This document shows, in pieces, positions 1 to 64,000 of a stretch of DNA of 64,000 nucleotides (its first letter is position 1; every line of letters starts with the position of its first letter). A program made the translations under genes and the position numbers. Where the stretch lies: the NCBI RefSeq assembly GCF_900089605.1, contig NZ_LT594324.1, positions 62,001-126,000 on the forward strand, given 5' to 3'. The notes under the pieces are model-generated. The model was not told the DNA's origin. It did no database searches and was given only the letters and a program-made list of their open reading frames with translations. The DNA is from Micromonospora narathiwatensis. Lineage in GTDB: Bacteria; Actinomycetota; Actinomycetes; Mycobacteriales; Micromonosporaceae.

Positions 1-207
1 GACCCGCGTGGCAAGAAGGTGCTGGAGCTGACGTTCCGGGAGGCGCTCCGGCTCGGCCACAACTACATCGGCACCGAGCACATGCTGCTCGCCCTGCTCG
101 AAGAGGAGGGCGGCGACGGCGTACTCGCCGGCCTCGGGCTGAGGAAGGACACGACGGAGGCCGCGATCGCCGGCGCACTGGCCGAGATCGCCCGGAAGAT
201 GGCCTGA
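1..207 (+). CDS. Clp N-terminal domain protein, 3' end only
   Basis: The window opens inside this gene, in frame from base 1; the visible 68 residues end at TGA 205-207. They contain the Clp repeat motif [16 protein letters not shown], which in ClpA/ClpC binds adaptors or substrates. The protein stops about 45 residues after that motif with no AAA+ ATPase domain following, so it is the tail of a short stand-alone Clp N-domain protein and not ClpC or ClpB. Its role cannot be stated from this fragment; such proteins are usually seen as accessory or substrate-binding partners of the Clp system. A strong hairpin follows the stop. Confidence 0.8.
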
Positions 208-240
208 CCGCGCGCTGCCCACACCGAGGGCCGCAGTCGA

Positions 241-271
241 CCGGGCACGCGCCGCGGGGGCGCGTGCCCGG
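241..271. terminator. Bidirectional hairpin terminator
   Basis: A perfect 13-bp stem (CCGGGCACGCGCC with its complement) around the loop GCGGG lies between the Clp-domain gene (+) and the converging hypothetical gene (-). There is no T tract, as is common for intrinsic terminators in high-GC actinobacteria. Confidence 0.7.
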
Positions 272-281
272 AACCGCGACG

Positions 282-800
282 TCAGTCGGCGGCGGGGAAG
301 CCGTAGCGGGCGGCGTGCTCCGGGTCGACCGGGTCGACCTGGCGGATCCCGGCGTCGGCGAGGCGCTTGTTCACCTCGTCGAGGTGCTCGCGCACCAGCC
401 GCGCCTCCTCCTCGGTGACCCGGCCGCGGTGCGGCTTCCCGGCGTGGTCGATGGTGCCGTAGTCGACCTTCTCCGGGCTCCGCCGCGCCTTCGGCGGCCT
501 GACCCGCTCCGCGGTACGCAGCAGCTGCGCCATCGGCACGTCGGTGGCCATGGTGTCGAACTCGCTGGCGGTCAGCACCACCCGGCGCGGCTCGCCCCCG
601 CCGTGCCTGTCGTGGATCTCCACCACGGCCACGTCCAGCGCCGCGTCGTCGATGTTCTCCACCTCGACGGGTGTGGCATCCAGCTGCACGGGCCCGGCGA
701 CGAGGTCAGGGTGCTCCAGCACGACGACCTTGACCACCTCGTCGTCGGGGCCGAGCAGCTGGCCGGTGAAGTCGGAGACGTGGATCGTCTTCTTGCCCAT
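282..800 (-). CDS. Conserved hypothetical protein, 172 aa
   Basis: An acidic, soluble protein with no signal peptide or membrane segment. The N-terminus (MGKKTIHVSDFTGQ) looks loosely like the opening of Lsr2-type nucleoid proteins, but I see no Lsr2 DNA-binding RGR core, so I do not assign that function. The C-terminal third, with KVDYGTIDHAGKPHRGRV followed by a charged helix and a DPEHAARYGF tail, has the look of a conserved actinobacterial domain. The codon pattern supports coding on this strand. An AGGAG lies 11 bases before the ATG. The gene is monocistronic, converging on the Clp-domain gene. Confidence 0.7.
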   Translation of the reverse strand: MGKKTIHVSDFTGQLLGPDDEVVKVVVLEHPDLVAGPVQLDATPVEVENIDDAALDVAVVEIHDRHGGGEPRRVVLTASEFDTMATDVPMAQLLRTAERVRPPKARRSPEKVDYGTIDHAGKPHRGRVTEEEARLVREHLDEVNKRLADAGIRQVDPVDPEHAARYGFPAAD

Positions 801-920
801 GCGCGGCGTTTCTCCTGTCGTAGGCCGGGATTTCGGACCAGACGACGCTACCCGACACCTGTGCGAAAGGTCGGGGTGGAGCGCCCGGGTGTGTCGCCGC
901 CGTCGGTGGGCCGTGGCGCG

Positions 921-1106
921 TCAGCGGGTGTTGAGGCCGTGCCGGGCCGAGACGCCGGCGGGTAGCGCGTTGAGTGCCGCCCACGAGAGCGACCGGGTCC
1001 GGGTTTCCCGGTGTCGGGACTGTGCCGGGATCCGCTCGGCGCGTACGGTGGCCGGCCAGTTGCGCTCGGCGTCCTGCTGATACCGGTCATCTGGCTGTTT
1101 CGGCAT
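921..1106 (-). CDS. Small basic hypothetical protein, 61 aa
   Basis: A short Arg/Gln-rich product beginning MPKQPDDRYQQDAERNWPA and ending SARHGLNTR. The ATG at 1106 is chosen over an ATG six bases upstream because a GGGACGG purine run sits about 8 bases before it. An unusually AT-rich patch at 1125-1160, suitable for a promoter, lies just upstream on this strand. There are no cysteines, signal sequence or hydrophobic segment. I do not recognise the family. The remaining gaps at 801-920 and 1107-1170 show nothing else. Confidence 0.45.
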   Translation of the reverse strand: MPKQPDDRYQQDAERNWPATVRAERIPAQSRHRETRTRSLSWAALNALPAGVSARHGLNTR

Positions 1107-1170
1107 GACCATTACCGTCCCAGGAAAAGTTGTACATGTATGGAAATGAATATGACGCGGGATCGATGCG

Positions 1171-2191
1171 TCAGGTTCCCGACGCCGGCAGCCGCACCAC
1201 GAACCGGCAGCCTTCGGCGAGGTTGTGTACGTCTACCCGCCCGCCGTGCGCCTCAACCAGCCCGCGCACGATCGCCAGTCCCAGCCCGCCCGACCCCTCG
1301 ACGCCGCCGTTGCCCTGTCGTGGGGTCCGGGCCGGCTCACCCCGGAACGCCACGTCGAACAGCCGGGGCAGATCCGCCTCGGGAATGCCGCCGCAGGTGT
1401 CCGCCACGGAGAGCCACGCGAAATCAGCGTCCCGGCCGGCGTCCACCCGTACCGTGCCGTCCTCCGGGGTGTAGCGGATCGCGTTCAGCAGCAGGTTGCC
1501 CACCACCCGGGCCAGTTCCGGCTCGCTCGCCGTCACCGTCGGCCAGCCCGACTCGGGCGCGACCAGCCGGACCCGGTGCGCGGCGGCCAGCGGCGCGGTG
1601 CTGGCCAGGGCGTCCGAGACCACGTCGCCGAGCGGCACCGCGGAGAGCGACAGCCGCAACGCGCCCGCGTTGATCCGGGACAGCTCGAACAGGTCGTCTA
1701 CCAGCCGGGTCATCCGGTCGGTCTCCACCCGGATCCGGCGGTGGTACTCGGCCACCGTCTCCCGGTCGCCGACCACCCCGTCCTCCAGCGCCTCGGCCAT
1801 CGCCCGCAGGCCGGCGAGCGGGGTGCGCAGGTCGTGCGAGACCCAGGCGACCAGATCCCGGCGACCCTTCTCGATCCGCCGTTCCCGCTCCCGCGCCTGA
1901 TTCGCCCATACCGCCGCCGCGGCCAGCCGGCGGCCGAAGAGCCCGCCGACCGCGAGGCTCACCACCGCCGCGGCCGACACGCTGATCAGCACCACCTCCA
2001 GGTCGTGCGGCGAGAGGAACATCGCCTCGGCGACCACCGCCACCCCGGCCACCACCGCGCCCACCGTGACGGTCAGCAGCACGAGGATGTGCCCGGTGAT
2101 CGACCGGCCGCGCAGGAGCCGCAGGGCGATCGCGCCGGCCAGCCCCACCGCGAGCGCGGCGGCCAGCGCCATCCCGAAGATCAGTGCCAGG

Positions 2192-2199
<8 letters not shown>
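1171..2199 (-). CDS. Two-component sensor histidine kinase
   Basis: 342 aa. Two or three N-terminal membrane segments (about residues 5-29, 38-60 and 68-90) are followed by a short linker and a HisKA domain with the phospho-acceptor His122 in WVSHDLRTPLAG. The HATPase domain has the N box NLLLNAIRYTPEDG, a D-x-G-x-G-type box (DTCGGI) and the lid GLGLAIVRGL. There is almost no extracellular sensor loop, so it probably senses a membrane-associated signal. The ATG overlaps the stop of the response-regulator gene by 8 bases, implying translational coupling. The stimulus is unknown. Confidence 0.93.
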
Positions 2200-2887
<688 letters not shown>

Positions 2888-2975
2888 CGCTGACCTCCCT
2901 GCCGTGGGCAGCGTATCGGCGTACACGGTAGTTGATCTATTGCCGGTTTCTTACGGGCTGGTCGGTACGGCGGCG

Positions 2976-3011
2976 CGGACCGTGGATCCCGGGCCGGATC
3001 CACGGTCCGCA
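2976..3011. terminator. 15-bp stem hairpin downstream of the TetR operon
   Basis: GCGGACCGTGGATCC pairs perfectly with GGATCCACGGTCCGC around a 6-base loop. It lies 132 bases beyond the stop of the TetR gene and upstream of the response-regulator promoter, so it probably insulates the two minus-strand operons. Confidence 0.6.
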
Positions 3012-3142
3012 GCCTCTCCTCCCAGGTCCGTCCCCGGTAACGCTAAGTGTCGAAGATCTGCCGGGCAAGGGCTGCGGAGAGGGTTGCCTGTGTCCGGTAG
3101 TGGACTTGACCTGGGGTTCCGTGCGGCCGGGTGCGGTGGCGG

Positions 3143-3856
3143 TCAGTGACGTAGCGTGTGGATGAGGGTGAGTACCTGCCGGGTCACCGGGCGCAGCACC
3201 CGGAGCCGGGACAGCCCGATCAGCCGGTCGACCAGCGGCACCGCGCCGTCGATGAGCTGTCGCGTCTTCACCTGCTCCGGCGAGCGGTCGTGCACCCAGT
3301 AGAGGATCACGCCCATGTACGCGAGCCACAGCAACTCCGGCAGCGCCGGGCGCAGCTCGGGGTCCACCCGGGCGGTGGAGCCCTCCAGCACCTCCCGGAA
3401 CAGCGCGACCGCCGCCTCACGAGGTTCGGAGGACTCCGCGGAGAACGGGCTGAGCGGCGAGGTCGGCTCGGCCGCCGTCTTGAAGAAGCTGGCGGCGAAG
3501 GAGTGGTACGGCGTCAGCACGTCCACGCCGGCGTGCAGCACCCCGGCGAGCCGGGCGGCGAAGTCCCGCTCCCGGGCGAGCGTCGGCGCCGTCGCGGCCC
3601 GGTGCTCGTGCTGGGTGTCCGTGTAGAACCCCTGGATCAGATGTTCCTTCGAGCCGAAGTAGTAGTAGGCGTTGCCCACCGCCACGCCGGCCTCCTGGGC
3701 GATCACGCGCATGGTGGTGCGCGCGTACCCCCGCTCGCGGAACAGCCGCATCGCGGTGTCCAGGATCAGCTGCCGGGTCTGCTCACCCCGGGCGGTCGCC
3801 CCGGTGGTCGGGCCACCCGCACCGGTCGCCGCAGTCTGCTCGGTCATCGTCGTCAC
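3143..3856 (-). CDS. TetR family transcriptional regulator
   Basis: About 237 aa. The N-terminal helix-turn-helix reads ILDTAMRLFRERGYARTTMRVIAQEAGVAVGNAYYYFGSKEHLI, shown here in two parts: the core AGVAVGNAYYYFGSKEHL is diagnostic of TetR. The C-terminal ligand domain is helical and unassigned. It is the last gene of a three-gene minus-strand operon and overlaps the DCC gene by about 70 bases. The start is uncertain: GTG at 3856 or ATG at 3847. Two copies of a 14-bp dyad in front of the operon are good candidates for its own operators, giving autoregulation. Ligand unknown. Confidence 0.9.
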   Translation of the reverse strand: MTTMTEQTAATGAGGPTTGATARGEQTRQLILDTAMRLFRERGYARTTMRVIAQEAGVAVGNAYYYFGSKEHLIQGFYTDTQHEHRAATAPTLARERDFAARLAGVLHAGVDVLTPYHSFAASFFKTAAEPTSPLSPFSAESSEPREAAVALFREVLEGSTARVDPELRPALPELLWLAYMGVILYWVHDRSPEQVKTRQLIDGAVPLVDRLIGLSRLRVLRPVTRQVLTLIHTLRH

Positions 3857-4280
3857 CGTATCCCGGGTCCGGCCACGGCTGGCGGACCAGTCCGCGTACC
3901 GAGGAGGCGGTGGCCACCATCCGCCGGGCCAGCGGCAGCAGGTGCGGGCGGGCCAGCCGCTCGGCCGTCGACCGGTGGTCGGCCAGCGCCCACAGGCAGG
4001 CGAACCAGGCGCCGTCGCCGGCGTACACCGCGCCGGTGTCGGCCACCACGGTCAGGTCCCGCAGCGTCGCGTCGTGGTCGAGCCCGGGGAAGCGCCGCCG
4101 GGCCTCCGCCGAGCCGGCCGGCACGAACTCCAGGGGTACGAGCTGGGCGCGGGACGCGAGCCACTGCCGGGCGGCCCGGCACAGCGGGCAGTGCGCGTCG
4201 TAGAGGACGGTGAACCCGCGGATCCCACCGGCCCCGTGCCCGGTGGGATCCGCGGGGTGCCCGCCCGGCCCGACGGTCAC
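3783..4280 (-). CDS. DCC family (DUF393) thiol oxidoreductase-like protein
   Basis: 165 aa. The motif LYDAHCPLCRAARQWL gives the D-x-x-C-P-x-C signature of the DCC family, a thioredoxin-like fold predicted to do thiol-disulfide chemistry. The GTG start overlaps the stop of the upstream membrane-protein gene (GTGA). The first 22 residues are a Gly/Pro-rich extension encoded by a perfect 17-bp inverted repeat. The last 25 codons overlap the TetR gene and encode a low-complexity Asp/Gly tail. Its place in an operon with a membrane protein and TetR regulator suggests inducible redox or membrane maintenance, which is inference. Confidence 0.8.
   Translation of the reverse strand: MTVGPGGHPADPTGHGAGGIRGFTVLYDAHCPLCRAARQWLASRAQLVPLEFVPAGSAEARRRFPGLDHDATLRDLTVVADTGAVYAGDGAWFACLWALADHRSTAERLARPHLLPLARRMVATASSVRGLVRQPWPDPGYGDDDDRADCGDRCGWPDHRGDRPG
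4215..4256. repeat. Perfect 17-bp inverted repeat inside the DCC gene
   Basis: CCCGCGGATCCCACCGG and its exact complement flank an 8-base loop. The repeat lies 24-66 bases after the DCC start codon, inside coding sequence. It could act as a premature terminator or a brake on translation between the first and second genes of the operon. Confidence 0.75.
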
Positions 4281-4759
4281 GGTGCCGGTGGCGTCGGGCC
4301 GGTGGACGGTGCGGGGCCGCCGGTTGGGATCGGCCCGGCGGGGCCGGCCGGTCGAGGTCCGGGCGGTACGGCCAGGTAGCCGACCGGGGCGAGCGGGGGA
4401 TGGGCGGCCGCCTGCTGACGGAGTCGGCCGCGCCGGTACCGGCCGAGCGCGAAGACGTTGAAGAAGTGCAGCGCGCCGAGCACCAGCAGCACCAGGCCGA
4501 TCTTCATGGAGAGTTCCTCCAGCGCCCGGCTGGTGGTGCCGATCGGTCCGGCCTCCTTCATCGCCACCGTCACGTAGCCGAGGTTGAGCAGGTAGAAGCC
4601 GACCACGAGGAGGCTGTTGACCGCGTCCGCCAGCCGCTTGTCGGCGAAGACGTCCTCCAGGAAGACCAGCCCGTTGCGGGCGAGCGCCCGGGCCACCCAG
4701 ACGGTCAGACCGATGCTGATCGCGAGGTAGGTCAGGTACATCCAGACCTTCACGTCCAT
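4277..4759 (-). CDS. Integral membrane protein, first gene of the TetR operon
   Basis: 160 aa with three predicted membrane spans (about residues 5-23, 44-66 and 84-104), then a short basic loop (GRYRRGRLRQQ) and a Pro/Gly-rich cytoplasmic tail of about 50 residues. The ATG at 4759 has AGAAGGG about 8 bases upstream; an upstream TTG would start inside the operator and is unlikely. It is translationally coupled to the DCC gene. I do not recognise a named family; the layout of spans is typical of small actinobacterial membrane proteins of unknown function. Confidence 0.75.
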   Translation of the reverse strand: MDVKVWMYLTYLAISIGLTVWVARALARNGLVFLEDVFADKRLADAVNSLLVVGFYLLNLGYVTVAMKEAGPIGTTSRALEELSMKIGLVLLVLGALHFFNVFALGRYRRGRLRQQAAAHPPLAPVGYLAVPPGPRPAGPAGPIPTGGPAPSTGPTPPAP

Positions 4760-4772
4760 CTCGTCGCCCTTC

Positions 4773-4786
4773 TTGAACGTGTTCAA
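4773..4786. promoter_or_regulatory. Operator dyad, downstream copy
   Basis: TTGAACGTGTTCAA, two 6-bp half-sites (TTGAAC/GTTCAA) separated by GT. It lies 14 bases before the membrane-protein ATG, over the leader and next to the ribosome-binding site, and is identical to the copy at 4817-4830. It is the likely binding site of the TetR protein encoded in the same operon (inference). Confidence 0.75.
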
Positions 4787-4801
4787 ATCGAGGTCGGCCT
4801 C

Positions 4802-4830
4802 AGCGTACGACAGGTTTTGAACGTGTTCAA
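4802..4830 (-). promoter_or_regulatory. Promoter of the membrane protein-DCC-TetR operon
   Basis: Read on the minus strand: -35 TTGAAC (4830-4825), a 17-base spacer, and -10 TACGCT (4807-4802). The -35 box is one half of the operator at 4817-4830, so a bound repressor would exclude RNA polymerase. Confidence 0.65.
4817..4830. promoter_or_regulatory. Operator dyad, upstream copy
   Basis: A second identical TTGAACGTGTTCAA, 44 bp from the first (about four helical turns, the same face of the DNA). It overlaps the predicted -35 box. Confidence 0.75.
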
Positions 4831-4865
4831 GTAGGGTGGCGCGATCCCGGCGCGCCCGGGGCGGC

Positions 4866-6317
4866 TCAGCCGGCCAGGCCGAGCACCTGCGCCGCCGCGC
4901 GCCCGTTGGCGTGGCTGGCGCCGTACGTGGTGACGAAGGCGCGGGCTCCGGCGGGACGCCAGGCGCCCGGCCAGCCCATCTCGACCACCGTCACCGGATG
5001 CGCGGCGGCCAGCGCCTCGACCAGCTCCCGCGCCCCGGGCAGCCGGTGCAGGTGGCGGCCCACCAGCACGATCGGCCGGTCACCGGCCCGCCCGCGCAGC
5101 TCGTCCGGGTCGGTCTCACCGGCGACCACGCGGACCTCCTCGGCGCCGGCGAGGTGCGGACCCAGCCCCCACGGCACCCGCCCCTCGGCGATGGTGGAGG
5201 CGGCGTGGACCTGCACCACCAGCGGCGCGGTCAGGCCGGTGACGTCGCCCTCGACGCGTACCGCGCGCAGCGCCGCGGCGTAGCCGAGGCCGTCGGGCGT
5301 GGCGGCCGGGGTGCCGGCGGCACCTGTCCAGGCGGCCAGCTCGGCGGTCCGCCCGGCCGCCTCCTCGACCCGGCCCCGGTCCAGCCGGCCCTCGCCGAGC
5401 GCGCCGACGATCTCCTCGACCACCAGTTCCACCAGGTCGGCGTCGACCTTCGCGCCGATGCAGAGCAGGTCCGCCCCGGCGGCCAGGGCGCGTACGGCGG
5501 CCGGACCGACCCCGCCCGCGGCCAGCGCGGCCCCCTTCATCTCCAGCGCGTCGGTGATCACCGTGCCGGTGAAGCCGTACTCGCCCCGCAGCAGGTCGAC
5601 CAGGACCGGCCGGCTGAACGTGGCCGGGCCGTCGCCGGTCAGCGCCGGCACCCGGATGTGCGCGGTCATGATCGCGCGTACCCCGGCGTCGACGACCGCG
5701 GCGAACGGCGGCAGGTCGCGCTCACGGAGCACCGCCGGCGGTACGTCGACGGTGGGCAGCTCGTAGTGGGAGTCGGCGACGGTCGCGCCATGCCCGGGGA
5801 AGTGCTTGGCGCAGGCGGCCACCCCGGCCGACTGGAGGCCGGCGACCGCGGCTGCCGAGTGGGCGGCCACCCGGGCCGGGTCGGCGCCGAACGAGCGGGT
5901 GCCGATCACCGGGTTCTCCTCGGCGCTGTTCACGTCGACGGTGGGCGCCAGGTCGACCGTGATGCCGAGCGCCCCGAGCTCCGCCCCGATCGCCGCGTAC
6001 ACCTGGCGGGTGAGCGTCACGTCGTCGACCGCGCCGAGCGCGGCGTTGCCCGGGTACGGGCTGCCGGTGGCGTGGGCCAGCCGGGTGACGTCGCCGCCCT
6101 CCTCGTCGATCGCGAGGATCACGTCGGGTCGGCCGGCGCGCAGCGCGGCGGTGGTCGCCGCCACCTGGGCCGGGTCGTGGATGTTGGTGCCGAACAACGT
6201 GTGCCCGGCGAGCCCCTCGGCGAGCAGGTCCACCGCCCAGTCGGGCGGGATCGGGCCCGGGTACGCGGCCAGCAACGTGCCCAGCGCCAGCCGCCGGAGT
6301 CCTGGATCCTGCCCCAC
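4866..6317 (-). CDS. nagZ: Glycoside hydrolase family 3 beta-N-acetylhexosaminidase
   Basis: 483 aa, cytoplasmic by sequence (no signal peptide). The NagZ-type motif KHFPGHGATVADSHYE at residues 171-186 supplies the Asp-His acid/base dyad, and Asp256 in VITDALEMKG is the expected nucleophile. NagZ-type enzymes remove beta-linked GlcNAc from muropeptides or chitin-derived sugars. The GTG start is chosen for the GGGGAG five bases before it; the upstream in-frame ATG adds an atypical Arg-rich leader. A C-terminal alpha/beta domain of about 150 residues follows the catalytic barrel. It is divergent from a ROK regulator, so amino-sugar control is likely. Confidence 0.88.
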   Translation of the reverse strand: MGQDPGLRRLALGTLLAAYPGPIPPDWAVDLLAEGLAGHTLFGTNIHDPAQVAATTAALRAGRPDVILAIDEEGGDVTRLAHATGSPYPGNAALGAVDDVTLTRQVYAAIGAELGALGITVDLAPTVDVNSAEENPVIGTRSFGADPARVAAHSAAAVAGLQSAGVAACAKHFPGHGATVADSHYELPTVDVPPAVLRERDLPPFAAVVDAGVRAIMTAHIRVPALTGDGPATFSRPVLVDLLRGEYGFTGTVITDALEMKGAALAAGGVGPAAVRALAAGADLLCIGAKVDADLVELVVEEIVGALGEGRLDRGRVEEAAGRTAELAAWTGAAGTPAATPDGLGYAAALRAVRVEGDVTGLTAPLVVQVHAASTIAEGRVPWGLGPHLAGAEEVRVVAGETDPDELRGRAGDRPIVLVGRHLHRLPGARELVEALAAAHPVTVVEMGWPGAWRPAGARAFVTTYGASHANGRAAAQVLGLAG

Positions 6318-6407
6318 GAGTCTCCCCTTTCCCTGCCGGGTCGTCCGACGACTCCGGATCGGGGCGGCCGATACGCTAGCGGACACCCCGGTACAGGCAT
6401 TTTGTGG

Positions 6408-6424
6408 TTAGCAAACTTTACTGA
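6408..6424. promoter_or_regulatory. Candidate ROK operator between nagZ and its regulator
   Basis: TTAGCAAACTTTACTGA: a 17-base dyad with 6 of 8 positions paired around a central C, in an AT-rich spot of the divergent region, 17 bases before the regulator ATG. ROK repressors bind AT-rich dyads of this size; assignment to the adjacent ROK protein is inference. Confidence 0.5.
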
Positions 6425-6440
6425 AAATAGAGGACGTGGC

Positions 6441-7616
6441 ATGAGTGCGACCCGGCTGCCCGGCACCCCCCGCCTGCTACGCGCGCTCAACGACCGGGCG
6501 GCGCTGGAGCTGCTGCTCGAACGCGGGCCGCTCACCCGGGCCCGGCTCGGCGAGCTGACCGGGCTCTCCAAGGTCACCGCGTCGCAGCTGGTGGAGCGGC
6601 TGGAGGAGCGTGGCCTGGTCACCCGGGTCGGCGAGCAGGCCGGCGGGCGGGGCCCGAACGCCCAGCTCTACGCGGTCCGGCCGAGCAGCGCGTACGTGGT
6701 GGGCGTGGACGTCGGCGCGGAGCGCGTGGTGGCGGCCTGCGCCGACATCACCGGCGAGGTCGTCGGCCGGGTGGAACAGTCCACCCGGGACACCGACGAC
6801 CCGGTCGGCGTGGTGCACAACGCGGTGGTCCAGGCGGCGAGCAGCGCCGGGGCGGAGCTGTCGAGCGTACGCCGCATCGTGCTGGGCACCCCGGGCCTGG
6901 TGGACCCGGGCACCGGCGACATCACCTTCGCGTTCAACCTGCCGCGCTGGCACCGCGGCCTGCTCGCCGCGCTCCGCGACGACCTGCACACGCCGGTGGT
7001 CTTCGAGAACGACGTCAACCTGGCCGCCGTCGCCGAGGCCCAGTCCGGCGCGGCCCAGGGCGTGTCGGACTTCGTGCTGGTGTGGGTGGGCGCCGGCGTC
7101 GGCCTGGCGATCGTGCTCGGCGGCCGGCTGCACCACGGCAGCAGCGGGGCGGCCGGCGAGATCGGCTACCTGCCGGTGCCCGGCGTACCCATCCCGCGGG
7201 ACGTCTCGAAGCGGGCCAAGCCGGCGTTCCAGCAGCTCGCGGGCGCGGACGCGGTCCGCGCGGTGGCCGCCGAGCACGGCTTCACCGAGGCCGGCGCCGC
7301 CGAGGCGGTGTGCGCCGCGATCGCCGCCGGCACGGCCGGCGGGCCGATGCTGGACGAGTTGGCCCGCCGGCTGGCCCTCGGCGTGGCGAGCACCTGCGTG
7401 GTGCTCGACCCGCCGCTGGTGGTGCTCGCCGGCGAGGTGGGCCAGGCGGGCGGGGCGGCGCTGGCCGAGCGGGTGCAGCACGAGGTCGCCGCGATCACCC
7501 TGGTCCGGCCGCGGGTGGTCACCACCGGACTGACCGAGGAGCCGATCCTGCGGGGCGCGCTGCGTACCGCGCTCGACGCGGTACGCGACGAGGTGTTCGG
7601 CTCGACGGTCGGTTGA
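6441..7616 (+). CDS. ROK family transcriptional regulator
   Basis: 391 aa. The N-terminal winged helix-turn-helix (ALELLLERGPLTRARLGEL, then SKVTASQLVERLEERGLV) precedes an actin-like ROK domain with VGVDVGAERVVAACAD and the signature GVGLAIVLGGRLHHGSSGAAGEIG. The zinc-binding CxCGxxGC motif that normally follows EIG is missing, so sugar binding or fold stabilisation may differ. The ATG at 6441 is the only start that gives the normal N-terminal HTH; the open frame extends far upstream but that part is antisense to nagZ. Probably represses or activates the divergent hexosaminidase in response to an amino sugar. Confidence 0.9.
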   Translation: MSATRLPGTPRLLRALNDRAALELLLERGPLTRARLGELTGLSKVTASQLVERLEERGLVTRVGEQAGGRGPNAQLYAVRPSSAYVVGVDVGAERVVAACADITGEVVGRVEQSTRDTDDPVGVVHNAVVQAASSAGAELSSVRRIVLGTPGLVDPGTGDITFAFNLPRWHRGLLAALRDDLHTPVVFENDVNLAAVAEAQSGAAQGVSDFVLVWVGAGVGLAIVLGGRLHHGSSGAAGEIGYLPVPGVPIPRDVSKRAKPAFQQLAGADAVRAVAAEHGFTEAGAAEAVCAAIAAGTAGGPMLDELARRLALGVASTCVVLDPPLVVLAGEVGQAGGAALAERVQHEVAAITLVRPRVVTTGLTEEPILRGALRTALDAVRDEVFGSTVG

Positions 7617-7690
7617 CCGTCCGCCACTCGCCGCCCCCACCGCCATGTGAAGGAATTCTTCACTAGCCGGAGAAGTGCTGCAAGGAGTTG

Positions 7691-7724
7691 CCGGTACGGC
7701 CCCGCCGTCGCGGGGCCGTACCGG
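7691..7724. terminator. Bidirectional terminator
   Basis: A perfect 15-bp stem, CCGGTACGGCCCCGC/GCGGGGCCGTACCGG, with loop CGTC between the converging ROK and ABC permease genes. A second near-palindrome, GTGAAGGAATTCTTCAC, lies at 7647-7663. Confidence 0.8.
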
Positions 7725-7730
7725 TCGCGC

Positions 7731-8741
7731 TCAGATCAGGTCGCGGCGGCGGAACGCGGTGAAGGCGCCCCCGACCAGCAGGACCGTGAACCCGAGCAGC
7801 ACCGCCAGTCCCGCTCCCCAGCCCAGGGTGTACGAGCCGTCGCAGTAGCTGCCGAAGTCGTTGCGGCAGGCGTGGCGGTCCCAGAACTGGACCTCACCGG
7901 AGAGCCAGGCGATCAGGTAGCTGGAGAACATCCACTGTTCCGGCCGGGCCACGTCGACGATCTGCATCACCAGACGCGCGCCCAGCTCCCACACCACCAG
8001 GTACGCGGCCACCGTGCCCAGCGCCGCCGAGGTGTGCCGCCCCAGCGTCGCGATGGCGAAGCCGAGCGCCCCGGCGAGCAGCACCAGCACCAGCCCCCGC
8101 CCGTGCACGGCACCCAACGACCGCCAGAACGCCCCGTCCAGATGCCCGGGGTGCCCCGCCGTCTGTCCGATCAGCCAGAACGCCGTCAGGTACGCCGCCG
8201 ACGCCACCGCGGAGAGCACCAGCAGCGCGCCGAGCAGCGTACCCAGCTTGGCGCTGAGCACCGCCCAGCGGCGGGGCCGCCACAGCAGCAGGTTGACCAC
8301 CCCGCCCGAGTTCAGGTCGGCGCCCATGTACGAGGCCCCGACCAGGAACCCGAAGAGCACCAGGAACGCCACGAGGAAGTAGAGCAGCGGCCGGGCCTCG
8401 ACGGCGAAGACGAACACCCCTTCGAGGAAGTCCGCCGTGATGGGCAGCCGCTCCATCCGGCCCGGGTCCACCTCGGCGCAGTCCGCCGGGACGTAGTCGT
8501 TCTCGGTCGGCGTCGCCTGCCCGGCCTTGATCCGCAGACAGCGGTCGTGCGCCATCTCCAGCTCGCGTATCTGGTTGACGGCCTGTGCCTGGGCCCGGCT
8601 CAGCTCCGCCGGCGTGGGCCGGTGCGAGCCGGCCAGCGTGGTCGCCGCGGTCACCGCGAAGGCGAGCAGCAGCAGCACCACCATCAGTTGCACGAAGCGG
8701 CGAGCGGTCAGCCGCTCCAGCTCGGCTCGGACCAGGTTCAC
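7731..8741 (-). CDS. ABC-2 type transporter permease
   Basis: 336 aa. One N-terminal span (residues about 17-37) is followed by a roughly 90-residue extracytoplasmic loop containing cysteines (DRCLRIK, ADCAEV), then about five spans ending in a basic RRRDLI tail. This is the layout of ABC-2 family exporters. The GTG start overlaps the ATPase stop (GTGA), so the pair is coupled. The substrate is not evident; ABC-2 pairs of this type export drugs, lipids or peptides. Confidence 0.85.
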   Translation of the reverse strand: MNLVRAELERLTARRFVQLMVVLLLLAFAVTAATTLAGSHRPTPAELSRAQAQAVNQIRELEMAHDRCLRIKAGQATPTENDYVPADCAEVDPGRMERLPITADFLEGVFVFAVEARPLLYFLVAFLVLFGFLVGASYMGADLNSGGVVNLLLWRPRRWAVLSAKLGTLLGALLVLSAVASAAYLTAFWLIGQTAGHPGHLDGAFWRSLGAVHGRGLVLVLLAGALGFAIATLGRHTSAALGTVAAYLVVWELGARLVMQIVDVARPEQWMFSSYLIAWLSGEVQFWDRHACRNDFGSYCDGSYTLGWGAGLAVLLGFTVLLVGGAFTAFRRRDLI

Positions 8742-9751
8742 GCGTCCACCTCCCGGTTCTCGCGCGCGTCGAGGTCGATCACCACATCGTCCGCACCGGC
8801 CGGTGGCGTCCCCGACCCGTCCACCTGGCGCGGCAGGTGCGGGGTGGTGCCGGTCAGCTCCAGGAAGACGCTCTCCAGATCCGGGCGGAGCGGGATCAGC
8901 TCGCGTACCCAGAGCCCCTGCTCGCCCAGCGTGCGGCTGATCAGTTCCGGCTCGTCGACCCCGGCGACCACCAGGTGGCCGGGGTGGGCGGTGACCGACA
9001 GGCCGGCCCGCCCCAACAGCTCCACGGCCCGCTCCGGCTCGGCCACCCGGACCTGCCACTCGTGCTGGTCGAAGCCGGCCAGCACGTCGTCCACCCGGCC
9101 GTGCGCCACTCGCTGGCCCCGGCTGATGATCGTCACGTGGTCGCAGATGAGCTGGATCTCGGCCAGGATGTGGCTGGAGAGCAGCACGGTCACCCCGGCC
9201 GCGGCCAGCGACCGCACCAGGTCCCGCATCTCCCGGATGCCGGCCGGGTCCAGGCCGTTCGCCGGCTCGTCGAGAATCAGCAGCTCCGGCTGCTTCAACA
9301 GCGCCGAGGCCACCGCCAGCCGCTGCTTCATGCCCAGCGAGTAGCCCTTCACCCGCTCCTCGCTGCGGTCCCGCAGGCCGACCTGGTCCAGCACCTCGTC
9401 GATGCGGCTGGTGGGCACACCCCCGGCCAGGGCCAGCAGCCGCAGCGTACGGCGGGCGGTGAAGTTGCCGAAGAACTGCGGGCTCTCCACGATCGCGCCG
9501 ACCCGCCCCGCCACCTCGGGCAGGCGGTCGGGCGACTCGGCCCCGAGCACGCTCATCCGGCCGCCGTCGGCCCGGACCAGCCCGAGCAGGGCGCGCAGGG
9601 TGGTGGTCTTGCCCGAGCCGTTCGGCCCGAGGAACCCGTGCACCTGTCCGGCCTCGACCAACAGGTCGAAGCCGTCCACGGCGACCCGGCGCCCCTGGCG
9701 CAGGGTGTGGAACGTCTTTCGGAGACCGGAGATCTCGATGACCGCGCTCAT
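8738..9751 (-). CDS. ABC transporter ATP-binding protein
   Basis: 337 aa. Walker A GPNGSGKTTT, Q-loop SPQFFGN, ABC signature YSLGMKQRLA, Walker B LLILDEPANGLDP and H-loop SSHI are all present, in the CcmA/drug-exporter style, with a C-terminal regulatory extension of about 110 residues. The ATG at 9751 (MSAVIEISGLRKTF) is the natural start; the reading frame continues upstream only as antisense of the neighbouring gene. It is the first gene of the two-gene exporter operon. Confidence 0.93.
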   Translation of the reverse strand: MSAVIEISGLRKTFHTLRQGRRVAVDGFDLLVEAGQVHGFLGPNGSGKTTTLRALLGLVRADGGRMSVLGAESPDRLPEVAGRVGAIVESPQFFGNFTARRTLRLLALAGGVPTSRIDEVLDQVGLRDRSEERVKGYSLGMKQRLAVASALLKQPELLILDEPANGLDPAGIREMRDLVRSLAAAGVTVLLSSHILAEIQLICDHVTIISRGQRVAHGRVDDVLAGFDQHEWQVRVAEPERAVELLGRAGLSVTAHPGHLVVAGVDEPELISRTLGEQGLWVRELIPLRPDLESVFLELTGTTPHLPRQVDGSGTPPAGADDVVIDLDARENREVDA

Positions 9752-9883
9752 CCGCGCGGCTCCGGGCAGCAGTCGGGCATGAACCGTCCTCGGGTAATGG
9801 TGACCAACGACACGGCGCCCCACCATATGGCGGCGGCGCCGCCCGTGGGGGGCAACCCGCGGGCTGCGTGGTTGGATGGACCG

Positions 9884-10678
9884 GTGACTGGTGACCTTGA
9901 TCTGGTGGTCAGCCTCGACGGGGTCGGCGTCAAGCGCTCCGGCACCGCGCTGCTGCACGACATCGACTGGCAGGTCGAGCTGGACGAACGCTGGGTGGTG
10001 CTGGGCCCGAACGGCGCCGGCAAGACCACCCTGCTCAACCTGGCCGCCGGCCGGCTGTATCCGACCACCGGCACCGCGCACGTCCTCGGCGAGCGGATCG
10101 GCCGCACCGACATCAACGAGCTGCAGACGCGGATCGGCCTCTCCACCGCCACGTTGGCCGAGCGGATCCCCGCCGACGAGCGGGTCGCCGACGTCGTGGT
10201 CACCGCGGCCTGGTCGGTGATCGGCCGCTGGCGGGAGAGCTACGACCGCGTCGACGAGGCGCGCGCCCACGCGCTGCTCGGCCAGCTCGGCGTCGGCCAC
10301 CTCGCGGACCGGCCGTACGGCACGCTGTCCGAGGGGGAACGCAAACGGGTGCAGATCTCCCGGGCCCTGATGACCGACCCGGAGCTGATGCTTCTCGACG
10401 AGCCCGCCGCCGGGCTCGACCTCGGCGGGCGCGAGGACCTGGTCGCCCGGCTCGCCGAGCTGGCGTACGACCCGGACGCGCCGGCCATGGTGCTGGTCAC
10501 CCACCACGTCGAGGAGATCCCACCCGGCTTCACCCACGCACTGCTGCTGCGCGAGGGCGGCGTGATGGCGCAGGGACTGCTCGCCGACACGCTCACCGCC
10601 GACAACCTGTCCAAGACCTTCGGCCTGCCCCTGGTCGTCGAGCGCTCCGGCGACCGCTGGACCGCCCGCGCCGCCTGA
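9884..10678 (+). CDS. ABC transporter ATP-binding protein (stand-alone)
   Basis: 264 aa. Walker A GPNGAGKTTLL, signature YGTLSEGERKRVQ, Walker B LMLLDEPAAGLDLGG and switch THHVEEIP are present. The order and the LSEGE signature resemble the YlmA/ModF-like soluble ATPases that lack a partner permease. No permease gene is adjacent, and the next gene is a ribokinase 17 bases downstream, so the partner or function is unknown. Start: GTG at 9884; the reading frame extends further 5' but that part is a shadow of the exporter operon. Confidence 0.88.
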   Translation: MTGDLDLVVSLDGVGVKRSGTALLHDIDWQVELDERWVVLGPNGAGKTTLLNLAAGRLYPTTGTAHVLGERIGRTDINELQTRIGLSTATLAERIPADERVADVVVTAAWSVIGRWRESYDRVDEARAHALLGQLGVGHLADRPYGTLSEGERKRVQISRALMTDPELMLLDEPAAGLDLGGREDLVARLAELAYDPDAPAMVLVTHHVEEIPPGFTHALLLREGGVMAQGLLADTLTADNLSKTFGLPLVVERSGDRWTARAA

Positions 10679-10695
10679 TCCGAGGAGAGACCAGC

Positions 10696-11595
10696 GTGCC
10701 GCAGACCCGGGTCGCCGTGGTGGGCAGCGCCAACATGGACGTGGTCGGCACCACCGCCGCGCTGCCCCGTCCCGGCGAGACCGTGCTGGGCAGCGACTTC
10801 GTGATGGTGCCCGGCGGCAAGGGCGCCAACCAGGCCATCGCGGCGGTCCGGGCCGGCGCGTCCTGCGCCTTCCTCGGCGCGATCGGCTCGGATGCCTTCG
10901 GGGTCACCCTCAAGGCCCGGATCACCGCCGCCGGGGTCGACACCAGCCAGCTCCGGGTGGTCTACGGGTCCTCCGGCGTCGCCCTGGTCATGGTCAACGC
11001 GACGGGCGAGAACGCCATCCTGGTGGTCCCCGGCGCCAACAGCGCGTTCACCGGCCTCACCGAGGGCGAGCTGCACGCCGTACGCGAGGCGGACGTGCTG
11101 GTCGCCCAGCTGGAGGTGCCGGTCGAGACGGTGACCGAGGCGGCGGTGGCGGCCCGGGCGGCCGGCACCCGGGTGGTGCTCAACGCGGCGCCCGCCCGGC
11201 CGGTGCCGGCGGAGCTGCTCGCCGCGGTGGACCTGCTGGTGGTCAACGAGACCGAGGCCCGCACGCTCACCGGCCGGGGCCGGGACGCGCCGGAGGCGCT
11301 GCTCGACCTGGTGCCCCGGGCGGTGCTCACCCTCGGCGCCGAGGGAGCCCGGTACGTCGACCGGGACGGGACCTCGGTGCACGTCCCGGCGGTGAAGGTC
11401 GACGTGGTGGACTCCACCGCGGCCGGGGACGCCTTCACCGCCGCCCTCGCGGTGGCCTGGGGCGAGGGGCGGGAGTTGCTCGACGCGGTGTGCTGGGCGG
11501 CGGCGGCCGGTGCCGCCTGCGCCCGCCGGCTCGGCGCCTCGGTGGCGCTGCCCCGCCGGATCGAGATCGACGAGCTGTACGTCGCGCCCTCCTGA
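10696..11595 (+). CDS. rbsK: Ribokinase-type PfkB carbohydrate kinase
   Basis: 299 aa. The N-terminal PfkB motif GGKGANQAIAAVRAG (substrate binding) and the C-terminal DSTAAGDAFTAALAVA with the catalytic Asp and anion hole match ribokinase, which phosphorylates D-ribose at O5. NETEA is also conserved. The GTG start has GAGGAGAG about 9 bases upstream. No ribose transporter is near, so another pentose or nucleoside-derived sugar cannot be excluded. It directly follows the soluble ABC ATPase and may share its transcript. Confidence 0.88.
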   Translation: MPQTRVAVVGSANMDVVGTTAALPRPGETVLGSDFVMVPGGKGANQAIAAVRAGASCAFLGAIGSDAFGVTLKARITAAGVDTSQLRVVYGSSGVALVMVNATGENAILVVPGANSAFTGLTEGELHAVREADVLVAQLEVPVETVTEAAVAARAAGTRVVLNAAPARPVPAELLAAVDLLVVNETEARTLTGRGRDAPEALLDLVPRAVLTLGAEGARYVDRDGTSVHVPAVKVDVVDSTAAGDAFTAALAVAWGEGRELLDAVCWAAAAGAACARRLGASVALPRRIEIDELYVAPS

Positions 11596-11600
11596 CCGGC

Positions 11601-12569
11601 TCAGGCCGGGCCGGCCCGAAACGCCCGCCGATACGCCGACGGCGAGGTCCGCATCGCCCGGCCGAAGTGGTGCCGGTAGGTGACCGGGCTGTCGAAGCCG
11701 ACCGCCGCCGCGATCTGCGCGACCGGGGCGTCGGTCGTCTCCAGCAGGGCCAGGCTGGCCCGAACCCGCTGGTCGATCAGCCACCGGATCGGGCTGGTGC
11801 CGGTGGCCCGGGCGAAATGTCGCAGGTAGCTGCGGGCCGACAGGTGGGCCTGCCGGGCCAGCGCCGCGACGGTCAGCGGCTCGGTGAGGTTTCGTACCGC
11901 CCAGGCCATGCTGGCCGCGATCCGGTCGTCGTCCGGGTCGACGCTCACCGGCGCCTCGATGAACTGGGCCTGCCCGCCGTCCCGTTGCGGCGGAATCACC
12001 AGCCGGCGGGCGACCGCGTTGGCCACCGCAGCGCCGAAGTCGCGGCGTACCACGTGCACGCAGAGGTCCAGCCCAGCGGCGCTGCCCGCGCTGGTGAGGA
12101 TGTCGCCGTCGTCGAGGTAGAGCACGTCCGGGTCGACGGTGACCGCCGGGTGCCGGCGGGCCAGCAGGTCGGCGTACCGCCAGTGGGTGGTGGCCCGGCG
12201 GCCGTCGAGCAGGCCCGCACCGGCCAGGGCGAACGCGCCGGAGCAGATCGACATCAGCCGGGCGCCCCGATGGTGCGCCCGGCGCAGCGCGGCCACCAGC
12301 GCCGGCGACGGGTCGACGGTCACGTCCGGCACCCCGGGCACGATCACCGTGCCCGCCCCGGCCAGCGCCGCCAGGCCGTACGGGGTGTGCAGGGCGGCGC
12401 CGCCGACCACCGGCACCGGCCCGGGCAGCTCCGTGCAGACGGTGAGCCGGTACCAGTCGACTCCCAGCTCGGGCCGGGGCAGCCCGAACACCTCGGTGAC
12501 GATGCCGGTCTCGAACACCGACATCCCCGGGTACGCGAGCACCGCCACGGTCCGGTCGACGGGAGGCAT
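11601..12569 (-). CDS. GlxA-type AraC family regulator with DJ-1/PfpI domain
   Basis: 322 aa. The N-terminal DJ-1/PfpI-like domain (VAVLAYPGMSVFETGIVTEV; SICSGAFALAGAGLL has the elbow Cys) is followed by an AraC DNA-binding region with two helix-turn-helices (LARQAHLSARSYLRHFARATG; IAAAVGFDSPVTYRHHF). A -10 like TAACAT lies six bases before the ATG, so the mRNA is probably leaderless. It is divergent from a rhodanese gene 71 bases away and is the obvious candidate regulator for it. Confidence 0.92.
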   Translation of the reverse strand: MPPVDRTVAVLAYPGMSVFETGIVTEVFGLPRPELGVDWYRLTVCTELPGPVPVVGGAALHTPYGLAALAGAGTVIVPGVPDVTVDPSPALVAALRRAHHRGARLMSICSGAFALAGAGLLDGRRATTHWRYADLLARRHPAVTVDPDVLYLDDGDILTSAGSAAGLDLCVHVVRRDFGAAVANAVARRLVIPPQRDGGQAQFIEAPVSVDPDDDRIAASMAWAVRNLTEPLTVAALARQAHLSARSYLRHFARATGTSPIRWLIDQRVRASLALLETTDAPVAQIAAAVGFDSPVTYRHHFGRAMRTSPSAYRRAFRAGPA

Positions 12570-12640
12570 GGCGGGATGTTAGCGAAGGACGGCGATCCTG
12601 CCACTCCCGCCGGGGTCCGGGGCGGCTCAGGATCGGGGGC

Positions 12641-13093
12641 ATGATCTTCTCTACACCGCCGGCCGACCCGGCGACCGCCGCCGCTCACTTCGGCGCCCGG
12701 CTCAGCGTCGAGACCGACGTCAGCGACGTGCACGCCGCCCTCGAAGCGGGCACGCCGGGGCTGGTCGTGGTCGACTCACGGGGCGTCGCGGCGTGGCAGC
12801 AGGGACACCTGCCGGGCGCGCTGCATCTGCCCACCGCCGAGATCGCGGCCCGGGCCGCCGAGCTGGTGCCCGCCGGGACGATGGTGGTGACGTACTGCTG
12901 GGGACCGGGATGCAACGGCGCCACGCGGGCGGCGCTGGAGTTCGCCCGGCTGGGCCGGCCGGTCAAGGAGATGATCGGCGGCTTCGAGTACTGGGTCCGG
13001 GAGGGGCTGCCGGTGGTCACCGCGACGGGGACGGTCCGCCGCCGAGTGGACGAGCTGACCGCCGTGCGCGCAACCGTGGCCTGCGACTGCTGA
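12641..13093 (+). CDS. Rhodanese-like sulfurtransferase
   Basis: 150 aa, a single rhodanese domain. The active-site loop is YCWGPGCNGATRAA, with the catalytic Cys in WGPGCNG, preceded by VVDSRGVAAWQQGHLPGALHLP, which is the conserved CH2A-like segment. Rhodaneses move sulfane sulfur between thiosulfate or persulfides and acceptors. An unusual CDC ending closes the protein (TVACDC). The gene is divergent from the GlxA-type regulator, and such pairs are common in actinobacteria. Confidence 0.88.
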   Translation: MIFSTPPADPATAAAHFGARLSVETDVSDVHAALEAGTPGLVVVDSRGVAAWQQGHLPGALHLPTAEIAARAAELVPAGTMVVTYCWGPGCNGATRAALEFARLGRPVKEMIGGFEYWVREGLPVVTATGTVRRRVDELTAVRATVACDC

Positions 13094-13100
13094 GAGCCGG

Positions 13101-13583
13101 TCAGCGGTGCTCGCTCTGCTGCTCGACGGCCCGTTGCACGGCCCGGTAGATCTGGCCGAACCGTAACGCGTCGGGGGTGCGCAGCAGCATCACCTCTCGG
13201 CCGTGGTGCTGCACCCACAGCTCGTGCACCCGGCTGCCCCGCTCGTAGGAGCGGTCCAGCCAACCGAGCGGCAGCTCCAGGAACGGGGTCAGCGCCAGCC
13301 CGACGACCACGAACGCGGCCAGGATCACCACCGCCAGCTTCCAGTCGCCCCGGTCCTGCGCGGCCCAGGCCAGCGAGAGCACACAGACCAGCGCCGCGAG
13401 CGGCGGCAGCGACAGCAGCAGAACCAGCACGCCCCGGCCGAGGACCCGGGACCGGACGGCCATGGTCGTCGCGCCGCGGGCGTGCCAGACGTACGTCACG
13501 TCGGCGATGGCGACGACGTGCCCGCCGGCGTGGATCGATTCGGAGGTGACCTGTACCGCGTCGTCCCGGTAATAGAGGGTCAT
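13101..13583 (-). CDS. DUF6232-like membrane protein, copy 1
   Basis: 160 aa. The N-terminal beta-rich segment (YYRDDAVQVTSESIHAGG... VTYVWHARG) is followed by two membrane spans at about residues 50-72 and 82-104 and a C-terminal cytosolic segment containing LDRSYERGSRVHELWVQHHG and [14 protein letters not shown]. It is clearly paralogous to the gene at 14300-14821. ATG 13583 is chosen because TAGGCT lies five bases upstream, which would give a leaderless mRNA. Function unknown. Confidence 0.78.
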   Translation of the reverse strand: MTLYYRDDAVQVTSESIHAGGHVVAIADVTYVWHARGATTMAVRSRVLGRGVLVLLLSLPPLAALVCVLSLAWAAQDRGDWKLAVVILAAFVVVGLALTPFLELPLGWLDRSYERGSRVHELWVQHHGREVMLLRTPDALRFGQIYRAVQRAVEQQSEHR

Positions 13584-13671
13584 CACTTAGCCTAACCATC
13601 CGGGTTCAAGGTGGACGATGCCCGCGATGTCCAGTGGCGCGAATGCCGTGCGCACCGAGATGGGTGGGCAC

Positions 13672-13686
13672 CGCCTTTGGAGCTGA
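13672..13686 (-). repeat. Upstream element, copy 1 (TCAGCTCCAAAGGCG)
   Basis: On the minus strand this 15-mer lies about 90 bases upstream of the DUF6232-like start and differs at one base from a copy at 13822-13836 facing the opposite gene. The two copies form an inverted pair in the 345-base gap 13584-13928. Confidence 0.55.
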
Positions 13687-13746
13687 ATCGTCTGCGCTAT
13701 CGCCGCGGTTCGCCCCGCACGGTCCGGCACGCTCCACCCCGCCGGC

Positions 13747-13797
13747 CGCTCGGCCGGGACCGCTCGGCCGGGACCGCTCGGCCGGGACCGCTCGGGC
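13747..13797. repeat. 14-bp tandem repeat, about 3.5 copies
   Basis: Unit CGCTCGGCCGGGAC repeated exactly at 13747, 13761 and 13775, with a partial fourth copy from 13789. It sits in the middle of the divergent intergenic region and has no coding signal. Confidence 0.85.
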
Positions 13798-13821
13798 CCG
13801 CACGCCGATTTGTTTGCGATA

Positions 13822-13836
13822 TCAGTTCCAAAGGCG
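13822..13836 (+). repeat. Upstream element, copy 2 (TCAGTTCCAAAGGCG)
   Basis: Lies 93 bases before the SnoaL-like ATG. It matches copy 1 at 14 of 15 bases in the opposite orientation, so each copy faces the gene on its side. Confidence 0.55.
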
Positions 13837-13928
13837 CTGTACGGGAGTGGCGGTGGTCGGCCGGGCTGACCGGTGCCCAGGTCCTTGCCGGGCGGCGGGG
13901 AAGGGCCGGTCCCGGTAGCGTCCCGGGC

Positions 13929-14354
13929 ATGGCGGACCGGGATGGGGCGGACACCACCGAGCCGGAGCGCAATGTCGCGGTGGTCCGGCGTTACCTGCGG
14001 ACGTTCGTCACCAAGGACCTGGCCGAGTTGGCCGAGGTGGTCGCCGGGGACGTGGCGATCTACGGTTCCGGCGCGGCGGTGCGCGGGCGGCACCACGTCG
14101 AGGCGGCGATCTCCGCACCCGGGCTGACCGTCCTCCGCCAGGAGATCCAGGAGATCTTCGCGGCGGAGGACCGGGTGGTCGTCTCGTTGGCGCAGACGTA
14201 CCGGCGGGAAGCGACCGGGGCCACGACGGTGCAGAGCGCCTGCAAGATGTACCGCCTCGCCGACGGGCGGATCGTTCAGTTCTGGGGCGAGCAGGACACC
14301 TACGGCCTGCTGCGCGGCCTCGGTCTGCTGCCGGACGAGCCGATCGCGTTCTGA
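13929..14354 (+). CDS. SnoaL/NTF2-like fold protein
   Basis: 141 aa. A helix (ERNVAVVRRYLRTFVTKDLAEL) followed by a beta-rich body (VAGDVAIYGSGAAVRGRHHVEAAI; EEDRV-type strand VVSLAQTYRREATG; KMYRLADGRIVQFWGEQD) matches SnoaL-like polyketide cyclase/ketosteroid isomerase-type domains, which bind small hydrophobic ligands. A TAGCGT -10 box lies seven bases before the ATG, suggesting leaderless expression. The 3' end overlaps the converging DUF6232-like gene by 55 bases. The ligand is not predictable. Confidence 0.75.
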   Translation: MADRDGADTTEPERNVAVVRRYLRTFVTKDLAELAEVVAGDVAIYGSGAAVRGRHHVEAAISAPGLTVLRQEIQEIFAAEDRVVVSLAQTYRREATGATTVQSACKMYRLADGRIVQFWGEQDTYGLLRGLGLLPDEPIAF

Positions 14355-14821
14355 GCCGGTGACGACGCCTGGGCGCGTTCCATCGCCCGCTGCACCGCCC
14401 GGTAGATCTGGCCGAAGCGCAGCGCGTCGCCGGTACGCAGCAGCCGCACCGGCCGGCCCCGCCAGCGCGCCCACATCTCCAACTCCCGGCTGCCCCGGGC
14501 GTACGACCGGTCGAGGCGCTCGAACAGAACGTCGGCGAGCGGCCCGGCCCCGAGGCCGACCAGCACGGACGCCCCGACGACGGCGACGGTGACCACGGGG
14601 GAGAGGTGCAGCCGGAGCGCGATTCCGACGCCGAGCGCGGCGGCCACCAGCGGCCCGGCGAGGGCCACGCCGATCGCGCCCCGGCCGGCGAGCACCCGCC
14701 AGGAGCGGGCGCCCCGCCGGTGCCACACCAGGCCCAGTTCCGCCAGCGGATAGGACCGCCCGTCCACCCGGACGGCGGCGGAGGTCACCTGCACCGACCG
14801 GTCCTCGTAGTAGGTGATCAT
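14300..14821 (-). CDS. DUF6232-like membrane protein, copy 2
   Basis: 173 aa, paralogous to the protein encoded at 13101-13583: same N-terminus ([24 protein letters not shown]), two membrane spans (about residues 46-66 and 76-98) and the C-terminal [20 protein letters not shown] plus [16 protein letters not shown]. It carries a 25-residue Ser/Pro/Arg tail lying antisense to the SnoaL-like gene end. GGAG and GAGG purine runs precede the ATG. Divergent from the enoyl-CoA hydratase gene. Function unknown. Confidence 0.78.
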
Positions 14822-14919
14822 GGCCTCACTCCGGGTGTCGCGGCGGACACCATACTGTCTACCCCAACGAGCCGGGTCGTAAGGTTGGCACGCGACTTCG
14901 ACGAGGAAGTGAGGGCAGC

Positions 14920-15693
14920 GTGGGCGAGTTCGTCAGGCTGGAAGTGAAGGACGGCATCGGCACCATCCGGCTGGAGCGGCCGCCGATGAACGCGCTCAAC
15001 ACGCAGGTGCAGGAGGAGTTGCGGGCCGCGGCGACCGCCGCCACCGCCGACGCCGAGGTCCGCGCCGTCATCGTGTACGGCGGGGAGAAGGTCTTCGCCG
15101 CCGGCGCGGACATCAAGGAGATGGCCGACATGTCCTACGTGGACATGGCCGACCGGGCCGCCGACCTCTCCAGCGCCCTGGGCGCGATCGCCCGGATCCC
15201 GAAGCCGGTGGTCGCCGCGATCACCGGGTACGCCCTGGGCGGCGGCTGCGAGCTGGCCCTGGCCTGCGACTGGCGGGTGGTGGCCGAGGACGCCAGGCTC
15301 GGCCAGCCGGAGATCAAGCTCGGCATCATCCCGGGCGCCGGCGGCACCCAGCGGCTGGCCCGCCTGGTCGGCCCGGCGCGCGCCAAGGACCTGATCATGA
15401 CGGGCCGGATGGTCGACGCGCAGGAGGCGCTGCGCATCGGGCTCGCCGACCGGGTGGTCCCGGCCGCCGAGGTCTACGACGCCGCGGTGGCGCTGGTGAG
15501 GCCGTTCCTGACCGGTCCGGCGCAGGCGCTGCGGGCCGCCAAGCTGGCCGTCGACGGCGGTCTGGACATGGACCTCAACTCGGGCCTCGCCTGGGAGAGC
15601 CAGCTCTTCGCGGCGCTCTTCGCCACCGACGACCGGCGCGAGGGCATGGCCGCGTTCGTCGAGAAGCGTAAGCCGGACTTCACCGGCCGCTGA
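14920..15693 (+). CDS. Enoyl-CoA hydratase/isomerase family protein
   Basis: 257 aa, full-length crotonase fold. The oxyanion-hole segments [15 protein letters not shown] and [16 protein letters not shown] are present, and [19 protein letters not shown] holds the two catalytic glutamates region typical of hydratases (E in PEIKLG), so it most likely hydrates trans-2-enoyl-CoA in beta-oxidation. The GTG start has GAGGG about 6 bases upstream. It is followed by a terminator-like hairpin, so the adjacent TPP enzyme is probably transcribed separately. Confidence 0.92.
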
Positions 15694-15702
15694 TCCGCCG
15701 TC

Positions 15703-15733
15703 CGGGTCGGCGGCGCACCCCGCCGCCGGCCCG
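15703..15733 (+). terminator. Hairpin after the enoyl-CoA hydratase gene
   Basis: A 13-bp stem with one mismatch (CGGGTCGGCGGCG/CGCCGCCGGCCCG), loop CACCC, starting 10 bases past the stop codon. Confidence 0.6.
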
Positions 15734-15801
15734 AGGGCGGTTCCCATTCTGCCTACCGGCCAGTAACGTGTGACTCCGGTCCTGGGACGAGGGGAGTCGC
15801 G

Positions 15802-17424
15802 ATGACGGAACGGGTCGAGGGGCACGGCGGCGAACTGGCGCTGGCGGCGCTGCGCGCGCACGGCGTACGGGAGATGTTCACCCTCTCCGGCGGGCACGTC
15901 TTCCCGCTCTACGACGCCGCGCACAAGACCGGCTTCCCGATCTACGACGTCCGGCACGAGCAGTCCGCCGTCTTCGCCGCCGAGGCGGTGGCGAAGCTCC
16001 AGCGCCGCCCCGGCCTGGCCGTGCTCACCGCCGGCCCCGGCGTCACCAACGGTGTCTCCGGCCTGACCAGCGCGTTCTTCAACGCCTCCCCGGTGCTGGT
16101 GCTCGGCGGGCGGGCCCCGCAGTTCCGCTGGGGCTCCGGCAGCCTCCAGGAGCTGGACCACCTGCCGCTGGTCGCCCCGGTCACCAAGCACGCCGAGACG
16201 GTCTTCAGCGCCGACGACATCCCGCGTGCGGTCACCGCCGCGCTCACCGCGGCGCGCACCCCGCACCGCGGCCCGGCCTTCCTCGACCTCCCCCTCGAAG
16301 CGGTCTTCTCCGCCGGCGACGCCGACCTGCCGGCCGTCACCCCGATCGAACCGATCGAGGCCGACCCGGACGAGGTCGCGAAGGCCGCCGGGCTGATCGC
16401 CGGCGCGTCCCGGCCGGTGGTCATCGCCGGCTCCGACGTGTACGCGGGCGACGCAGTCGACGCCCTGCGCGCTGCCGCCGAGTCGCTCCAGGCGCCGGTC
16501 TTCACCAACGGCATGGGTCGGGGCGCGCTGCCCCCGGCTCACCCGCTCGCCTTCGCCAAAGCCCGCCGGGTCGCCCTCAAGGGCGCCGACGTGGTCGTGG
16601 TGGTCGGCACCCCGCTGGACTTCCGGCTCGGCTTCGGCGACTTCGGCGACGCGCGGGTCGTGCACGTCGTCGACGCGCCCAGCCAGCGCGCCGGGCACGT
16701 CCAGCCGGCCGCCAGCCCCGCCGGCGACCTGCGGCTCATCCTCACCGCCTTCGCCGAGCACCCCGGCGACCGGGCCGACCACGCCGACTGGATCGCCCAG
16801 CTGCGTACCGCCGAGGACGCCGCGAAGGCCCGCGACGCCGAGGAGATGGCCGCCGAGACGGACCCGATCCGGCCGGCCCGGGTCTACGGCGAGCTGCGCA
16901 GGGTGCTCGCCGCCGACGCGATCACCATCGGCGACGGCGGCGACTTCGTCTCGTACGCCGGAAAGTACCTGGAGCCGGCGCAGCCGGGCACCTGGCTCGA
17001 CCCCGGCCCGTACGGCTGCCTCGGCACCGGCATGGGCTACGCGATGGGGGCCCGGGTGACCCACCCCGACCGGCAGGTCTGCGTGCTGATGGGCGACGGC
17101 GCGGCCGGCTTCTCGCTGATGGACGTGGAGTCCCTGGTCCGGCAGCAGCTCCCCGTGGTGATCGTGGTCGGCAACAACGGCATCTGGGGCCTGGAGAAGC
17201 ACCCGATGCGGGCCATGTACGGCTACGACGTGGCCGCCGACCTCCAGCCCGGCCTGCGCTACGACCGGGTGGTCGAGGCGCTCGGCGGTGCGGGCGAGAC
17301 GGTGGAGAAGGCCGCCGAACTCGGTCCGGCCCTGGGCCGCGCCTTCGACGCCGGAGTGCCGTACCTGGTCAACGTGCTCACCGACCCGGCGGACGCGTAC
17401 CCCCGGTCGTCGAACCTGGCCTGA
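15802..17424 (+). CDS. IlvG-like thiamine-pyrophosphate enzyme
   Basis: 540 aa. Three acetolactate-synthase-fold domains: the PYR domain with the TPP-activating Glu (VRHEQSAVFAAEAVAK), a central domain, and the PP domain with LMGDGAAGFSLMDVE to VVGNNGIWGLEKHP, the GDG-(~27)-NN metal/TPP site. The wording (FTLSGGHVFPLYD, RWGSGSLQELDHLP, PYGCLGTGMGYAMG) strongly resembles my recollection of mycobacterial IlvG (Rv1820), an acetolactate synthase-like protein; 2-hydroxyacyl-CoA lyase activity is an alternative. It lacks a regulatory subunit neighbour and differs clearly from the true IlvB at 61400. Confidence 0.88.
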   Translation: MTERVEGHGGELALAALRAHGVREMFTLSGGHVFPLYDAAHKTGFPIYDVRHEQSAVFAAEAVAKLQRRPGLAVLTAGPGVTNGVSGLTSAFFNASPVLVLGGRAPQFRWGSGSLQELDHLPLVAPVTKHAETVFSADDIPRAVTAALTAARTPHRGPAFLDLPLEAVFSAGDADLPAVTPIEPIEADPDEVAKAAGLIAGASRPVVIAGSDVYAGDAVDALRAAAESLQAPVFTNGMGRGALPPAHPLAFAKARRVALKGADVVVVVGTPLDFRLGFGDFGDARVVHVVDAPSQRAGHVQPAASPAGDLRLILTAFAEHPGDRADHADWIAQLRTAEDAAKARDAEEMAAETDPIRPARVYGELRRVLAADAITIGDGGDFVSYAGKYLEPAQPGTWLDPGPYGCLGTGMGYAMGARVTHPDRQVCVLMGDGAAGFSLMDVESLVRQQLPVVIVVGNNGIWGLEKHPMRAMYGYDVAADLQPGLRYDRVVEALGGAGETVEKAAELGPALGRAFDAGVPYLVNVLTDPADAYPRSSNLA

Positions 17425-17463
17425 CGACCAGGGCGACGCCCGGCCCGCGCCCGGCGGCCGTGC

Positions 17464-17868
17464 TCAGACCTCCGGCCGGTCCCGGTCGCCCTCCTGCCGG
17501 CGCAGCTCATCCTCGCGCCGGCGCAGGTCGTCCTCCCAGCGGCGCAGGCGCTCCTGGTCGTCCCGGCGGGCCCGGTCGGCGAGGGAGGACAGGAACGCGG
17601 GGTCGTCGTCCGGCGCCACCGGTCGGCGTTCCCGCTCGGAGAACCCGTTGCCCATCGGCCAGGCGGTGGGCGACCGCCGGGCGGTCGGCTCCCGCCCGGC
17701 GGCGAACCAGGCGATCGAGCCGACCAGCGGGAAGAACAGGATGATCAGCACCCAGGCGATCCGGGGCAGCGCCCGGATCTCCCCCTCCTCGGCGGAGAGA
17801 CAGCTGATCAGCGCGAAGACGGCGAGTACGACTTGGGCCAGGAAGAGGAACCCGTAGAGGCGTGCCAT
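17464..17868 (-). CDS. PLDc_N-type small membrane protein
   Basis: 134 aa. Two membrane helices (about residues 4-24 and 36-56) with the motif WVLIILFFPLVGSIAWF between them match the PLD nuclease N-terminal (PLDc_N) membrane domain. The rest is a hydrophilic tail ending in a long charged coiled segment (RARRDDQERLRRWEDDLRRR). No catalytic HKD motif is present. The ATG at 17868 is chosen to put the first helix at the N-terminus; two more ATGs lie within 12 bases upstream. Function unknown, probably a membrane-anchored scaffold. Confidence 0.75.
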   Translation of the reverse strand: MARLYGFLFLAQVVLAVFALISCLSAEEGEIRALPRIAWVLIILFFPLVGSIAWFAAGREPTARRSPTAWPMGNGFSERERRPVAPDDDPAFLSSLADRARRDDQERLRRWEDDLRRREDELRRQEGDRDRPEV

Positions 17869-17896
17869 GCCGGACATCATCGCGCAGCGATGCCGG

Positions 17897-18196
17897 TCAG
17901 CGCAGCCCGTGTAGCACCAGCACGGCACCGAGCAGCGCGAAACCGGCGGCGGTCAGCGCCGCCAGCGGGAACGCCCAGCGGTCCGCGCACCGGGGGCCGG
18001 TGCCGGTGGCCCGCCGCCAGGTGACCCCGAGCGCGCCGAGCCAGCCCGCCACGGCGAGCCCGGCCAGCAGGGCGCCGGTGAGCCCGCCGCCGAGCGCCAG
18101 CCGGACCAGCAGCAGGGTGACCCCGGTGAGGGTCAGCAACGTACGCCGCCAGGCCAACCGGGTCCGCTCCGGCTGGAGGCCGGGGTCGCCGGTCAT
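17897..18196 (-). CDS. DUF202 membrane protein, second of pair
   Basis: 99 aa with three predicted helices. The N-terminal ERTRLAWRRTLLTLTG is the DUF202 signature (R-T-x-L-A-W-x-R-T). The start ATG shares one base with the stop of the upstream DUF202 gene. DUF202 proteins occur in many bacteria as small inner-membrane proteins of unknown function; the adjacent pair probably forms a hetero-oligomer, which is inference. Confidence 0.82.
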   Translation of the reverse strand: MTGDPGLQPERTRLAWRRTLLTLTGVTLLLVRLALGGGLTGALLAGLAVAGWLGALGVTWRRATGTGPRCADRWAFPLAALTAAGFALLGAVLVLHGLR

Positions 18197-18579
18197 CAGA
18201 GGCCCCGGACGAGGACCACGATCACCAGCAGCAGCGCCCCCACGGCCACGGCGAGGGCCAGGATCGCCGGGAAGCGGGACGCCGGCAGTTCCTCGCCCAG
18301 CCGGATCGCCCGCTCGGTACGCGCCCAGTGGTCGACCGCCCGGATCGCGACGGTGGCGCCGAGCACCAGCAGCGCGATGGCGATCGCCTCGCGCAGGTGG
18401 GCCAGCGGGAGCGGAGGCAGGAACTGCGCGGCGGCCAGCCCGCCGGCGACCAGCGCCAGCCCGGTACGCAGCCAGGCCAGGAAGGTCCGCTCGTTGGCCA
18501 GCGAGAAGCGGTAGTCCGGCGTACTGCCGACCGACCGTAACTCGCGCGGGTCGAACCACCGCCTGATCGCCTGCCACAC
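18196..18579 (-). CDS. DUF202 membrane protein (YidH-like), first of pair
   Basis: 127 aa. The signature ANERTFLAWLRTGLALVAGG is followed by three helices (about residues 33-55, 64-82 and 105-126), as in YidH. The start is GTG at 18579. It overlaps the second DUF202 gene by one base. Divergent from the GNAT gene across a 41-base gap. Confidence 0.85.
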   Translation of the reverse strand: MWQAIRRWFDPRELRSVGSTPDYRFSLANERTFLAWLRTGLALVAGGLAAAQFLPPLPLAHLREAIAIALLVLGATVAIRAVDHWARTERAIRLGEELPASRFPAILALAVAVGALLLVIVVLVRGL

Positions 18580-18620
18580 ATCGCCGATTATCCGCTTTGC
18601 CCGCTGCCTAGCCTGTCAGC

Positions 18621-19418
18621 ATGACCGACCTTGACGCGCGGACCCTGCGCGACGCATACGACCTCCAGATCCGCCCGGAGATCCCGGACCCGCTGCCGGC
18701 CGGGGTGACCGTCGAGCGGGACGGCCCACTGGTCCGCATCGTCGGATTGGACCACGGCGGCTTCCTCACCTACCGGACTCTCGACGGGCTGGCCGGCGCG
18801 GACCTGGACGCGCTGATCAACCGGCAGGTCGAGTTCTTCCGCCGCCGGGGCGAGGCGGTCGAGTGGAAGCTCAACGGCCACGACGAGCCGGCCGACCTGG
18901 GTGACCGGCTGCGCGCCGCCGGGTTCGTCCCGGATGACCTGGAGACCGTCGTGGTCGGCCCGGTCGCGGCCCTGGCCGCCGCCGTCCCGGTCCTGCCCGA
19001 CGGGGTACGCCTGCGCGAGGTCACCGCCCGGGAGGACCTGGAGCGGATCCGCGCGATGGAGGAGGCGGTCTGGCACGCCGACCGCAGCCACCTGGTGACC
19101 GGGTTGGCGAAGGAGATCGAGGCCGACCCGCAGTCGATCACGGTGGTGGTGGCCGAGGCGGGCGAAACCGTGGTCAGCGCCGGCTGGGTGCGTTACCTGC
19201 GCGACACCAGCTTCGCCACGCTGTGGGGCGGCTCGACGCTGCCGGAGTGGCGGCGCAAGGGCGTCTACCGGGCGCTGGTGGCGTACCGGGCGCGGCTGGC
19301 CGAGCAGCGGGGGAAGGCGCTGGTGCAGGTGGACTGCTCGTCGGACAGCCGGCCGATCCTGGAGCGGCTCGGGCTCGTTGCGGTCACCACGACCACCCCG
19401 TACGTCTACACTCCATGA
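18621..19418 (+). CDS. GNAT family N-acetyltransferase
   Basis: 265 aa. The C-terminal half is a GNAT domain: a strand ending SAGWVRYL, the acetyl-CoA loop TLPEWRRKGVYRALVAYRARLAEQRG (motif A, R-R-x-G-x-Y/G), and a final strand LVQVDCSSDSRPILERLG. The N-terminal 120 residues form a second, divergent lobe (LKLNGHDEPADLGDRLRAAGF), as in two-domain GNAT proteins. TAGCCT lies six bases before the ATG, suggesting leaderless mRNA. Acceptor substrate unknown. Confidence 0.88.
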   Translation: MTDLDARTLRDAYDLQIRPEIPDPLPAGVTVERDGPLVRIVGLDHGGFLTYRTLDGLAGADLDALINRQVEFFRRRGEAVEWKLNGHDEPADLGDRLRAAGFVPDDLETVVVGPVAALAAAVPVLPDGVRLREVTAREDLERIRAMEEAVWHADRSHLVTGLAKEIEADPQSITVVVAEAGETVVSAGWVRYLRDTSFATLWGGSTLPEWRRKGVYRALVAYRARLAEQRGKALVQVDCSSDSRPILERLGLVAVTTTTPYVYTP

Positions 19419-19825
19419 TCATGGAACGGTTGACGGCGGACGAGCGGTTGACCCTCAAGACGGGGGCGTTCGGTGCTGTCTTCCTGGTCTCCAACGCCGA
19501 GCCCGGGATGCTGGCCATGGTGCGGGAGAGCATCGCGGCGTCGGGCGCGTTCGGCGCGGCCAGCGGGGTGGTGAAGGAGGCCCTGACCACCGGCCCGCTG
19601 CCGGAGCTGCCCCGGGACTCCGCGCTGGAGATCGAGGCGATCGTGCTGCCCGCGCTGAGCCGGTCGGTGGTGATCCTGCGGGCGAAGTCACCGGGGGACG
19701 TCGAGGTGTACCGGTCGGTGGTGCTGGCTGCGGCCGACCAGGTGGCGCAGGCCCATCATGGCGTGACTGCGGCCGAGGCTGCGGTGCTGGAGCGGATCAG
19801 GGTGGCGCTGGCCGAGCCGGTCTGA
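19415..19825 (+). CDS. Hypothetical protein, 136 aa
   Basis: The start ATG overlaps the GNAT stop (ATGA), so the two are coupled; another in-frame ATG lies six bases later. The protein is alpha-rich and soluble: TADERLTLKTGAFGAVFLVSNAEPGMLAMVRES, here in part, then a repeated valine-rich centre and an AAEAAVLERIRVALAEPV end. No known domain recognised. Coupling suggests a role connected with the acetyltransferase, perhaps as its protein substrate or partner (inference). Confidence 0.75.
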   Translation: MIMERLTADERLTLKTGAFGAVFLVSNAEPGMLAMVRESIAASGAFGAASGVVKEALTTGPLPELPRDSALEIEAIVLPALSRSVVILRAKSPGDVEVYRSVVLAAADQVAQAHHGVTAAEAAVLERIRVALAEPV

Positions 19826-19994
19826 GCGGCTGGGCGGACCAGAGCGTCCGGACGCTGGCCCGGACGCAGCGGTCGCGGACCCGGCCGCAGGCACACCGGT
19901 AGGTGTCCGGGAGCATCCGACGGCAGGGGCGGCGGGAGGTGCCGGTGCCTTCCGCCGCCTCGCGTACGACGACCGGAACGCAATTTTCCGACAT
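19797..19994 (-). CDS. Small cysteine-rich protein, 65 aa (putative)
   Basis: Begins MSENCVPVVVREAAEG and carries four further cysteines C24, C34, C36 and C43 (TYRCACGRVRDRC), a pattern that could bind zinc. GGGAGG lies eight bases before the ATG, a textbook ribosome-binding site, and codon third positions are G/C-rich. It overlaps the 3' end of the preceding plus-strand gene by 29 bases. The tail after residue 50 is Pro/Ala-rich. I do not recognise a family. Confidence 0.5.
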   Translation of the reverse strand: MSENCVPVVVREAAEGTGTSRRPCRRMLPDTYRCACGRVRDRCVRASVRTLWSAQPLRPARPAPP

Positions 19995-20076
19995 GTACGT
20001 CACCTCCCGATTCGGGAGCTTACCCGCCGCTCCGCCCCTCGGTGAGCTGTGTCACTCTAAGGCTCCCGAGAGGGCA

Positions 20077-20094
20077 TGCTACTTGTGGGTAACA
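20077..20094. promoter_or_regulatory. Dyad upstream of etfBA
   Basis: TGCTACTTGTGGGTAACA: an 18-base imperfect dyad (TG-TAC/GTA-CA arms) 120 bases before etfB, in an AT-richer patch. It resembles TetR-type fatty-acid-catabolism operators in style; no regulator is linked, so the assignment is weak. Confidence 0.35.
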
Positions 20095-20213
20095 TTGGCC
20101 CGTGGGCAAGTGCACAGCGGCCCGCAGTTGACCGATCGTTAAGTCACGCGGGAGGCTGCGCCCGTGACCGGGCGAGGGATCGCTACACCAAACAGGAGGG
20201 TCGTCGAAGCGCG

Positions 20214-20993
20214 ATGAACATCGTCGTACTCGTCAAGCAGGTGCCCGATTCGGGCGCGGACCGCAACCTGCGTGCTGACGACAACACCGTCGACCGCGGT
20301 TCGGCGAACAACGTCATCAATGAGATGGACGAGTACGCCGTCGAGGAGGCGTTGAAGATCAAGGAGGCGCACGGCGGCGAGGTCACCATCCTGACCATGG
20401 GTCCGGACCGGGCGACCGAGTCGATCCGCAAGGCGCTCTCCATGGGCCCGGACAAGGCCGTGCACGTGGTGGACGACGCCCTGCACGGCTCCTGCGCCGT
20501 GACCACCTCGAAGGTGCTCGCCGCCGCCCTCGGCCAGCTGGGCGCGGACCTGGTGATCTGTGGCGCGGAATCGACCGACGGCCGGGTCCAGGTCCTGCCG
20601 CACATGATCGCCGAGCGGCTGGGCGTGGCCGCGCTGACCGGCGCCCGCAAGCTCACCGTCGACGGCACCACGCTGACCGTCGAGCGGCAGACCGAGGAGG
20701 GCTACGAGGTGGTCACCGCCTCGACCCCGGCCGTGGTCTCCGTCTGGGACACCATCAACGAGCCGCGCTACCCGTCCTTCAAGGGCATCATGGCCGCCAA
20801 GAAGAAGCCGGTGCAGACGCTCGCCCTGGGTGACCTGGGCGTCGCCCCCTCCGAGGTGGGCTTCGACGGGGCGACCAGCACCGTGCTGGAGCACACCAAG
20901 CGCCCGCCGCGCTCCGGCGGCGAGAAGATCACCGATGAGGGCGAGGGCGGCGTGAAGCTGGTCGAGTTCCTCGCCACCGAGAAGTTCGTGTGA
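20214..20993 (+). CDS. etfB: Electron transfer flavoprotein beta subunit
   Basis: 259 aa. Begins MNIVVLVKQVPDSGADRNLR, the typical EtfB/FixA start, and carries the AMP-binding region (PHMIAERLGVAALTGARKL; VSVWDTINEPRYPSFKGIMAAKKK, the ETF-beta signature). With EtfA it accepts electrons from acyl-CoA dehydrogenases and passes them to ETF-quinone oxidoreductase. Nine bases separate it from etfA. The AGGAGG lies 14 bases from the ATG, farther than usual. In M. tuberculosis this pair is fixA-fixB (Rv3029c-Rv3028c). Confidence 0.95.
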   Translation: MNIVVLVKQVPDSGADRNLRADDNTVDRGSANNVINEMDEYAVEEALKIKEAHGGEVTILTMGPDRATESIRKALSMGPDKAVHVVDDALHGSCAVTTSKVLAAALGQLGADLVICGAESTDGRVQVLPHMIAERLGVAALTGARKLTVDGTTLTVERQTEEGYEVVTASTPAVVSVWDTINEPRYPSFKGIMAAKKKPVQTLALGDLGVAPSEVGFDGATSTVLEHTKRPPRSGGEKITDEGEGGVKLVEFLATEKFV

Positions 20994-21002
20994 GGTCTGG
21001 AC

Positions 21003-21962
21003 ATGTCTGAGGTTCTCGTCGTCGTCGAAGCCACCCGAGAGTTCGGCGTCAAGAAGGTCACCCTGGAGATGCTCACCCTCGCCCGTGAGCTGGGCACCCC
21101 GAGCGCGGTCGTGCTCGGTGGCGCCGGCGCGGCGGAGGCGCTGAGCGCCAAGCTGGGCGAGTACGGGGCGGAGAAGGTCTACGCCGCCGAGGGTGAGGAG
21201 ATCGACGGCTACCTGGTGGCGCCGAAGGCGACCGTGCTGGCCGACCTCGTCCGGCGGGTACAGCCGGCCGCGGTGCTGCTCGCCTCGTCGCAGGAGGGCA
21301 AGGAGATCGCCGCCCGGCTCGCCGTGAAGCTGGACAACGGCATCCTGACCGACGTGGTCGCCCTCGCCGCCGACGGCACCGCGACCCAGGTCGCCTTCGC
21401 CGGCTCCACCATCGTCAAGTCCAAGGTCACCAAGGGTCTCCCGCTGGTCACCGTCCGGCCGAACTCGCTCACCCCGGCCCCGGCCCCGGCCACCCCGGCC
21501 GTCGAGCAGCTCGCCGTCTCCGTCGGTGCGGCCGACAAGCTGGCCCGGGTCGTCGAGCGGGTCGCCGAGCAGAAGGGCTCCCGCCCCGAGCTCACCGAGG
21601 CGTCGGTCGTCGTCTCCGGCGGTCGCGGTGTCGGCAACGCCGACAACTTCAAGCTGGTCGAGGAGCTGGCCGACCTGCTCGGCGGCGCGGTCGGCGCGTC
21701 CCGCGCGGCGGTCGACTCCGGGTTCTACCCCCACCAGTTCCAGGTGGGTCAGACCGGAAAGACCGTCTCCCCGCAGCTCTACATCGCGCTGGGCATCTCC
21801 GGCGCCATCCAGCACCGTGCCGGCATGCAGACCTCGAAGACCATCGTCGCGGTCAACAAGGACGGCGAGGCGCCGATCTTCGAGCTGGCCGACTTCGGCG
21901 TGGTCGGCGACCTGTTCAAGGTCGTCCCGCAGGCCGCCGAGGAGATCCGCAAGCGCCGGTGA
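21003..21962 (+). CDS. etfA: Electron transfer flavoprotein alpha subunit
   Basis: 319 aa. The N-terminal lobe binds nothing conserved, while the C-terminal FAD domain has the ETF-alpha signature ([43 protein letters not shown]). The central [23 protein letters not shown] segment contacts the FAD phosphate. It forms the heterodimer with EtfB. A 19-bp stem hairpin 30 bases after the stop ends the operon. Confidence 0.96.
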
Positions 21963-21992
21963 GCGCTCCCCTTCCCCCGTACGGGCGAAAGG

Positions 21993-22039
21993 GAGCTGAT
22001 CGGCGGGCCGGGGAGCTGAGCCGGCCCGCCGATCAGCTC
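21993..22039 (+). terminator. Strong terminator of etfBA
   Basis: A perfect 19-bp stem (GAGCTGATCGGCGGGCCGG and complement) around a 9-base loop, beginning 30 bases after etfA. No U tract follows. Confidence 0.85.
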
Positions 22040-22172
22040 GTCAGGGTGACCCCTCGGTTCAGCCTACCGAGCGGGGACATCCGCATCGTGCCGGGATGGA
22101 CAATCCGGTCCCGGCCCGCGAGGGGTGGTCCGGGACCCGGCACGACGCGGCTCGGCCGTTAGGCTGAACGGG

Positions 22173-23348
22173 ATGGCATACCTGGATCACGCGGCGACGA
22201 CCCCGATGCTCGACGAGGCACTGGAGGCGTACGTCGCCACGGCCCGCGAGGTGGGCAACCCGTCGTCGCTGCACGCCGCCGGCCGGCGCGCCCGGCGGCG
22301 GGTGGAGGAGTCGCGCGAACGGGTGGCCGCCGCGCTCGGTGCCCGCCCCTCCGAGGTGATCTTCACCGGGGGTGGCACGGAGAGCGACAACCTCGCCGTG
22401 AAGGGCATCTTCTGGGCCCGTCGCGCCGAACTTGCCGACCGCACCCGGGTGGTCTCCAGCGCCGTCGAGCACCACGCGGTGCTGGACACGGTGGACTGGC
22501 TGGCCGGGCACGAGGGCGCCGAGGTCGGCTGGCTGCCGGTCGACGCCACCGGCCGGCTCGACCCGGCGCGGCTCCGCGCCGAGTTGTCCACACACGGCGA
22601 CCGGGTCGCCCTGGTCACCGCGATGTGGGCGAACAACGAGGTGGGCACGGTGCAGCCGGTGGCCGAGCTGGCCGCGGTCGCGGCCGAGCACGGCGTGCCG
22701 TTCCACACCGACGCGGTCCAGGCGGTCGGCCAGGTGCCGGTCGACTTCGCCGCCAGCGGCGTCTCCGCGCTCACCGTCACCGGCCACAAGCTCGGCGGTC
22801 CGGCCGGCGTGGGCGCGCTGCTGCTGGCCCGCGACGTGGCCGCCACCCCGCTGCTGCACGGCGGCGGCCAGGAGCGCGACGTCCGCTCCGGCACCCTCGA
22901 CACCGCCGGCATCGTGGCCTTCGCGGTCGCCGTCGAGGCCGCGGTGAAGGGCCAGCAGGAGTACGCGACCCGGGTCGCCGCGCTCCGCGACGAACTGGTG
23001 GAGCGGGTCCGGCAGGCGGTCCCCGAGGTGGTCTTCAACGGCGACCCGGTCGACCGGCTCCCCGGCAACGCGCACTTCTCCTTCACCGGTTGCGAGGGGG
23101 ATGCGCTGCTGCTCCTCCTGGACGCCCAGGGCATCGCCTGCTCCACCGGCTCGGCCTGTTCCGCCGGGGTGGCCCAGCCCTCGCACGTGCTGCTGGCGAT
23201 GGGCGCCGACGACGACCGGGCCCGGTCGTCGTTGCGGTTCACTCTCGGCTACACCAGCACCCGGGCGGACGTCGACGCCCTCATCGCCGCGCTGCCCGCC
23301 ACCGTGGAGCGGGCCCGGCGCGCGGCCGCTCTCCGTACCCCCCGCTGA
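22173..23348 (+). CDS. Class V cysteine desulfurase (NifS/IscS type)
   Basis: 391 aa. PLP-binding Lys lies in [17 protein letters not shown], the catalytic Cys loop is [19 protein letters not shown], and the N-terminal [10 protein letters not shown] is typical. It mobilises sulfur from cysteine as a persulfide. The gene directly precedes mnmA (37-base gap), so it probably supplies the sulfur for 2-thiouridine in tRNA; the same pair is Rv3025c-Rv3024c in M. tuberculosis. TAGGCT lies seven bases before the ATG, suggesting leaderless mRNA. Confidence 0.95.
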
Positions 23349-23385
23349 TCCGGATACCCTCGGTGAGGACGAGGGGAGTGGGCCG

Positions 23386-24459
23386 GTGAGGGTTCTGGCG
23401 GCGATGTCGGGTGGGGTGGACTCCGCCGTGGCGGCGGCGCGGGCGGTGGCGGCCGGGTACGACGTGACCGGGGTGCACCTGGCGCTGGCCCGCAACCCGC
23501 AGACCTACCGCACCGGCGCCCGGGGCTGCTGCACCCTGGAGGACTCCCGGGACGCCCGACGGGCCGCCGACGTGATCGGCATCCCGTTCTACGTCTGGGA
23601 CATGGCCGACCGGTTCCACGCCGACGTGGTGGACGACTTCGTCGCCGAGTACGCGGCCGGCCGTACCCCGAACCCGTGCCTGCGCTGCAACGAGAAGATC
23701 AAGTTCGCTGCGGTGCTGGACCGCGCCGTGGCCCTCGGCTTCGACGCCGTGGTCACCGGCCACCACGCCCGGCTCGGCCCGGACGGGCTGCTGCGCCGCA
23801 GCGTCGACGTGGCCAAGGACCAGTCGTACGTCCTCGCGGTGCTGACCCGTGAGCAGCTCGACCGGTCGATCTTCCCGCTCGGCGACTCCACCAAGGCCGA
23901 GGTACGCGCGGAGGCCGCCCGGCGGGGCCTCGCCGTGGCCGACAAGCCCGACTCGCACGACATCTGCTTCATCGCCGACGGCGACACCCGCGGCTTCCTG
24001 GCGCAGCGGCTCGGCGAGGCCCCGGGCGACGTGGTCGACGCGCTCACCGGCGGGGTGGTCGGCAGCCACAGCGGCGCCTACCAGTACACCGTCGGGCAGC
24101 GGCGCGGTCTGCACCTGGACCGGCCCGCCCCGGACGGCCGCCCCCGCTATGTGCTCTCCATCACCCCGAAGACCAACACCGTGACGGTCGGCCCGGCCGA
24201 GGCGCTGGAGGTCGCCCAGGTCCGGGCCACCCGGCCGGTCTGGACCGGTGGCGACCGGCCGGCCGCGCCGATCGAGTGCGAGGTGCAGCTACGGGCGCAC
24301 GGCGACGTGGTGCCGGCCACCGTCGAGCTGACCGCCGACGGCCTCCGCGCCGACCTGCGCCGCCCGGCCCGCGGAGTGGCCGCCGGCCAGGCGATCGTGG
24401 CGTACCGGCCGGACCCGGCCGGGGACGTGGTGCTCGGCTCCGCCACCATCACCGGCTGA
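23386..24459 (+). CDS. mnmA: tRNA-specific 2-thiouridylase
   Basis: 357 aa. N-terminal PP-loop [13 protein letters not shown] activates uridine-34 with ATP. The catalytic cysteines are in [12 protein letters not shown] and [11 protein letters not shown], and [12 protein letters not shown] marks the central domain. Thiolates U34 in the wobble position of Lys, Glu and Gln tRNAs. The GTG start has GAGGGGAG about 8 bases before it. Likely cotranscribed with the upstream cysteine desulfurase. Confidence 0.95.
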
Positions 24460-24563
24460 CCCGGCCGCTGCCCGGGCCCGGACTCCCACCACCGTTGATC
24501 TTCGGCGAGCACACGGCGGGCGTCCGCGCCGAGAGCGGACCCGGCAGCGGATAGTCTGCGGCG

Positions 24564-25568
24564 GTGACTGATCAGCCCTGGCCCTGGCCCTCGGGGGCGG
24601 CGACCGGCATCGGTTCGCTGCCCGGCACCGACATCGGCGAGGCGCAGCGCATCGTGCTCGGCGAGCTGCCCGCCCTGCCGCACCTGCCGGAGCTGCCTGC
24701 CCGGGGCCCCGGCGCGGACCTGATCGGCCGGACCGCCGGCCTCCTCGTCGAGCTGCCGGTCGAGCTGTACGCGGCCCGCTGGCGGATCGCCCCGCGCCCC
24801 GGCCGGGACCTGCGCCGCGCCCGCGACCTGTTGGAACGCGATCTCGACCAGCTCGCCGAACAGGCCGAGGAGTACGCCGGCCCCGTCAAGATCCAGGCGG
24901 CCGGCGCGTTCACCCTGGGCGCCTCGCTGGAACTGCCGATCGGCGGCCGGCTGGTCCGCGACCCGGGCGCGCTCCGCGACCTCGCCGGCTCGCTCGCCGA
25001 GGGGCTGCGCGGGCACGTCGAGGCGGTCGCCCGGCGGCTGCCCCGCGCGTCGGTGCTGCTCCAGCTCGACGAGCCGTCCCTGCCGGCGGTGCTGGCCGGC
25101 CGGGTACCCACGGAGAGCGGCTTCGGCACGTACCGGGCGGTGGAGCCGGAGGTCGCCCGGACGCTGCTGCGTCGCGTGATCGAGGCGGCCGGGGTGCCGA
25201 CCGTGGTGCACTGCTGCGCGCCCGACGTGCCGCTGGAGCTGATCCGGACCGCCGGGGCGGTCGGGGTCGCCCTCGATCTCGGCCTGGTCACCGACCTGGA
25301 TCCGCTCGGCGAGGCGATCGACGCCGGGCTCGGGCTGCTGGCCGGCGCCGCGCCCGCGCTGCCCCCGTCCGCCGGGCGCGCCCCCAGCTCGGCCCAGGTC
25401 GCCGATCGGGTACGACAGCTCTGGGACCGGCTCGGCTTCCCCCGCCGCCGGCTCGCCGAACAGGTGGTGGTCACCCCCGTCTGCGGCCTGGCCGGAGCCA
25501 CCCCGGCGTACGCCCGGGCGGTCCTCACGGCCTGCCGTGACGCCGGGCGGCGGCTCCACGAGGAGTGA
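24564..25568 (+). CDS. Cobalamin-independent methionine synthase-like protein
   Basis: 334 aa, corresponding to the C-terminal catalytic barrel of MetE only (full MetE is about 760 aa). It has TGIGSLPGTDIGEAQ, LLQLDEPSL, and zinc-ligand candidates in VVHCCAPDV and VVVTPVCGLAG. This compact form is found at the same place in mycobacteria (Rv3015c). The methyl donor and true activity are uncertain. TAGTCT lies six bases before the GTG start, suggesting a leaderless transcript. Confidence 0.82.
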   Translation: MTDQPWPWPSGAATGIGSLPGTDIGEAQRIVLGELPALPHLPELPARGPGADLIGRTAGLLVELPVELYAARWRIAPRPGRDLRRARDLLERDLDQLAEQAEEYAGPVKIQAAGAFTLGASLELPIGGRLVRDPGALRDLAGSLAEGLRGHVEAVARRLPRASVLLQLDEPSLPAVLAGRVPTESGFGTYRAVEPEVARTLLRRVIEAAGVPTVVHCCAPDVPLELIRTAGAVGVALDLGLVTDLDPLGEAIDAGLGLLAGAAPALPPSAGRAPSSAQVADRVRQLWDRLGFPRRRLAEQVVVTPVCGLAGATPAYARAVLTACRDAGRRLHEE

Positions 25569-25604
25569 GGTTTCCTGTCGTACCTCGGGGGCAGGATGAC
25601 CGGC

Positions 25605-25973
25605 ATGGTTGGACGACTGCGTTCCACGGTGATCGACTGCCCCGACCCGCGTGCCCTGGCCGGCTTCTACGCCGAGCTGCTCGGCCTGCCGCTGATCGAG
25701 GACAACTCCGACGGTGACGAGTGGGTGGTGCTCGGCGGCCCGCCGGGACACCAGCCCCGGATCGCCTTCCAGCAGGCGCCCGGCCTGCGTGCGCCGCAGT
25801 GGCCCGACCCGGATCGGCCGCAGCAGTTCCACCTCGACGTGACGGTGGACGACATCGAGGCGGCGGAGAAGGCGGCACTGGCCCTGGGCGCGCGCCGGCT
25901 GCCCGGCGAGGGCGAGGGCTTCCGGGTCTACGCCGACCCGGCCGGGCACCCGTTCTGCCTCTGCTGGGACTGA
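25605..25973 (+). CDS. VOC (glyoxalase/dioxygenase fold) protein
   Basis: 122 aa. Two beta-alpha-beta-beta-beta units: STVIDCPDPRALAGFYAELLG and FHLDVTVDDIEAAEKAALALGARRL, with a final DPAGHPFCLCW. Single-domain VOC proteins bind metals, antibiotics or small metabolites; the metal ligands here are not clear enough to assign chemistry. The ATG at 25605 is preferred to one nine bases upstream because the AGG then has normal spacing. Confidence 0.82.
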   Translation: MVGRLRSTVIDCPDPRALAGFYAELLGLPLIEDNSDGDEWVVLGGPPGHQPRIAFQQAPGLRAPQWPDPDRPQQFHLDVTVDDIEAAEKAALALGARRLPGEGEGFRVYADPAGHPFCLCWD

Positions 25974-26004
25974 CCACGGCGGCTGCGGCTTGCGCCCGGG
26001 CGGC

Positions 26005-27018
26005 ATGATCGCCATCGTGATCGACTCCGCTCCGCGCCGTGCCTCCGGTTCGTTCTTCGGCCTTGCCTACGGTGACGCTCTGGGGCGCCCCACCGAGTTC
26101 CTCACCGTCGCCGAGATCGTCCGCCGGTACGGCCCGGCCGGCCCCCGGGAGCTGGCCGGCGACCCGGCCCTGGTCACCGACGACACCCAGATGGCGCTCG
26201 CGGTGGCCTGGGCGCTGCACGACGCACCCGCGTACGCGCCGGAGGTGGTGGAGCCGCTGCTGCGGCGGCGGTTCCTCGATTGGGCGGTCAGCCCGGACAA
26301 CAACCGCGCGCCGGGGATGACCTGCCTGCGGGCCTGCGCCGAGCTGGACCGGGGCATCCGCTGGCAGGAGGCGACCGTGGCCGGATCGAAGGGGTGCGGG
26401 GCGAACATGCGGGTCACCCCGGTCGGGCTGCTCGACGTCGACCTCGACACGCTCGCCGGGCTGGCCCAGCTCCAGGCCGGGCTGACCCACGGCCACCCGA
26501 CCGGCCTGGCGGCCAGCGAGCTGACCGCGTACGCGGTCCGGCTGCTGCGCGACGGTGCCGCGCTCGCCGAACTGCCCGGACTGCTCGCCGCGCGGGCCCG
26601 GGAGCAGCGGACGGTCTACCGGGCCGACTGGCTCGGCGACCTGTGGCGGCGTTCCGGCGAGACGACACCGGCGGCGTTCATCGCCCGGGGCTGGGACGAC
26701 TGCCTGCGCGTGCTCGGCCTGCTCGACGCGGCGCTGGCCCACCCGGACGACGGCGACGACCCGTGCCGGCTCACCGGGGAGGGCTGGATCGCCGAGGAGG
26801 CCCTGGCGACCGCGCTGCTCTGCGCGCTGCGGCACGCCGACGACCCGGTCGGCGCGCTGGCCCGGGGCGCCACCACGGCCGGCGACTCGGACTCGATCGC
26901 CGCTCTCGCCGGCGCGTTCGTCGGCGCGGCCCACGGCATGTCCGCCTGGCCCGCCGAGTGGTCCGCCCGCATCGAGTACGCCGGCCAGCTCACCGCCCTC
27001 GCCGCACCGCACGACTGA
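26005..27018 (+). CDS. ADP-ribosylglycohydrolase family protein
   Basis: 337 aa. The DraG/ARH fold markers are present: the early GLAYGDALGRPTEF, the magnesium-site DDTQMALAVAWAL, and the C-terminal GDSDSIAALAGAFVGAAHG with the paired Asp residues of the second site. These enzymes remove ADP-ribose from proteins or small molecules; a nucleoside- or ADP-ribose-derived substrate is possible. The start is uncertain among several ATG/GTG codons at 25990-26020. No ADP-ribosyltransferase gene is in the window. Confidence 0.88.
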   Translation: MIAIVIDSAPRRASGSFFGLAYGDALGRPTEFLTVAEIVRRYGPAGPRELAGDPALVTDDTQMALAVAWALHDAPAYAPEVVEPLLRRRFLDWAVSPDNNRAPGMTCLRACAELDRGIRWQEATVAGSKGCGANMRVTPVGLLDVDLDTLAGLAQLQAGLTHGHPTGLAASELTAYAVRLLRDGAALAELPGLLAARAREQRTVYRADWLGDLWRRSGETTPAAFIARGWDDCLRVLGLLDAALAHPDDGDDPCRLTGEGWIAEEALATALLCALRHADDPVGALARGATTAGDSDSIAALAGAFVGAAHGMSAWPAEWSARIEYAGQLTALAAPHD

Positions 27019-27042
27019 CCGCTGACTTCGGGGCCGGAAGGG

Positions 27043-27573
27043 TCAGGGGGTGAGGTGGGGCAGCCGGCGGAGCTGACGCCAGAGCGCGGGGTCGCAGGTG
27101 CCGGCCCGATCCGCGAAGGCGGTGGCGGGGACCGGGATGGGCTCGCTGATGTCGAGGAAGCTGTCGTGGTCGGCGTCCGGGTCCCAGCTCCGGGTCGGAA
27201 TGGGGACGTGATCGTCCCGGTCCGACTTGTCCTGGCTGGTGATCTTCAGCACCTCGCCGCCCAGGCCGTCGACCCGCAGCACCAGGCAGGGGCGCACCTT
27301 CGAGCCGGTCCCGTCGGCGTACGGCACGTCGGCCCACCAGATCTCGCCGGGGCGCGGCGCCTCCGCTCCCCGGTCGGCGTCCCGTGGCCGGGGTGCCGCG
27401 CCGGTCCGCCCCCGCGCCGGCCTGCCGGGGCGACCGCCGGCCGCCCCCGTCCGGCTCGGCCGGGCGCCGCCACGCCCCGGCCGGGCCGCGCGGCGAGCGC
27501 GCCACTCGCTCCACAGCCAGCCGGCCGCCACGGCGGCCACGATCAGCGCCGCCCAGAGCACCCAGTCGGGCAT
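27043..27573 (-). CDS. Membrane-tethered PemK/MazF-like protein
   Basis: 176 aa. An N-terminal transmembrane helix (VLWAALIVAAVAAGWLW) and a 45-residue Arg/Pro/Gly linker precede a MazF/PemK-like domain: PRPGEIWWADVPYADG, SKVRPCLVLRV and the SH3-like core VLKITSQDKSDRDDHVPIP. MazF toxins are mRNA endonucleases, but most are soluble and paired with an antitoxin; none is adjacent here. Membrane-anchored versions appear common in actinobacteria and may have a housekeeping role. GGGG lies about 5 bases before the chosen ATG. Confidence 0.75.
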   Translation of the reverse strand: MPDWVLWAALIVAAVAAGWLWSEWRARRAARPGRGGARPSRTGAAGGRPGRPARGRTGAAPRPRDADRGAEAPRPGEIWWADVPYADGTGSKVRPCLVLRVDGLGGEVLKITSQDKSDRDDHVPIPTRSWDPDADHDSFLDISEPIPVPATAFADRAGTCDPALWRQLRRLPHLTP

Positions 27574-27754
27574 TCCTACCCCTGCCTCTCGTCCCGTGCG
27601 GTCCACCGCCGTCCGGCGATCGTCGCACGGCCCCGGCCGCCGCGCCGGACGGCGCGTCGGTAGGCCGCCGACGCCGGGCCGGCGGGTGCCGGTGCCCAGG
27701 TCAGGGCGGGTGGCGGGACGATTGTCAGCCCCGCCCGCTACCGTGCGGGAGTAA

Positions 27755-29932
<2,178 letters not shown>

Positions 29933-30095
29933 AGCGGGCACAAAGTGAATCTTGGCCGGGCCGCGCCGCGTATACCAACTTAATTACGACTACGACCGAT
30001 TCGTGACTGTCGTGTCGGGGAATCCGGCACCGAGGGCGTTTCATTGGCGTACGGCGTGCGGTGGGCGCACGCCAGGGCCGTGCCCGGGAGGTGCG

Positions 30096-32606
30096 ATGGA
30101 GACCGGCGACCCGCGAAACTCCGTTCCGCCCGGGCGGGGTGCGCCGTTCTTCGCTTTCGTCGTGGCGGTCGGTGTCCTGGCCGTACTCGTCTCGGCCGGC
30201 CCGCTGGGCCAGCTGCCCGCCCGGCTGTCCGGCATGCCGGCCGCGTTCTGGACCATGGCCGCGCTCGCCGTCGCCTGTGACGCCCGACCGTTCGTGCCAC
30301 CCGGGCGCCGCACCTCGGCGGTCTTCCCGTCGACCTGCTTCACCTTCGCCATCCTGCTCGGCTGGGGGCTCGGCCCGGCGGTCGCCGTGCAGGCCGTGGC
30401 GGTGGCCGTCGCCGGCTGGCGGTTGGGACACGCCCCGTGGCGGACCGCCTTCAACGCCGCCCAGTACGCCTGTGCGCTCGCCGCCGCGTACGCGGTCACC
30501 CGGCTCGGCCCCGGCGAGCTGTTCGACGACGGGCGGCTGCACTGGACGGACGTGGCGGCGGTGGGCGGCGCCACGGCCGCCTGGTTCGTGGTCAACTACG
30601 GCCTGGTCAGCTCCGCGATCCGGCTGCGCTTCGGTGACCGCTGGTGGCCCAGTGTCCGGCTCGGCCTGGGGTACGAGCTGCTCTCCACCGGCTCGCTGCT
30701 GCTGCTCGCCCCGGTGCTGGTCGCCGCCGCTCGGGCCAGCGCCGCGCTGATCCCGCTGGTGCTGGTGCCGCTGTTCGCCGTCTACCGGATGGCCCGGCTC
30801 TCCACCGAGCGCGAGCAGTTGGCCGCCCTCGACCCGCTCACCGGGCTGCCCAACCGCAAGGCGCTGCTGGCCGAGGTGGCCGAGCAGGTGCACCTGCACG
30901 CCGAGCGGGCCGCCCGGGGCGAGCCGGACGCCCACCTGGCCCTGCTGCTGCTCGACCTGGACCGGTTCAAGCACGTCAACGACGCCCTCGGGCACGCGGT
31001 GGGGGACCGGCTGCTGGTCGAGGTGGGCGCCCGGCTGACCGGCGTGGTGCGCGAGGGCGACCTGGTGGCCCGCCTCGGCGGTGACGAGTTCGCCATCGTC
31101 GTACCCCGACTCACCGGCACCGACCAGGCCCGCGAGCTGGCCGACCGGGTGGTCGCCGCGCTGGCCGAGCCGGTCCCGCTGGACGGGCTGCCGCTGGACG
31201 TGGGCGGCTCGATCGGCATCGCGATCTTCCCCGAGCACGGCGAGGACTTCGCCACCCTGATGCGCCACGCCGACGTGGCCATGTACGACGCCAAGCAGCG
31301 CAACGACACCGTCGCCGTGTACGCGGCCGAGTCCGATCACAACTCGGCGGAACGGCTCAGCCTCCTCGCCGACCTGCGTCGGGTCCTGGAGACCACGCCC
31401 GCCGTCGGTGCCGAGGAGCCGCCCGGCGTACGCGGGGGCGACGGCGCCACCCTCGCTCCCGCACCCGGCCTGACCGGCCCGGACCGCGCCGGCCGGGGCG
31501 ACGGCGTACCCCGCAACGGTGGCCGGGCCGGCGGCGCCGGACGGCCGGGGGACGGACCGGGGCGGTGGCGGCTGCGGCGGCGCGAACGGGCCGAGGTGCG
31601 GCCCGACGACGAGCTGATCAACCGGATCGTCACCAACGCCGATCCGATCCGTCGCCGGGCGGTCCGGACGGTCACGGCCGACGGGCCGGCGGGTGCCGGC
31701 CACGGGGGCCGGCTGCCGGCGACGTTCGGCGGCCGACCGGAGGCGGCGTCCGGCGGCGCCGGGATCCGGGCGACCGGCGGTGCGGACGACCCGGCCGCGG
31801 ATCCGGGCGAGATCACCATGTACTACCAACCGCAGATCGAGATCGCCACCGGTGAGGTGGTCGGGGTCGAGGCGCTGCTGCGCTGGCGGCACCCGCGTCG
31901 GGGCATGGTCGACCCGGGGGAGCTGATCCAGGTCGCCGAGCAGAGCGCGGTGATGCGGCTGCTCACCCGGCGGGTGGTGGACGACGTGGTGGAGCAGCTC
32001 GCGAAGTGGTCGGCGGCCGGCATCACGCTGCGCGCCGCGCTCAACGTCAGCGTCCGGGACCTGCACACCGGCGAGATCGCCGACCAGATCGCCGACCGGC
32101 TCGCCGGCTACGGCGTACGCCCGGACCGGCTCCAGGTGGAGATCACCGAGGGCGCCCTGATGGCCGACCCCCGTCGGGTGCTGGCCAGCATCTCCCAGCT
32201 GCACCGGATCGGCGTCGGCATCGCGCTGGACGACTTCGGCACCGGGTACTCGTCGTTGCAGCACCTGCGCCGGCTGCCGCTGTCCGAGGTGAAGGTGGAC
32301 CGGTCTTTCGTCCTCGGCATGGTCGACGACCCGGACGACGCGGCGATCGTCCGGTCGATGATCGAGCTGGCCGGGGCGCTCGGGCTGCGGGTGGTGGCCG
32401 AGGGGGTGGAGGACGAGCGCACCTGGCGGCTGCTGCACGCCGCCGGCTGCGACGTGGCCCAGGGCTGGTTCCACGCCCGGCCGATGCCGGCCGGGGAGCT
32501 GGCCGCCTGGCTGGCCCGGTACCGCCCGGTCCGCCCGGTGGTGACCGCGGACACCGACGGGCCGCACCGCCGTCCGGGAGCGCGCGGCGACGACGACCAC
32601 GGATAG
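30096..32606 (+). CDS. GGDEF-EAL cyclic-di-GMP protein 1
   Basis: 836 aa. About six N-terminal membrane spans (residues 17 to 215), then a GGDEF domain with the intact active site [11 protein letters not shown], a low-complexity linker of about 130 residues rich in Gly, Ala and Arg, and an EAL domain ([31 protein letters not shown]) with the metal-site residues present. It could both make and degrade c-di-GMP. ATG 30096 is chosen for GGGAGG four bases before it. The 163-base gap before it holds an AT-rich patch (29975-30010) and no gene. Confidence 0.92.
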
Positions 32607-32777
32607 CGTGCGGGTGCGGGCAAGGTTCCGCGCCGGGCGCGGCGCGGCTGCCGGGTGGTGGGCGGCCGGGGAGCCGGAGGGACCGTCGGACGCCCCGACA
32701 CATAGACTCGGCACGGTCACCACCTGCGCGGCACGCGGGCAGGTCGGCACGCAGCACACAGCCAGGAAGGGGTCGTC

Positions 32778-33083
32778 ATGGCCGCCATCTCCCGCGAGGA
32801 GGTCGCGCACCTGGCGCGACTGTCGCGGCTCGCCGTCACCGAGGAGGAGCTGGACACCTTCGCCGGCCAGCTCGACGTGATCCTCCAGTCGGTCGCCCAG
32901 GTCGGCGAGGTCGCCGCGGCGGACATCCCGCCGACCTCCCACTCGGTGCCGCTGACCAACGTCCTGCGCGAGGACGTGGTGGTGCCCGGGCTGACCCCGC
33001 AGGAGGCGCTGTCGGGTGCGCCCGACGCCGAGGAGCAGCGGTTCCGCGTCCCGCGGATCCTGGACGAGGATGTGGCTTCATGA
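32778..33083 (+). CDS. gatC: Asp-tRNA(Asn)/Glu-tRNA(Gln) amidotransferase subunit C
   Basis: 101 aa. [22 protein letters not shown] and the [20 protein letters not shown] segment are typical of GatC, which clamps GatA to GatB. AGGAAGG lies about 8 bases before the ATG. Its stop overlaps the gatA start (ATGA). Confidence 0.96.
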
Positions 33084-34561
33084 CCGACCGTGACTTGACC
33101 AGACTCACCGCCAGCGAGATCGCGGGGCTGGTGGCCAGCGGGGAGACCTCCGCGGTCGAGGTGACCCAGGCCCACCTGGACCGGATCGCCGCCGTCGACG
33201 ATCGCGTGCACGCCTTCCTGCACGTCGACACCGAGGGCGCGCTGGCCGCCGCCCGTACGGTGGACGAGCGCCGGGCCGCCGGCGCGGAACTGGGCCCCCT
33301 GGCCGGCGTGCCGGTGGCCGTGAAGGACGTGCTCACCACCAAGGGCGTGCCGACCACGGTCGGCTCGAAGATCCTGGAGGGCTGGCGCCCGCCGTACGAC
33401 GCGACGATCGTGCAGCGGCTGCGTGACGCGGGCACGGTGATGCTCGGCAAGACCAACATGGACGAGTTCGCCATGGGCTCCTCCACGGAATACTCCGCGT
33501 ACGGCCCGACGCGTAACCCGTGGGACCTCGACCGCATCCCGGGCGGCTCCGGTGGCGGCAGCGCCGCGGCCCTGGCCGCGTACGAGGCGCCGCTGTCGAT
33601 CGGCTCGGACACCGGCGGCTCGATCCGCCAGCCGGGCGCGGTCACCGGCACGGTCGGCGCGAAGCCCACCTACGGCGGCACCTCCCGGTACGGCCTGGTC
33701 GCGTTCTCGTCGTCGCTGGACACTCCCGGCCCGTGCGCCCGTACGGTGCTGGACGCCGCGCTGCTGCACCAGGTGATCGGCGGCCACGACCCGCGCGACT
33801 CGACCTCGATCCCGGCCGCGGTGCCGGACGTGGTCGGCGCGGCGAGGCTCGGCGCGACCGGCGACCTGACCGGCGTGAAGCTCGGCGTGGTGACCGAGTT
33901 CACCGGCGAGGGCGCCGAGCCGGGCGTGATGGCCGCGTTCCGCGAGTCGGTCGAGCGGCTGGCCAAGCTGGGCGCCGAGATCGTCGAGGTCTCCTGCCCG
34001 CACTTCAAGTACGCGCTGCCGGCCTACTACCTGATCGCGCCGAGCGAGTGCTCCTCCAACCTGGCCCGGTTCGACGGCGTCCGGTTCGGCCTGCGGGTCG
34101 GCGACGACGGCAACCGGTCGCTGGAGGAGGTCATGTCGCTGACCCGCGAGGCCGGCTTCGGCCCCGAGGTCAAGCGGCGCATCATGGTCGGCACGTACGC
34201 GCTCTCCTCGGGCTACTACGACGCCTACTACGGGCAGGCGCAGAAGGTGCGGACCCTGATCACCCGGGACTTCACCGCCGCGTTCGAGCGGGTGGACGCG
34301 CTGATCTCGCCGACCACCCCGTTCGTGGCGTTCCCGATCGGGGCGCGCACCTCCGACCCGTACCAGATGTACCTGGCCGACCTGTTCACCATTCCGACCA
34401 ACCTGTACGGCGGGCCGGCCATCTCCGTCCCGTGCGGCGTCTCCGACGGGCTCCCGGTCGGTTTCCAGATCATGGCTCCGACCATGGCCGACGACCGGAT
34501 GTACCGGGTCGCCGCCGCCCTGGAGTCCGCGGTCGGCACCCTCACCCCGCCGGCACTGTGA
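33080..34561 (+). CDS. gatA: Amidotransferase subunit A
   Basis: 493 aa, amidase-signature enzyme that releases ammonia from glutamine. The Ser-cis-Ser-Lys triad is visible: Lys in [11 protein letters not shown], Ser in [11 protein letters not shown] and Ser in [11 protein letters not shown]. With GatB and GatC it converts Glu-tRNA(Gln) to Gln-tRNA(Gln). The gene ends with a 15-bp stem terminator, so gatB is expressed separately from a promoter beyond the inserted LPXTG gene. Confidence 0.97.
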
Positions 34562-34564
34562 CCC

Positions 34565-34596
34565 TTCGCGGGGCGGCCGACCGGCCGCCCCGCGAA
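34565..34596 (+). terminator. Terminator after gatA
   Basis: A perfect 15-bp stem (TTCGCGGGGCGGCCG and complement) starting three bases past the gatA stop. It separates gatCA from the LPXTG gene. Confidence 0.8.
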
Positions 34597-34713
34597 TCGG
34601 CGACACGTGCACACCGTTCGGTCCATTACGCGTTGCCAGCGCTCCTGATTGGATAAAGTCTCTTTCCACTGGCGAACGCGAATGGCTTGCCTCGATAAAT
34701 TCCTGGACGGGCG

Positions 34714-36075
34714 ATGAAGACGCTACGGCCGATCATGATTCTGTCGGCGCTCATGGTGCTCATTTTCGGCACGGCGCAGCCGGCGGCCGCCGCGACGATC
34801 ACCATCACCTCGGGTGATCCCACCTCCCCGGTGACCGCGTACGAGCCGTATCCGACGCACACGTTCACGGCGTCGGGTGGCACGGAGCCGTACACCGCCT
34901 CGCTGCGGTCGGGCTCGTTGCCGGTGGGCATGGCGCTGTCGTCGATCTCGCGCAACCTCTCGGGTACGCCGACCACTCCGGGCACCTACACCTTCGGCGT
35001 GCGGATCACCGACAAGGACGGGTCCTACGCCGACCAGGACGTGACCGTCGAGGTGGTCGCGCCGACGATCACCATCACCTCGGGTGATCCCACCTCCCCG
35101 GTGACCGCGTACGAGCCGTATCCGACGCACACGTTCACGGCGTCGGGTGGCACGGAGCCGTACACCGCCTCGCTGCGGTCGGGCTCGTTGCCGGTGGGCA
35201 TGGCGCTGTCGTCGCTCTCGCGCAACCTCTCGGGTACGCCGACCACTCCGGGCACCTACACCTTCGGCGTGCGGATCACCGACGCGAACGGCTTCTACGC
35301 CGAGCAGGAGGTGACCGTCGAGGTGGTGGCACCCACGATCACCATCACCTCGGGCGCCCCCACCTCGCCCTGGTTCACCGGGCAGCCGTACCCGACGCAC
35401 ACGTTCACGGCCTCCGGTGGCACCGGGCCGCACACGCTGTCGCTGCGGTCGGGTTCGTTGCCGGTGGGGATGGCGTTGTCGTCGATCTCGGGGAAGCTCT
35501 CGGGTACGCCGACCAGCACGGGCACCTACACCTTCGGCATCCGGATGACCGACGCGAACGGCTTCTACGCCGAGCAGAACGTCACGGTCGTCATCGCCGA
35601 CCCGGCCACCACCATCACGTCGGGCGACCCGCCGCTGGGCACGGTCGGCGAGGCGTACTCGTTCCGGTTCACCGCCGCCGGTGACTCCGACATCAGGTTC
35701 AGCCTGGCCGCCGGTGACCTGCCCGACGGGCTCACCCTCGCCCCCGACGGCGTGCTCGGCGGCACTCCCGAGGCCGTTGGCAGCTTCCGCTTCACGGTCA
35801 AGGCGACCGGCACGGCGACGAGTGACACGGCCGAGGTGACCGTCACCATCGCCGCGGCGCCCTCGCCGACGCCGTCGCCGACCTCGACGCCGACCTCGCC
35901 GGCGCCGGGCACGCCGGATCCGGCCTCGCCGACGACCACACCCGGCAGCGGCCTTCCGGTCACCGGATCGAGCACGGCCACCATGCTGCTGCTGGGCGTC
36001 GCGGCGATCGCCGTCGGTGGGATGATCCTCGTTGTGCTCCGCGTCCGCCGCCAGCGCTTCACGGCGGGTGGGTGA
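34714..36075 (+). CDS. Sortase-anchored Ig-like repeat surface protein
   Basis: 453 aa. A signal peptide (residues 1-27: MKTLRPIMILSALMVLIFG, cleavage after AAA) leads to three 90-residue putative Ig domains plus a fourth divergent one, each with the TSGDPTSP... LSGTPTTPGTYTFGVRITD pattern of He_PIG/Ig-like cell-surface repeats. A Pro/Ser/Thr linker follows, then LPVTG, a hydrophobic span and RVRRQRF, a canonical sortase sorting signal. It is presumably wall-anchored and adhesive. AT-rich upstream DNA (34600-34713) probably holds its own promoter. No sortase gene is in the window. Confidence 0.9.
   Translation: MKTLRPIMILSALMVLIFGTAQPAAAATITITSGDPTSPVTAYEPYPTHTFTASGGTEPYTASLRSGSLPVGMALSSISRNLSGTPTTPGTYTFGVRITDKDGSYADQDVTVEVVAPTITITSGDPTSPVTAYEPYPTHTFTASGGTEPYTASLRSGSLPVGMALSSLSRNLSGTPTTPGTYTFGVRITDANGFYAEQEVTVEVVAPTITITSGAPTSPWFTGQPYPTHTFTASGGTGPHTLSLRSGSLPVGMALSSISGKLSGTPTSTGTYTFGIRMTDANGFYAEQNVTVVIADPATTITSGDPPLGTVGEAYSFRFTAAGDSDIRFSLAAGDLPDGLTLAPDGVLGGTPEAVGSFRFTVKATGTATSDTAEVTVTIAAAPSPTPSPTSTPTSPAPGTPDPASPTTTPGSGLPVTGSSTATMLLLGVAAIAVGGMILVVLRVRRQRFTAGG
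34795..35604 (+). repeat. 270-bp tandem repeat, three copies
   Basis: Copies begin at 34795, 35065 and 35335, exactly 270 bases apart. Copies 1 and 2 are nearly identical over their whole length, which implies recent duplication or gene conversion; copy 3 is clearly more diverged. Each encodes one 90-residue Ig-like domain. Confidence 0.9.
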
Positions 36076-36172
36076 CGCCCGACCGAGGCGGGACAGGCCG
36101 AGCGGTTAGGCTTGCGTCTGTTGTTTCCGGATGCCGCCGTGCGCCGGCTGCCGCCCGAAAGCTGGAGTTCTC

Positions 36173-37672
36173 ATGACCACGACGCTGCCCGCGTACGACG
36201 AGGTCGTCGCGCGGTACGAACCGGTGATCGGCCTGGAGACCCACGTCGAGCTGGGCACGAACACCAAGATGTTCTGCGGCTGCCCGACGGATTTCGGCGG
36301 CGAGCCGAACACCCGGGTCTGCCCGGTCTGCCTGGGCCTGCCCGGCTCGCTGCCGGTGGCCAACAAGGCCGCGATCGAGGCGACGATCCGGATCGGCCTG
36401 GCGCTGCACTGCTCCATCGCCGAGTGGTGCCGGTTCGCCCGGAAGAACTACTTCTACCCGGACATGCCGAAGAACTTCCAGATCAGCCAGTACGACGAGC
36501 CGCTCTGCGTCGACGGCTACCTGGACGTCGAGGTCAACGGCGAGACGGTGCGGATCGGCATCGAGCGGGTGCACCTGGAGGAGGACACCGGTAAGACGCT
36601 GCACGTCGGCGGCGCCACCGGCCGGATCCACGGCGCGACCGAGTCGCTGGTCGACTACAACCGTGCCGGCATTCCCCTCGTCGAGATCGTCACCAAGCCG
36701 ATCCCCGGCACCGGCGCGCTCGCGCCGGAGGTGGCCCGGGCGTACGTCACTGAGCTGCGCGACGTGCTCCGCTCGCTGGGCGTCTCCGACGTCCGGATGG
36801 AGGAGGGCTCGCTGCGCTGCGACGTCAACACGTCGCTGAACCGGCCGGGCGACGAGTGGGGCACCCGTACCGAGACCAAGAACGTCAACTCGCTCCGCTC
36901 GGTCGAGCGGGCGGTCCGGTCGGAGATGCTGCGCCAGGCGTCCGTGCTCGACGCCGGCGGGAAGATCACCCAGGAGACCCGGCACTTCCACGAGGACACC
37001 GGGGACACCACGCCCGGCCGGTCCAAGGAGACCGCCACCGACTACCGGTACTTCCCGGAGCCGGATCTGGTTCCGCTCGCGCCGGACCCGGCCTGGGTGG
37101 TCGAGCTGAAGGCCGCCCTGCCGGAGCTGCCGCGCCTGCGCCGCAAGCGGATCCAGCAGGATTGGGGCCTGTCCGACCTGGACATGCAGTCGGTGGTCAA
37201 CGCCGGCGCGGTCGAGCTGATCGAGGCCACCGTGGCCGCCGGGGCCACCCCGGCCGCCGCCCGTAAGTGGTGGCTGGGCGAGCTGTCCCGGCGGGCCAAC
37301 GAGGCCGGCGTGGAGCTGGCCGACGTCGGGGCCACCCCGGGGCAGGTCGCCGAGCTGCAAGGCCTGGTCGACGCGGGCAAGCTCAACGACAAGCTGGCCC
37401 GTACCGTCCTGGAGGGCGTGGTGGCCGGCGAGGGCTCGCCGACCGAGATCATGACCAACCGCAATCTGGAGGTCGTTTCCGACACCGGCGCGCTCACCGC
37501 CGCCGTGGACGAGGCGATCGCCGCCAACCCGGCCGTCGCCGACAAGATCCGTAGCGGCAAGGTCGCCGCGGCCGGCGCGCTGGTCGGCGCGGTCATGAAG
37601 ACCACCCGCGGCCAGGCGGACGCCAAGACCGTCCGCGAGCTGATCCTGGAGCGCCTCGGCGTCCAGGCGTAG
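36173..37672 (+). CDS. gatB: Amidotransferase subunit B
   Basis: 499 aa. GatB signature [21 protein letters not shown], cysteine/zinc motif CGCP...[23 protein letters not shown] and the YqeY-like C-terminal domain ([20 protein letters not shown]). It binds tRNA and amidates the glutamyl group with ammonia passed from GatA. GGAG lies 5 bases before the ATG. In M. tuberculosis pfkA lies between gatA and gatB; here the LPXTG gene occupies that place. Confidence 0.97.
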
Positions 37673-37676
37673 AGAA

Positions 37677-37710
37677 GGCCCCTGTTGACGCCTGGCGTGT
37701 GACAGGGGCC
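37677..37710 (+). terminator. First hairpin after gatB
   Basis: GGCCCCTGT pairs with ACAGGGGCC around a 16-base loop that contains a second short dyad (ACGCC-T-GGCGT). It starts 4 bases past the stop of gatB. Confidence 0.65.
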
Positions 37711-37727
37711 CTCCTGACAGCATCCGC

Positions 37728-37761
37728 GAAGGCCGCCGCCGTGATCCGGCCGGCGGCCTTC
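37728..37761 (+). terminator. Second hairpin after gatB
   Basis: A perfect 11-bp stem GAAGGCCGCCG/CGGCGGCCTTC with a 12-base loop, directly after the first hairpin; together they form a tandem terminator before the E1-like gene. Confidence 0.65.
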
Positions 37762-37837
37762 GGAGCCTTACGAGTGCGCGCGTGATCCGCGCCACCCCTC
37801 GCGAGGGCGTCAACGGCGACGCCCGGATGGAGCCACC

Positions 37838-40195
37838 GTGAACCAGCACGACCTCGACGTTCTCGACGACATCCAGCGGCGGGTGCTCTGGCTGGCCACC
37901 CGCATCGTGGACGCGGCCAACCACGACCGGAACACCGGCGACGGGGTGAAGGTCGGCGGCCACCAGGCGTCCAGTGCCTCCCTGGTCACCGCGATGACCG
38001 CGCTCTGGTTCGCCCACCTGGACGCCGAGGACCGGGTCGCGGTCAAGCCGCACGCCTCGCCGGTCTTCCACGCCATCCAGTACCTGCTCGGCAACCTGGA
38101 CCGGTCGTACCTGCCGAGGCTGCGGGCCCGGGGCGGGTTGCAGTCGTACCCGTCGCGGACCAAGGACCCGGACGGGGTGGACTTCTCCACCGGCTCGGTC
38201 GGCCTCGGCGCCGCCGCGCCGCTCTTCGCCGCGGTCACCCGCCGCTACGTCGACGCGCACTTCGGCCAGCGCCCGCACTCCCGGTTCATCGCGCTGATCG
38301 GCGACGCCGAGCTGGACGAGGGCAACATCTGGGAGGCCGTCGCCGACCCGGCCACCACCGGGCTGGGCAACGTGATGTGGCTGGTCGACTTCAACCGTCA
38401 GTCGCTGGACCGGGTCGTCCCGGGCATCCGGATCAACCAGTGGCGCGGCCAGTTCGAGGCCGCCGGCTGGCACGTCGTCGAGGTCAAGTACGGCCGCCGG
38501 CTCGCCGAGGCGTACGCCCGGCCGGGCGGCGCGGCGCTGCGGGACTGGATCGACCTGATGCCGAACGAGCAGTACCAGTCGCTGTTCGGGCTGACCGGGC
38601 CGGCCCTGCGCAAGCAGTTCCTCGACGGTGCGCCGGCCGAGGTGTCCGCCTTCGTCGCCGACATCCCCGACGCCGAGCTGGGCCCGCTCGTCACCGACCT
38701 CGGCGGGCACGACCTGGAGGCCATGCTCGACGCGTACGCCCAGTGCGACGGGGTCACCGACCGGCCCAGCGTGGTCTTCGCCTACACGGTCAAGGGGTGG
38801 GGCCTGCCGATCGCCGGCAACCCGCGCAACCACTCGGCGCTGCTCACCACCGAGCAGGTCGACGCGCTGCGCGAGGCCCACGGCCTGACCGTCGACACCG
38901 AGTGGGACCGCCTCGACCCGGCGTCCCGGGCCGGCATCCGGGCCGGCGAGCGCCGGGAGGCGCTGTCCCGCGCGCCCCGCGAGCGGGCGCTGGGCGTCAC
39001 CGTCCCGGAGACCACCAAGGTACGCGCGAACAAGCCCGTCTCGACCCAGGAGGTCTTCGGCCGGGTGCTGGTCGACCTGGCCCGGGACGAGAACGTCGCC
39101 CCCTACCTGGTCACCACCGCGCCGGACGTGGCCACCTCCACCAACCTGGCCGGGTTCATCAACAAGACCGGCGTGTTCGCCCCCACCGCGCAGCGTTCCT
39201 GGTCCGAGGACCGGATGCTGCGCTGGACGGAGAGCCCGGCGGGCCAGCACATCGAGCTGGGCATCTCCGAGATGAACCTGTTCCTGCTGCTCGGCCAGCT
39301 CGGCCTGTCCTGGGACCTGTCCGGCCAGCCGCTGCTGCCGGTCGGCACGGTCTACGACCCGTTCGTGCTGCGCGGCCTCGACGCCTTCCTCTACGGCACC
39401 TACTCCGGCTCCCGGTTCGTGGTCGCCGGGACCCCGTCCGGCATCACCCTCGCGCCGGAGGGCGGCGCCCACCAGTCCACCATCACCGCCTCCGTCGGCC
39501 TGGAACTGCCCGGCGTCACCTTCATCGAGCCCGCGTACGCCGGCAGCCTCGACTGGCTGCTCTGCGACGCGCTCGGCCAGATCGCGCAGGGAGCGACGCC
39601 GACCGCCACCGCCGCGCCGAGCGAGGACGGGGCGTACTACTTCCGGCTCAGCACCCGCCCGATCGACCAGGCGCCGTTCGAGGCGGCTCGGGCCCGGATC
39701 GGGGACGCGGTGCTGCGCCGGCAGGTGGTCGCCGGGGCGTACCGGCTGGTGGACGCGCACGAGGCGTACCCGCACCTGGCGGACGCCCCGGTCGTGCAGC
39801 TCGCCGCCTCCGGCGCGGTGCTGCCCGAGGTCCTCGCCGCCGCCGCGGAGCTGGCCGAGGAGGGCGTCGCCGCGCACGTGGTCGACGTGACGAGCCTGGA
39901 CCGGCTCTACCGCGCCTGGCAGCGGACCCTGCGCCAGGGCGTACGCACGGCGACCGTGCCGAGCGTGCCCGGCGCGCTGCGGTCGGCGTTCGCCGACCGG
40001 GTGCCGGTGGTGACCGTGCACGACGCCGCCTCGCACGCGATGGCCTGGCTCGGCTCGGCCCTCGGCGCCCCGGCGGTGCCGCTCGGGGTGGACGAGTTCG
40101 GCCAGTCCGGCAGCGTCCAGGAGCTGTACGAGCTGCACGACCTGCTGCCCGGCAGCATCGTCAACGCCGCCCTGGCCGCGCTCTCGCTGCGCTGA
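37838..40195 (+). CDS. AceE-like homodimeric 2-oxoacid dehydrogenase E1 / transketolase-like TPP enzyme
   Basis: 785 aa in a single chain. The TPP domain shows GGHQASSASLVTAMTALW, KPHASPVFHAIQYLLG and the metal motif GDAELDEGNIWEAV; the PYR domain (HIELGISEMNLFLLLGQLG) has the activating Glu; a transketolase-like C-terminal domain ends it. This is the architecture of homodimeric pyruvate dehydrogenase E1, about 120 residues shorter than standard AceE. No E2 or E3 gene is nearby, so the acyl acceptor is uncertain; it could act with unlinked PDH components. GTG start with GGAG five bases upstream. Confidence 0.8.
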   Translation: MNQHDLDVLDDIQRRVLWLATRIVDAANHDRNTGDGVKVGGHQASSASLVTAMTALWFAHLDAEDRVAVKPHASPVFHAIQYLLGNLDRSYLPRLRARGGLQSYPSRTKDPDGVDFSTGSVGLGAAAPLFAAVTRRYVDAHFGQRPHSRFIALIGDAELDEGNIWEAVADPATTGLGNVMWLVDFNRQSLDRVVPGIRINQWRGQFEAAGWHVVEVKYGRRLAEAYARPGGAALRDWIDLMPNEQYQSLFGLTGPALRKQFLDGAPAEVSAFVADIPDAELGPLVTDLGGHDLEAMLDAYAQCDGVTDRPSVVFAYTVKGWGLPIAGNPRNHSALLTTEQVDALREAHGLTVDTEWDRLDPASRAGIRAGERREALSRAPRERALGVTVPETTKVRANKPVSTQEVFGRVLVDLARDENVAPYLVTTAPDVATSTNLAGFINKTGVFAPTAQRSWSEDRMLRWTESPAGQHIELGISEMNLFLLLGQLGLSWDLSGQPLLPVGTVYDPFVLRGLDAFLYGTYSGSRFVVAGTPSGITLAPEGGAHQSTITASVGLELPGVTFIEPAYAGSLDWLLCDALGQIAQGATPTATAAPSEDGAYYFRLSTRPIDQAPFEAARARIGDAVLRRQVVAGAYRLVDAHEAYPHLADAPVVQLAASGAVLPEVLAAAAELAEEGVAAHVVDVTSLDRLYRAWQRTLRQGVRTATVPSVPGALRSAFADRVPVVTVHDAASHAMAWLGSALGAPAVPLGVDEFGQSGSVQELYELHDLLPGSIVNAALAALSLR

Positions 40196-40210
40196 CCCGG
40201 CCACCGGCCG

Positions 40211-40243
40211 CCGGGCGGCCCCGCGCGGTGGCGGGGCGCCCGG
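40211..40243. terminator. Bidirectional terminator
   Basis: CCGGGCG(g)CCCCGC pairs with GCGGGGCGCCCGG, one bulged G, 6-base loop, between the converging E1-like and metallophosphoesterase genes. Confidence 0.7.
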
Positions 40244-40249
40244 GGCCGG

Positions 40250-41869
40250 TCAGCGGGTGGGGGTCACGGCCGGGGTCGGGGTCGACGACTCCAGTCCACC
40301 CCGGGTGGGCGTCGGGGTGACCGGCACCTGGGCGCCCTTCTCCGGCTCCCGGATCACGTGCCGTTCCAGGTTGACCTGCGACTGCCCGGTGCCGCCCACG
40401 GTGATCTCGTCGTACGCCTGGAGCATCTTCTGCTGGTCGAAGTAGAGGACGGTCATCGTCAGCGGGGTCGGCTTCTCGCCCTCCAGGCCGCGCAGCCCGG
40501 CGCCGCCGGTGGAGCCCTCCACCATCAGCGTGGTCGGGTCCGCGCCCGGCGGCTGCGGCAGCTTCGCCACCTGCCGTTCGTGCAGGTGCCCGGCCAGCAC
40601 CAGCGGGGTGATGCCGGAGAGCGGCCCGGCCGAGGCCGGGTCGTGCACCAGCGCGATGTCCACCTTGGTCGGCGAGTTCTTCACCGTGGTGCCGAGCTGC
40701 TCACCGGCCCCGATCACCTGGTCGGCGACCTGCGGGGTGAGCCCGCTGCCGGCCGGCGAGGTCTCCTTGTCGGGGGTGAACCGGGGGTCGCCGATGCCGG
40801 CGATGGTCAGCCCGGAGACGGTGGTGGTCGAGTTGTCCAGCACGATCGCGTTCGGCTGCTGGGCCACCGCCGCGGCGGTCCGCGCCGAGTCGTGGTTGCC
40901 GCGGATATAGACGTACGGCTTCTTGAGCAGGCCGATCGAGCCGACGTAGGACGCCTCCGGCTCGCTGCCCCAGTCGGTGATGTCCCCGGTGTCGATCACC
41001 ACGTCGATGCCGAACTGCTCGACCACGGTCCGGATCAGCGACCAGCCGGTCGGGTTCAGGTGCATGTCGGAGACGTGCAGCACCCGGGTGGAACCGGGCG
41101 CCGGCTCGTACAGCGGCAGCGCGGAAACCGTGGTGTAGAGCTGGCTGACGTTGCCGACCATTCGCTGGAGCTGCTCGGCGTACTTGGTGTAGTCGTTGGC
41201 GATCCGCCGCGCGTCGCCGACTATCGCCGGCGCGTTGACCAGCAGCCCCTCGTAGCGGGGCTCCTCGATCGACTGCGGGCGGACGGTTGCGGCGGCCAGG
41301 CCGAGGCTGCCCCCGGTGATCACCAGCGCCAGGCCGCCGGCCCAGGCCGTCCGGCGTACGTTCCGGAAGACCAGTCCGGCCAGCAGCAGGGTGGCCAGCA
41401 CCGCCCAGGCGAGCGTCTTGAGCCCGAGACGCATCACGCCGATGCGGACGTCCTCGACGGCGGACTGGCTGGCCCGGCTGATGCTCGCCGGGTCGTCGAG
41501 CAACGCCTCGGTACGCCGCTGGTCCAGCGAGCCCAGCTTCACGGTCAGGTAGGCCGGCCCGTTGTGGCTGTCCAGCAGCAGCGCGCCCAGCGGCGACACG
41601 TCGATGGTGGTGCCCCCGCTCAGTGACGGGCTCAGGCTGAGTTCCGCGCGGAACGGGCCGATGTCGGTGCCCTGGTGCCCGCCGGCGTACGTGCCGGCGA
41701 CGGTCCCGGCCAGGGTGACCACGAGCACAGCCAGCGCCAGGCCGAGCCGGCGCAGCCCGGCGACCCACCACCGGGCACCCGGCCAACGGAACGCCCGGCG
41801 GCGGGCACGCCCGGCCTCCGGGGCCGCCTCGTCCCCGGTGCCGCGTTCCTCGTTCTCCTGGCCGTCCAT
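40250..41869 (-). CDS. Membrane-anchored metallophosphoesterase
   Basis: 539 aa. After a charged N-terminus there is a membrane segment (about residues 37-58) and a second one near 154-200, then the calcineurin-like domain: HVSDMHLNP (D-x-H), DTGDITDWG (G-D-x-x-D), YIRGNHDSA (G-N-H-D) and LAGHLHERQ (G-H-x-H), all metal-ligand motifs. The C-terminus is Pro/Thr-rich. The substrate may be a phospholipid, nucleotide or cell-wall phosphate; not determinable. ATG 41869 preferred to the upstream TTG. Confidence 0.88.
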   Translation of the reverse strand: MDGQENEERGTGDEAAPEAGRARRRAFRWPGARWWVAGLRRLGLALAVLVVTLAGTVAGTYAGGHQGTDIGPFRAELSLSPSLSGGTTIDVSPLGALLLDSHNGPAYLTVKLGSLDQRRTEALLDDPASISRASQSAVEDVRIGVMRLGLKTLAWAVLATLLLAGLVFRNVRRTAWAGGLALVITGGSLGLAAATVRPQSIEEPRYEGLLVNAPAIVGDARRIANDYTKYAEQLQRMVGNVSQLYTTVSALPLYEPAPGSTRVLHVSDMHLNPTGWSLIRTVVEQFGIDVVIDTGDITDWGSEPEASYVGSIGLLKKPYVYIRGNHDSARTAAAVAQQPNAIVLDNSTTTVSGLTIAGIGDPRFTPDKETSPAGSGLTPQVADQVIGAGEQLGTTVKNSPTKVDIALVHDPASAGPLSGITPLVLAGHLHERQVAKLPQPPGADPTTLMVEGSTGGAGLRGLEGEKPTPLTMTVLYFDQQKMLQAYDEITVGGTGQSQVNLERHVIREPEKGAQVPVTPTPTRGGLESSTPTPAVTPTR

Positions 41870-41955
41870 GTTCAAATCCTGACCTGCCCAATGAGGGATC
41901 GTGGAAAACCCGGGGCTTCCCGGGCCTGCTCAACCGCCCGGCCGTACGGCCGGCC

Positions 41956-43131
41956 TCAGCTGCGTCCGGCCCCGCCGTCGGCGAAGACCAGCCGCAGTAT
42001 TCGGTCGTCCTCCGCGGCCGGCTTGCCCCGCCCGTCCCGGTTGGACGTGCTCACCCAGACCGAGCCGTCCGGGGCGACCGCGACGGCCCGGAGCCGGCCG
42101 TACTTGCCGGTCAGCAGCTCGTGCGGCTGGCCGAGAACGCTGCCGTTCGCGGCCAGCTCGACCAGCCAGAGCCGCTGCCCGCGCAGGCAGGCGGTGACCA
42201 GCAGTCGCTCCGCCGCGGCCAACCCGGAGCAGGAGGCGTCGGCGGTGCGCCACTGCACGATGGGGTCGACGTAGCGCTGGTCGTCGACACGCCCCTCGGC
42301 CTGCGGCCAGCCGTAGTTGCCGCCCTTGTTGATCTGGTTGATCTCGTCCCAGGTGTTCTGGCCGAACTCCACCGCGTACATCCGTTTGTCCGGCGTCCAG
42401 GCGAAGCCCTGGACGTTGCGGTGCCCCAGCGACCAGACCGGGGAGCCGGGGGTGGGGTTGCCCGGCGCGGGCTTGCCGTCCGTGGTGATCCGCAGGATCT
42501 TGCCGCCGAGGCTCTTCGGGTCCTGCGCGTTGGCCGTCTTCCCGGCGTCGCCCGTGCTGGCGTAGAGGTAGCCGTCCGGGCCGAAGCCCAGCCCGCCGCC
42601 GTCGTGGTTCCCGGCCTTCGGGATGCCGGTGAGGATCGGGGTGGGTGCCCCGCCCAGTTGCAGCTTCGCGATCCGGTTGTCCTGCTCGGCCGTGTAGTAG
42701 ACGAAGACGGTGCGGTCCTTGGCGTACGACGGGGAGACGGCGATGCCGAGCAGCCCGCCCTCGCCGCCGGCCGCCACGCCCGGCACGGTCTGCACCACGC
42801 CGACCTTCAGGCCCTCCGGCCCGGACTCGGGGCCGACCTGGAGGATCCGGCCGTTGTCCCGCTCCGTCACCAGCGCGCCACCGTCGGGCAGGAAGGCGAT
42901 CGCCCAGGGCACCGCCAACCCCTTGGCCAGCACGGTGGCGACCACCTGCTGCCCGGCGCCGCCGGCGCCGGCCGTCGCCGAGGGCGTCGGCAGGTTCGGC
43001 GGCTCGCCGGCCGGGTCGGGGTCCGGCTCGCCGAACGCGCAGCCGGCGGTGCCCAGCAGCAGCGCCGCGCAGGGCGCCGCCAGCGCCGTCCGGAGGCGGC
43101 CGATGCGGGGGTACGGGGGACGGGCGTTCAC
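41956..43131 (-). CDS. PQQ-dependent sugar dehydrogenase (GSDH family) lipoprotein
   Basis: 391 aa. A lipoprotein signal peptide (LLLGTAGC lipobox, Cys 31) and a Pro/Gly/Ala spacer lead to a six-bladed beta-propeller with [33 protein letters not shown] and [12 protein letters not shown] motifs of glucose/sorbosone dehydrogenases. It oxidises aldose sugars with PQQ outside the membrane, assuming PQQ is available; no pqq genes are in the window. GTG start at 43131. Confidence 0.9.
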
Positions 43132-43200
43132 CCGCCCCAGGGTAGCCGGGCTGCGGCCGACCGGCTGGCTCGGCGGGCGCGACGGCTATCGTCGGCGGTC

Positions 43201-44127
43201 GTGAAGGTATGGATTCCGCACTCGGCCGGCCGTGCTCTCCTCGGCGAGCTGCCCCCGGGCGTCACCGTGGAACTGCTGGAGAACCCGACCCGACCGCCGT
43301 CGTCGCCGGCCGGCGTGCGCTTCTGGGTGCCGCCGTTCCTGTCCGGCGGGGATGCCGGCGCGCTGCTGGCCGAGCTGCCCGACCTGGCGGTGGTGCAGCT
43401 GCTGTCCGCCGGCGCGGACGCCTGGGTGGGCCGGATTCCCGACGGGGTGACGCTCTGCGACGCCCGGGGCGTGCACGACTCGGCCACCGCCGAGTGGGTG
43501 GTCGCCGCGATCCTGTCCGCGCTGCGCGGCTTCGGCCCGCTGGCCCGGGCCCAGGGCCGCCGCGAGTGGGCGTACGACGAGGTGGCCCCGACCGACGAGC
43601 TGGCCGGCAAGCGGGTGCTGATCGTCGGGGCGGGCTCGATCGGCGCGGCGGTCCAGGCCCGGCTGGCCCCGTTCGAGGTGACCTTCACCCTGGTCGCCCG
43701 CACCCCGCGTCCCGCCGAGGGGGTGTACGGGGTGGACGAACTACCCGCCCTGCTGCCCGAGGCGGACGTGGTGGTGCTGCTGGTGCCGTTGACCGAGCGG
43801 ACCCGGGGGCTGGTCGACGAGAAGTTCCTCGCCGCGATGCCGGACGGCGCGTTGTTGGTCAACGCCGCCCGCGGCCCGGTGGCCCGAACCTCGGCGCTGG
43901 TGGCCGAGTTGGCCTCCGGCCGGCTGCGGGCCGCCCTGGACGTCACCGATCCCGAGCCGCTGCCCGCCGACCACCCGCTGTGGGAGCTGCCGAACGTGCT
44001 GCTCACCCCGCACGTCGCCGGCTCGGTACGCGGCCTGCTGCCGCGGGCGTACCGGCTGGTGGGGGAGCAGCTACGCCGGTTCGTGGCCGGAGCGCCGCTG
44101 GCGAACCGGGTGGTGGACGGCTACTGA
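43201..44127 (+). CDS. D-isomer-specific 2-hydroxyacid dehydrogenase
   Basis: 308 aa. The NAD-binding Rossmann motif is LIVGAGSIGAAVQARLAPF (GAGSIG), and the catalytic Arg, Glu and His lie in NAARGPVART, DVTDPEPLPADHPLW and LLTPHVAGS. It reduces 2-oxoacids or oxidises D-2-hydroxyacids with NAD(P). TATCGT lies eight bases before the GTG, suggesting a leaderless mRNA. The substrate is unknown. Confidence 0.92.
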   Translation: MKVWIPHSAGRALLGELPPGVTVELLENPTRPPSSPAGVRFWVPPFLSGGDAGALLAELPDLAVVQLLSAGADAWVGRIPDGVTLCDARGVHDSATAEWVVAAILSALRGFGPLARAQGRREWAYDEVAPTDELAGKRVLIVGAGSIGAAVQARLAPFEVTFTLVARTPRPAEGVYGVDELPALLPEADVVVLLVPLTERTRGLVDEKFLAAMPDGALLVNAARGPVARTSALVAELASGRLRAALDVTDPEPLPADHPLWELPNVLLTPHVAGSVRGLLPRAYRLVGEQLRRFVAGAPLANRVVDGY

Positions 44128-44133
44128 CCGGGC

Positions 44134-44169
44134 CCGCCCGGCCGGGGTCCTCGGGCGCCGGCCGGGCGG
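44134..44169. terminator. Bidirectional terminator
   Basis: A perfect 12-bp stem CCGCCCGGCCGG/CCGGCCGGGCGG between the converging 2-hydroxyacid dehydrogenase and PH-like genes. Confidence 0.7.
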
Positions 44170-44170
44170 C

Positions 44171-44548
44171 TCAGCCGGCGCCGCCGGGCAGGTCCTGCCC
44201 GGTGGCGGAGACCAGCCGGGGCAGGTCGGCGGCGCGTACCGCGGGGAGGACGAGCAGTTCCCCGTCGTCGAGCCGGACGACCCCCCGGCCGCGGGCGTCG
44301 CCGGCCAGTTCGGCGACCCGGTCCCAGGGGATCCGTCGCTGCCCGGCGAGGGCCCGCAGGCGCAGCTCGCGCGAGTCGGCGTCGGTGCCGGCCCGCCACG
44401 CCCAGACGAGGACCGCGAGCGGGATCAGCAGCACCCAGAGCAACCACAGGCTCGCGGTGGCCAGCGGCAGCGCGCCGACGAACGCGACGATCGCGGCGAC
44501 CAGGATGGCCTGGTTGTGGCGGAAACGGATGGTGTCGGGGCGGGTCAC
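44171..44548 (-). CDS. PH-like domain membrane protein
   Basis: 125 aa. Two N-terminal membrane helices (LVAAIVAFVGALPLATASLW and VLLIPLAVLVWAW) are followed by a beta-rich domain (RELRLRALAGQRRIPWDRV; GRGVVRLDDGELLVLPAVR) with the outline of actinobacterial PH-domain membrane proteins. The start is doubtful: GTG 44548 has its GGGAGG too close to work as a ribosome-binding site, so a leaderless mRNA or an upstream start (44629-44632) is possible. Function unknown. Confidence 0.7.
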   Translation of the reverse strand: MTRPDTIRFRHNQAILVAAIVAFVGALPLATASLWLLWVLLIPLAVLVWAWRAGTDADSRELRLRALAGQRRIPWDRVAELAGDARGRGVVRLDDGELLVLPAVRAADLPRLVSATGQDLPGGAG

Positions 44549-44789
44549 CTCCCGATGATCGCACCCCGGGGGCGTACCGGTCCCGGCGGGCGCGACGGCG
44601 GCGATCGGCGGCACACCTGTGACTGGCATCACGCGCGGTGTCCCGTCACCGGCCGCGTCCGGGATCGTTCATAGGCATGGCCGCGCCGGTCCCCGCCCGG
44701 ACGGCCGAGCGCCATTCTCCGCCCACCGCTGAACCCGCACGCCGCTCCGCAACAGCACCGCCCCGTGCCCCCTCACGAAGGCGATCGCC

Positions 44790-47168
44790 GTGCCCGTCAC
44801 CCGCCCCGTCGCCGGTCGGCGCCACCGACCCCCGCGGTCCGATCTCGTCCCCTCGCTGCCCGACCTGGTCGTGCCGCTCGCCGGCGGGCTGCTCGTCCTG
44901 GCCGGGGCCGCCGGCCTCGTCCCACCCCTCGCCGCGGTGGCGCTCGCCGTCGCCGCGGGCTGCACCGTGGCCTGCGTCCGGCTCGCCTGGCTGGCCGGTG
45001 CCCCGCCCGCCGCCACCGAGCCGGACCGACCCCCGCCCGCCGCCACCGACCGACCCCCGCCCACCGGCACCGAGCCGGACCGGCCCCCGGCCGCCGAGCC
45101 GGCTCGCACCACCGTCGGGTCATCGGTGACCGGTCGGCGGGCCCGGCGGCGGGCGCTGTCCCGCCGGTGCGCCGCGATCCTCGACGGGGCCGTGCTGGCC
45201 GCCGGGCTCACCGTCGCCGTACTGCCGCTGGCCGATCCGTCGCGCCGGCCGCCGGTCGCGCTGACCGGCCTCGCCGTCACCGCCGCGCTGTACGCCGTGG
45301 CGCTGCGCAAGCTTCCCGGCCGTTCGCGGCTCGCCGCCGCCGAGCGCCTCCGCCGGACGGTGGACGTCCTCAGCCTCGGCGTCAGCCTGGTCTTCACGGC
45401 CTGGATGCTGTTGCCGCCCGGCCCGGTGCCACCGGCGGCGGCCACCACGACCGTCGGCGGCGCGACCGGAGCGGCGGTGCTGCTGGTGACCGCGCGGGCG
45501 GACCGACGACGCCGGCCGGGGCCGGCGCGCTGTTTCGCCGGAGCGGCAGCCTCCCTCGCCGGGCTGGCCCTGCTCGTGGTGCTGTTCGCCTACGGCGCCC
45601 CGGACCGGGCCGCCCTGGCCGCCGCGCCCCCGTTGCTGGCCGGTGCGCTGCTCACCGCCGACGGCGCCCGGCGCACGGCCGCCGGGGAACGGCCCCGGCC
45701 CAGCGGCTTCCCGGCGGTCTGGCCCGCGCTGACCGCGCCGGCCGGCATCGCCGCGCTCGCCGCCGGACACCACCTGTGGACGGTGGGGGAGATCGCCGCC
45801 CCGGCGATCGCCCTGGGACTGGCGGTCATCCCGCCGATGGTGCTGCGCGAGCTGCTCGCCGTCGCCGACCAGCGTCGCCACGCCGACCGGCTGGCCCGGG
45901 ACGCCGGCATGCCCGCCCGGGCCGACGTCCGGCCGGCCACCGACCCGCTCGCCGCGCTGGCGGACCCGAGCGACCTGCTACGCGGGCTCGTCGGGCGGGC
46001 GGGCGGCGCGCTGCTCGTCGTCGACCTGGTCGGTGCCGACGACGGCACGGTCGTGAACCGGCCCGTGCTGGTCGAGGTCGCCCGGCGGCTCCGGGCCGGT
46101 TGCGGCCCCGGCGATCTGGTGGCCCGTCTCGCCGAGGCCGAGTTCGCCGTGCTCACCGACGTCGGGCCGGTTGTCGCGTACGCGCTGGGCAGCCGGTTGC
46201 TGGCCGCGCTGACCGAGCCGTACCCGAGGGAGGGCGGGGTGACCCGGCTCCGGGTCGGCATCGGGCTGGCCGAGACGACCGGCGGTGAGCCGGCGGACGT
46301 GCTGCGCGCGGCCGAACTGGCCCGGCGGCGCGCGGTGCAACTCGGCCGGGACCGGGTCGAGTGGTACGACGCGTACCTGGAGGAGCAACTCGTCCGGCGG
46401 CTGGACCTGGAAAGGGAGCTGCCGGGCGCGATCGCCCGGGGCGAGCTGGACCTGGTCTACCAGCCGGTGCTGACCCTCGCCGATCGGCAGCCGGTCGGCA
46501 CCGAGGCGCTGCTGCGCTGGCGTAGCCCGGCGCTGGGCACCGTGCTGCCGGACGAACTGCTGCCGGTCGCGGCCGACCTGGACCTGCTCGGCGAGGTGGG
46601 GCGGTGGGTGCTGGACCGGGCCTGCCGGCAGCTAGCCGACTGGTCGTACGGGGGGCGGGAACTGTGGATGGCGGTGAACGTCACGCCCCGCGAGCTGGCG
46701 GCGCCGGACTTCGTGGCCCGGACGGCGACCGCCCTGGCCGCGTACGACGTGTCACCGGAGCGCCTCGTGGTGGAGGTCGCCGAGCCGGCCGTCGCCGCGG
46801 AGCTGCCCACGGTGGTGGCCCGGCTCGCCGGTCTGCGTTCCCTCGGGGTACGGACGGCGTTGGACGACTTCCGCGCCGAGCACGCCTCGCTGGCCCAGCT
46901 CCGCCGGCTGCCCATCGACCTGCTCAAGGTCGGCCCGCACCTGGTCGGGCCGGCCCCGGACGGGAACCGCCCGCTGATCGACGTGGTGGCCAACCTGGGC
47001 GACCGGCTCGGCCTGGAGGTGGTGGTCGAGGGGCTGGAGTCCGACGTCCAGGTCACCGGGGCGCGGCGGGCCGGCTGCCGCTACGGCCAGGGCTTCGCCC
47101 TCGCTCGTCCGGCCACCGCCGAGCGGGTCGAGGCGTGGTTCGAGGAGTTCGGCTCCGCGCCCCGCTGA
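44790..47168 (+). CDS. GGDEF-EAL protein 2 with degenerate GGDEF site
   Basis: 792 aa. N-terminal membrane region with several spans interrupted by a Pro/Asp/Arg repeat tract (residues about 70-105), then a GGDEF domain in which the active site reads ARLAEAEFAVL instead of GGDEF, so cyclase activity is unlikely. The EAL domain keeps the metal and catalytic set: GTEALLRWR, NVTPREL, VEVAEPAV, LDDFRAEH, DLLKVGPHLV, VVVEGLES and GQGFALARP, although loop 6 reads DDFRAEH instead of DDFGTGYS. It is probably a phosphodiesterase or c-di-GMP receptor. Confidence 0.88.
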   Translation: MPVTRPVAGRRHRPPRSDLVPSLPDLVVPLAGGLLVLAGAAGLVPPLAAVALAVAAGCTVACVRLAWLAGAPPAATEPDRPPPAATDRPPPTGTEPDRPPAAEPARTTVGSSVTGRRARRRALSRRCAAILDGAVLAAGLTVAVLPLADPSRRPPVALTGLAVTAALYAVALRKLPGRSRLAAAERLRRTVDVLSLGVSLVFTAWMLLPPGPVPPAAATTTVGGATGAAVLLVTARADRRRRPGPARCFAGAAASLAGLALLVVLFAYGAPDRAALAAAPPLLAGALLTADGARRTAAGERPRPSGFPAVWPALTAPAGIAALAAGHHLWTVGEIAAPAIALGLAVIPPMVLRELLAVADQRRHADRLARDAGMPARADVRPATDPLAALADPSDLLRGLVGRAGGALLVVDLVGADDGTVVNRPVLVEVARRLRAGCGPGDLVARLAEAEFAVLTDVGPVVAYALGSRLLAALTEPYPREGGVTRLRVGIGLAETTGGEPADVLRAAELARRRAVQLGRDRVEWYDAYLEEQLVRRLDLERELPGAIARGELDLVYQPVLTLADRQPVGTEALLRWRSPALGTVLPDELLPVAADLDLLGEVGRWVLDRACRQLADWSYGGRELWMAVNVTPRELAAPDFVARTATALAAYDVSPERLVVEVAEPAVAAELPTVVARLAGLRSLGVRTALDDFRAEHASLAQLRRLPIDLLKVGPHLVGPAPDGNRPLIDVVANLGDRLGLEVVVEGLESDVQVTGARRAGCRYGQGFALARPATAERVEAWFEEFGSAPR

Positions 47169-47200
47169 ACTGGGCGCTCAGTTGGATTCCCTGAACCGGT

Positions 47201-48220
47201 TCACCGGATTCGCGGCGGTGCCGTGCTGCCGCGCGGCGTGAGGTGGGCGGTCTCGTCCTGGAGGCCGGTGACCGGTTCGCCCGCGATCACGGCGAGGAGT
47301 TGCCGGGCGGCGTGTGCCCCGTACGCGGGGATGTCCCGGCCGAGGGCGGTCAGCGGCGGGTGCACCAGCTGGCAGAGCGGTGAGTCGTCCCAGGCCACGA
47401 TGGACAGGTCGCCGGGGACGGCGAGCCCCATCTCCTGGGCGACCGACAGCCCGGCGATCGCCATCACGTCGTTGTCGTAGATCACTGCGGTGGGCCGGTT
47501 GGCGGAGCTGAGCAGCCGGCGGGTGGCCCGGGCGCCCTCCTCCCCGGTGTAGTCCGACCAGACGGTGCTGGCGTCGGCCAGCCCCAGCCGTCGGCACACC
47601 GCGTCGAACGCGTCGTCGCGGATCTCGGTGTGCAGCAGTGCGGGCAGTCCGCCGACCCGGGCGATCCGCCGGTGCCCGAGCGCGACCAGGTATTCCACGG
47701 TTTCCGCCAGGGCCGCCGCGTCGTCGGACCAGACGTTGGTCAGGCGGCCGGTGTGACCGGGCCCGCCGATCACCACGGCCGGTAGTTGCAGCTCCTCCAG
47801 CGCCGGCACCCGCCGGTCGTCGGTCCGCAGATCGCACACGAGGACGCCGTCCACCCGCCGCTCGGCCCACCACCGGCGGTAGACCGCGACCTCCGCCTCC
47901 TGGTCGGCCACCACCTGGAGGGTCAGCGCGTACGAGCGGGCCGACAGTTCGGCCTCGACGCCACTGATCAGCTCCATGAAGAACGGCTCGATGCCCAGCG
48001 TCCGCGCCGGCCGGCACAGGGCCAGGCCGACCGCGTTGGCGGTGGCGCCGGAGAGCGCCCGCGCGGCGCTGCTCGGGCTGAACCCGATCTCGGCGGCGAT
48101 CGCCAGGATGCGTCGGCGGGTCGCCTCGGACACGCCGGGTTGTCCGTTGAGCGCGTACGACACCGCGCCCTTGGAGACCCCGGCCCGCCGGGCGACGTCG
48201 GCGATGGTCGGCCGCTTCAC
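47201..48220 (-). CDS. LacI family regulator, CebR-like
   Basis: 339 aa. The N-terminal HTH VKRPTIADVARRAGVSKGAV and hinge RALSG(A) are typical of LacI. The ligand domain includes SDYTGEEGARATRRLLSSANRPTAVIYDNDVMAIAGL, shown in part: TGEEGARATRRLL. The GTG at 48220 has GGAGGAG about 6 bases upstream; the reading frame upstream is not coding. It is divergent from the sugar ABC operon and very likely controls it through the TGGGA-N4-TCCCA boxes. Confidence 0.93.
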   Translation of the reverse strand: MKRPTIADVARRAGVSKGAVSYALNGQPGVSEATRRRILAIAAEIGFSPSSAARALSGATANAVGLALCRPARTLGIEPFFMELISGVEAELSARSYALTLQVVADQEAEVAVYRRWWAERRVDGVLVCDLRTDDRRVPALEELQLPAVVIGGPGHTGRLTNVWSDDAAALAETVEYLVALGHRRIARVGGLPALLHTEIRDDAFDAVCRRLGLADASTVWSDYTGEEGARATRRLLSSANRPTAVIYDNDVMAIAGLSVAQEMGLAVPGDLSIVAWDDSPLCQLVHPPLTALGRDIPAYGAHAARQLLAVIAGEPVTGLQDETAHLTPRGSTAPPRIR

Positions 48221-48415
48221 CGGCGCGCTCCTCCAGTTGTCCGGCCCCGCGGGGCACTTTTCAGCCGCCGGGGGACCGGCGGCTGCCACGCTACTGCAAC
48301 GGGCCTCGCCCGCGCCTCGGCGCGGCGGCGTGGCCCGGGGACTCCGCACTTGCGCGGTTAAGCGTACGACCACACCCGGCGTCGTCCGCCAGGACCCAGC
48401 TCACGATTTTGCTCT

Positions 48416-48429
48416 GGAGAGCGCTTCAC
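48416..48429. promoter_or_regulatory. Weak CebR-like box
   Basis: GGAGAGCGCTTCAC, 9 of 14 positions match the CebR consensus as I recall it (TGGGAGCGCTCCCA), with an intact AGCGCT core. It lies 196 bases upstream of the LacI gene start. Confidence 0.35.
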
Positions 48430-48435
48430 CACGCA

Positions 48436-48449
48436 TGATCGCGCTCCCA
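48436..48449. promoter_or_regulatory. CebR-like box, half degenerate
   Basis: TGATCGCGCTCCCA: 11 of 14 positions match the consensus, one half-site perfect. It is 20 bp from the box at 48416, two helical turns. Confidence 0.5.
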
Positions 48450-48493
48450 CGACGGCCGTGAGGTTACCGTTCGGCCTCGCTGTTAACCGGCCG

Positions 48494-48522
48494 TTGACAG
48501 TCCAGATGGTCCCCCGTACGGT
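48494..48522 (+). promoter_or_regulatory. Promoter of the sugar ABC operon
   Basis: Consensus -35 TTGACA (48494-48499), 17-base spacer, -10 TACGGT (48517-48522). Predicted transcription start near 48529. The strong operator at 48561 lies downstream of the start, where a bound repressor would block elongation. Confidence 0.75.
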
Positions 48523-48560
48523 GTGCTCACTTATCCGGTTCAGTCAACGTTTCTCGATCT

Positions 48561-48574
48561 TGGGAGCGTTCCCA
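48561..48574. promoter_or_regulatory. Strong CebR-like operator
   Basis: TGGGAGCGTTCCCA, 13 of 14 bases identical to the CebR box TGGGAGCGCTCCCA as I recall it from Streptomyces; arms TGGGA/TCCCA around a CG centre typical of LacI proteins. It is 20 bases before the solute-binding protein ATG. Confidence 0.85.
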
Positions 48575-48593
48575 GTTTGGTGCGGAGGATGAC

Positions 48594-49877
48594 ATGAAAC
48601 GGTCCTGGACGCACTGGGCCCGGGCGGTCACCGTGGGTGCCGTCAGCCTGGTCATGGTCGCGGCATGCAGCGGCAAGAGCACCACCGGCGGCTCGGATTC
48701 GGCCGACGGGCAGATCACTCTGAAGATCAACTTCTGGGGCGACTTCGGCCTCCAGGACCTCAAGGCCAAGTACGAGGCCGAGCACAAGAACGTCAAGATC
48801 CAACTGAACTCGGGCGAGTACAACGCCCAGCACGAGGACCTGCAGAAGAAGCTGGTCGCCGGCTCCGGTGCCGCGGACATCGCCGCGATCGACGAGGGCT
48901 TCATGGTCCAGTTCCGCAGCCAGTCCGACAAGTTCGTCAACCTGCTGGACAAGGGCGCCGGCTCGTACGAGAGCAAGTACCTGCCCTGGAAGTGGAAGCA
49001 GTCGCTGTCGGCCGACGGCAAGACCCAGATCGGTCTCGGCACCGACGTCGGCGGCCTGGCCATGTGCTACCGGACCGACCTGTTCCAGGCCGCCGGCCTG
49101 CCCACCGACCGGGACCAGGTCTCCGCCCTCTGGCCCACCTGGGACAAGTTCATCGAGGTCGGTCAGCAGTACACCGCCAAGACCAAGAAGAAGTTCGTCG
49201 ACTCGGCCACCAACATGTTCAACCCGATCCTCGGCCAGCAGCCGGTCGGCTTCTACAACGAGCAGGACCAGCTCCAGATGGACGGCGGCCCGAAGGTCGC
49301 CTTCGACTACACCGTCAAGGGGATCGAGGCCGGCCTGTCGGCCAATCTCGCCAGCTTCCAGGCCGACTGGGACAAGGGCTTCACCAGTGGCTCCTTCGCC
49401 GTGCTCGCCTGTCCGGCGTGGATGCTCGGTCACATCAAGGACACCGCGCCCGGCACGCAGGGCAAGTGGGACATCGCCGCGGTGCCCGGCGGCGGCGGCA
49501 ACTGGGGTGGCTCCTTCCTGACCATCCCCAAGCAGGGCAAGCACGTCGACGAGGCGTACAAGCTGCTGGAGTGGCTGGTCGCGCCCGAGCAGCAGATCGA
49601 GATCTTCAAGAAGGTCGGCAACCTGCCCTCGCAGCCGGCGCTCTACACCGACCCGGCGATCGCCGACTTCAAGAACCCGTTCTTCAACAACGCGCCGGTC
49701 GGGCAGATCTTCCCGAAGATGGCCCAGGGCCTGACCCCGCAGTACCTCGGCAAGAAGAACGGCCCGACCCGGGTCGCGGTCGAGAACGTCATCAACCGGG
49801 TGCAGAACAAGAGCCTGAAGCCGGACGCCGCCTGGGGCGAGGCGGTGAAGGAGGCCGAGAAGGCCGCCAACTCCTGA
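48594..49877 (+). CDS. Sugar ABC transporter solute-binding lipoprotein (CebE-like)
   Basis: 427 aa. Lipoprotein signal peptide MKRSWTHWARAVTV with lipobox MVAAC, cysteine near residue 25. The mature protein is a Family 1 extracellular sugar-binding protein: ITLKINFWGDFGLQDLKAKYE, TDVGGLAMCYRTDLFQ, and the C-terminal NPFFNNAPVGQIF segment. The adjacent beta-mannosidase suggests a beta-linked gluco- or manno-oligosaccharide ligand. GGAGG lies 5 bases before the ATG. Expression should be high; a hairpin follows the gene. Confidence 0.93.
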   Translation: MKRSWTHWARAVTVGAVSLVMVAACSGKSTTGGSDSADGQITLKINFWGDFGLQDLKAKYEAEHKNVKIQLNSGEYNAQHEDLQKKLVAGSGAADIAAIDEGFMVQFRSQSDKFVNLLDKGAGSYESKYLPWKWKQSLSADGKTQIGLGTDVGGLAMCYRTDLFQAAGLPTDRDQVSALWPTWDKFIEVGQQYTAKTKKKFVDSATNMFNPILGQQPVGFYNEQDQLQMDGGPKVAFDYTVKGIEAGLSANLASFQADWDKGFTSGSFAVLACPAWMLGHIKDTAPGTQGKWDIAAVPGGGGNWGGSFLTIPKQGKHVDEAYKLLEWLVAPEQQIEIFKKVGNLPSQPALYTDPAIADFKNPFFNNAPVGQIFPKMAQGLTPQYLGKKNGPTRVAVENVINRVQNKSLKPDAAWGEAVKEAEKAANS

Positions 49878-49886
49878 CGCAGCACC

Positions 49887-49918
49887 GGTGCCGGAGCGGG
49901 TCCGTCCGCTCCGGCACC
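49887..49918 (+). terminator. Intra-operon hairpin after the binding-protein gene
   Basis: A perfect 13-bp stem GGTGCCGGAGCGG/CCGCTCCGGCACC with a 6-base loop, 10 bases past the stop. Position suggests partial termination or mRNA protection that raises binding protein over permease. Confidence 0.7.
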
Positions 49919-49955
49919 GCCCGTCCCGTCACCACCTCGGCCCTGGAGTGACCCG

Positions 49956-50963
49956 ATGTCCACCACCCGTGCCGCGCCGTCGAGCCGGCGACCCGCGCCG
50001 GAGCGCGGCCGCCCCGGGGCCGACGACCGGCGGATGACCTGGCGCGACCGGCTGTACCGCTTCGACATGCGTTACATGCCGTACCTGATGATCGCGCCGT
50101 TCTTCCTGCTCTTCATCGTCTTCGGGCTTTTCCCGCTGGTCTTCAACGGCGTGGTCGCGCTGCGCAACTACCGGCTCGACGACCCGACCCTGCCGTACTG
50201 GGCCGGCGGCGACAACTTCAGCAGACTCGTCGGCGACGAGGACTTCTGGAACGCCCTCTACAACACCTTCGGCATCTTCCTGCTCTCCTCCGTGCCGCAG
50301 CTGCTGCTCGCGCTGGTGGTCGCCGCGCTGCTCAACCGCAAGCTGCGGGCGCAGACCTGGTGGCGGGTCGGCGTGCTGCTCCCGTACGTCACCCCGATCG
50401 TCGCCTCGACCATGGTGTTCAGCGTCTTCTTCTCCCGCGACTTCGGCATGGCCAACTGGGTGCTCGGCCTGTTCGGCCTCGGTGGCCCGGACGACCCGAT
50501 CGACTGGCGGGCCGACAAGCTGCACGCCTGGATCGCCGTCGCCACGATGGTCAACTGGAAGTGGATCGGCTACAACGCCCTGCTCTACCTGGCCGCGATG
50601 CAGTCCATCCCGCGTGACGTCTACGAGGCGGCCGCGATCGACGGCGCCGGCCCGTGGAAGCAGCTATGGCGGATCACGGTGCCGATGATCCAGCCGGTCG
50701 TGCTGTTCACGGTCATCCTCTCCACCATCGGCGGCCTCCAGCTCTTCACCGAGCCGATGCTGTTCGACCTGAACGCGCAGGCCGCGACCGGCGGGCCGAA
50801 CGGCGAGTGGCAGACCATCGCCCAGCTCGTCTACAAGGTCGGCTGGAAGGACCTCAACCTCGGCTACGCCGCGGCGATGTCCTGGGCCCTCTTCCTGATC
50901 ATCCTGATCGTCGCCGGCATCAACTACCTGGTGACGAACCGACTCTCCGGAGGCCGCCGGTGA
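49956..50963 (+). CDS. Sugar ABC transporter permease (CebF-like)
   Basis: 335 aa, six predicted membrane spans after a basic N-terminal stretch. The EAA loop is VYEAAAIDGAGPWKQLWRITVP, which docks on the ATPase. It imports the ligand of the upstream binding protein. Its stop TGA (50961-50963) overlaps a GTG that opens the 59-nt repeat unit, and a GGAGG lies just before that GTG inside its own last codons. Named by analogy; the operon lacks an ATPase gene. Confidence 0.93.
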   Translation: MSTTRAAPSSRRPAPERGRPGADDRRMTWRDRLYRFDMRYMPYLMIAPFFLLFIVFGLFPLVFNGVVALRNYRLDDPTLPYWAGGDNFSRLVGDEDFWNALYNTFGIFLLSSVPQLLLALVVAALLNRKLRAQTWWRVGVLLPYVTPIVASTMVFSVFFSRDFGMANWVLGLFGLGGPDDPIDWRADKLHAWIAVATMVNWKWIGYNALLYLAAMQSIPRDVYEAAAIDGAGPWKQLWRITVPMIQPVVLFTVILSTIGGLQLFTEPMLFDLNAQAATGGPNGEWQTIAQLVYKVGWKDLNLGYAAAMSWALFLIILIVAGINYLVTNRLSGGRR

Positions 50964-51136
50964 GCGCGAGGAACGCAGCGGAGCGGAGTCCCGCAGTCGC
51001 GAGCGAAAGAAGGTACCGGTGAGCGCGAGGAACGCAGCGGAGCGGAGTCCCGCAGTCGCGAGCGAAAGAAGGTACCGGTGAGCGCGAGGAACGCAGCGGA
51101 GCGGAGTCCCGCAGTCGCGAGCGAAAGAAGGTACCG
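50960..51136 (+). repeat. 59-bp tandem repeat, three copies, each a 20-codon overlapping mini-ORF
   Basis: Three perfect 59-bp units start at 50960, 51019 and 51078; the permease gene starts at 51137 in the same phase. Each unit opens with GTGAGCGCGAG and closes with GAAAGAAGGTACCG, a ribosome-binding site. Because 59 is 20 codons minus one base, each unit's GTG begins a 20-codon reading frame whose TGA overlaps the next GTG (GTGA): 50961, 51020, 51079, 51138. The chain runs from the stop of the first permease to the start of the second. The first 11 bases of each unit copy the first 11 bases of the downstream permease gene. Coding of the mini-peptides is not shown; they may be only a translational relay. 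Confidence 0.9.
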
Positions 51137-52006
51137 GTGAGCGCGAGAATCACACCTCGGCTGATGGCCCGGGCCCCGCAGGACACCCAGGCCGGGGTCT
51201 GGACGTACCTGCTGCTCTCGCTGACCCTGCTGTTCGCCGCGTTCCCGTTGTACTGGATGTTCGTCATCGCGACCAGCAACGACGAGGCGCTGGCCAAGCT
51301 GCCCCCGGCGGTCATCCCCGGCGACCGGTTCCTGACCAACGTCGACGAGGTCTTCTCCCTCCAGGACGTCTACTTCGCCGCCTCGCTGGTCAACAGCGTC
51401 ATCGTCTCGACCGTGGTGGCCGCCTCGGTGCTCTTCTTCTGCTCGCTGGCCGGGTTCGCCTTCGCGAAGCTCCGGTTCAAGGGCAGCAACGCGCTGATGC
51501 TCTTCGTGGTGCTCACCCTGACCGTGCCCAACCAGCTCGGCATCGTGGCGCTGTACATCGTGATGGGCAAGCTCGGCTGGAACGGCACCCTGCTCGCGGT
51601 CATCGCCCCCGGCCTGGTCACCGCGTTCGGCGTGTTCTACATGCGGCAGTTCATCGTCAACAGCGTGCCCGACGAGCTGGTCGAGTCGGCCCGGGTGGAC
51701 GGCGCCACCACCATGCGGGTGTACGCCACCATCGTGCTGCCGGCGATCCGTCCCGCCCTGGCGGTGCTCGGCCTGCTCACCTTCGTGGCCACCTGGAACG
51801 ACTTCCAGTGGCCGTTGATCACACTGAGCGGCACCGACTACCCGACCTCGATGGTGGCGGTGTCCGACCTGGCCAGCGGCAACTACGTGATCTACCGGCG
51901 GGTGCTGGCCGGGGCGTTCATCGCCACCGTCCCGCTGCTGGTGATGCTGTTCATCGGCGGACGTCAGATCGTCCGCGGAATCATGGAAGGCGCGGTGAAG
52001 TCGTGA
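51137..52006 (+). CDS. Sugar ABC transporter permease (CebG-like)
   Basis: 289 aa, six predicted spans. EAA loop: ELVESARVDGATTMRVYATIVLPAI. The GTG at 51137 (VSARITPRL) is the end of the 59-bp repeat series and has AAGAAGG 6 bases upstream. Translation probably depends on reinitiation from the preceding mini-ORFs. Its stop overlaps the beta-mannosidase start (GTGA), so the mannosidase is coupled too. Confidence 0.93.
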   Translation: MSARITPRLMARAPQDTQAGVWTYLLLSLTLLFAAFPLYWMFVIATSNDEALAKLPPAVIPGDRFLTNVDEVFSLQDVYFAASLVNSVIVSTVVAASVLFFCSLAGFAFAKLRFKGSNALMLFVVLTLTVPNQLGIVALYIVMGKLGWNGTLLAVIAPGLVTAFGVFYMRQFIVNSVPDELVESARVDGATTMRVYATIVLPAIRPALAVLGLLTFVATWNDFQWPLITLSGTDYPTSMVAVSDLASGNYVIYRRVLAGAFIATVPLLVMLFIGGRQIVRGIMEGAVKS

Positions 52007-54444
52007 GCCGGCAGGCGTTGCACGAGGGCTGGATGCTGCGCGCCGTACCCGGTCCGCAGGTGCCGCCGGAGGTCGCCGACACGGCGGTGCCGGCCACCGT
52101 GCCCGGCTGCGTGCACACCGATCTGCTGGCCGCAGGCATCATCCCCGACCCGTACCTCGACGACAACGAGACGAGGCTCGGCTGGATCGGGCGTACCGAC
52201 TGGGTCTACGAGACCACCTTCGACCGGCGGCCGGGCGACGCGGACCGGGTGGACCTGGTCTGCGCCGGCCTGGACACGGTCGCCACGGTGATCCTCAACG
52301 GCACCGAGGCCGGCCGCACCGAGAACCAGCACCGTGGGTACCGGTTCGACGTCGGCGCGCTGCTCCGGCCGGGAGAGAACACGCTGACCGTCCGCTTCGA
52401 CTCGCCGTACCGCTACGCGGAGGCGCACCGCGACCGGCTCGGTGACCGGCCCAACTCGTACCCGGAGCCGTTCAACTTCATCCGCAAGACCGCCTGCAAC
52501 TTCGGCTGGGACTGGGGGCCGAACCTGGTGACCGCCGGCATCTGGCAGGAGATCGGGCTGCACGCCTGGTCGACCGGCCGGCTGGCCGGCGTCCGTCCGC
52601 TGGTCACCGTCTCCGGCGACACCGGCCGGGTGGAGCTGCACGTCGAGGTGGAGCGGGCGGCGGACGTACCGTTGGTCGTGCGGGCCGAGGTCGCCGGCGT
52701 CGCCGCCGAGGTCACCGTCCCGGCGGGGCGGCGCACGGCCGTGGCGACGCTCACCGTCCGCGACCCGGAGCGGTGGTGGCCCGTCGGGTACGGCGAGCAG
52801 CCGCGCTACGACCTCGACGTGACCCTCCGCGCCGAGGACGGCCCGGAGCTGGACGCCTGGTCGCGGCGGATCGGTTTCCGTTCGGTACGCCTCGACACCG
52901 CCCCCGACGCGCACGGCACCCCGTTCGCGCTGCACGTCAACGACGTGCCGGTGTTCGTCAAGGGCGTCAACTGGATCCCCGACGACGTCTTCCCCAACCG
53001 GGTCACCCGGGATCGGCTGGCCGAACGCCTCACCCAGGCGGTCGGGGCGAACGTCAACCTGATCCGGATCTGGGGTGGCGGCCGGTACGAGTCGGACGAC
53101 TTCTACGACCTGGCCGACTCCCTCGGCCTGCTGGTGCAGCAGGACTTCCTCTTCGCCTGCGCCGCCTACCCCGAGGAGGAGCCGTTCCGGACCGAGGTCG
53201 AGGCCGAGGCGCGCGAGCAGGTGACCCGGCTGGCCGGCCACCCTTCGCTGGTCCTCTGGACCGGCAACAACGAGAACATCTGGGGCTGGCACGACTGGGA
53301 CTGGCAGCAACCCCTCGCCGGCCGGACCTGGGGGCGCGGCTACTACCTGGAGCTGCTGCCCCGGATCGTCGGCGAGCTGGACCCGACCCGACCGTACTGG
53401 CCGGGCAGCCCGTGGTCGGGCCGGGAGGACGTGCACCCCAACGATCCGGCGCACGGCACCACGCACATCTGGGACGTCTGGAACACCGACGACTACCCGA
53501 AGTACCGGGCGTACCTGCCGCGTTTCGTCGCCGAGTTCGGCTACCAGGCGCCCCCGGCGTACGCGACCCTTCGGCGGTCCATCTCGGACGAGCCCCTCGC
53601 CCCCGACTCGCCCGGGATGGCCCACCACCAGAAGGCGATCGACGGGGATCTGAAGCTCCGGCGCGGGCTGGACGCGCACCTGCCGGTGCCCGCCGACTTC
53701 GACGACTGGCACTACCTCACCCAGCTCAACCAGGCCCGGGCGATCCAGCTCGGCGTCGAGCACTTCCGGTCCCACCGGCCGGTCTGCATGGGCGCCATCG
53801 TCTGGCAGCTCAACGACTGCTGGCCGGTCACCTCCTGGTCGGCGGTGGACGGCGACGGCCGGCGCAAGCCACTCTGGCACGCGCTGCGCCGTGCGTACGC
53901 CGACCGGCTGCTCACCGTGCAGCCCCGCGAGGGCGGGCTGGCCCTGGTGGCGGTCAACGAGACCGCCGAGCCGTGGCGTACGCCCGCCACGGTCACCCGG
54001 TTCACCCTGGCCGGGGAGCCGAGGGCGAAGACCTCGGTGGATCTCGACGTCCCCGCGTACTCGTCGGTGGTGCTGGCGCTGCCCGCGCAGCTCGCGCGGC
54101 CGGACGAGGCCCAGCGGGAACTGCTGGTCGCGGACGCCGGCGAGACCGCGGAGCGGGCGCTGTGGTTCTTCGCCGAGGACCGGGACGTCGAGTGGCCGAC
54201 GGCGGAGCTGGACGCGGTGGTCGAGCCGGCCGGCGACGCCCAGCGACTCCGGGTGACCGCCCGGACGATCCTGCGCGACCTGACCCTCCAACCGGACCGG
54301 CTCGACCCGGCCGCCCAGGTCGACGAGGCCCTGGTCACCCTGCTGCCGGGGGAGTCGGCCACCTTCACCGTCACCGCGGCGACGCCGCTCGACCCGGTCG
54401 CCCTCACCACCCGCCCGGTGCTCCGCTGCGTCAACGACTCATGA
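52003..54444 (+). CDS. GH2 beta-mannosidase
   Basis: 813 aa without signal peptide, so probably cytoplasmic. GH2 architecture: sugar-binding domain, immunoglobulin-like domain (CNFGWDWGPNLVTAGIWQEIG is typical of beta-mannosidases), and a TIM barrel with acid/base Glu in TGNNENIWG and nucleophile Glu in FVAEFGYQAPP. It would split imported beta-mannosides such as mannobiose from the exo end. Start GTG 52003 overlaps the permease stop. The last 14 bases overlap the ECF sigma gene on the other strand. Confidence 0.93.
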   Translation: MSRQALHEGWMLRAVPGPQVPPEVADTAVPATVPGCVHTDLLAAGIIPDPYLDDNETRLGWIGRTDWVYETTFDRRPGDADRVDLVCAGLDTVATVILNGTEAGRTENQHRGYRFDVGALLRPGENTLTVRFDSPYRYAEAHRDRLGDRPNSYPEPFNFIRKTACNFGWDWGPNLVTAGIWQEIGLHAWSTGRLAGVRPLVTVSGDTGRVELHVEVERAADVPLVVRAEVAGVAAEVTVPAGRRTAVATLTVRDPERWWPVGYGEQPRYDLDVTLRAEDGPELDAWSRRIGFRSVRLDTAPDAHGTPFALHVNDVPVFVKGVNWIPDDVFPNRVTRDRLAERLTQAVGANVNLIRIWGGGRYESDDFYDLADSLGLLVQQDFLFACAAYPEEEPFRTEVEAEAREQVTRLAGHPSLVLWTGNNENIWGWHDWDWQQPLAGRTWGRGYYLELLPRIVGELDPTRPYWPGSPWSGREDVHPNDPAHGTTHIWDVWNTDDYPKYRAYLPRFVAEFGYQAPPAYATLRRSISDEPLAPDSPGMAHHQKAIDGDLKLRRGLDAHLPVPADFDDWHYLTQLNQARAIQLGVEHFRSHRPVCMGAIVWQLNDCWPVTSWSAVDGDGRRKPLWHALRRAYADRLLTVQPREGGLALVAVNETAEPWRTPATVTRFTLAGEPRAKTSVDLDVPAYSSVVLALPAQLARPDEAQRELLVADAGETAERALWFFAEDRDVEWPTAELDAVVEPAGDAQRLRVTARTILRDLTLQPDRLDPAAQVDEALVTLLPGESATFTVTAATPLDPVALTTRPVLRCVNDS

Positions 54445-55369
54445 GAGGCGCGGTCGGCTGTTCGTCGTCCAGGGTCGCCGGGAGGCCGAAGGCGGCGAAC
54501 AGGCCGGGCGTCTCGAACACGTCCATCGCGGCGAGGAGGCCCGCCTCGGGGCGCAGCACGATCAGCGCGAAGGAGCGGAACACGGTGTCGCCGGCGCCGC
54601 GGACGTAGGCGGCGACCGCCGGCTGGCGGTTCGCGGCCGTCGGTAGCATCCGCCACCGGCCGGGGGTGTTCATGTCCCGGCGCAACGCTCGGGCGACCGC
54701 GGCCCTGCCGTTCCACTCGCCGACGCCCGGCTCGATGGTCAGCCGGATGTCCTCGTGAAGCAGGTCGACCAGGGCCTGCGGGTCCGCCCGCTCGTGCGCG
54801 GCGATGTACCGCGCCAACAACTCGCGCTGCGCCGGGTCCGGAAGCGCTGCGGGCGACCACTCCAGGCGGCCACCCGGCCACCGTTCGCGCAGCGTGGCCC
54901 GGGCCCGTTGCAGAGCGCTGTTGGCGGCCGGCACGCTCGTGCCGAGCAGCGCGGCCGTCTCGCCCGCAGTCCAGGACAGCACGTCGCGCAGGATGAGCAC
55001 GGCCCGCTGGCGGGGCGGCAGGAGCTGGATCGCGGCGAGGAACGCCAGGGAGATCGTCTCGCGGCCGATGGCCACGGCGTCGGGGCCGGGACGCTCGTCG
55101 AGCAGATGATCCGGGTACGGCTGCAGCGGCGGGGTCGTCCGGCGCAGGGTGTCGAGGCAGGCGTTCGTGGCGATGCGGTACAGCCAGGTTCGGGCGCTGG
55201 CACGTTCCTCGAACGCCTCCCTGGACCGCCATGCCCGCAGGAACACCTCCTGCACGTGGTCCTCGGCCGCGTCCAGCGACCCGAGCAGCCGGTAACAATG
55301 GACCCGCAGCTCGCGGTGGTGCCGACGGGTCAGTTCCGCGAACCTCGTGGCGTCCACAGCAACGTTCAT
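54431..55369 (-). CDS. ECF sigma factor with SnoaL-like C-terminal domain
   Basis: 312 aa. Region 2 (HHRELRVHCYRLLGSLDAAEDHVQEVFLRAW, in part: YRLLGSLDAAEDHVQEVFL) and region 4 (LPPRQRAVLILRDVLSWTAGETAALLGTSVPA) are clear. The remaining 120 residues form a SnoaL-like fold (RYIAAHERADPQALVDLLHEDI; VARALRRDM), as in SigJ/SigG-type ECFs, where it controls activity in place of a membrane anti-sigma. No anti-sigma gene is adjacent. The start is ATG 55369 or an upstream start at 55402; no clear ribosome-binding site. Confidence 0.9.
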   Translation of the reverse strand: MNVAVDATRFAELTRRHHRELRVHCYRLLGSLDAAEDHVQEVFLRAWRSREAFEERASARTWLYRIATNACLDTLRRTTPPLQPYPDHLLDERPGPDAVAIGRETISLAFLAAIQLLPPRQRAVLILRDVLSWTAGETAALLGTSVPAANSALQRARATLRERWPGGRLEWSPAALPDPAQRELLARYIAAHERADPQALVDLLHEDIRLTIEPGVGEWNGRAAVARALRRDMNTPGRWRMLPTAANRQPAVAAYVRGAGDTVFRSFALIVLRPEAGLLAAMDVFETPGLFAAFGLPATLDDEQPTAPLMSR

Positions 55370-55437
55370 ACCGGTACCGACGGAAAAAGACGGCCCGGTC
55401 ACCGGTGATTCTTCCGCCGGGGCGCGTCTACCCGGGT

Positions 55438-56040
55438 ATGGCGATTGTTGAGGTGGACATCTCGATGTCGGTGGACGGGTTCGTCACCGGGCCCGACCTG
55501 GACACCTGGCCCGGCTTCGGCAGGGGCGGCGAGCGGCTGCACGCGTGGCTCGGGCACGACGCGGGGCGGCGGCTGAGCGAGGCGACGTTCGCCGCGTCCG
55601 GCGCTGTGGTGACGAGCCGGAGGGTGTACGAGGACACCAACGGCTGGGCCGACCAGGACGGCTTCTACCGGATGCCGGTCTTCGTCGTGACGCACCGGCC
55701 GCACGAGGCGGTACGCCGGGGCGACACCGCGTTCACGTTCGTGACCGGCGGGGTCGCCGCCGCGATCGAGGCGGCCGTGGCCGCCGCCGCCGACAGGCGG
55801 GTGCACGTGATGGGCGGCGCGTCGATCATCCGGCAGGCGCTGCGGAGCGGCCTGGTCGACCAGCTCCGCCTGCACATCGTTCCGCTGCTGCTGGGGGCCG
55901 GCACCGCCCTGTTCGACGGTGCCGGCCCGGAGCTGGAGCACCAGGACACGGTGGACACACCGGAGGCCACGCATGTGACGTACCGGGTCGGGCGGATCGG
56001 ACCCGGACCGGCCCGGGCCGAGCCAGGCGATCCGGCCTAG
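55438..56040 (+). CDS. DHFR-like / RibD C-terminal family reductase
   Basis: 200 aa. VDISMSVDGFVTGPD at the start and MGGASIIRQALRSGLVDQLRLHIVPLLLGAG at the end (core: VDQLRLHIVPLLLGAG) are the RibD C-terminal/DHFR-fold signature that binds NADPH. The physiological substrate is unknown in this subfamily; annotated members are often just dihydrofolate-reductase family proteins. It is divergent from the ECF sigma gene over 68 bases and overlaps the next gene's end by 4 bases. Confidence 0.87.
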   Translation: MAIVEVDISMSVDGFVTGPDLDTWPGFGRGGERLHAWLGHDAGRRLSEATFAASGAVVTSRRVYEDTNGWADQDGFYRMPVFVVTHRPHEAVRRGDTAFTFVTGGVAAAIEAAVAAAADRRVHVMGGASIIRQALRSGLVDQLRLHIVPLLLGAGTALFDGAGPELEHQDTVDTPEATHVTYRVGRIGPGPARAEPGDPA

Positions 56041-56747
56041 CTCGGCAGAGCGCCCAGCCCGGCGAGCAGTTCCCACCGCTCGTCCGCGCTGAGCACCGCG
56101 TACGCCGGTGCGTCGCGGCGGTCGGTCTCGGCCTCGATCGCCGCGCGTTCCGGCCCGTCGGGGAGGGCCTTGATCTGCTCGGCGGTCAGCCCGGCGGCCC
56201 GCCACGCCGCCCGGTGCGCGTCGGCCCGGTGGTGACGCAGCGAACCGAGCCGGGTGGTGAGCAGCACCGCCGGCGAGGCGTCGTCCGGCTCGTACGGCGG
56301 GGTCATGGCGCGGAACGCGGGCCCACCGGTGGCCAGCCCGTGTGCCAGCACCCGGCCGACCAACTCGGCCAGCCGGGGCACCGACGCCAGGCCGGGCAGC
56401 ATCGGGGGTCCGGCGGACCAGAGTTCCTCGGCGGCCTCGCCGGTCGCCCGCTGCGCGTACCGCGCCAGTTCCCGGCCCAGCTCGGTCAGGTGCCAGGTGC
56501 CCTCGGCGTCCACCTTCAGCACGCCGCGCGTCAGCTCGGGGCTCATGTCACCGTCGGTGTAGGCCAGCCCGTCGGCGAGCGCGTCGGCCGGCATCGGCCG
56601 GGCCAGCAGGCCGGAGTAGAAGCTGTTCTCCGCGCCGAGTTCCGCGCCCCGCTCCGCGTAGAACGCCTCCATCCGGGCCCGGGCCGTCCACCGGGCAGCC
56701 ACGTACACCCGGTCGATGACCGGTCGGATCTGTCGCGCATAGCTCAT
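56037..56747 (-). CDS. Hypothetical helical protein, possible regulator
   Basis: 236 aa. A winged-helix-like segment (LTRGVLKVDAEGTWHLTELGRELARY) and a C-terminal helical region with LGSLRHHRADAHRAAWRAAGLTAEQI are visible. The latter reminds me of SCO6745/SalK-type proteins, but the match is too weak to assign. The ATG 56747 has GGAG 6 bases before it (GGAGACGACC); a GTG 12 bases earlier is less likely. A perfect 16-bp palindrome lies 22 bases upstream, suggesting tight or autogenous control. Confidence 0.6.
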   Translation of the reverse strand: MSYARQIRPVIDRVYVAARWTARARMEAFYAERGAELGAENSFYSGLLARPMPADALADGLAYTDGDMSPELTRGVLKVDAEGTWHLTELGRELARYAQRATGEAAEELWSAGPPMLPGLASVPRLAELVGRVLAHGLATGGPAFRAMTPPYEPDDASPAVLLTTRLGSLRHHRADAHRAAWRAAGLTAEQIKALPDGPERAAIEAETDRRDAPAYAVLSADERWELLAGLGALPS

Positions 56748-56768
56748 GGTCGTCTCCACGACGCGCGA

Positions 56769-56784
56769 CCCTACCTAGGTAGGG
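56769..56784. promoter_or_regulatory. Perfect 16-bp palindrome
   Basis: CCCTACCTAGGTAGGG, perfectly self-complementary, 22-37 bases upstream of the minus-strand hypothetical gene and 21 bases from the end of ilvD. The TACCTAGGTA core is the kind of site used by PadR/MarR/TetR dimers. Confidence 0.7.
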
Positions 56785-56804
56785 CCGCGCCGTGGGGGCG
56801 GCGA

Positions 56805-58652
56805 CTACTCCGGCACGCGGCGGTAGGCGCCATCGCTGGCCGAGGTGGCCATCGAGGCGTACGCGCGCAGCGCCGCGGAGACCGGCCGCTGCCGGTCGGC
56901 CGGGGTGTACGGGCGGTCCCGCTTCTCCTCGGCGACCCGGCGGGCCTGGAGCACGTCGTCCGGCACGTCGAGGTGGATCGAGCGGGCCGGGATGTCGATG
57001 ACGATCTCGTCGCCCTCCTGTACCAGCGCGATCAGCCCGCCGGAGGCCGCCTCCGGGGAGACGTGGCCGATGGAGAGCCCGGAGGTGCCGCCGGAGAACC
57101 GCCCGTCGGTGAGCAGCGCGCAGGAGCGGCCCAGCCCGCGGCCCTTGAGGAACGAGGTGGGGTAGAGCATCTCCTGCATGCCGGGGCCGCCCTTCGGGCC
57201 CTCGTACCGGATCACCACCACGTCCCCGGCGGCGACCTCCTTGGCCAGGATCGCCGACACCGCGTCGTCCTGCGATTCGTAGACCTTGGCCGGGCCGCGG
57301 AAGGTCAGGCACTCCTCGGGCACGCCGGCGGTCTTCACCACGCAGCCGTCCGGGGCCAGGTTGCCGTGCAGGATGGCCAGCCCGCCGTCGGCGGAGTACG
57401 CGTGCTCCCGGTCCCGCACGCAGCCGCCGGCCGCGTCGGTGTCCAGCGACGACCAGCGGTTGGTGGTGGAGAACGGCTCGGTGGTGCGCACCCCGCCCGG
57501 GGCGGCGTGGAACAGCTCGACCGCCGCCGGCGTGGCCGAGCCGCCCCGCACGTCCCAGTCGGCCAGCCACTGCGCCAGACTCGGGGAGTGGACGGCGTGC
57601 ACGTCCCGGTGGAGCAGGCCGGCCCGGTCCATCTCGCCGAGGATGGCCGGGATGCCGCCGGCCCGGTGCACGTCCTCCATGTGGTACTGCGGCGAGTTCG
57701 GCGCGACCTTCGCCAGGCAGGGCACCCGGCGGGAGATCGCGTCGATGTCGGACACGCCGAAGTCCAGCTCCGCCTCGCGGGCGGCGGCGAGCAGGTGCAG
57801 CACGGTGTTGGTCGAGCCGCCCATGGCCACGTCGAGCGCCACGGCGTTCTCGAATGCGGCCCGGTTGGCGATCGAGCGGGGCAGCACCGAGGCGTCGTCG
57901 GAGTCGTACCAGCGCTTGGCGATCGCCACGGCGGTGCGGCCGGCCTCGACGAAGAGCGAACGGCGGGCGGCGTGGGTGGCCAGGGTCGACCCGTTGCCGG
58001 GCAGCGCCAGGCCGATCGCCTCGGTGAGGCAGTTCATCGAGTTGGCGGTGAACATGCCGGAGCAGGAGCCGCAGGTCGGGCAGGCCGAGCGCTCGATCTG
58101 GCCGAGCTGGTCGTCGGTGACCGCCTCGTTGGACGAGGCGATCATCGCGTCGATCAGGTCGATCTTGGAGTGCACGATGCCCTCGATCGCCACCGTCTTG
58201 CCGGCCTCCATCGGGCCGCCGGAGACGAAGACGGTCGGGATGTTGAGCCGCAGCGCGGCCAGCAGCATGCCCGGAGTGATCTTGTCGCAGTTGGAGATGC
58301 AGACCAGGGCGTCCGCGCAGTGCGCGTTGACCATGTATTCCACCGCGTCGGCGATCAGCTCCCGGCTGGGAAGCGAGTAGAGCATGCCGCCGTGGCCCAT
58401 GGCGATGCCGTCGTCCACGGCGATGGTGTTGAACTCCCGGCCCACGCCGCCGGCCTCGGCCACCGCGTCGGCCACCAGTCCGCCGAGGTCCTTGAGGTGT
58501 ACGTGGCCGGGTACGAACTGGGTGAAACTGTTGGCGATGGCGACGATCGGCTTGCCGAAGTCGTCGTCGGTCATCCCGGTGGCCCGCCACAGGGCCCGGG
58601 CGCCGGCCATCGTCCGACCGTGGGTGGAGGTCCTCGACCGCAGCTCAGGCAT
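56805..58652 (-). CDS. ilvD: Dihydroxy-acid dehydratase
   Basis: 615 aa, the usual length. Iron-sulfur cysteine motifs [12 protein letters not shown] and [18 protein letters not shown], plus [14 protein letters not shown] and [26 protein letters not shown], identify IlvD, which makes 2-oxoacids from dihydroxyacids in valine, isoleucine and pantothenate synthesis. The ATG start at 58652 gives [10 protein letters not shown]. It is divergent from a GGDEF-EAL gene that separates it from ilvBN. Confidence 0.97.
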
Positions 58653-58763
58653 GGCTACCAGTGTGGCACCGCCGTCGCGGCGGCCCCCGGGCGCGCGGGT
58701 CGTGTCCCAACAGTTGCACACCCGGTACCTCTCGGGGTGCGCGCATCCGGCACAGTTGAGGTC

Positions 58764-61217
58764 GTGCATCCGACCCCGGGCGTGGTCATCGTCGTGGCGC
58801 TGAGCGGGCTTGCCGCCGTCAGCGCCACCGCGCTGCTGGCCGCCTCGGCCCGCCGCCGGGTCGGGTCCCACCGGCAGACCCACGTGCTGCTCGCCGTGGC
58901 CGCCGGGATCGCCCTGCTCAGCCTCCTCGTCGGGGTCACCGCCCTGCTGGCCGTCGGCGACGACTGGGGCCACCGGCAGGGGCAACGCACCGGCTGGGCG
59001 ACGTTCGTCTCGGCGGGCGGCACGGTCACCGGCCTGGCGCTCGGCGCCGCCCTGCTCCGTCTGCCCGGCGCCGCGGCCACCCGGGCCGCCACCGCCCGGT
59101 TGCTGCTCGACGGCGTGATCATGGCCAGCGCGCTCTGGTTCGTCGGCTGGGTGCTCCTCAGCGAGCCGACCCGGCTGCTCGGCGCGCTCACCCCGGTCGC
59201 CTGCGTACCCATCGTGCTGGCCACGCTGAGCGCGGCGCTCACCGCCGGGCTGACCCTGATCATGGTGCTCCGGGCCGACGCGCCGCGTGGGCGGCTGGTC
59301 CTGCTCGGCCTCGGGGCGACCGGCGTCACCGGCGGCGGGCTGGGCCTGTCCGCCGGGCTCTGCCAGGCCGGCCCGACGATGGCCCTCGCCGGCGCCGCGA
59401 CGCTGGCCGCGGGCCTGCTGGCCACCGCCGCGGCGGTGCACCGGGTCGACCTGCCCGGGCAGGTCGACGTCGACCTGATCCGCCGCGACGGCGAGTACGC
59501 CTTCGTGCCGATGTTCGCCATGGCCGCCTCGGCGATGTACCACCTGAGCCAGGGCGGCGGATTCGACGCCTACAGCATCGTCGCCGGCAGCGTCGAGGGC
59601 TTCGCCCTGGTGGCCCGGCAGTACCTGGCCCTCAACGACGTCCGGGGCTACGCCGGCCGGCTGGCCGCCCGGGAGGCCCACTTCCGTGAGCTGGCGCACA
59701 CCGACCCGCTCACCGGCCTGGCCAACCGGCGCGGGCTGCTGCGCGCGCTGCACCGCTGCGCCGAGGCCGGCGTGCCCTGCGTCCTGCTCGGGCTGGACCT
59801 GGACGGCTTCAAGAACGTCAACGACATGCGGGGGCACGACGTCGGCGACGCGGTGCTGGCCGAGGTCGGCCGGCGGCTGCGCGGCAACCTGCGCCCGGGT
59901 GACCTGGCCGCCCGGCTGGGCGGTGACGAGTTCGCGGTGCTGATGCACGGCGCGAGCGACGCCGAGCCGGTCGCGGAACGGCTGCTCGGGGTGCTCGGCC
60001 GCCCCTACGAGGAGGCGGACGGGCCGATCTTCCTCTCGGTCAGCATCGGGGTGGCCGGCAACCGCGGGGAGACCGACGTCGCGCTGCTGCTGCGCAACGC
60101 CGACCTGGCCCTGCGCTACGCCAAGCAGCGGGGCAAGAACCGGATCGAGCGCTACGACGCCACGTACGACCAGCTGCTGCGCCGGCGCACGATGCTGGAG
60201 CACGAGATGCGCGGCGCGATCGAACGCGACGAGCTGCGGCTGGCCTTCCAGCCGGTGGCCTCGCTGCCGTCGGTGCGTCCGGTCGGCGCCGAGGCGTTGC
60301 TCCGCTGGCACCACCCCGAGCTGGGCAACGTCCGCCCGGACGAGTTCATCCCGCTCGCCGAGGAGTGCGGGATGATCTCGAAGCTCGGCGCCTGGGTGCT
60401 GCACCAGGCCTGCTACCAGCTCTCCCGCTGGCTGGCCGACGGGCACGACGTCTGGGTGTCGGTGAACGTCTCGCCGCGCGAGCTGCACGCCCCGGAGTAC
60501 GTGGTGCAGGTCGCCGACGCGCTGCGCGCGCACCACGTACCGCCGCAGCGGCTGGTGCTGGAGGTCACCGAGCACGCGGTCGCCACCGACCTGGACGAGC
60601 TGATCCGGCGGCTGGCCGCGCTGCGGCTCACCGGGGTACGGATCGCGCTGGACGACTTCGGCGCGGGCTACTCGTCGCTGGGGCAGCTACGCCGGCTGCC
60701 GATCGACATCCTGAAGATCGACCACAGTCTGGTCGCCGAGCACGAGCCGGTCCGGCCGATCGGCCGGGACGGTCCGGCGTTCGCCCCGATGGTCGACATC
60801 GTGATGCGCCTCGGGCACCACTTCGGGCTGGAGGTGATCGCCGAGGGCGTCACCAGTCCGACCGAGCTGGCCGCGGTGGTGGCCGCCGGCTGCCGCTTCG
60901 GTCAGGGCGCGCTGTTCGGCTGGGGGGTGCCGGCCGAGCACCTGGAGGCGATGCTGGAGGCGGCGACCTCGCCGGGCGCGCGTCCCCACCCGGTGCCGCC
61001 GGCGCCACCGGTCGCGCCGGTCCGCCCCGGCTCGTCGCCGCTGCTGCCCCGGCTCCGGTCGAACGCACCCGCGTCGGTGCCGGCGCCCCGTCCCTCGGAA
61101 GAGGGATCTTCGCAGGTGGGATCGGCTGCGGAGGGCGTGTCGCAGCGGGACGTGCCGACGTCCGTTAACCAGAATGTGGGATCAGTTGACTCATCGCGTG
61201 AGATGCGTCAGGCTTAG
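58764..61217 (+). CDS. GGDEF-EAL cyclic-di-GMP protein 3
   Basis: 817 aa. About eight N-terminal membrane spans (to about residue 280) lead to a GGDEF domain with intact [12 protein letters not shown] and an EAL domain with [21 protein letters not shown], [12 protein letters not shown] and VIAEGVTS motifs. The C-terminal 85 residues are Pro/Ser-rich and disordered. Start: GTG 58764; a GTG at 58737 is an alternative. It could both make and degrade c-di-GMP. Located upstream of ilvB with a leader peptide between; the genes have no obvious functional link. Confidence 0.9.
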
Positions 61218-61221
61218 CCAC

Positions 61222-61257
61222 ATGTCGTCGAACCGGTCGCTGCGAGTACTTACCTGA
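61222..61257 (+). CDS. ilvB leader peptide, 11 aa
   Basis: MSSNRSLRVLT then TGA. The last codons are CTG CGA GTA CTT ACC: Leu, Val and Leu, with GTA and CTT rare in this GC-rich genome. The stop codon is the first base of the hairpin stem that follows. This is the layout of branched-chain amino acid attenuators: ribosome stalling on Leu/Val codons when charged tRNA is scarce alters the downstream RNA fold. Confidence 0.75.
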   Translation: MSSNRSLRVLT

Positions 61258-61317
61258 GCGCACTCTCCTCTGCTTGAGAGTGCGCTGGCCCCGTGCATTT
61301 GCACGTGGGCCGTTTTT
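61257..61317 (+). terminator. Attenuator hairpins before ilvB
   Basis: Hairpin 1: 61257-61267 pairs with 61276-61286 (AGCGCACTCTC/GAGAGTGCGCT, 11 bp, loop CTCTGCTT). Terminator: GGCCC CGTGC / GCACG (t) GGGCC at 61287-61311 followed by G and TTTTT at 61313-61317, the only clear U-tract terminator in the window. Confidence 0.85.
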
Positions 61318-61399
61318 GTTGCCATCGGACCATCGCCGGGACGCCCGCGTTCCATCCTGAGAAGCGCATCACCCACTCCAGCTGAAGGCCTGAACCGCC

Positions 61400-63334
61400 A
61401 TGACGAGACCCACGCCAGAGACCCTCGCCCACTCCGTCCGGCGAAGCCGCCCGGCCACCGAGCCGGCCGGCGCCGCCGACCACGCCTCCACCCCCCGTAA
61501 CGGATCCGTCCCGGCCGAGCCGGCCGCAGGGGGACGGGGCGCCCCGGCTGGCGCGGACGGGACCACCGCGACCGAACGGCGGCCGGCGTCGGCGCAGGTC
61601 TCCGGCGCCGGATCGCTGGTGCGGTCGCTCGAGGCCCTCGGCGTCGACGTCGTCTTCGGCATCCCGGGCGGCGCGATCCTGCCGGCCTACGACCCGCTCT
61701 ACGACTCCACCGTGCGGCACATCCTGGTCCGCCACGAGCAGGGCGCCGGGCACGCCGCCACCGGGTACGCCCAGGCCACCGGCAGGGTCGGGGTCTGCAT
61801 GGCCACCTCCGGCCCGGGCGCGACCAACCTGGTCACCCCGATCGCGGACGCGTACATGGACTCGGTGCCGATCGTGGCGATCACCGGTCAGGTCGCGCGG
61901 CCGGCGATCGGCACGGACGCCTTCCAGGAGGCGGACATCCAGGGCATCACCCTGCCGATCACGAAGCACAACTTCCTGGTGCAGACGGCCGAGGAGATCC
62001 CGCAGGTGCTGGCCGAGGCGTTCCATCTCGCCTCGACCGGCCGGCCCGGCCCGGTCCTGGTGGACATCCCCAAGGACGTCCTGCAGACGCAGACCACCTT
62101 CTCCTGGCCGCCCACCCTCGACCTGCCCGGCTACCGGCCGACCCTGCACCCGCACGGCAAGCAGATCCGCGAGGCGGCCCGGCTGATGACCAGCGCCCGC
62201 CGTCCGGTGCTCTACGTCGGCGGCGGCGTGCTCAAGGCCGGCGCCACCGAGGGGCTGCGCCGGCTGGCCGAGCTGACCGGCATCCCGGTGGTCACCACGC
62301 TGATGGCGCTCGGCGCGTTCCCCGACTCGCACCGGCAGCACCTGGGCATGCCCGGCATGCACGGCACCGTCGCCGCGGTCTACGGCCTGCAGAAGGCCGA
62401 CCTGATCGTGGCCCTGGGCGCCCGCTTCGACGACCGGGTCACCGGCAAGCTGGACTCGTTCGCGCCGGACGCCACCGTCGTGCACGCGGACATCGACCCC
62501 GCCGAGATCGGGAAGAACCGGCACGCGGACGTGCCGATCGTCGGCGACGCCCGGCACGTGATCGACGAGCTGATCGCCGCGGTCGGCACCGAGCGGTCCG
62601 CCCGGCCGGCCGCCGACCTCGGCGACTGGTGGGCCCAGCTCGACGACCTGCGCCGGCGCTACCCGCTCGGTTACGAGGAGCCGGCCGACGGCACCCTCTC
62701 CCCGCAGTACGTGATCAAGCGGCTGGGCGAGATCGCCGGCCCCGACTCGGTCTACGTGGCCGGTGTCGGCCAGCACCAGATGTGGGCCAGCCAGTTCATC
62801 TCGTACGAGAAGCCGTACACCTGGCTCAACTCCGGCGGCCTCGGCACCATGGGGTACGCCGTTCCGGCGGCGATGGGCGCCAAGGTCGGCAAGCCGGACA
62901 CCACGGTCTGGGCGGTGGACGGCGACGGCTGCTTCCAGATGACCAACCAGGAGCTGGCCACCTGCGCGCTGGAGGGCATCCCGATCAAGGTCGCCGTGAT
63001 CAACAACGGCAACCTGGGCATGGTCCGGCAATGGCAGACCCTGTTCTACGGGGAGCGTTACTCCAACACCGAGCTGGGCACCCACAAGCACCGCATCCCG
63101 GACTTCGTCAAGCTCGCCGAGGCGCTCGGCTGCGTCGGCCTGCGCTGCGAGACCGCCGCCGACGTGGACAAGACAATCGCGGCGGCCATGGCGATCAACG
63201 ACGCCCCGGTGGTCATCGACTTCGTGGTCGGCAAGGACGCCATGGTCTGGCCGATGGTCGCCGCCGGCACCAGCAACGACGAGATCATGTTCGCCCGGGG
63301 CGTCCGCCCCGCCTTCGACGAGGACGAACTGTAG
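61400..63334 (+). CDS. ilvB: Acetolactate synthase, large subunit
   Basis: 644 aa. TPP-dependent first common step of valine, leucine and isoleucine synthesis. PYR-domain [13 protein letters not shown] and [14 protein letters not shown] hold the activating Glu; FAD/ThDP region [19 protein letters not shown]-domain [15 protein letters not shown] ... [13 protein letters not shown], the GDG/NN site. A Pro/Ala-rich N-terminal extension of about 70 residues precedes the fold, as in mycobacterial IlvB1. Weak ribosome-binding site (GAAGG 12 bases before). Expression is governed by the attenuator upstream. Confidence 0.97.
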
Positions 63335-63336
63335 TC

Positions 63337-63399
63337 ATGACCGAATGCACCGAGCGCAGCGAGGGCCGTGAGGGCATGACGAGGAGGGCACCGAAATGA
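63337..63399 (+). CDS. 59-nt unit, 20-codon mini-ORF between ilvB and ilvN
   Basis: ATG at 63337 starts a 20-codon frame (MTECTERSEGREGMTRRAPK) ending in TGA at 63397-63399, which overlaps the ilvN ATG (ATGA). It begins two bases after the ilvB stop. The offset between the two ATGs is exactly 59, the same as the repeat unit at 50960. The unit's start ATGACCGAATGCACC nearly copies the ilvN start ATGACCATGCAC, and its end GAGGAGGGCACCGAA is the ilvN ribosome-binding site. It may be a translational relay rather than a functional peptide. Confidence 0.65.
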   Translation: MTECTERSEGREGMTRRAPK

Positions 63400-63911
63400 C
63401 CATGCACACTCTCAGCGTGCTCGTGGAGAACAAGCCGGGCGTCCTGGCCCGGGTCTCCGGGCTGTTCTCCCGGCGCGGCTTCAACATCGACAGCCTCGCC
63501 GTTGGGGAGACCGAGAACCCGGACGTCTCCCGGATCACCATTGTGGTCAACGCCGAGTCGTCCCCGTTGGAACAGGTGACCAAGCAGCTCAACAAGCTGG
63601 TCAACGTACTCAAGATCGTCGAGCTGGACCCGCAGGTCTCGGTGGCCCGGGAGTTGCTGCTGGTGAAGGTCCGCGCGGACCGCAACGCCCGCGCCCACGT
63701 GCTGGAGACGGTGAACCTGTTCCGCGCGCGGGTGGTCGACGTCGCCCCGGACACGCTGACCATCGAGGCCACCGGCACGCCCGACAAGCTCGACGCGCTG
63801 TTGCGTGACCTCGAACCCCTCGGCATCAAGGAGATGGTGCAGTCCGGCACGGTGGCGATCGGGCGCGGCTCACGCTCGATCACCGCCGGCCCCGCGCTGC
63901 GCGCCGCCTGA
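63396..63911 (+). CDS. ilvN: Acetolactate synthase, regulatory small subunit
   Basis: 171 aa. N-terminal ACT domain HTLSVLVENKPGVLARVSGLFSRRGFNIDSLAVGETENPD carries the valine-binding loops (in part: NKPGVLARVSGLFSRRGFNID), with the typical C-terminal half (KVRADRNARAHVLETVNLFRARVVDV). It restores full activity and valine feedback inhibition to IlvB. ATG 63396 overlaps the mini-ORF stop and has GGAGG eight bases upstream. Confidence 0.97.
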   Translation: MTMHTLSVLVENKPGVLARVSGLFSRRGFNIDSLAVGETENPDVSRITIVVNAESSPLEQVTKQLNKLVNVLKIVELDPQVSVARELLLVKVRADRNARAHVLETVNLFRARVVDVAPDTLTIEATGTPDKLDALLRDLEPLGIKEMVQSGTVAIGRGSRSITAGPALRAA

Positions 63912-63996
63912 CCCGCCCCGACCGGCGCCCGAGCGCCGCATCCACCGCACAAGTCCACGACGGGCCGCCGGGCACCGCCGTACGAAAGGGAAGTCA

Positions 63997-64000
63997 ATGA
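63997..64000 (+). CDS. ilvC: Probable start of ilvC (truncated by the window)
   Basis: The window ends at an ATGA with AAAGGGAA 8-10 bases before it. In most actinobacteria ilvC (ketol-acid reductoisomerase) follows ilvBN, so this is probably its start codon; only the first codon is visible, so the assignment rests on gene order alone. Confidence 0.35.

Follow-up and report, generated by a model that had tools for sequence, protein, structure and literature searches.

A tandem array between two sugar permease genes

The window, which is the whole stretch of 64,000 nucleotides analysed here from Micromonospora narathiwatensis (contig NZ_LT594324.1, positions 62,001 to 126,000 of the forward strand), contains an ABC sugar operon in which two permease genes are joined by an array of short repeats. 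The features at this locus, numbered from the first position of the window, are as follows.

LacI-type regulator, divergent to the ABC sugar operon
48594-49877, binding protein of the ABC sugar operon
49956-50963, plus strand, permease 1, ABC sugar permease, upstream gene (PF00528, E = 2.1e-19)
50960-51018, plus strand, unit 1, 59 bp, 20-amino-acid small frame from GTG to TGA
51019-51077, plus strand, unit 2, 59 bp, identical to unit 1
51078-51136, plus strand, unit 3, 59 bp, identical to units 1 and 2
51137-51147, plus strand, GTGAGCGCGAG, opening 11 bases of permease 2, identical to the opening 11 bases of the unit
51137-52006, plus strand, permease 2, ABC sugar permease, downstream gene (PF00528, E = 9.4e-16)
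from 52003, family 2 glycoside hydrolase, same operon

The three 59-bp units at the permease junction (50960-51136) are identical and in tandem (TRF period 59, 100% match, score 382). The stop codon of permease 1 (TGA, 50961-50963) sits within the GTGA of unit 1, each unit holds a 20-codon frame that closes on a TGA overlapping the GTG of the next unit, and the TGA of unit 3 overlaps the GTG of permease 2 through the same 4-base GTGA. The perfect repetition of the unit and the gapless chain from stop to start, both pointed out in a preliminary description of this DNA, are thus borne out. Right after unit 3, the 11-base match GTGAGCGCGAG forms the start of permease 2 and is possibly the leftover of a fourth unit; orthologous junctions that lack the element, such as L009, have a different permease 2 start. 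No Rfam family matched positions 50500-51600 at E <= 1. Elsewhere in the window (34793-35590), a 270-bp repeat occurs in three tandem copies that are 90% alike.

Dispersal of the unit

An 18-base core of the unit was found at 14 places in the M. narathiwatensis genome with up to 2 mismatches, and a reversed control was found at none. A model built on sequence only from 11 units gave 103 matches in this genome at E <= 1 (150 candidates scored), of which 87 scored 23 bits or more and made up 51 sites. The middle segments of these copies diverge strongly from one another, as judged from 95 of the 103 matches, the other 8 being weak ones that were left out. Counting the M. narathiwatensis genome each time, units occurred in all 81 genomes sampled from the genus (68 candidates scored per genome) and in 38 of 101 genomes of the bacterial family, representing 17 of 42 genera, with 6 of the 38 belonging to the same genus (54 candidates per genome). 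They also occurred in 51 of 298 genomes of the order, all 51 from the same bacterial family, and in 2 of 296 genomes of the phylum, both from the same genus (18 candidates per genome in either sample). The copy numbers are lower bounds because a limited number of candidates was scored per genome, with stricter filters in the wider samples. Since the matches are confined to one bacterial family, the unit is regarded as a repeat of that family; outside it the model had no match in the order (298) and phylum (296) samples, an absence that is weakly supported because only 18 candidates per genome were scored. The nearest named relatives belong to Micromonospora.

The unit is therefore not unique to the window. 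The perfect identity of the three units would fit an assembly artefact, or an ordinary gene start that was duplicated in tandem at this one locus, but the dispersed copies and the occurrence of units in every sampled genome of the genus leave such an origin a negligible probability, even though the exact copy number at the permease junction could be a matter of assembly.

Site structure was analyzed in a pool of three complete genomes, which are mutually related, so that the sites are partly dependent. The pool comprised 239 units at 138 sites, with 74 single, 33 double, 26 triple, 4 fourfold, and 1 fivefold arrays.

Placement at start codons and reading frames

All 138 sites of the three-genome pool were usable, and gene starts were assigned by a third-position G+C rule instead of from the annotation. 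The first unit is headed by GTGA at 113 sites, by ATGA at 9, and by neither at 16; the last group, lacking a start codon at the unit head, was excluded, leaving 122 sites, and both ends were defined at 104 of the 138. At 92 of 122 sites the upstream gene terminates on the TGA of the unit itself, and at 90 of 104 the downstream gene begins with NTGA. Under a stricter rule, the stop feature was found at 90, the start feature at 105, and both at 79 of the 122 element sites, compared with 34, 159, and 14 of 436 GTGAG positions that served as controls within the same DNA. Ribosome binding site (RBS) tetramers precede 74 of 92 units and 97 of 117 downstream starts, and a strict set of RBS motifs precedes 46 of 92 and 51 of 117, respectively (raw counts, orthologues uncollapsed). 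Host junctions identified with Pfam include argJ-argB, pyrC-carA, and a second ABC transporter. The exceptions to this placement are the 16 sites at which the unit head lacks a start codon and one copy in the M. narathiwatensis genome inside pyrC (L147, 890582-890629), which forms an in-frame insertion of 54 bases, or 18 codons, within a dihydroorotase-like gene. This internal copy is present in 14 of 30 loci (the M. narathiwatensis locus included) and absent in 16, and one of the copies is shortened by 15 bases.

The distance to the downstream start is 59 bases at 58 of the 104 sites, 60 at 12, 56 at 11, and 62 at 10. The modulo-3 classes of these offsets are distributed 83:18:3 (three genomes, orthologues uncollapsed), so that at 101 of 104 sites the small frame is able either to close on an overlapping TGA (83) or to run on in frame (18); with offset 59 removed and orthologues collapsed, the distribution among 32 sites is 19:11:2 (p = 0.001). 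Among 203 units that have a start codon and are followed by another start (three genomes, orthologues uncollapsed), 127 end with the 4-base overlap, 57 continue in frame into the next start, and 9 end in TGATG; the remainder comprise 6 in another frame, 3 with a stop 3 to 12 bases before the next start, and 1 with an early stop. In the units that continue in frame, the next protein would be lengthened instead of being reached by a relay.

That the small frame is nearly always open, with 1 early stop in 203 units, could suggest a family of functional 20-amino-acid peptide genes copied around the genome. However, openness would also follow because ribosomes must stay coupled, the middle segments differ greatly among copies, and the 57 units in frame with the next start are not closed peptide genes, which together make a peptide family very improbable.

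Presence and absence at orthologous junctions

In the best 80 of 424 orthologous permease junction loci, the element is absent from 75 and present, as one or two units, in 5 (L014, L019, L021, L026, and L036); one further locus, L063, shows looser motif matches, yet its junction has no unit. On an unrooted permease 2 tree of 40 rows, the filled locus L014 and the empty locus L016 pair as sisters (support 100/84), and at least five changes of presence, each a gain or a loss, are required. Two further locus searches covered 41 genomes each, of which 30 loci from each, the M. narathiwatensis locus included, were examined. At the pyrC-carA junction, 22 of 30 loci carry one to three units, some of them decayed, and 8 carry none. 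The element at site 4490690 recurs in 4 of 29 relatives, much decayed in two of these, and that at site 4491777 in 0 of 29. Copy number thus differs among relatives as the preliminary description had asked to see compared, from 0 to 3 units at pyrC-carA and from 0 to 2 in the 80 permease loci versus 3 in M. narathiwatensis. Its suggestion of a tiny element adapted to start codons is upheld by the dispersal, the variable copy number, and the absence from 75 of 80 permease junctions. The observations that favour mobility are the presence and absence of the element at orthologous junctions, the L014/L016 pair, and the changes on the tree; no movement event was seen.

These comparisons also bear on a special role in permease translation, which had been proposed from the array itself. 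The units could form a translational relay, maintained by selection, that adjusts the proportion of the two permeases, or of other operon partners, with copy number setting the downstream output, and both the variation in copy number (1 to 5 over the 138 sites, 0 to 3 at pyrC-carA) and the mostly retained coupling geometry are consistent with this. A relay of this kind is nevertheless improbable: the element occupies only 5 of the best 80 orthologous permease junctions, sister species differ in carrying it, its presence changes at least five times on the 40-row tree, and its hosts are unrelated operons, including argJ-argB and pyrC-carA, so that a role specific to the permeases is not sustained.

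At the same permease start codon in another species (L038), a 26-base insert, ATGAGCGAGCGAAGCGAGGTGGCGCG, is found that is absent in the sister locus L037.

Duplication of bases before the start codon

Were the target duplicated on insertion, the sequence preceding the first unit would be expected to match that preceding the downstream start. The suffix shared by the unit flank and the pre-start bases was 2.25 in the three genomes, compared with 0.53 +- 0.10 after shuffling, and 0 of 5,000 shuffles reached the observed value. For non-redundant sites it was 1.97 versus 0.51 (0 of 10,000 shuffles), and for 38 single-copy sites 1.21 versus 0.46 (2 of 10,000). The excess is clear from -1 to -5, weak to -9, and absent from -10 on. 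The clearest case is site 4491777, where the empty relative L201 has GTGGAGGTGTCGCAATGAGCC and where, in the M. narathiwatensis genome, GAGGTGTCGCA both precedes the first unit and closes each of the three units. Units headed by ATGA precede ATG genes at 8 of 9 sites versus 24 of 96 for GTGA units (p = 2.6e-4, orthologues uncollapsed), and it seems that the start codon is copied too on insertion.

The duplication is not evident at every site. The -1 base differs between flank and tail at 42 of 104 sites, and therefore the duplication there is short, eroded, or absent. Only CCG is common to flank and tail at the permease junction of M. narathiwatensis, and in the sister pair L014/L016 the insertion is visible and a clean duplication is not. 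At G008_562800 and G008_3881500, the flank that looks duplicated is also similar to an older unit's end, so that some duplications may be remnants of lost units. The expectation of duplicated flanks at other copies thus holds in aggregate and not site by site. The proposal that the start region was duplicated on insertion was correct as to duplication, which involves mainly the bases before the start codon and not the first 11 of the gene; the identity of those 11 bases with the unit, although present in the window, extends to at least 11 bases at only 4 of 117 sites in the three genomes. Downstream gene starts match the first 9 or more bases of the unit, the first base not counted, at 11 of the 117 sites, and such starts are possibly truncated units that have turned into new protein N termini. 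Unit-like gene starts include window positions 51137-51147 and site 285151 of the M. narathiwatensis genome.

Unit ends and candidate moving enzymes

REP/REPIN sequences are small, non-autonomous, dispersed repeats with weakly palindromic ends and are associated with RAYT (Y1) transposases, and miniature elements of the MITE type are non-autonomous and show target duplication. The unit resembles the former in its size, non-autonomy, dispersal, and weakly complementary ends (CGCGA/TCGCG), and the latter in its non-autonomy and in a target duplication found in aggregate and in one case against an empty orthologue. It differs from REP/REPIN in lying at start codons instead of in extragenic space, and from MITEs in that its end repeats are short and imperfect and its target is a translation start. 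Variant units at pyrC-carA (L169-L198) have ends that are complementary in other letters (GATCCG/CGGATC, and GATTCG/CGGATC with a G-T pair; in L190, GAACCGGG/CCCGGTTC), hinting at a conserved stem. A regular-expression count of arm covariation over all loci was noisy, consisting mostly of canonical ends plus background, and had a compensatory look only at pyrC-carA, so it is given little weight. RNA structure was considered and rejected, as the window unit (z = -0.06) and three others (range for all four, -0.06 to -1.12) folded no better than shuffles.

That a Y1 (RAYT) transposase mobilizes the unit in the manner of REP/REPIN-type repeats, or that the unit is a MITE belonging to a resident insertion sequence, is unlikely, though less so than the alternatives considered above. 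The complementary ends and the target duplication speak for such an origin; against it, the Y1 transposase family PF01797, the sole family searched, had 0 matches in the M. narathiwatensis genome at E <= 0.001, and as a single strand the window unit folds no better than its shuffled versions. The PF01797 profile matched in 5 of 14 control genomes. This alternative concerns the moving enzyme only and could hold together with the reading preferred below.

Relation to MIRU and a proposed mechanism

The closest counterparts are the mycobacterial interspersed repetitive units (MIRU), carried by tuberculosis bacteria among others, which are described as short, apparently mobile repeats at start codons with an internal frame coupled to the gene at -4 spacing (PMC12548453), as in senX3-regX3, where three 77-bp MIRU lie in tandem between operon genes (PMC4213456). 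As far as these descriptions extend, both repeats have an internal frame that overlaps the gene start by 4 nucleotides (127 of 203 units here, with an upstream NTGA stop at 92 of 122 sites), and both are dispersed, singly or in tandem, between operon genes (1 to 5 units at 138 sites here). They differ in length, at about 59 bp versus 77 or 53 bp for MIRU. The Micromonospora unit differs further in that its matches lie in one bacterial family only (limited candidates scored per genome), that duplication of pre-start bases has been measured for it, and that two unlike cores share the target in the genus. Judged by description, the unit has the design of MIRU, so that the earlier statement that no named family of this design is known fails as to design (PMC12548453). 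The restriction of matches in the order sample (298 genomes) to one bacterial family lowers the likelihood of kinship with MIRU and does not exclude it. The unit is classed as MIRU-like in design and, as far as compared, as a new family by sequence. No title or abstract found in searches of the open-access literature describes an element of this kind in Micromonospora, a text search of PMC4633059 returned no MIRU terms, and the available portions of the MIRU papers cited here contain no account of how MIRU move.

The array between the permease genes is best explained, with a probability of roughly 0.85, as three copies of a new MIRU-like, short, non-autonomous mobile start-codon repeat that is a near-silent passenger. 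The element is proposed to insert at coupled start codons, those of the form NTGA in which one gene's stop overlaps the following gene's start, and to duplicate a few, up to about 12, of the bases just before the start codon, which can reach into the RBS. The small frame and the displaced gene are then each provided with a start and an upstream signal, as the statistics and the one site with an empty relative show, and the upstream gene still has a stop, since the element brings an identical TGA. After terminating there, ribosomes probably start again on the GTG of the element, translate about 20 codons, and finish at the TGA overlapping the next start, one relay step per unit; at a minority of sites the small frame continues directly into the gene, whose protein would be lengthened. 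Arrays of 1 to 5 units would then grow or contract, probably through slippage or unequal recombination, and movement is presumed to involve transposition in trans. The element would thus behave like MIRU, as a near-silent passenger and not as a dedicated permease regulator.

MIRU typing underlies tuberculosis epidemiology, and the unit arrays could serve as variable-number markers for the genus. A MIRU-like, high-copy, polymorphic family in Micromonospora, with its empty sites, its duplicated target bases, and an unlike second family that shares these targets, makes movement and coupling directly testable outside pathogens. Some annotated gene starts and N termini in this group may be element derived, which should be considered in annotation.

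A second element at start codons

The second element (type B, the 59-bp unit being type A) is represented in the M. narathiwatensis genome by 11 copies (L229-L239) that have GAGCGAATCATC about 16 bases after ATGA (GTGA in L235). A tentative and rather doubtful extension is that the start codons of coupled genes are a recognized landing site for a class of tiny actinobacterial elements. Unlike cores (type A, type B with GAGCGAATCATC, and MIRU) would share the target and duplicate the initiation region, and what the moving machinery recognizes would therefore be the initiation region itself, perhaps in the form of RNA or of a DNA signature of NTGA plus RBS. Exactly at the 4491777 junction, where the M. 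narathiwatensis genome has three type A units, the relative L223 carries two tandem copies of type B. By eye, most type B copies are followed, at a distance of up to about 100 bases, by a further start-like NTGA.
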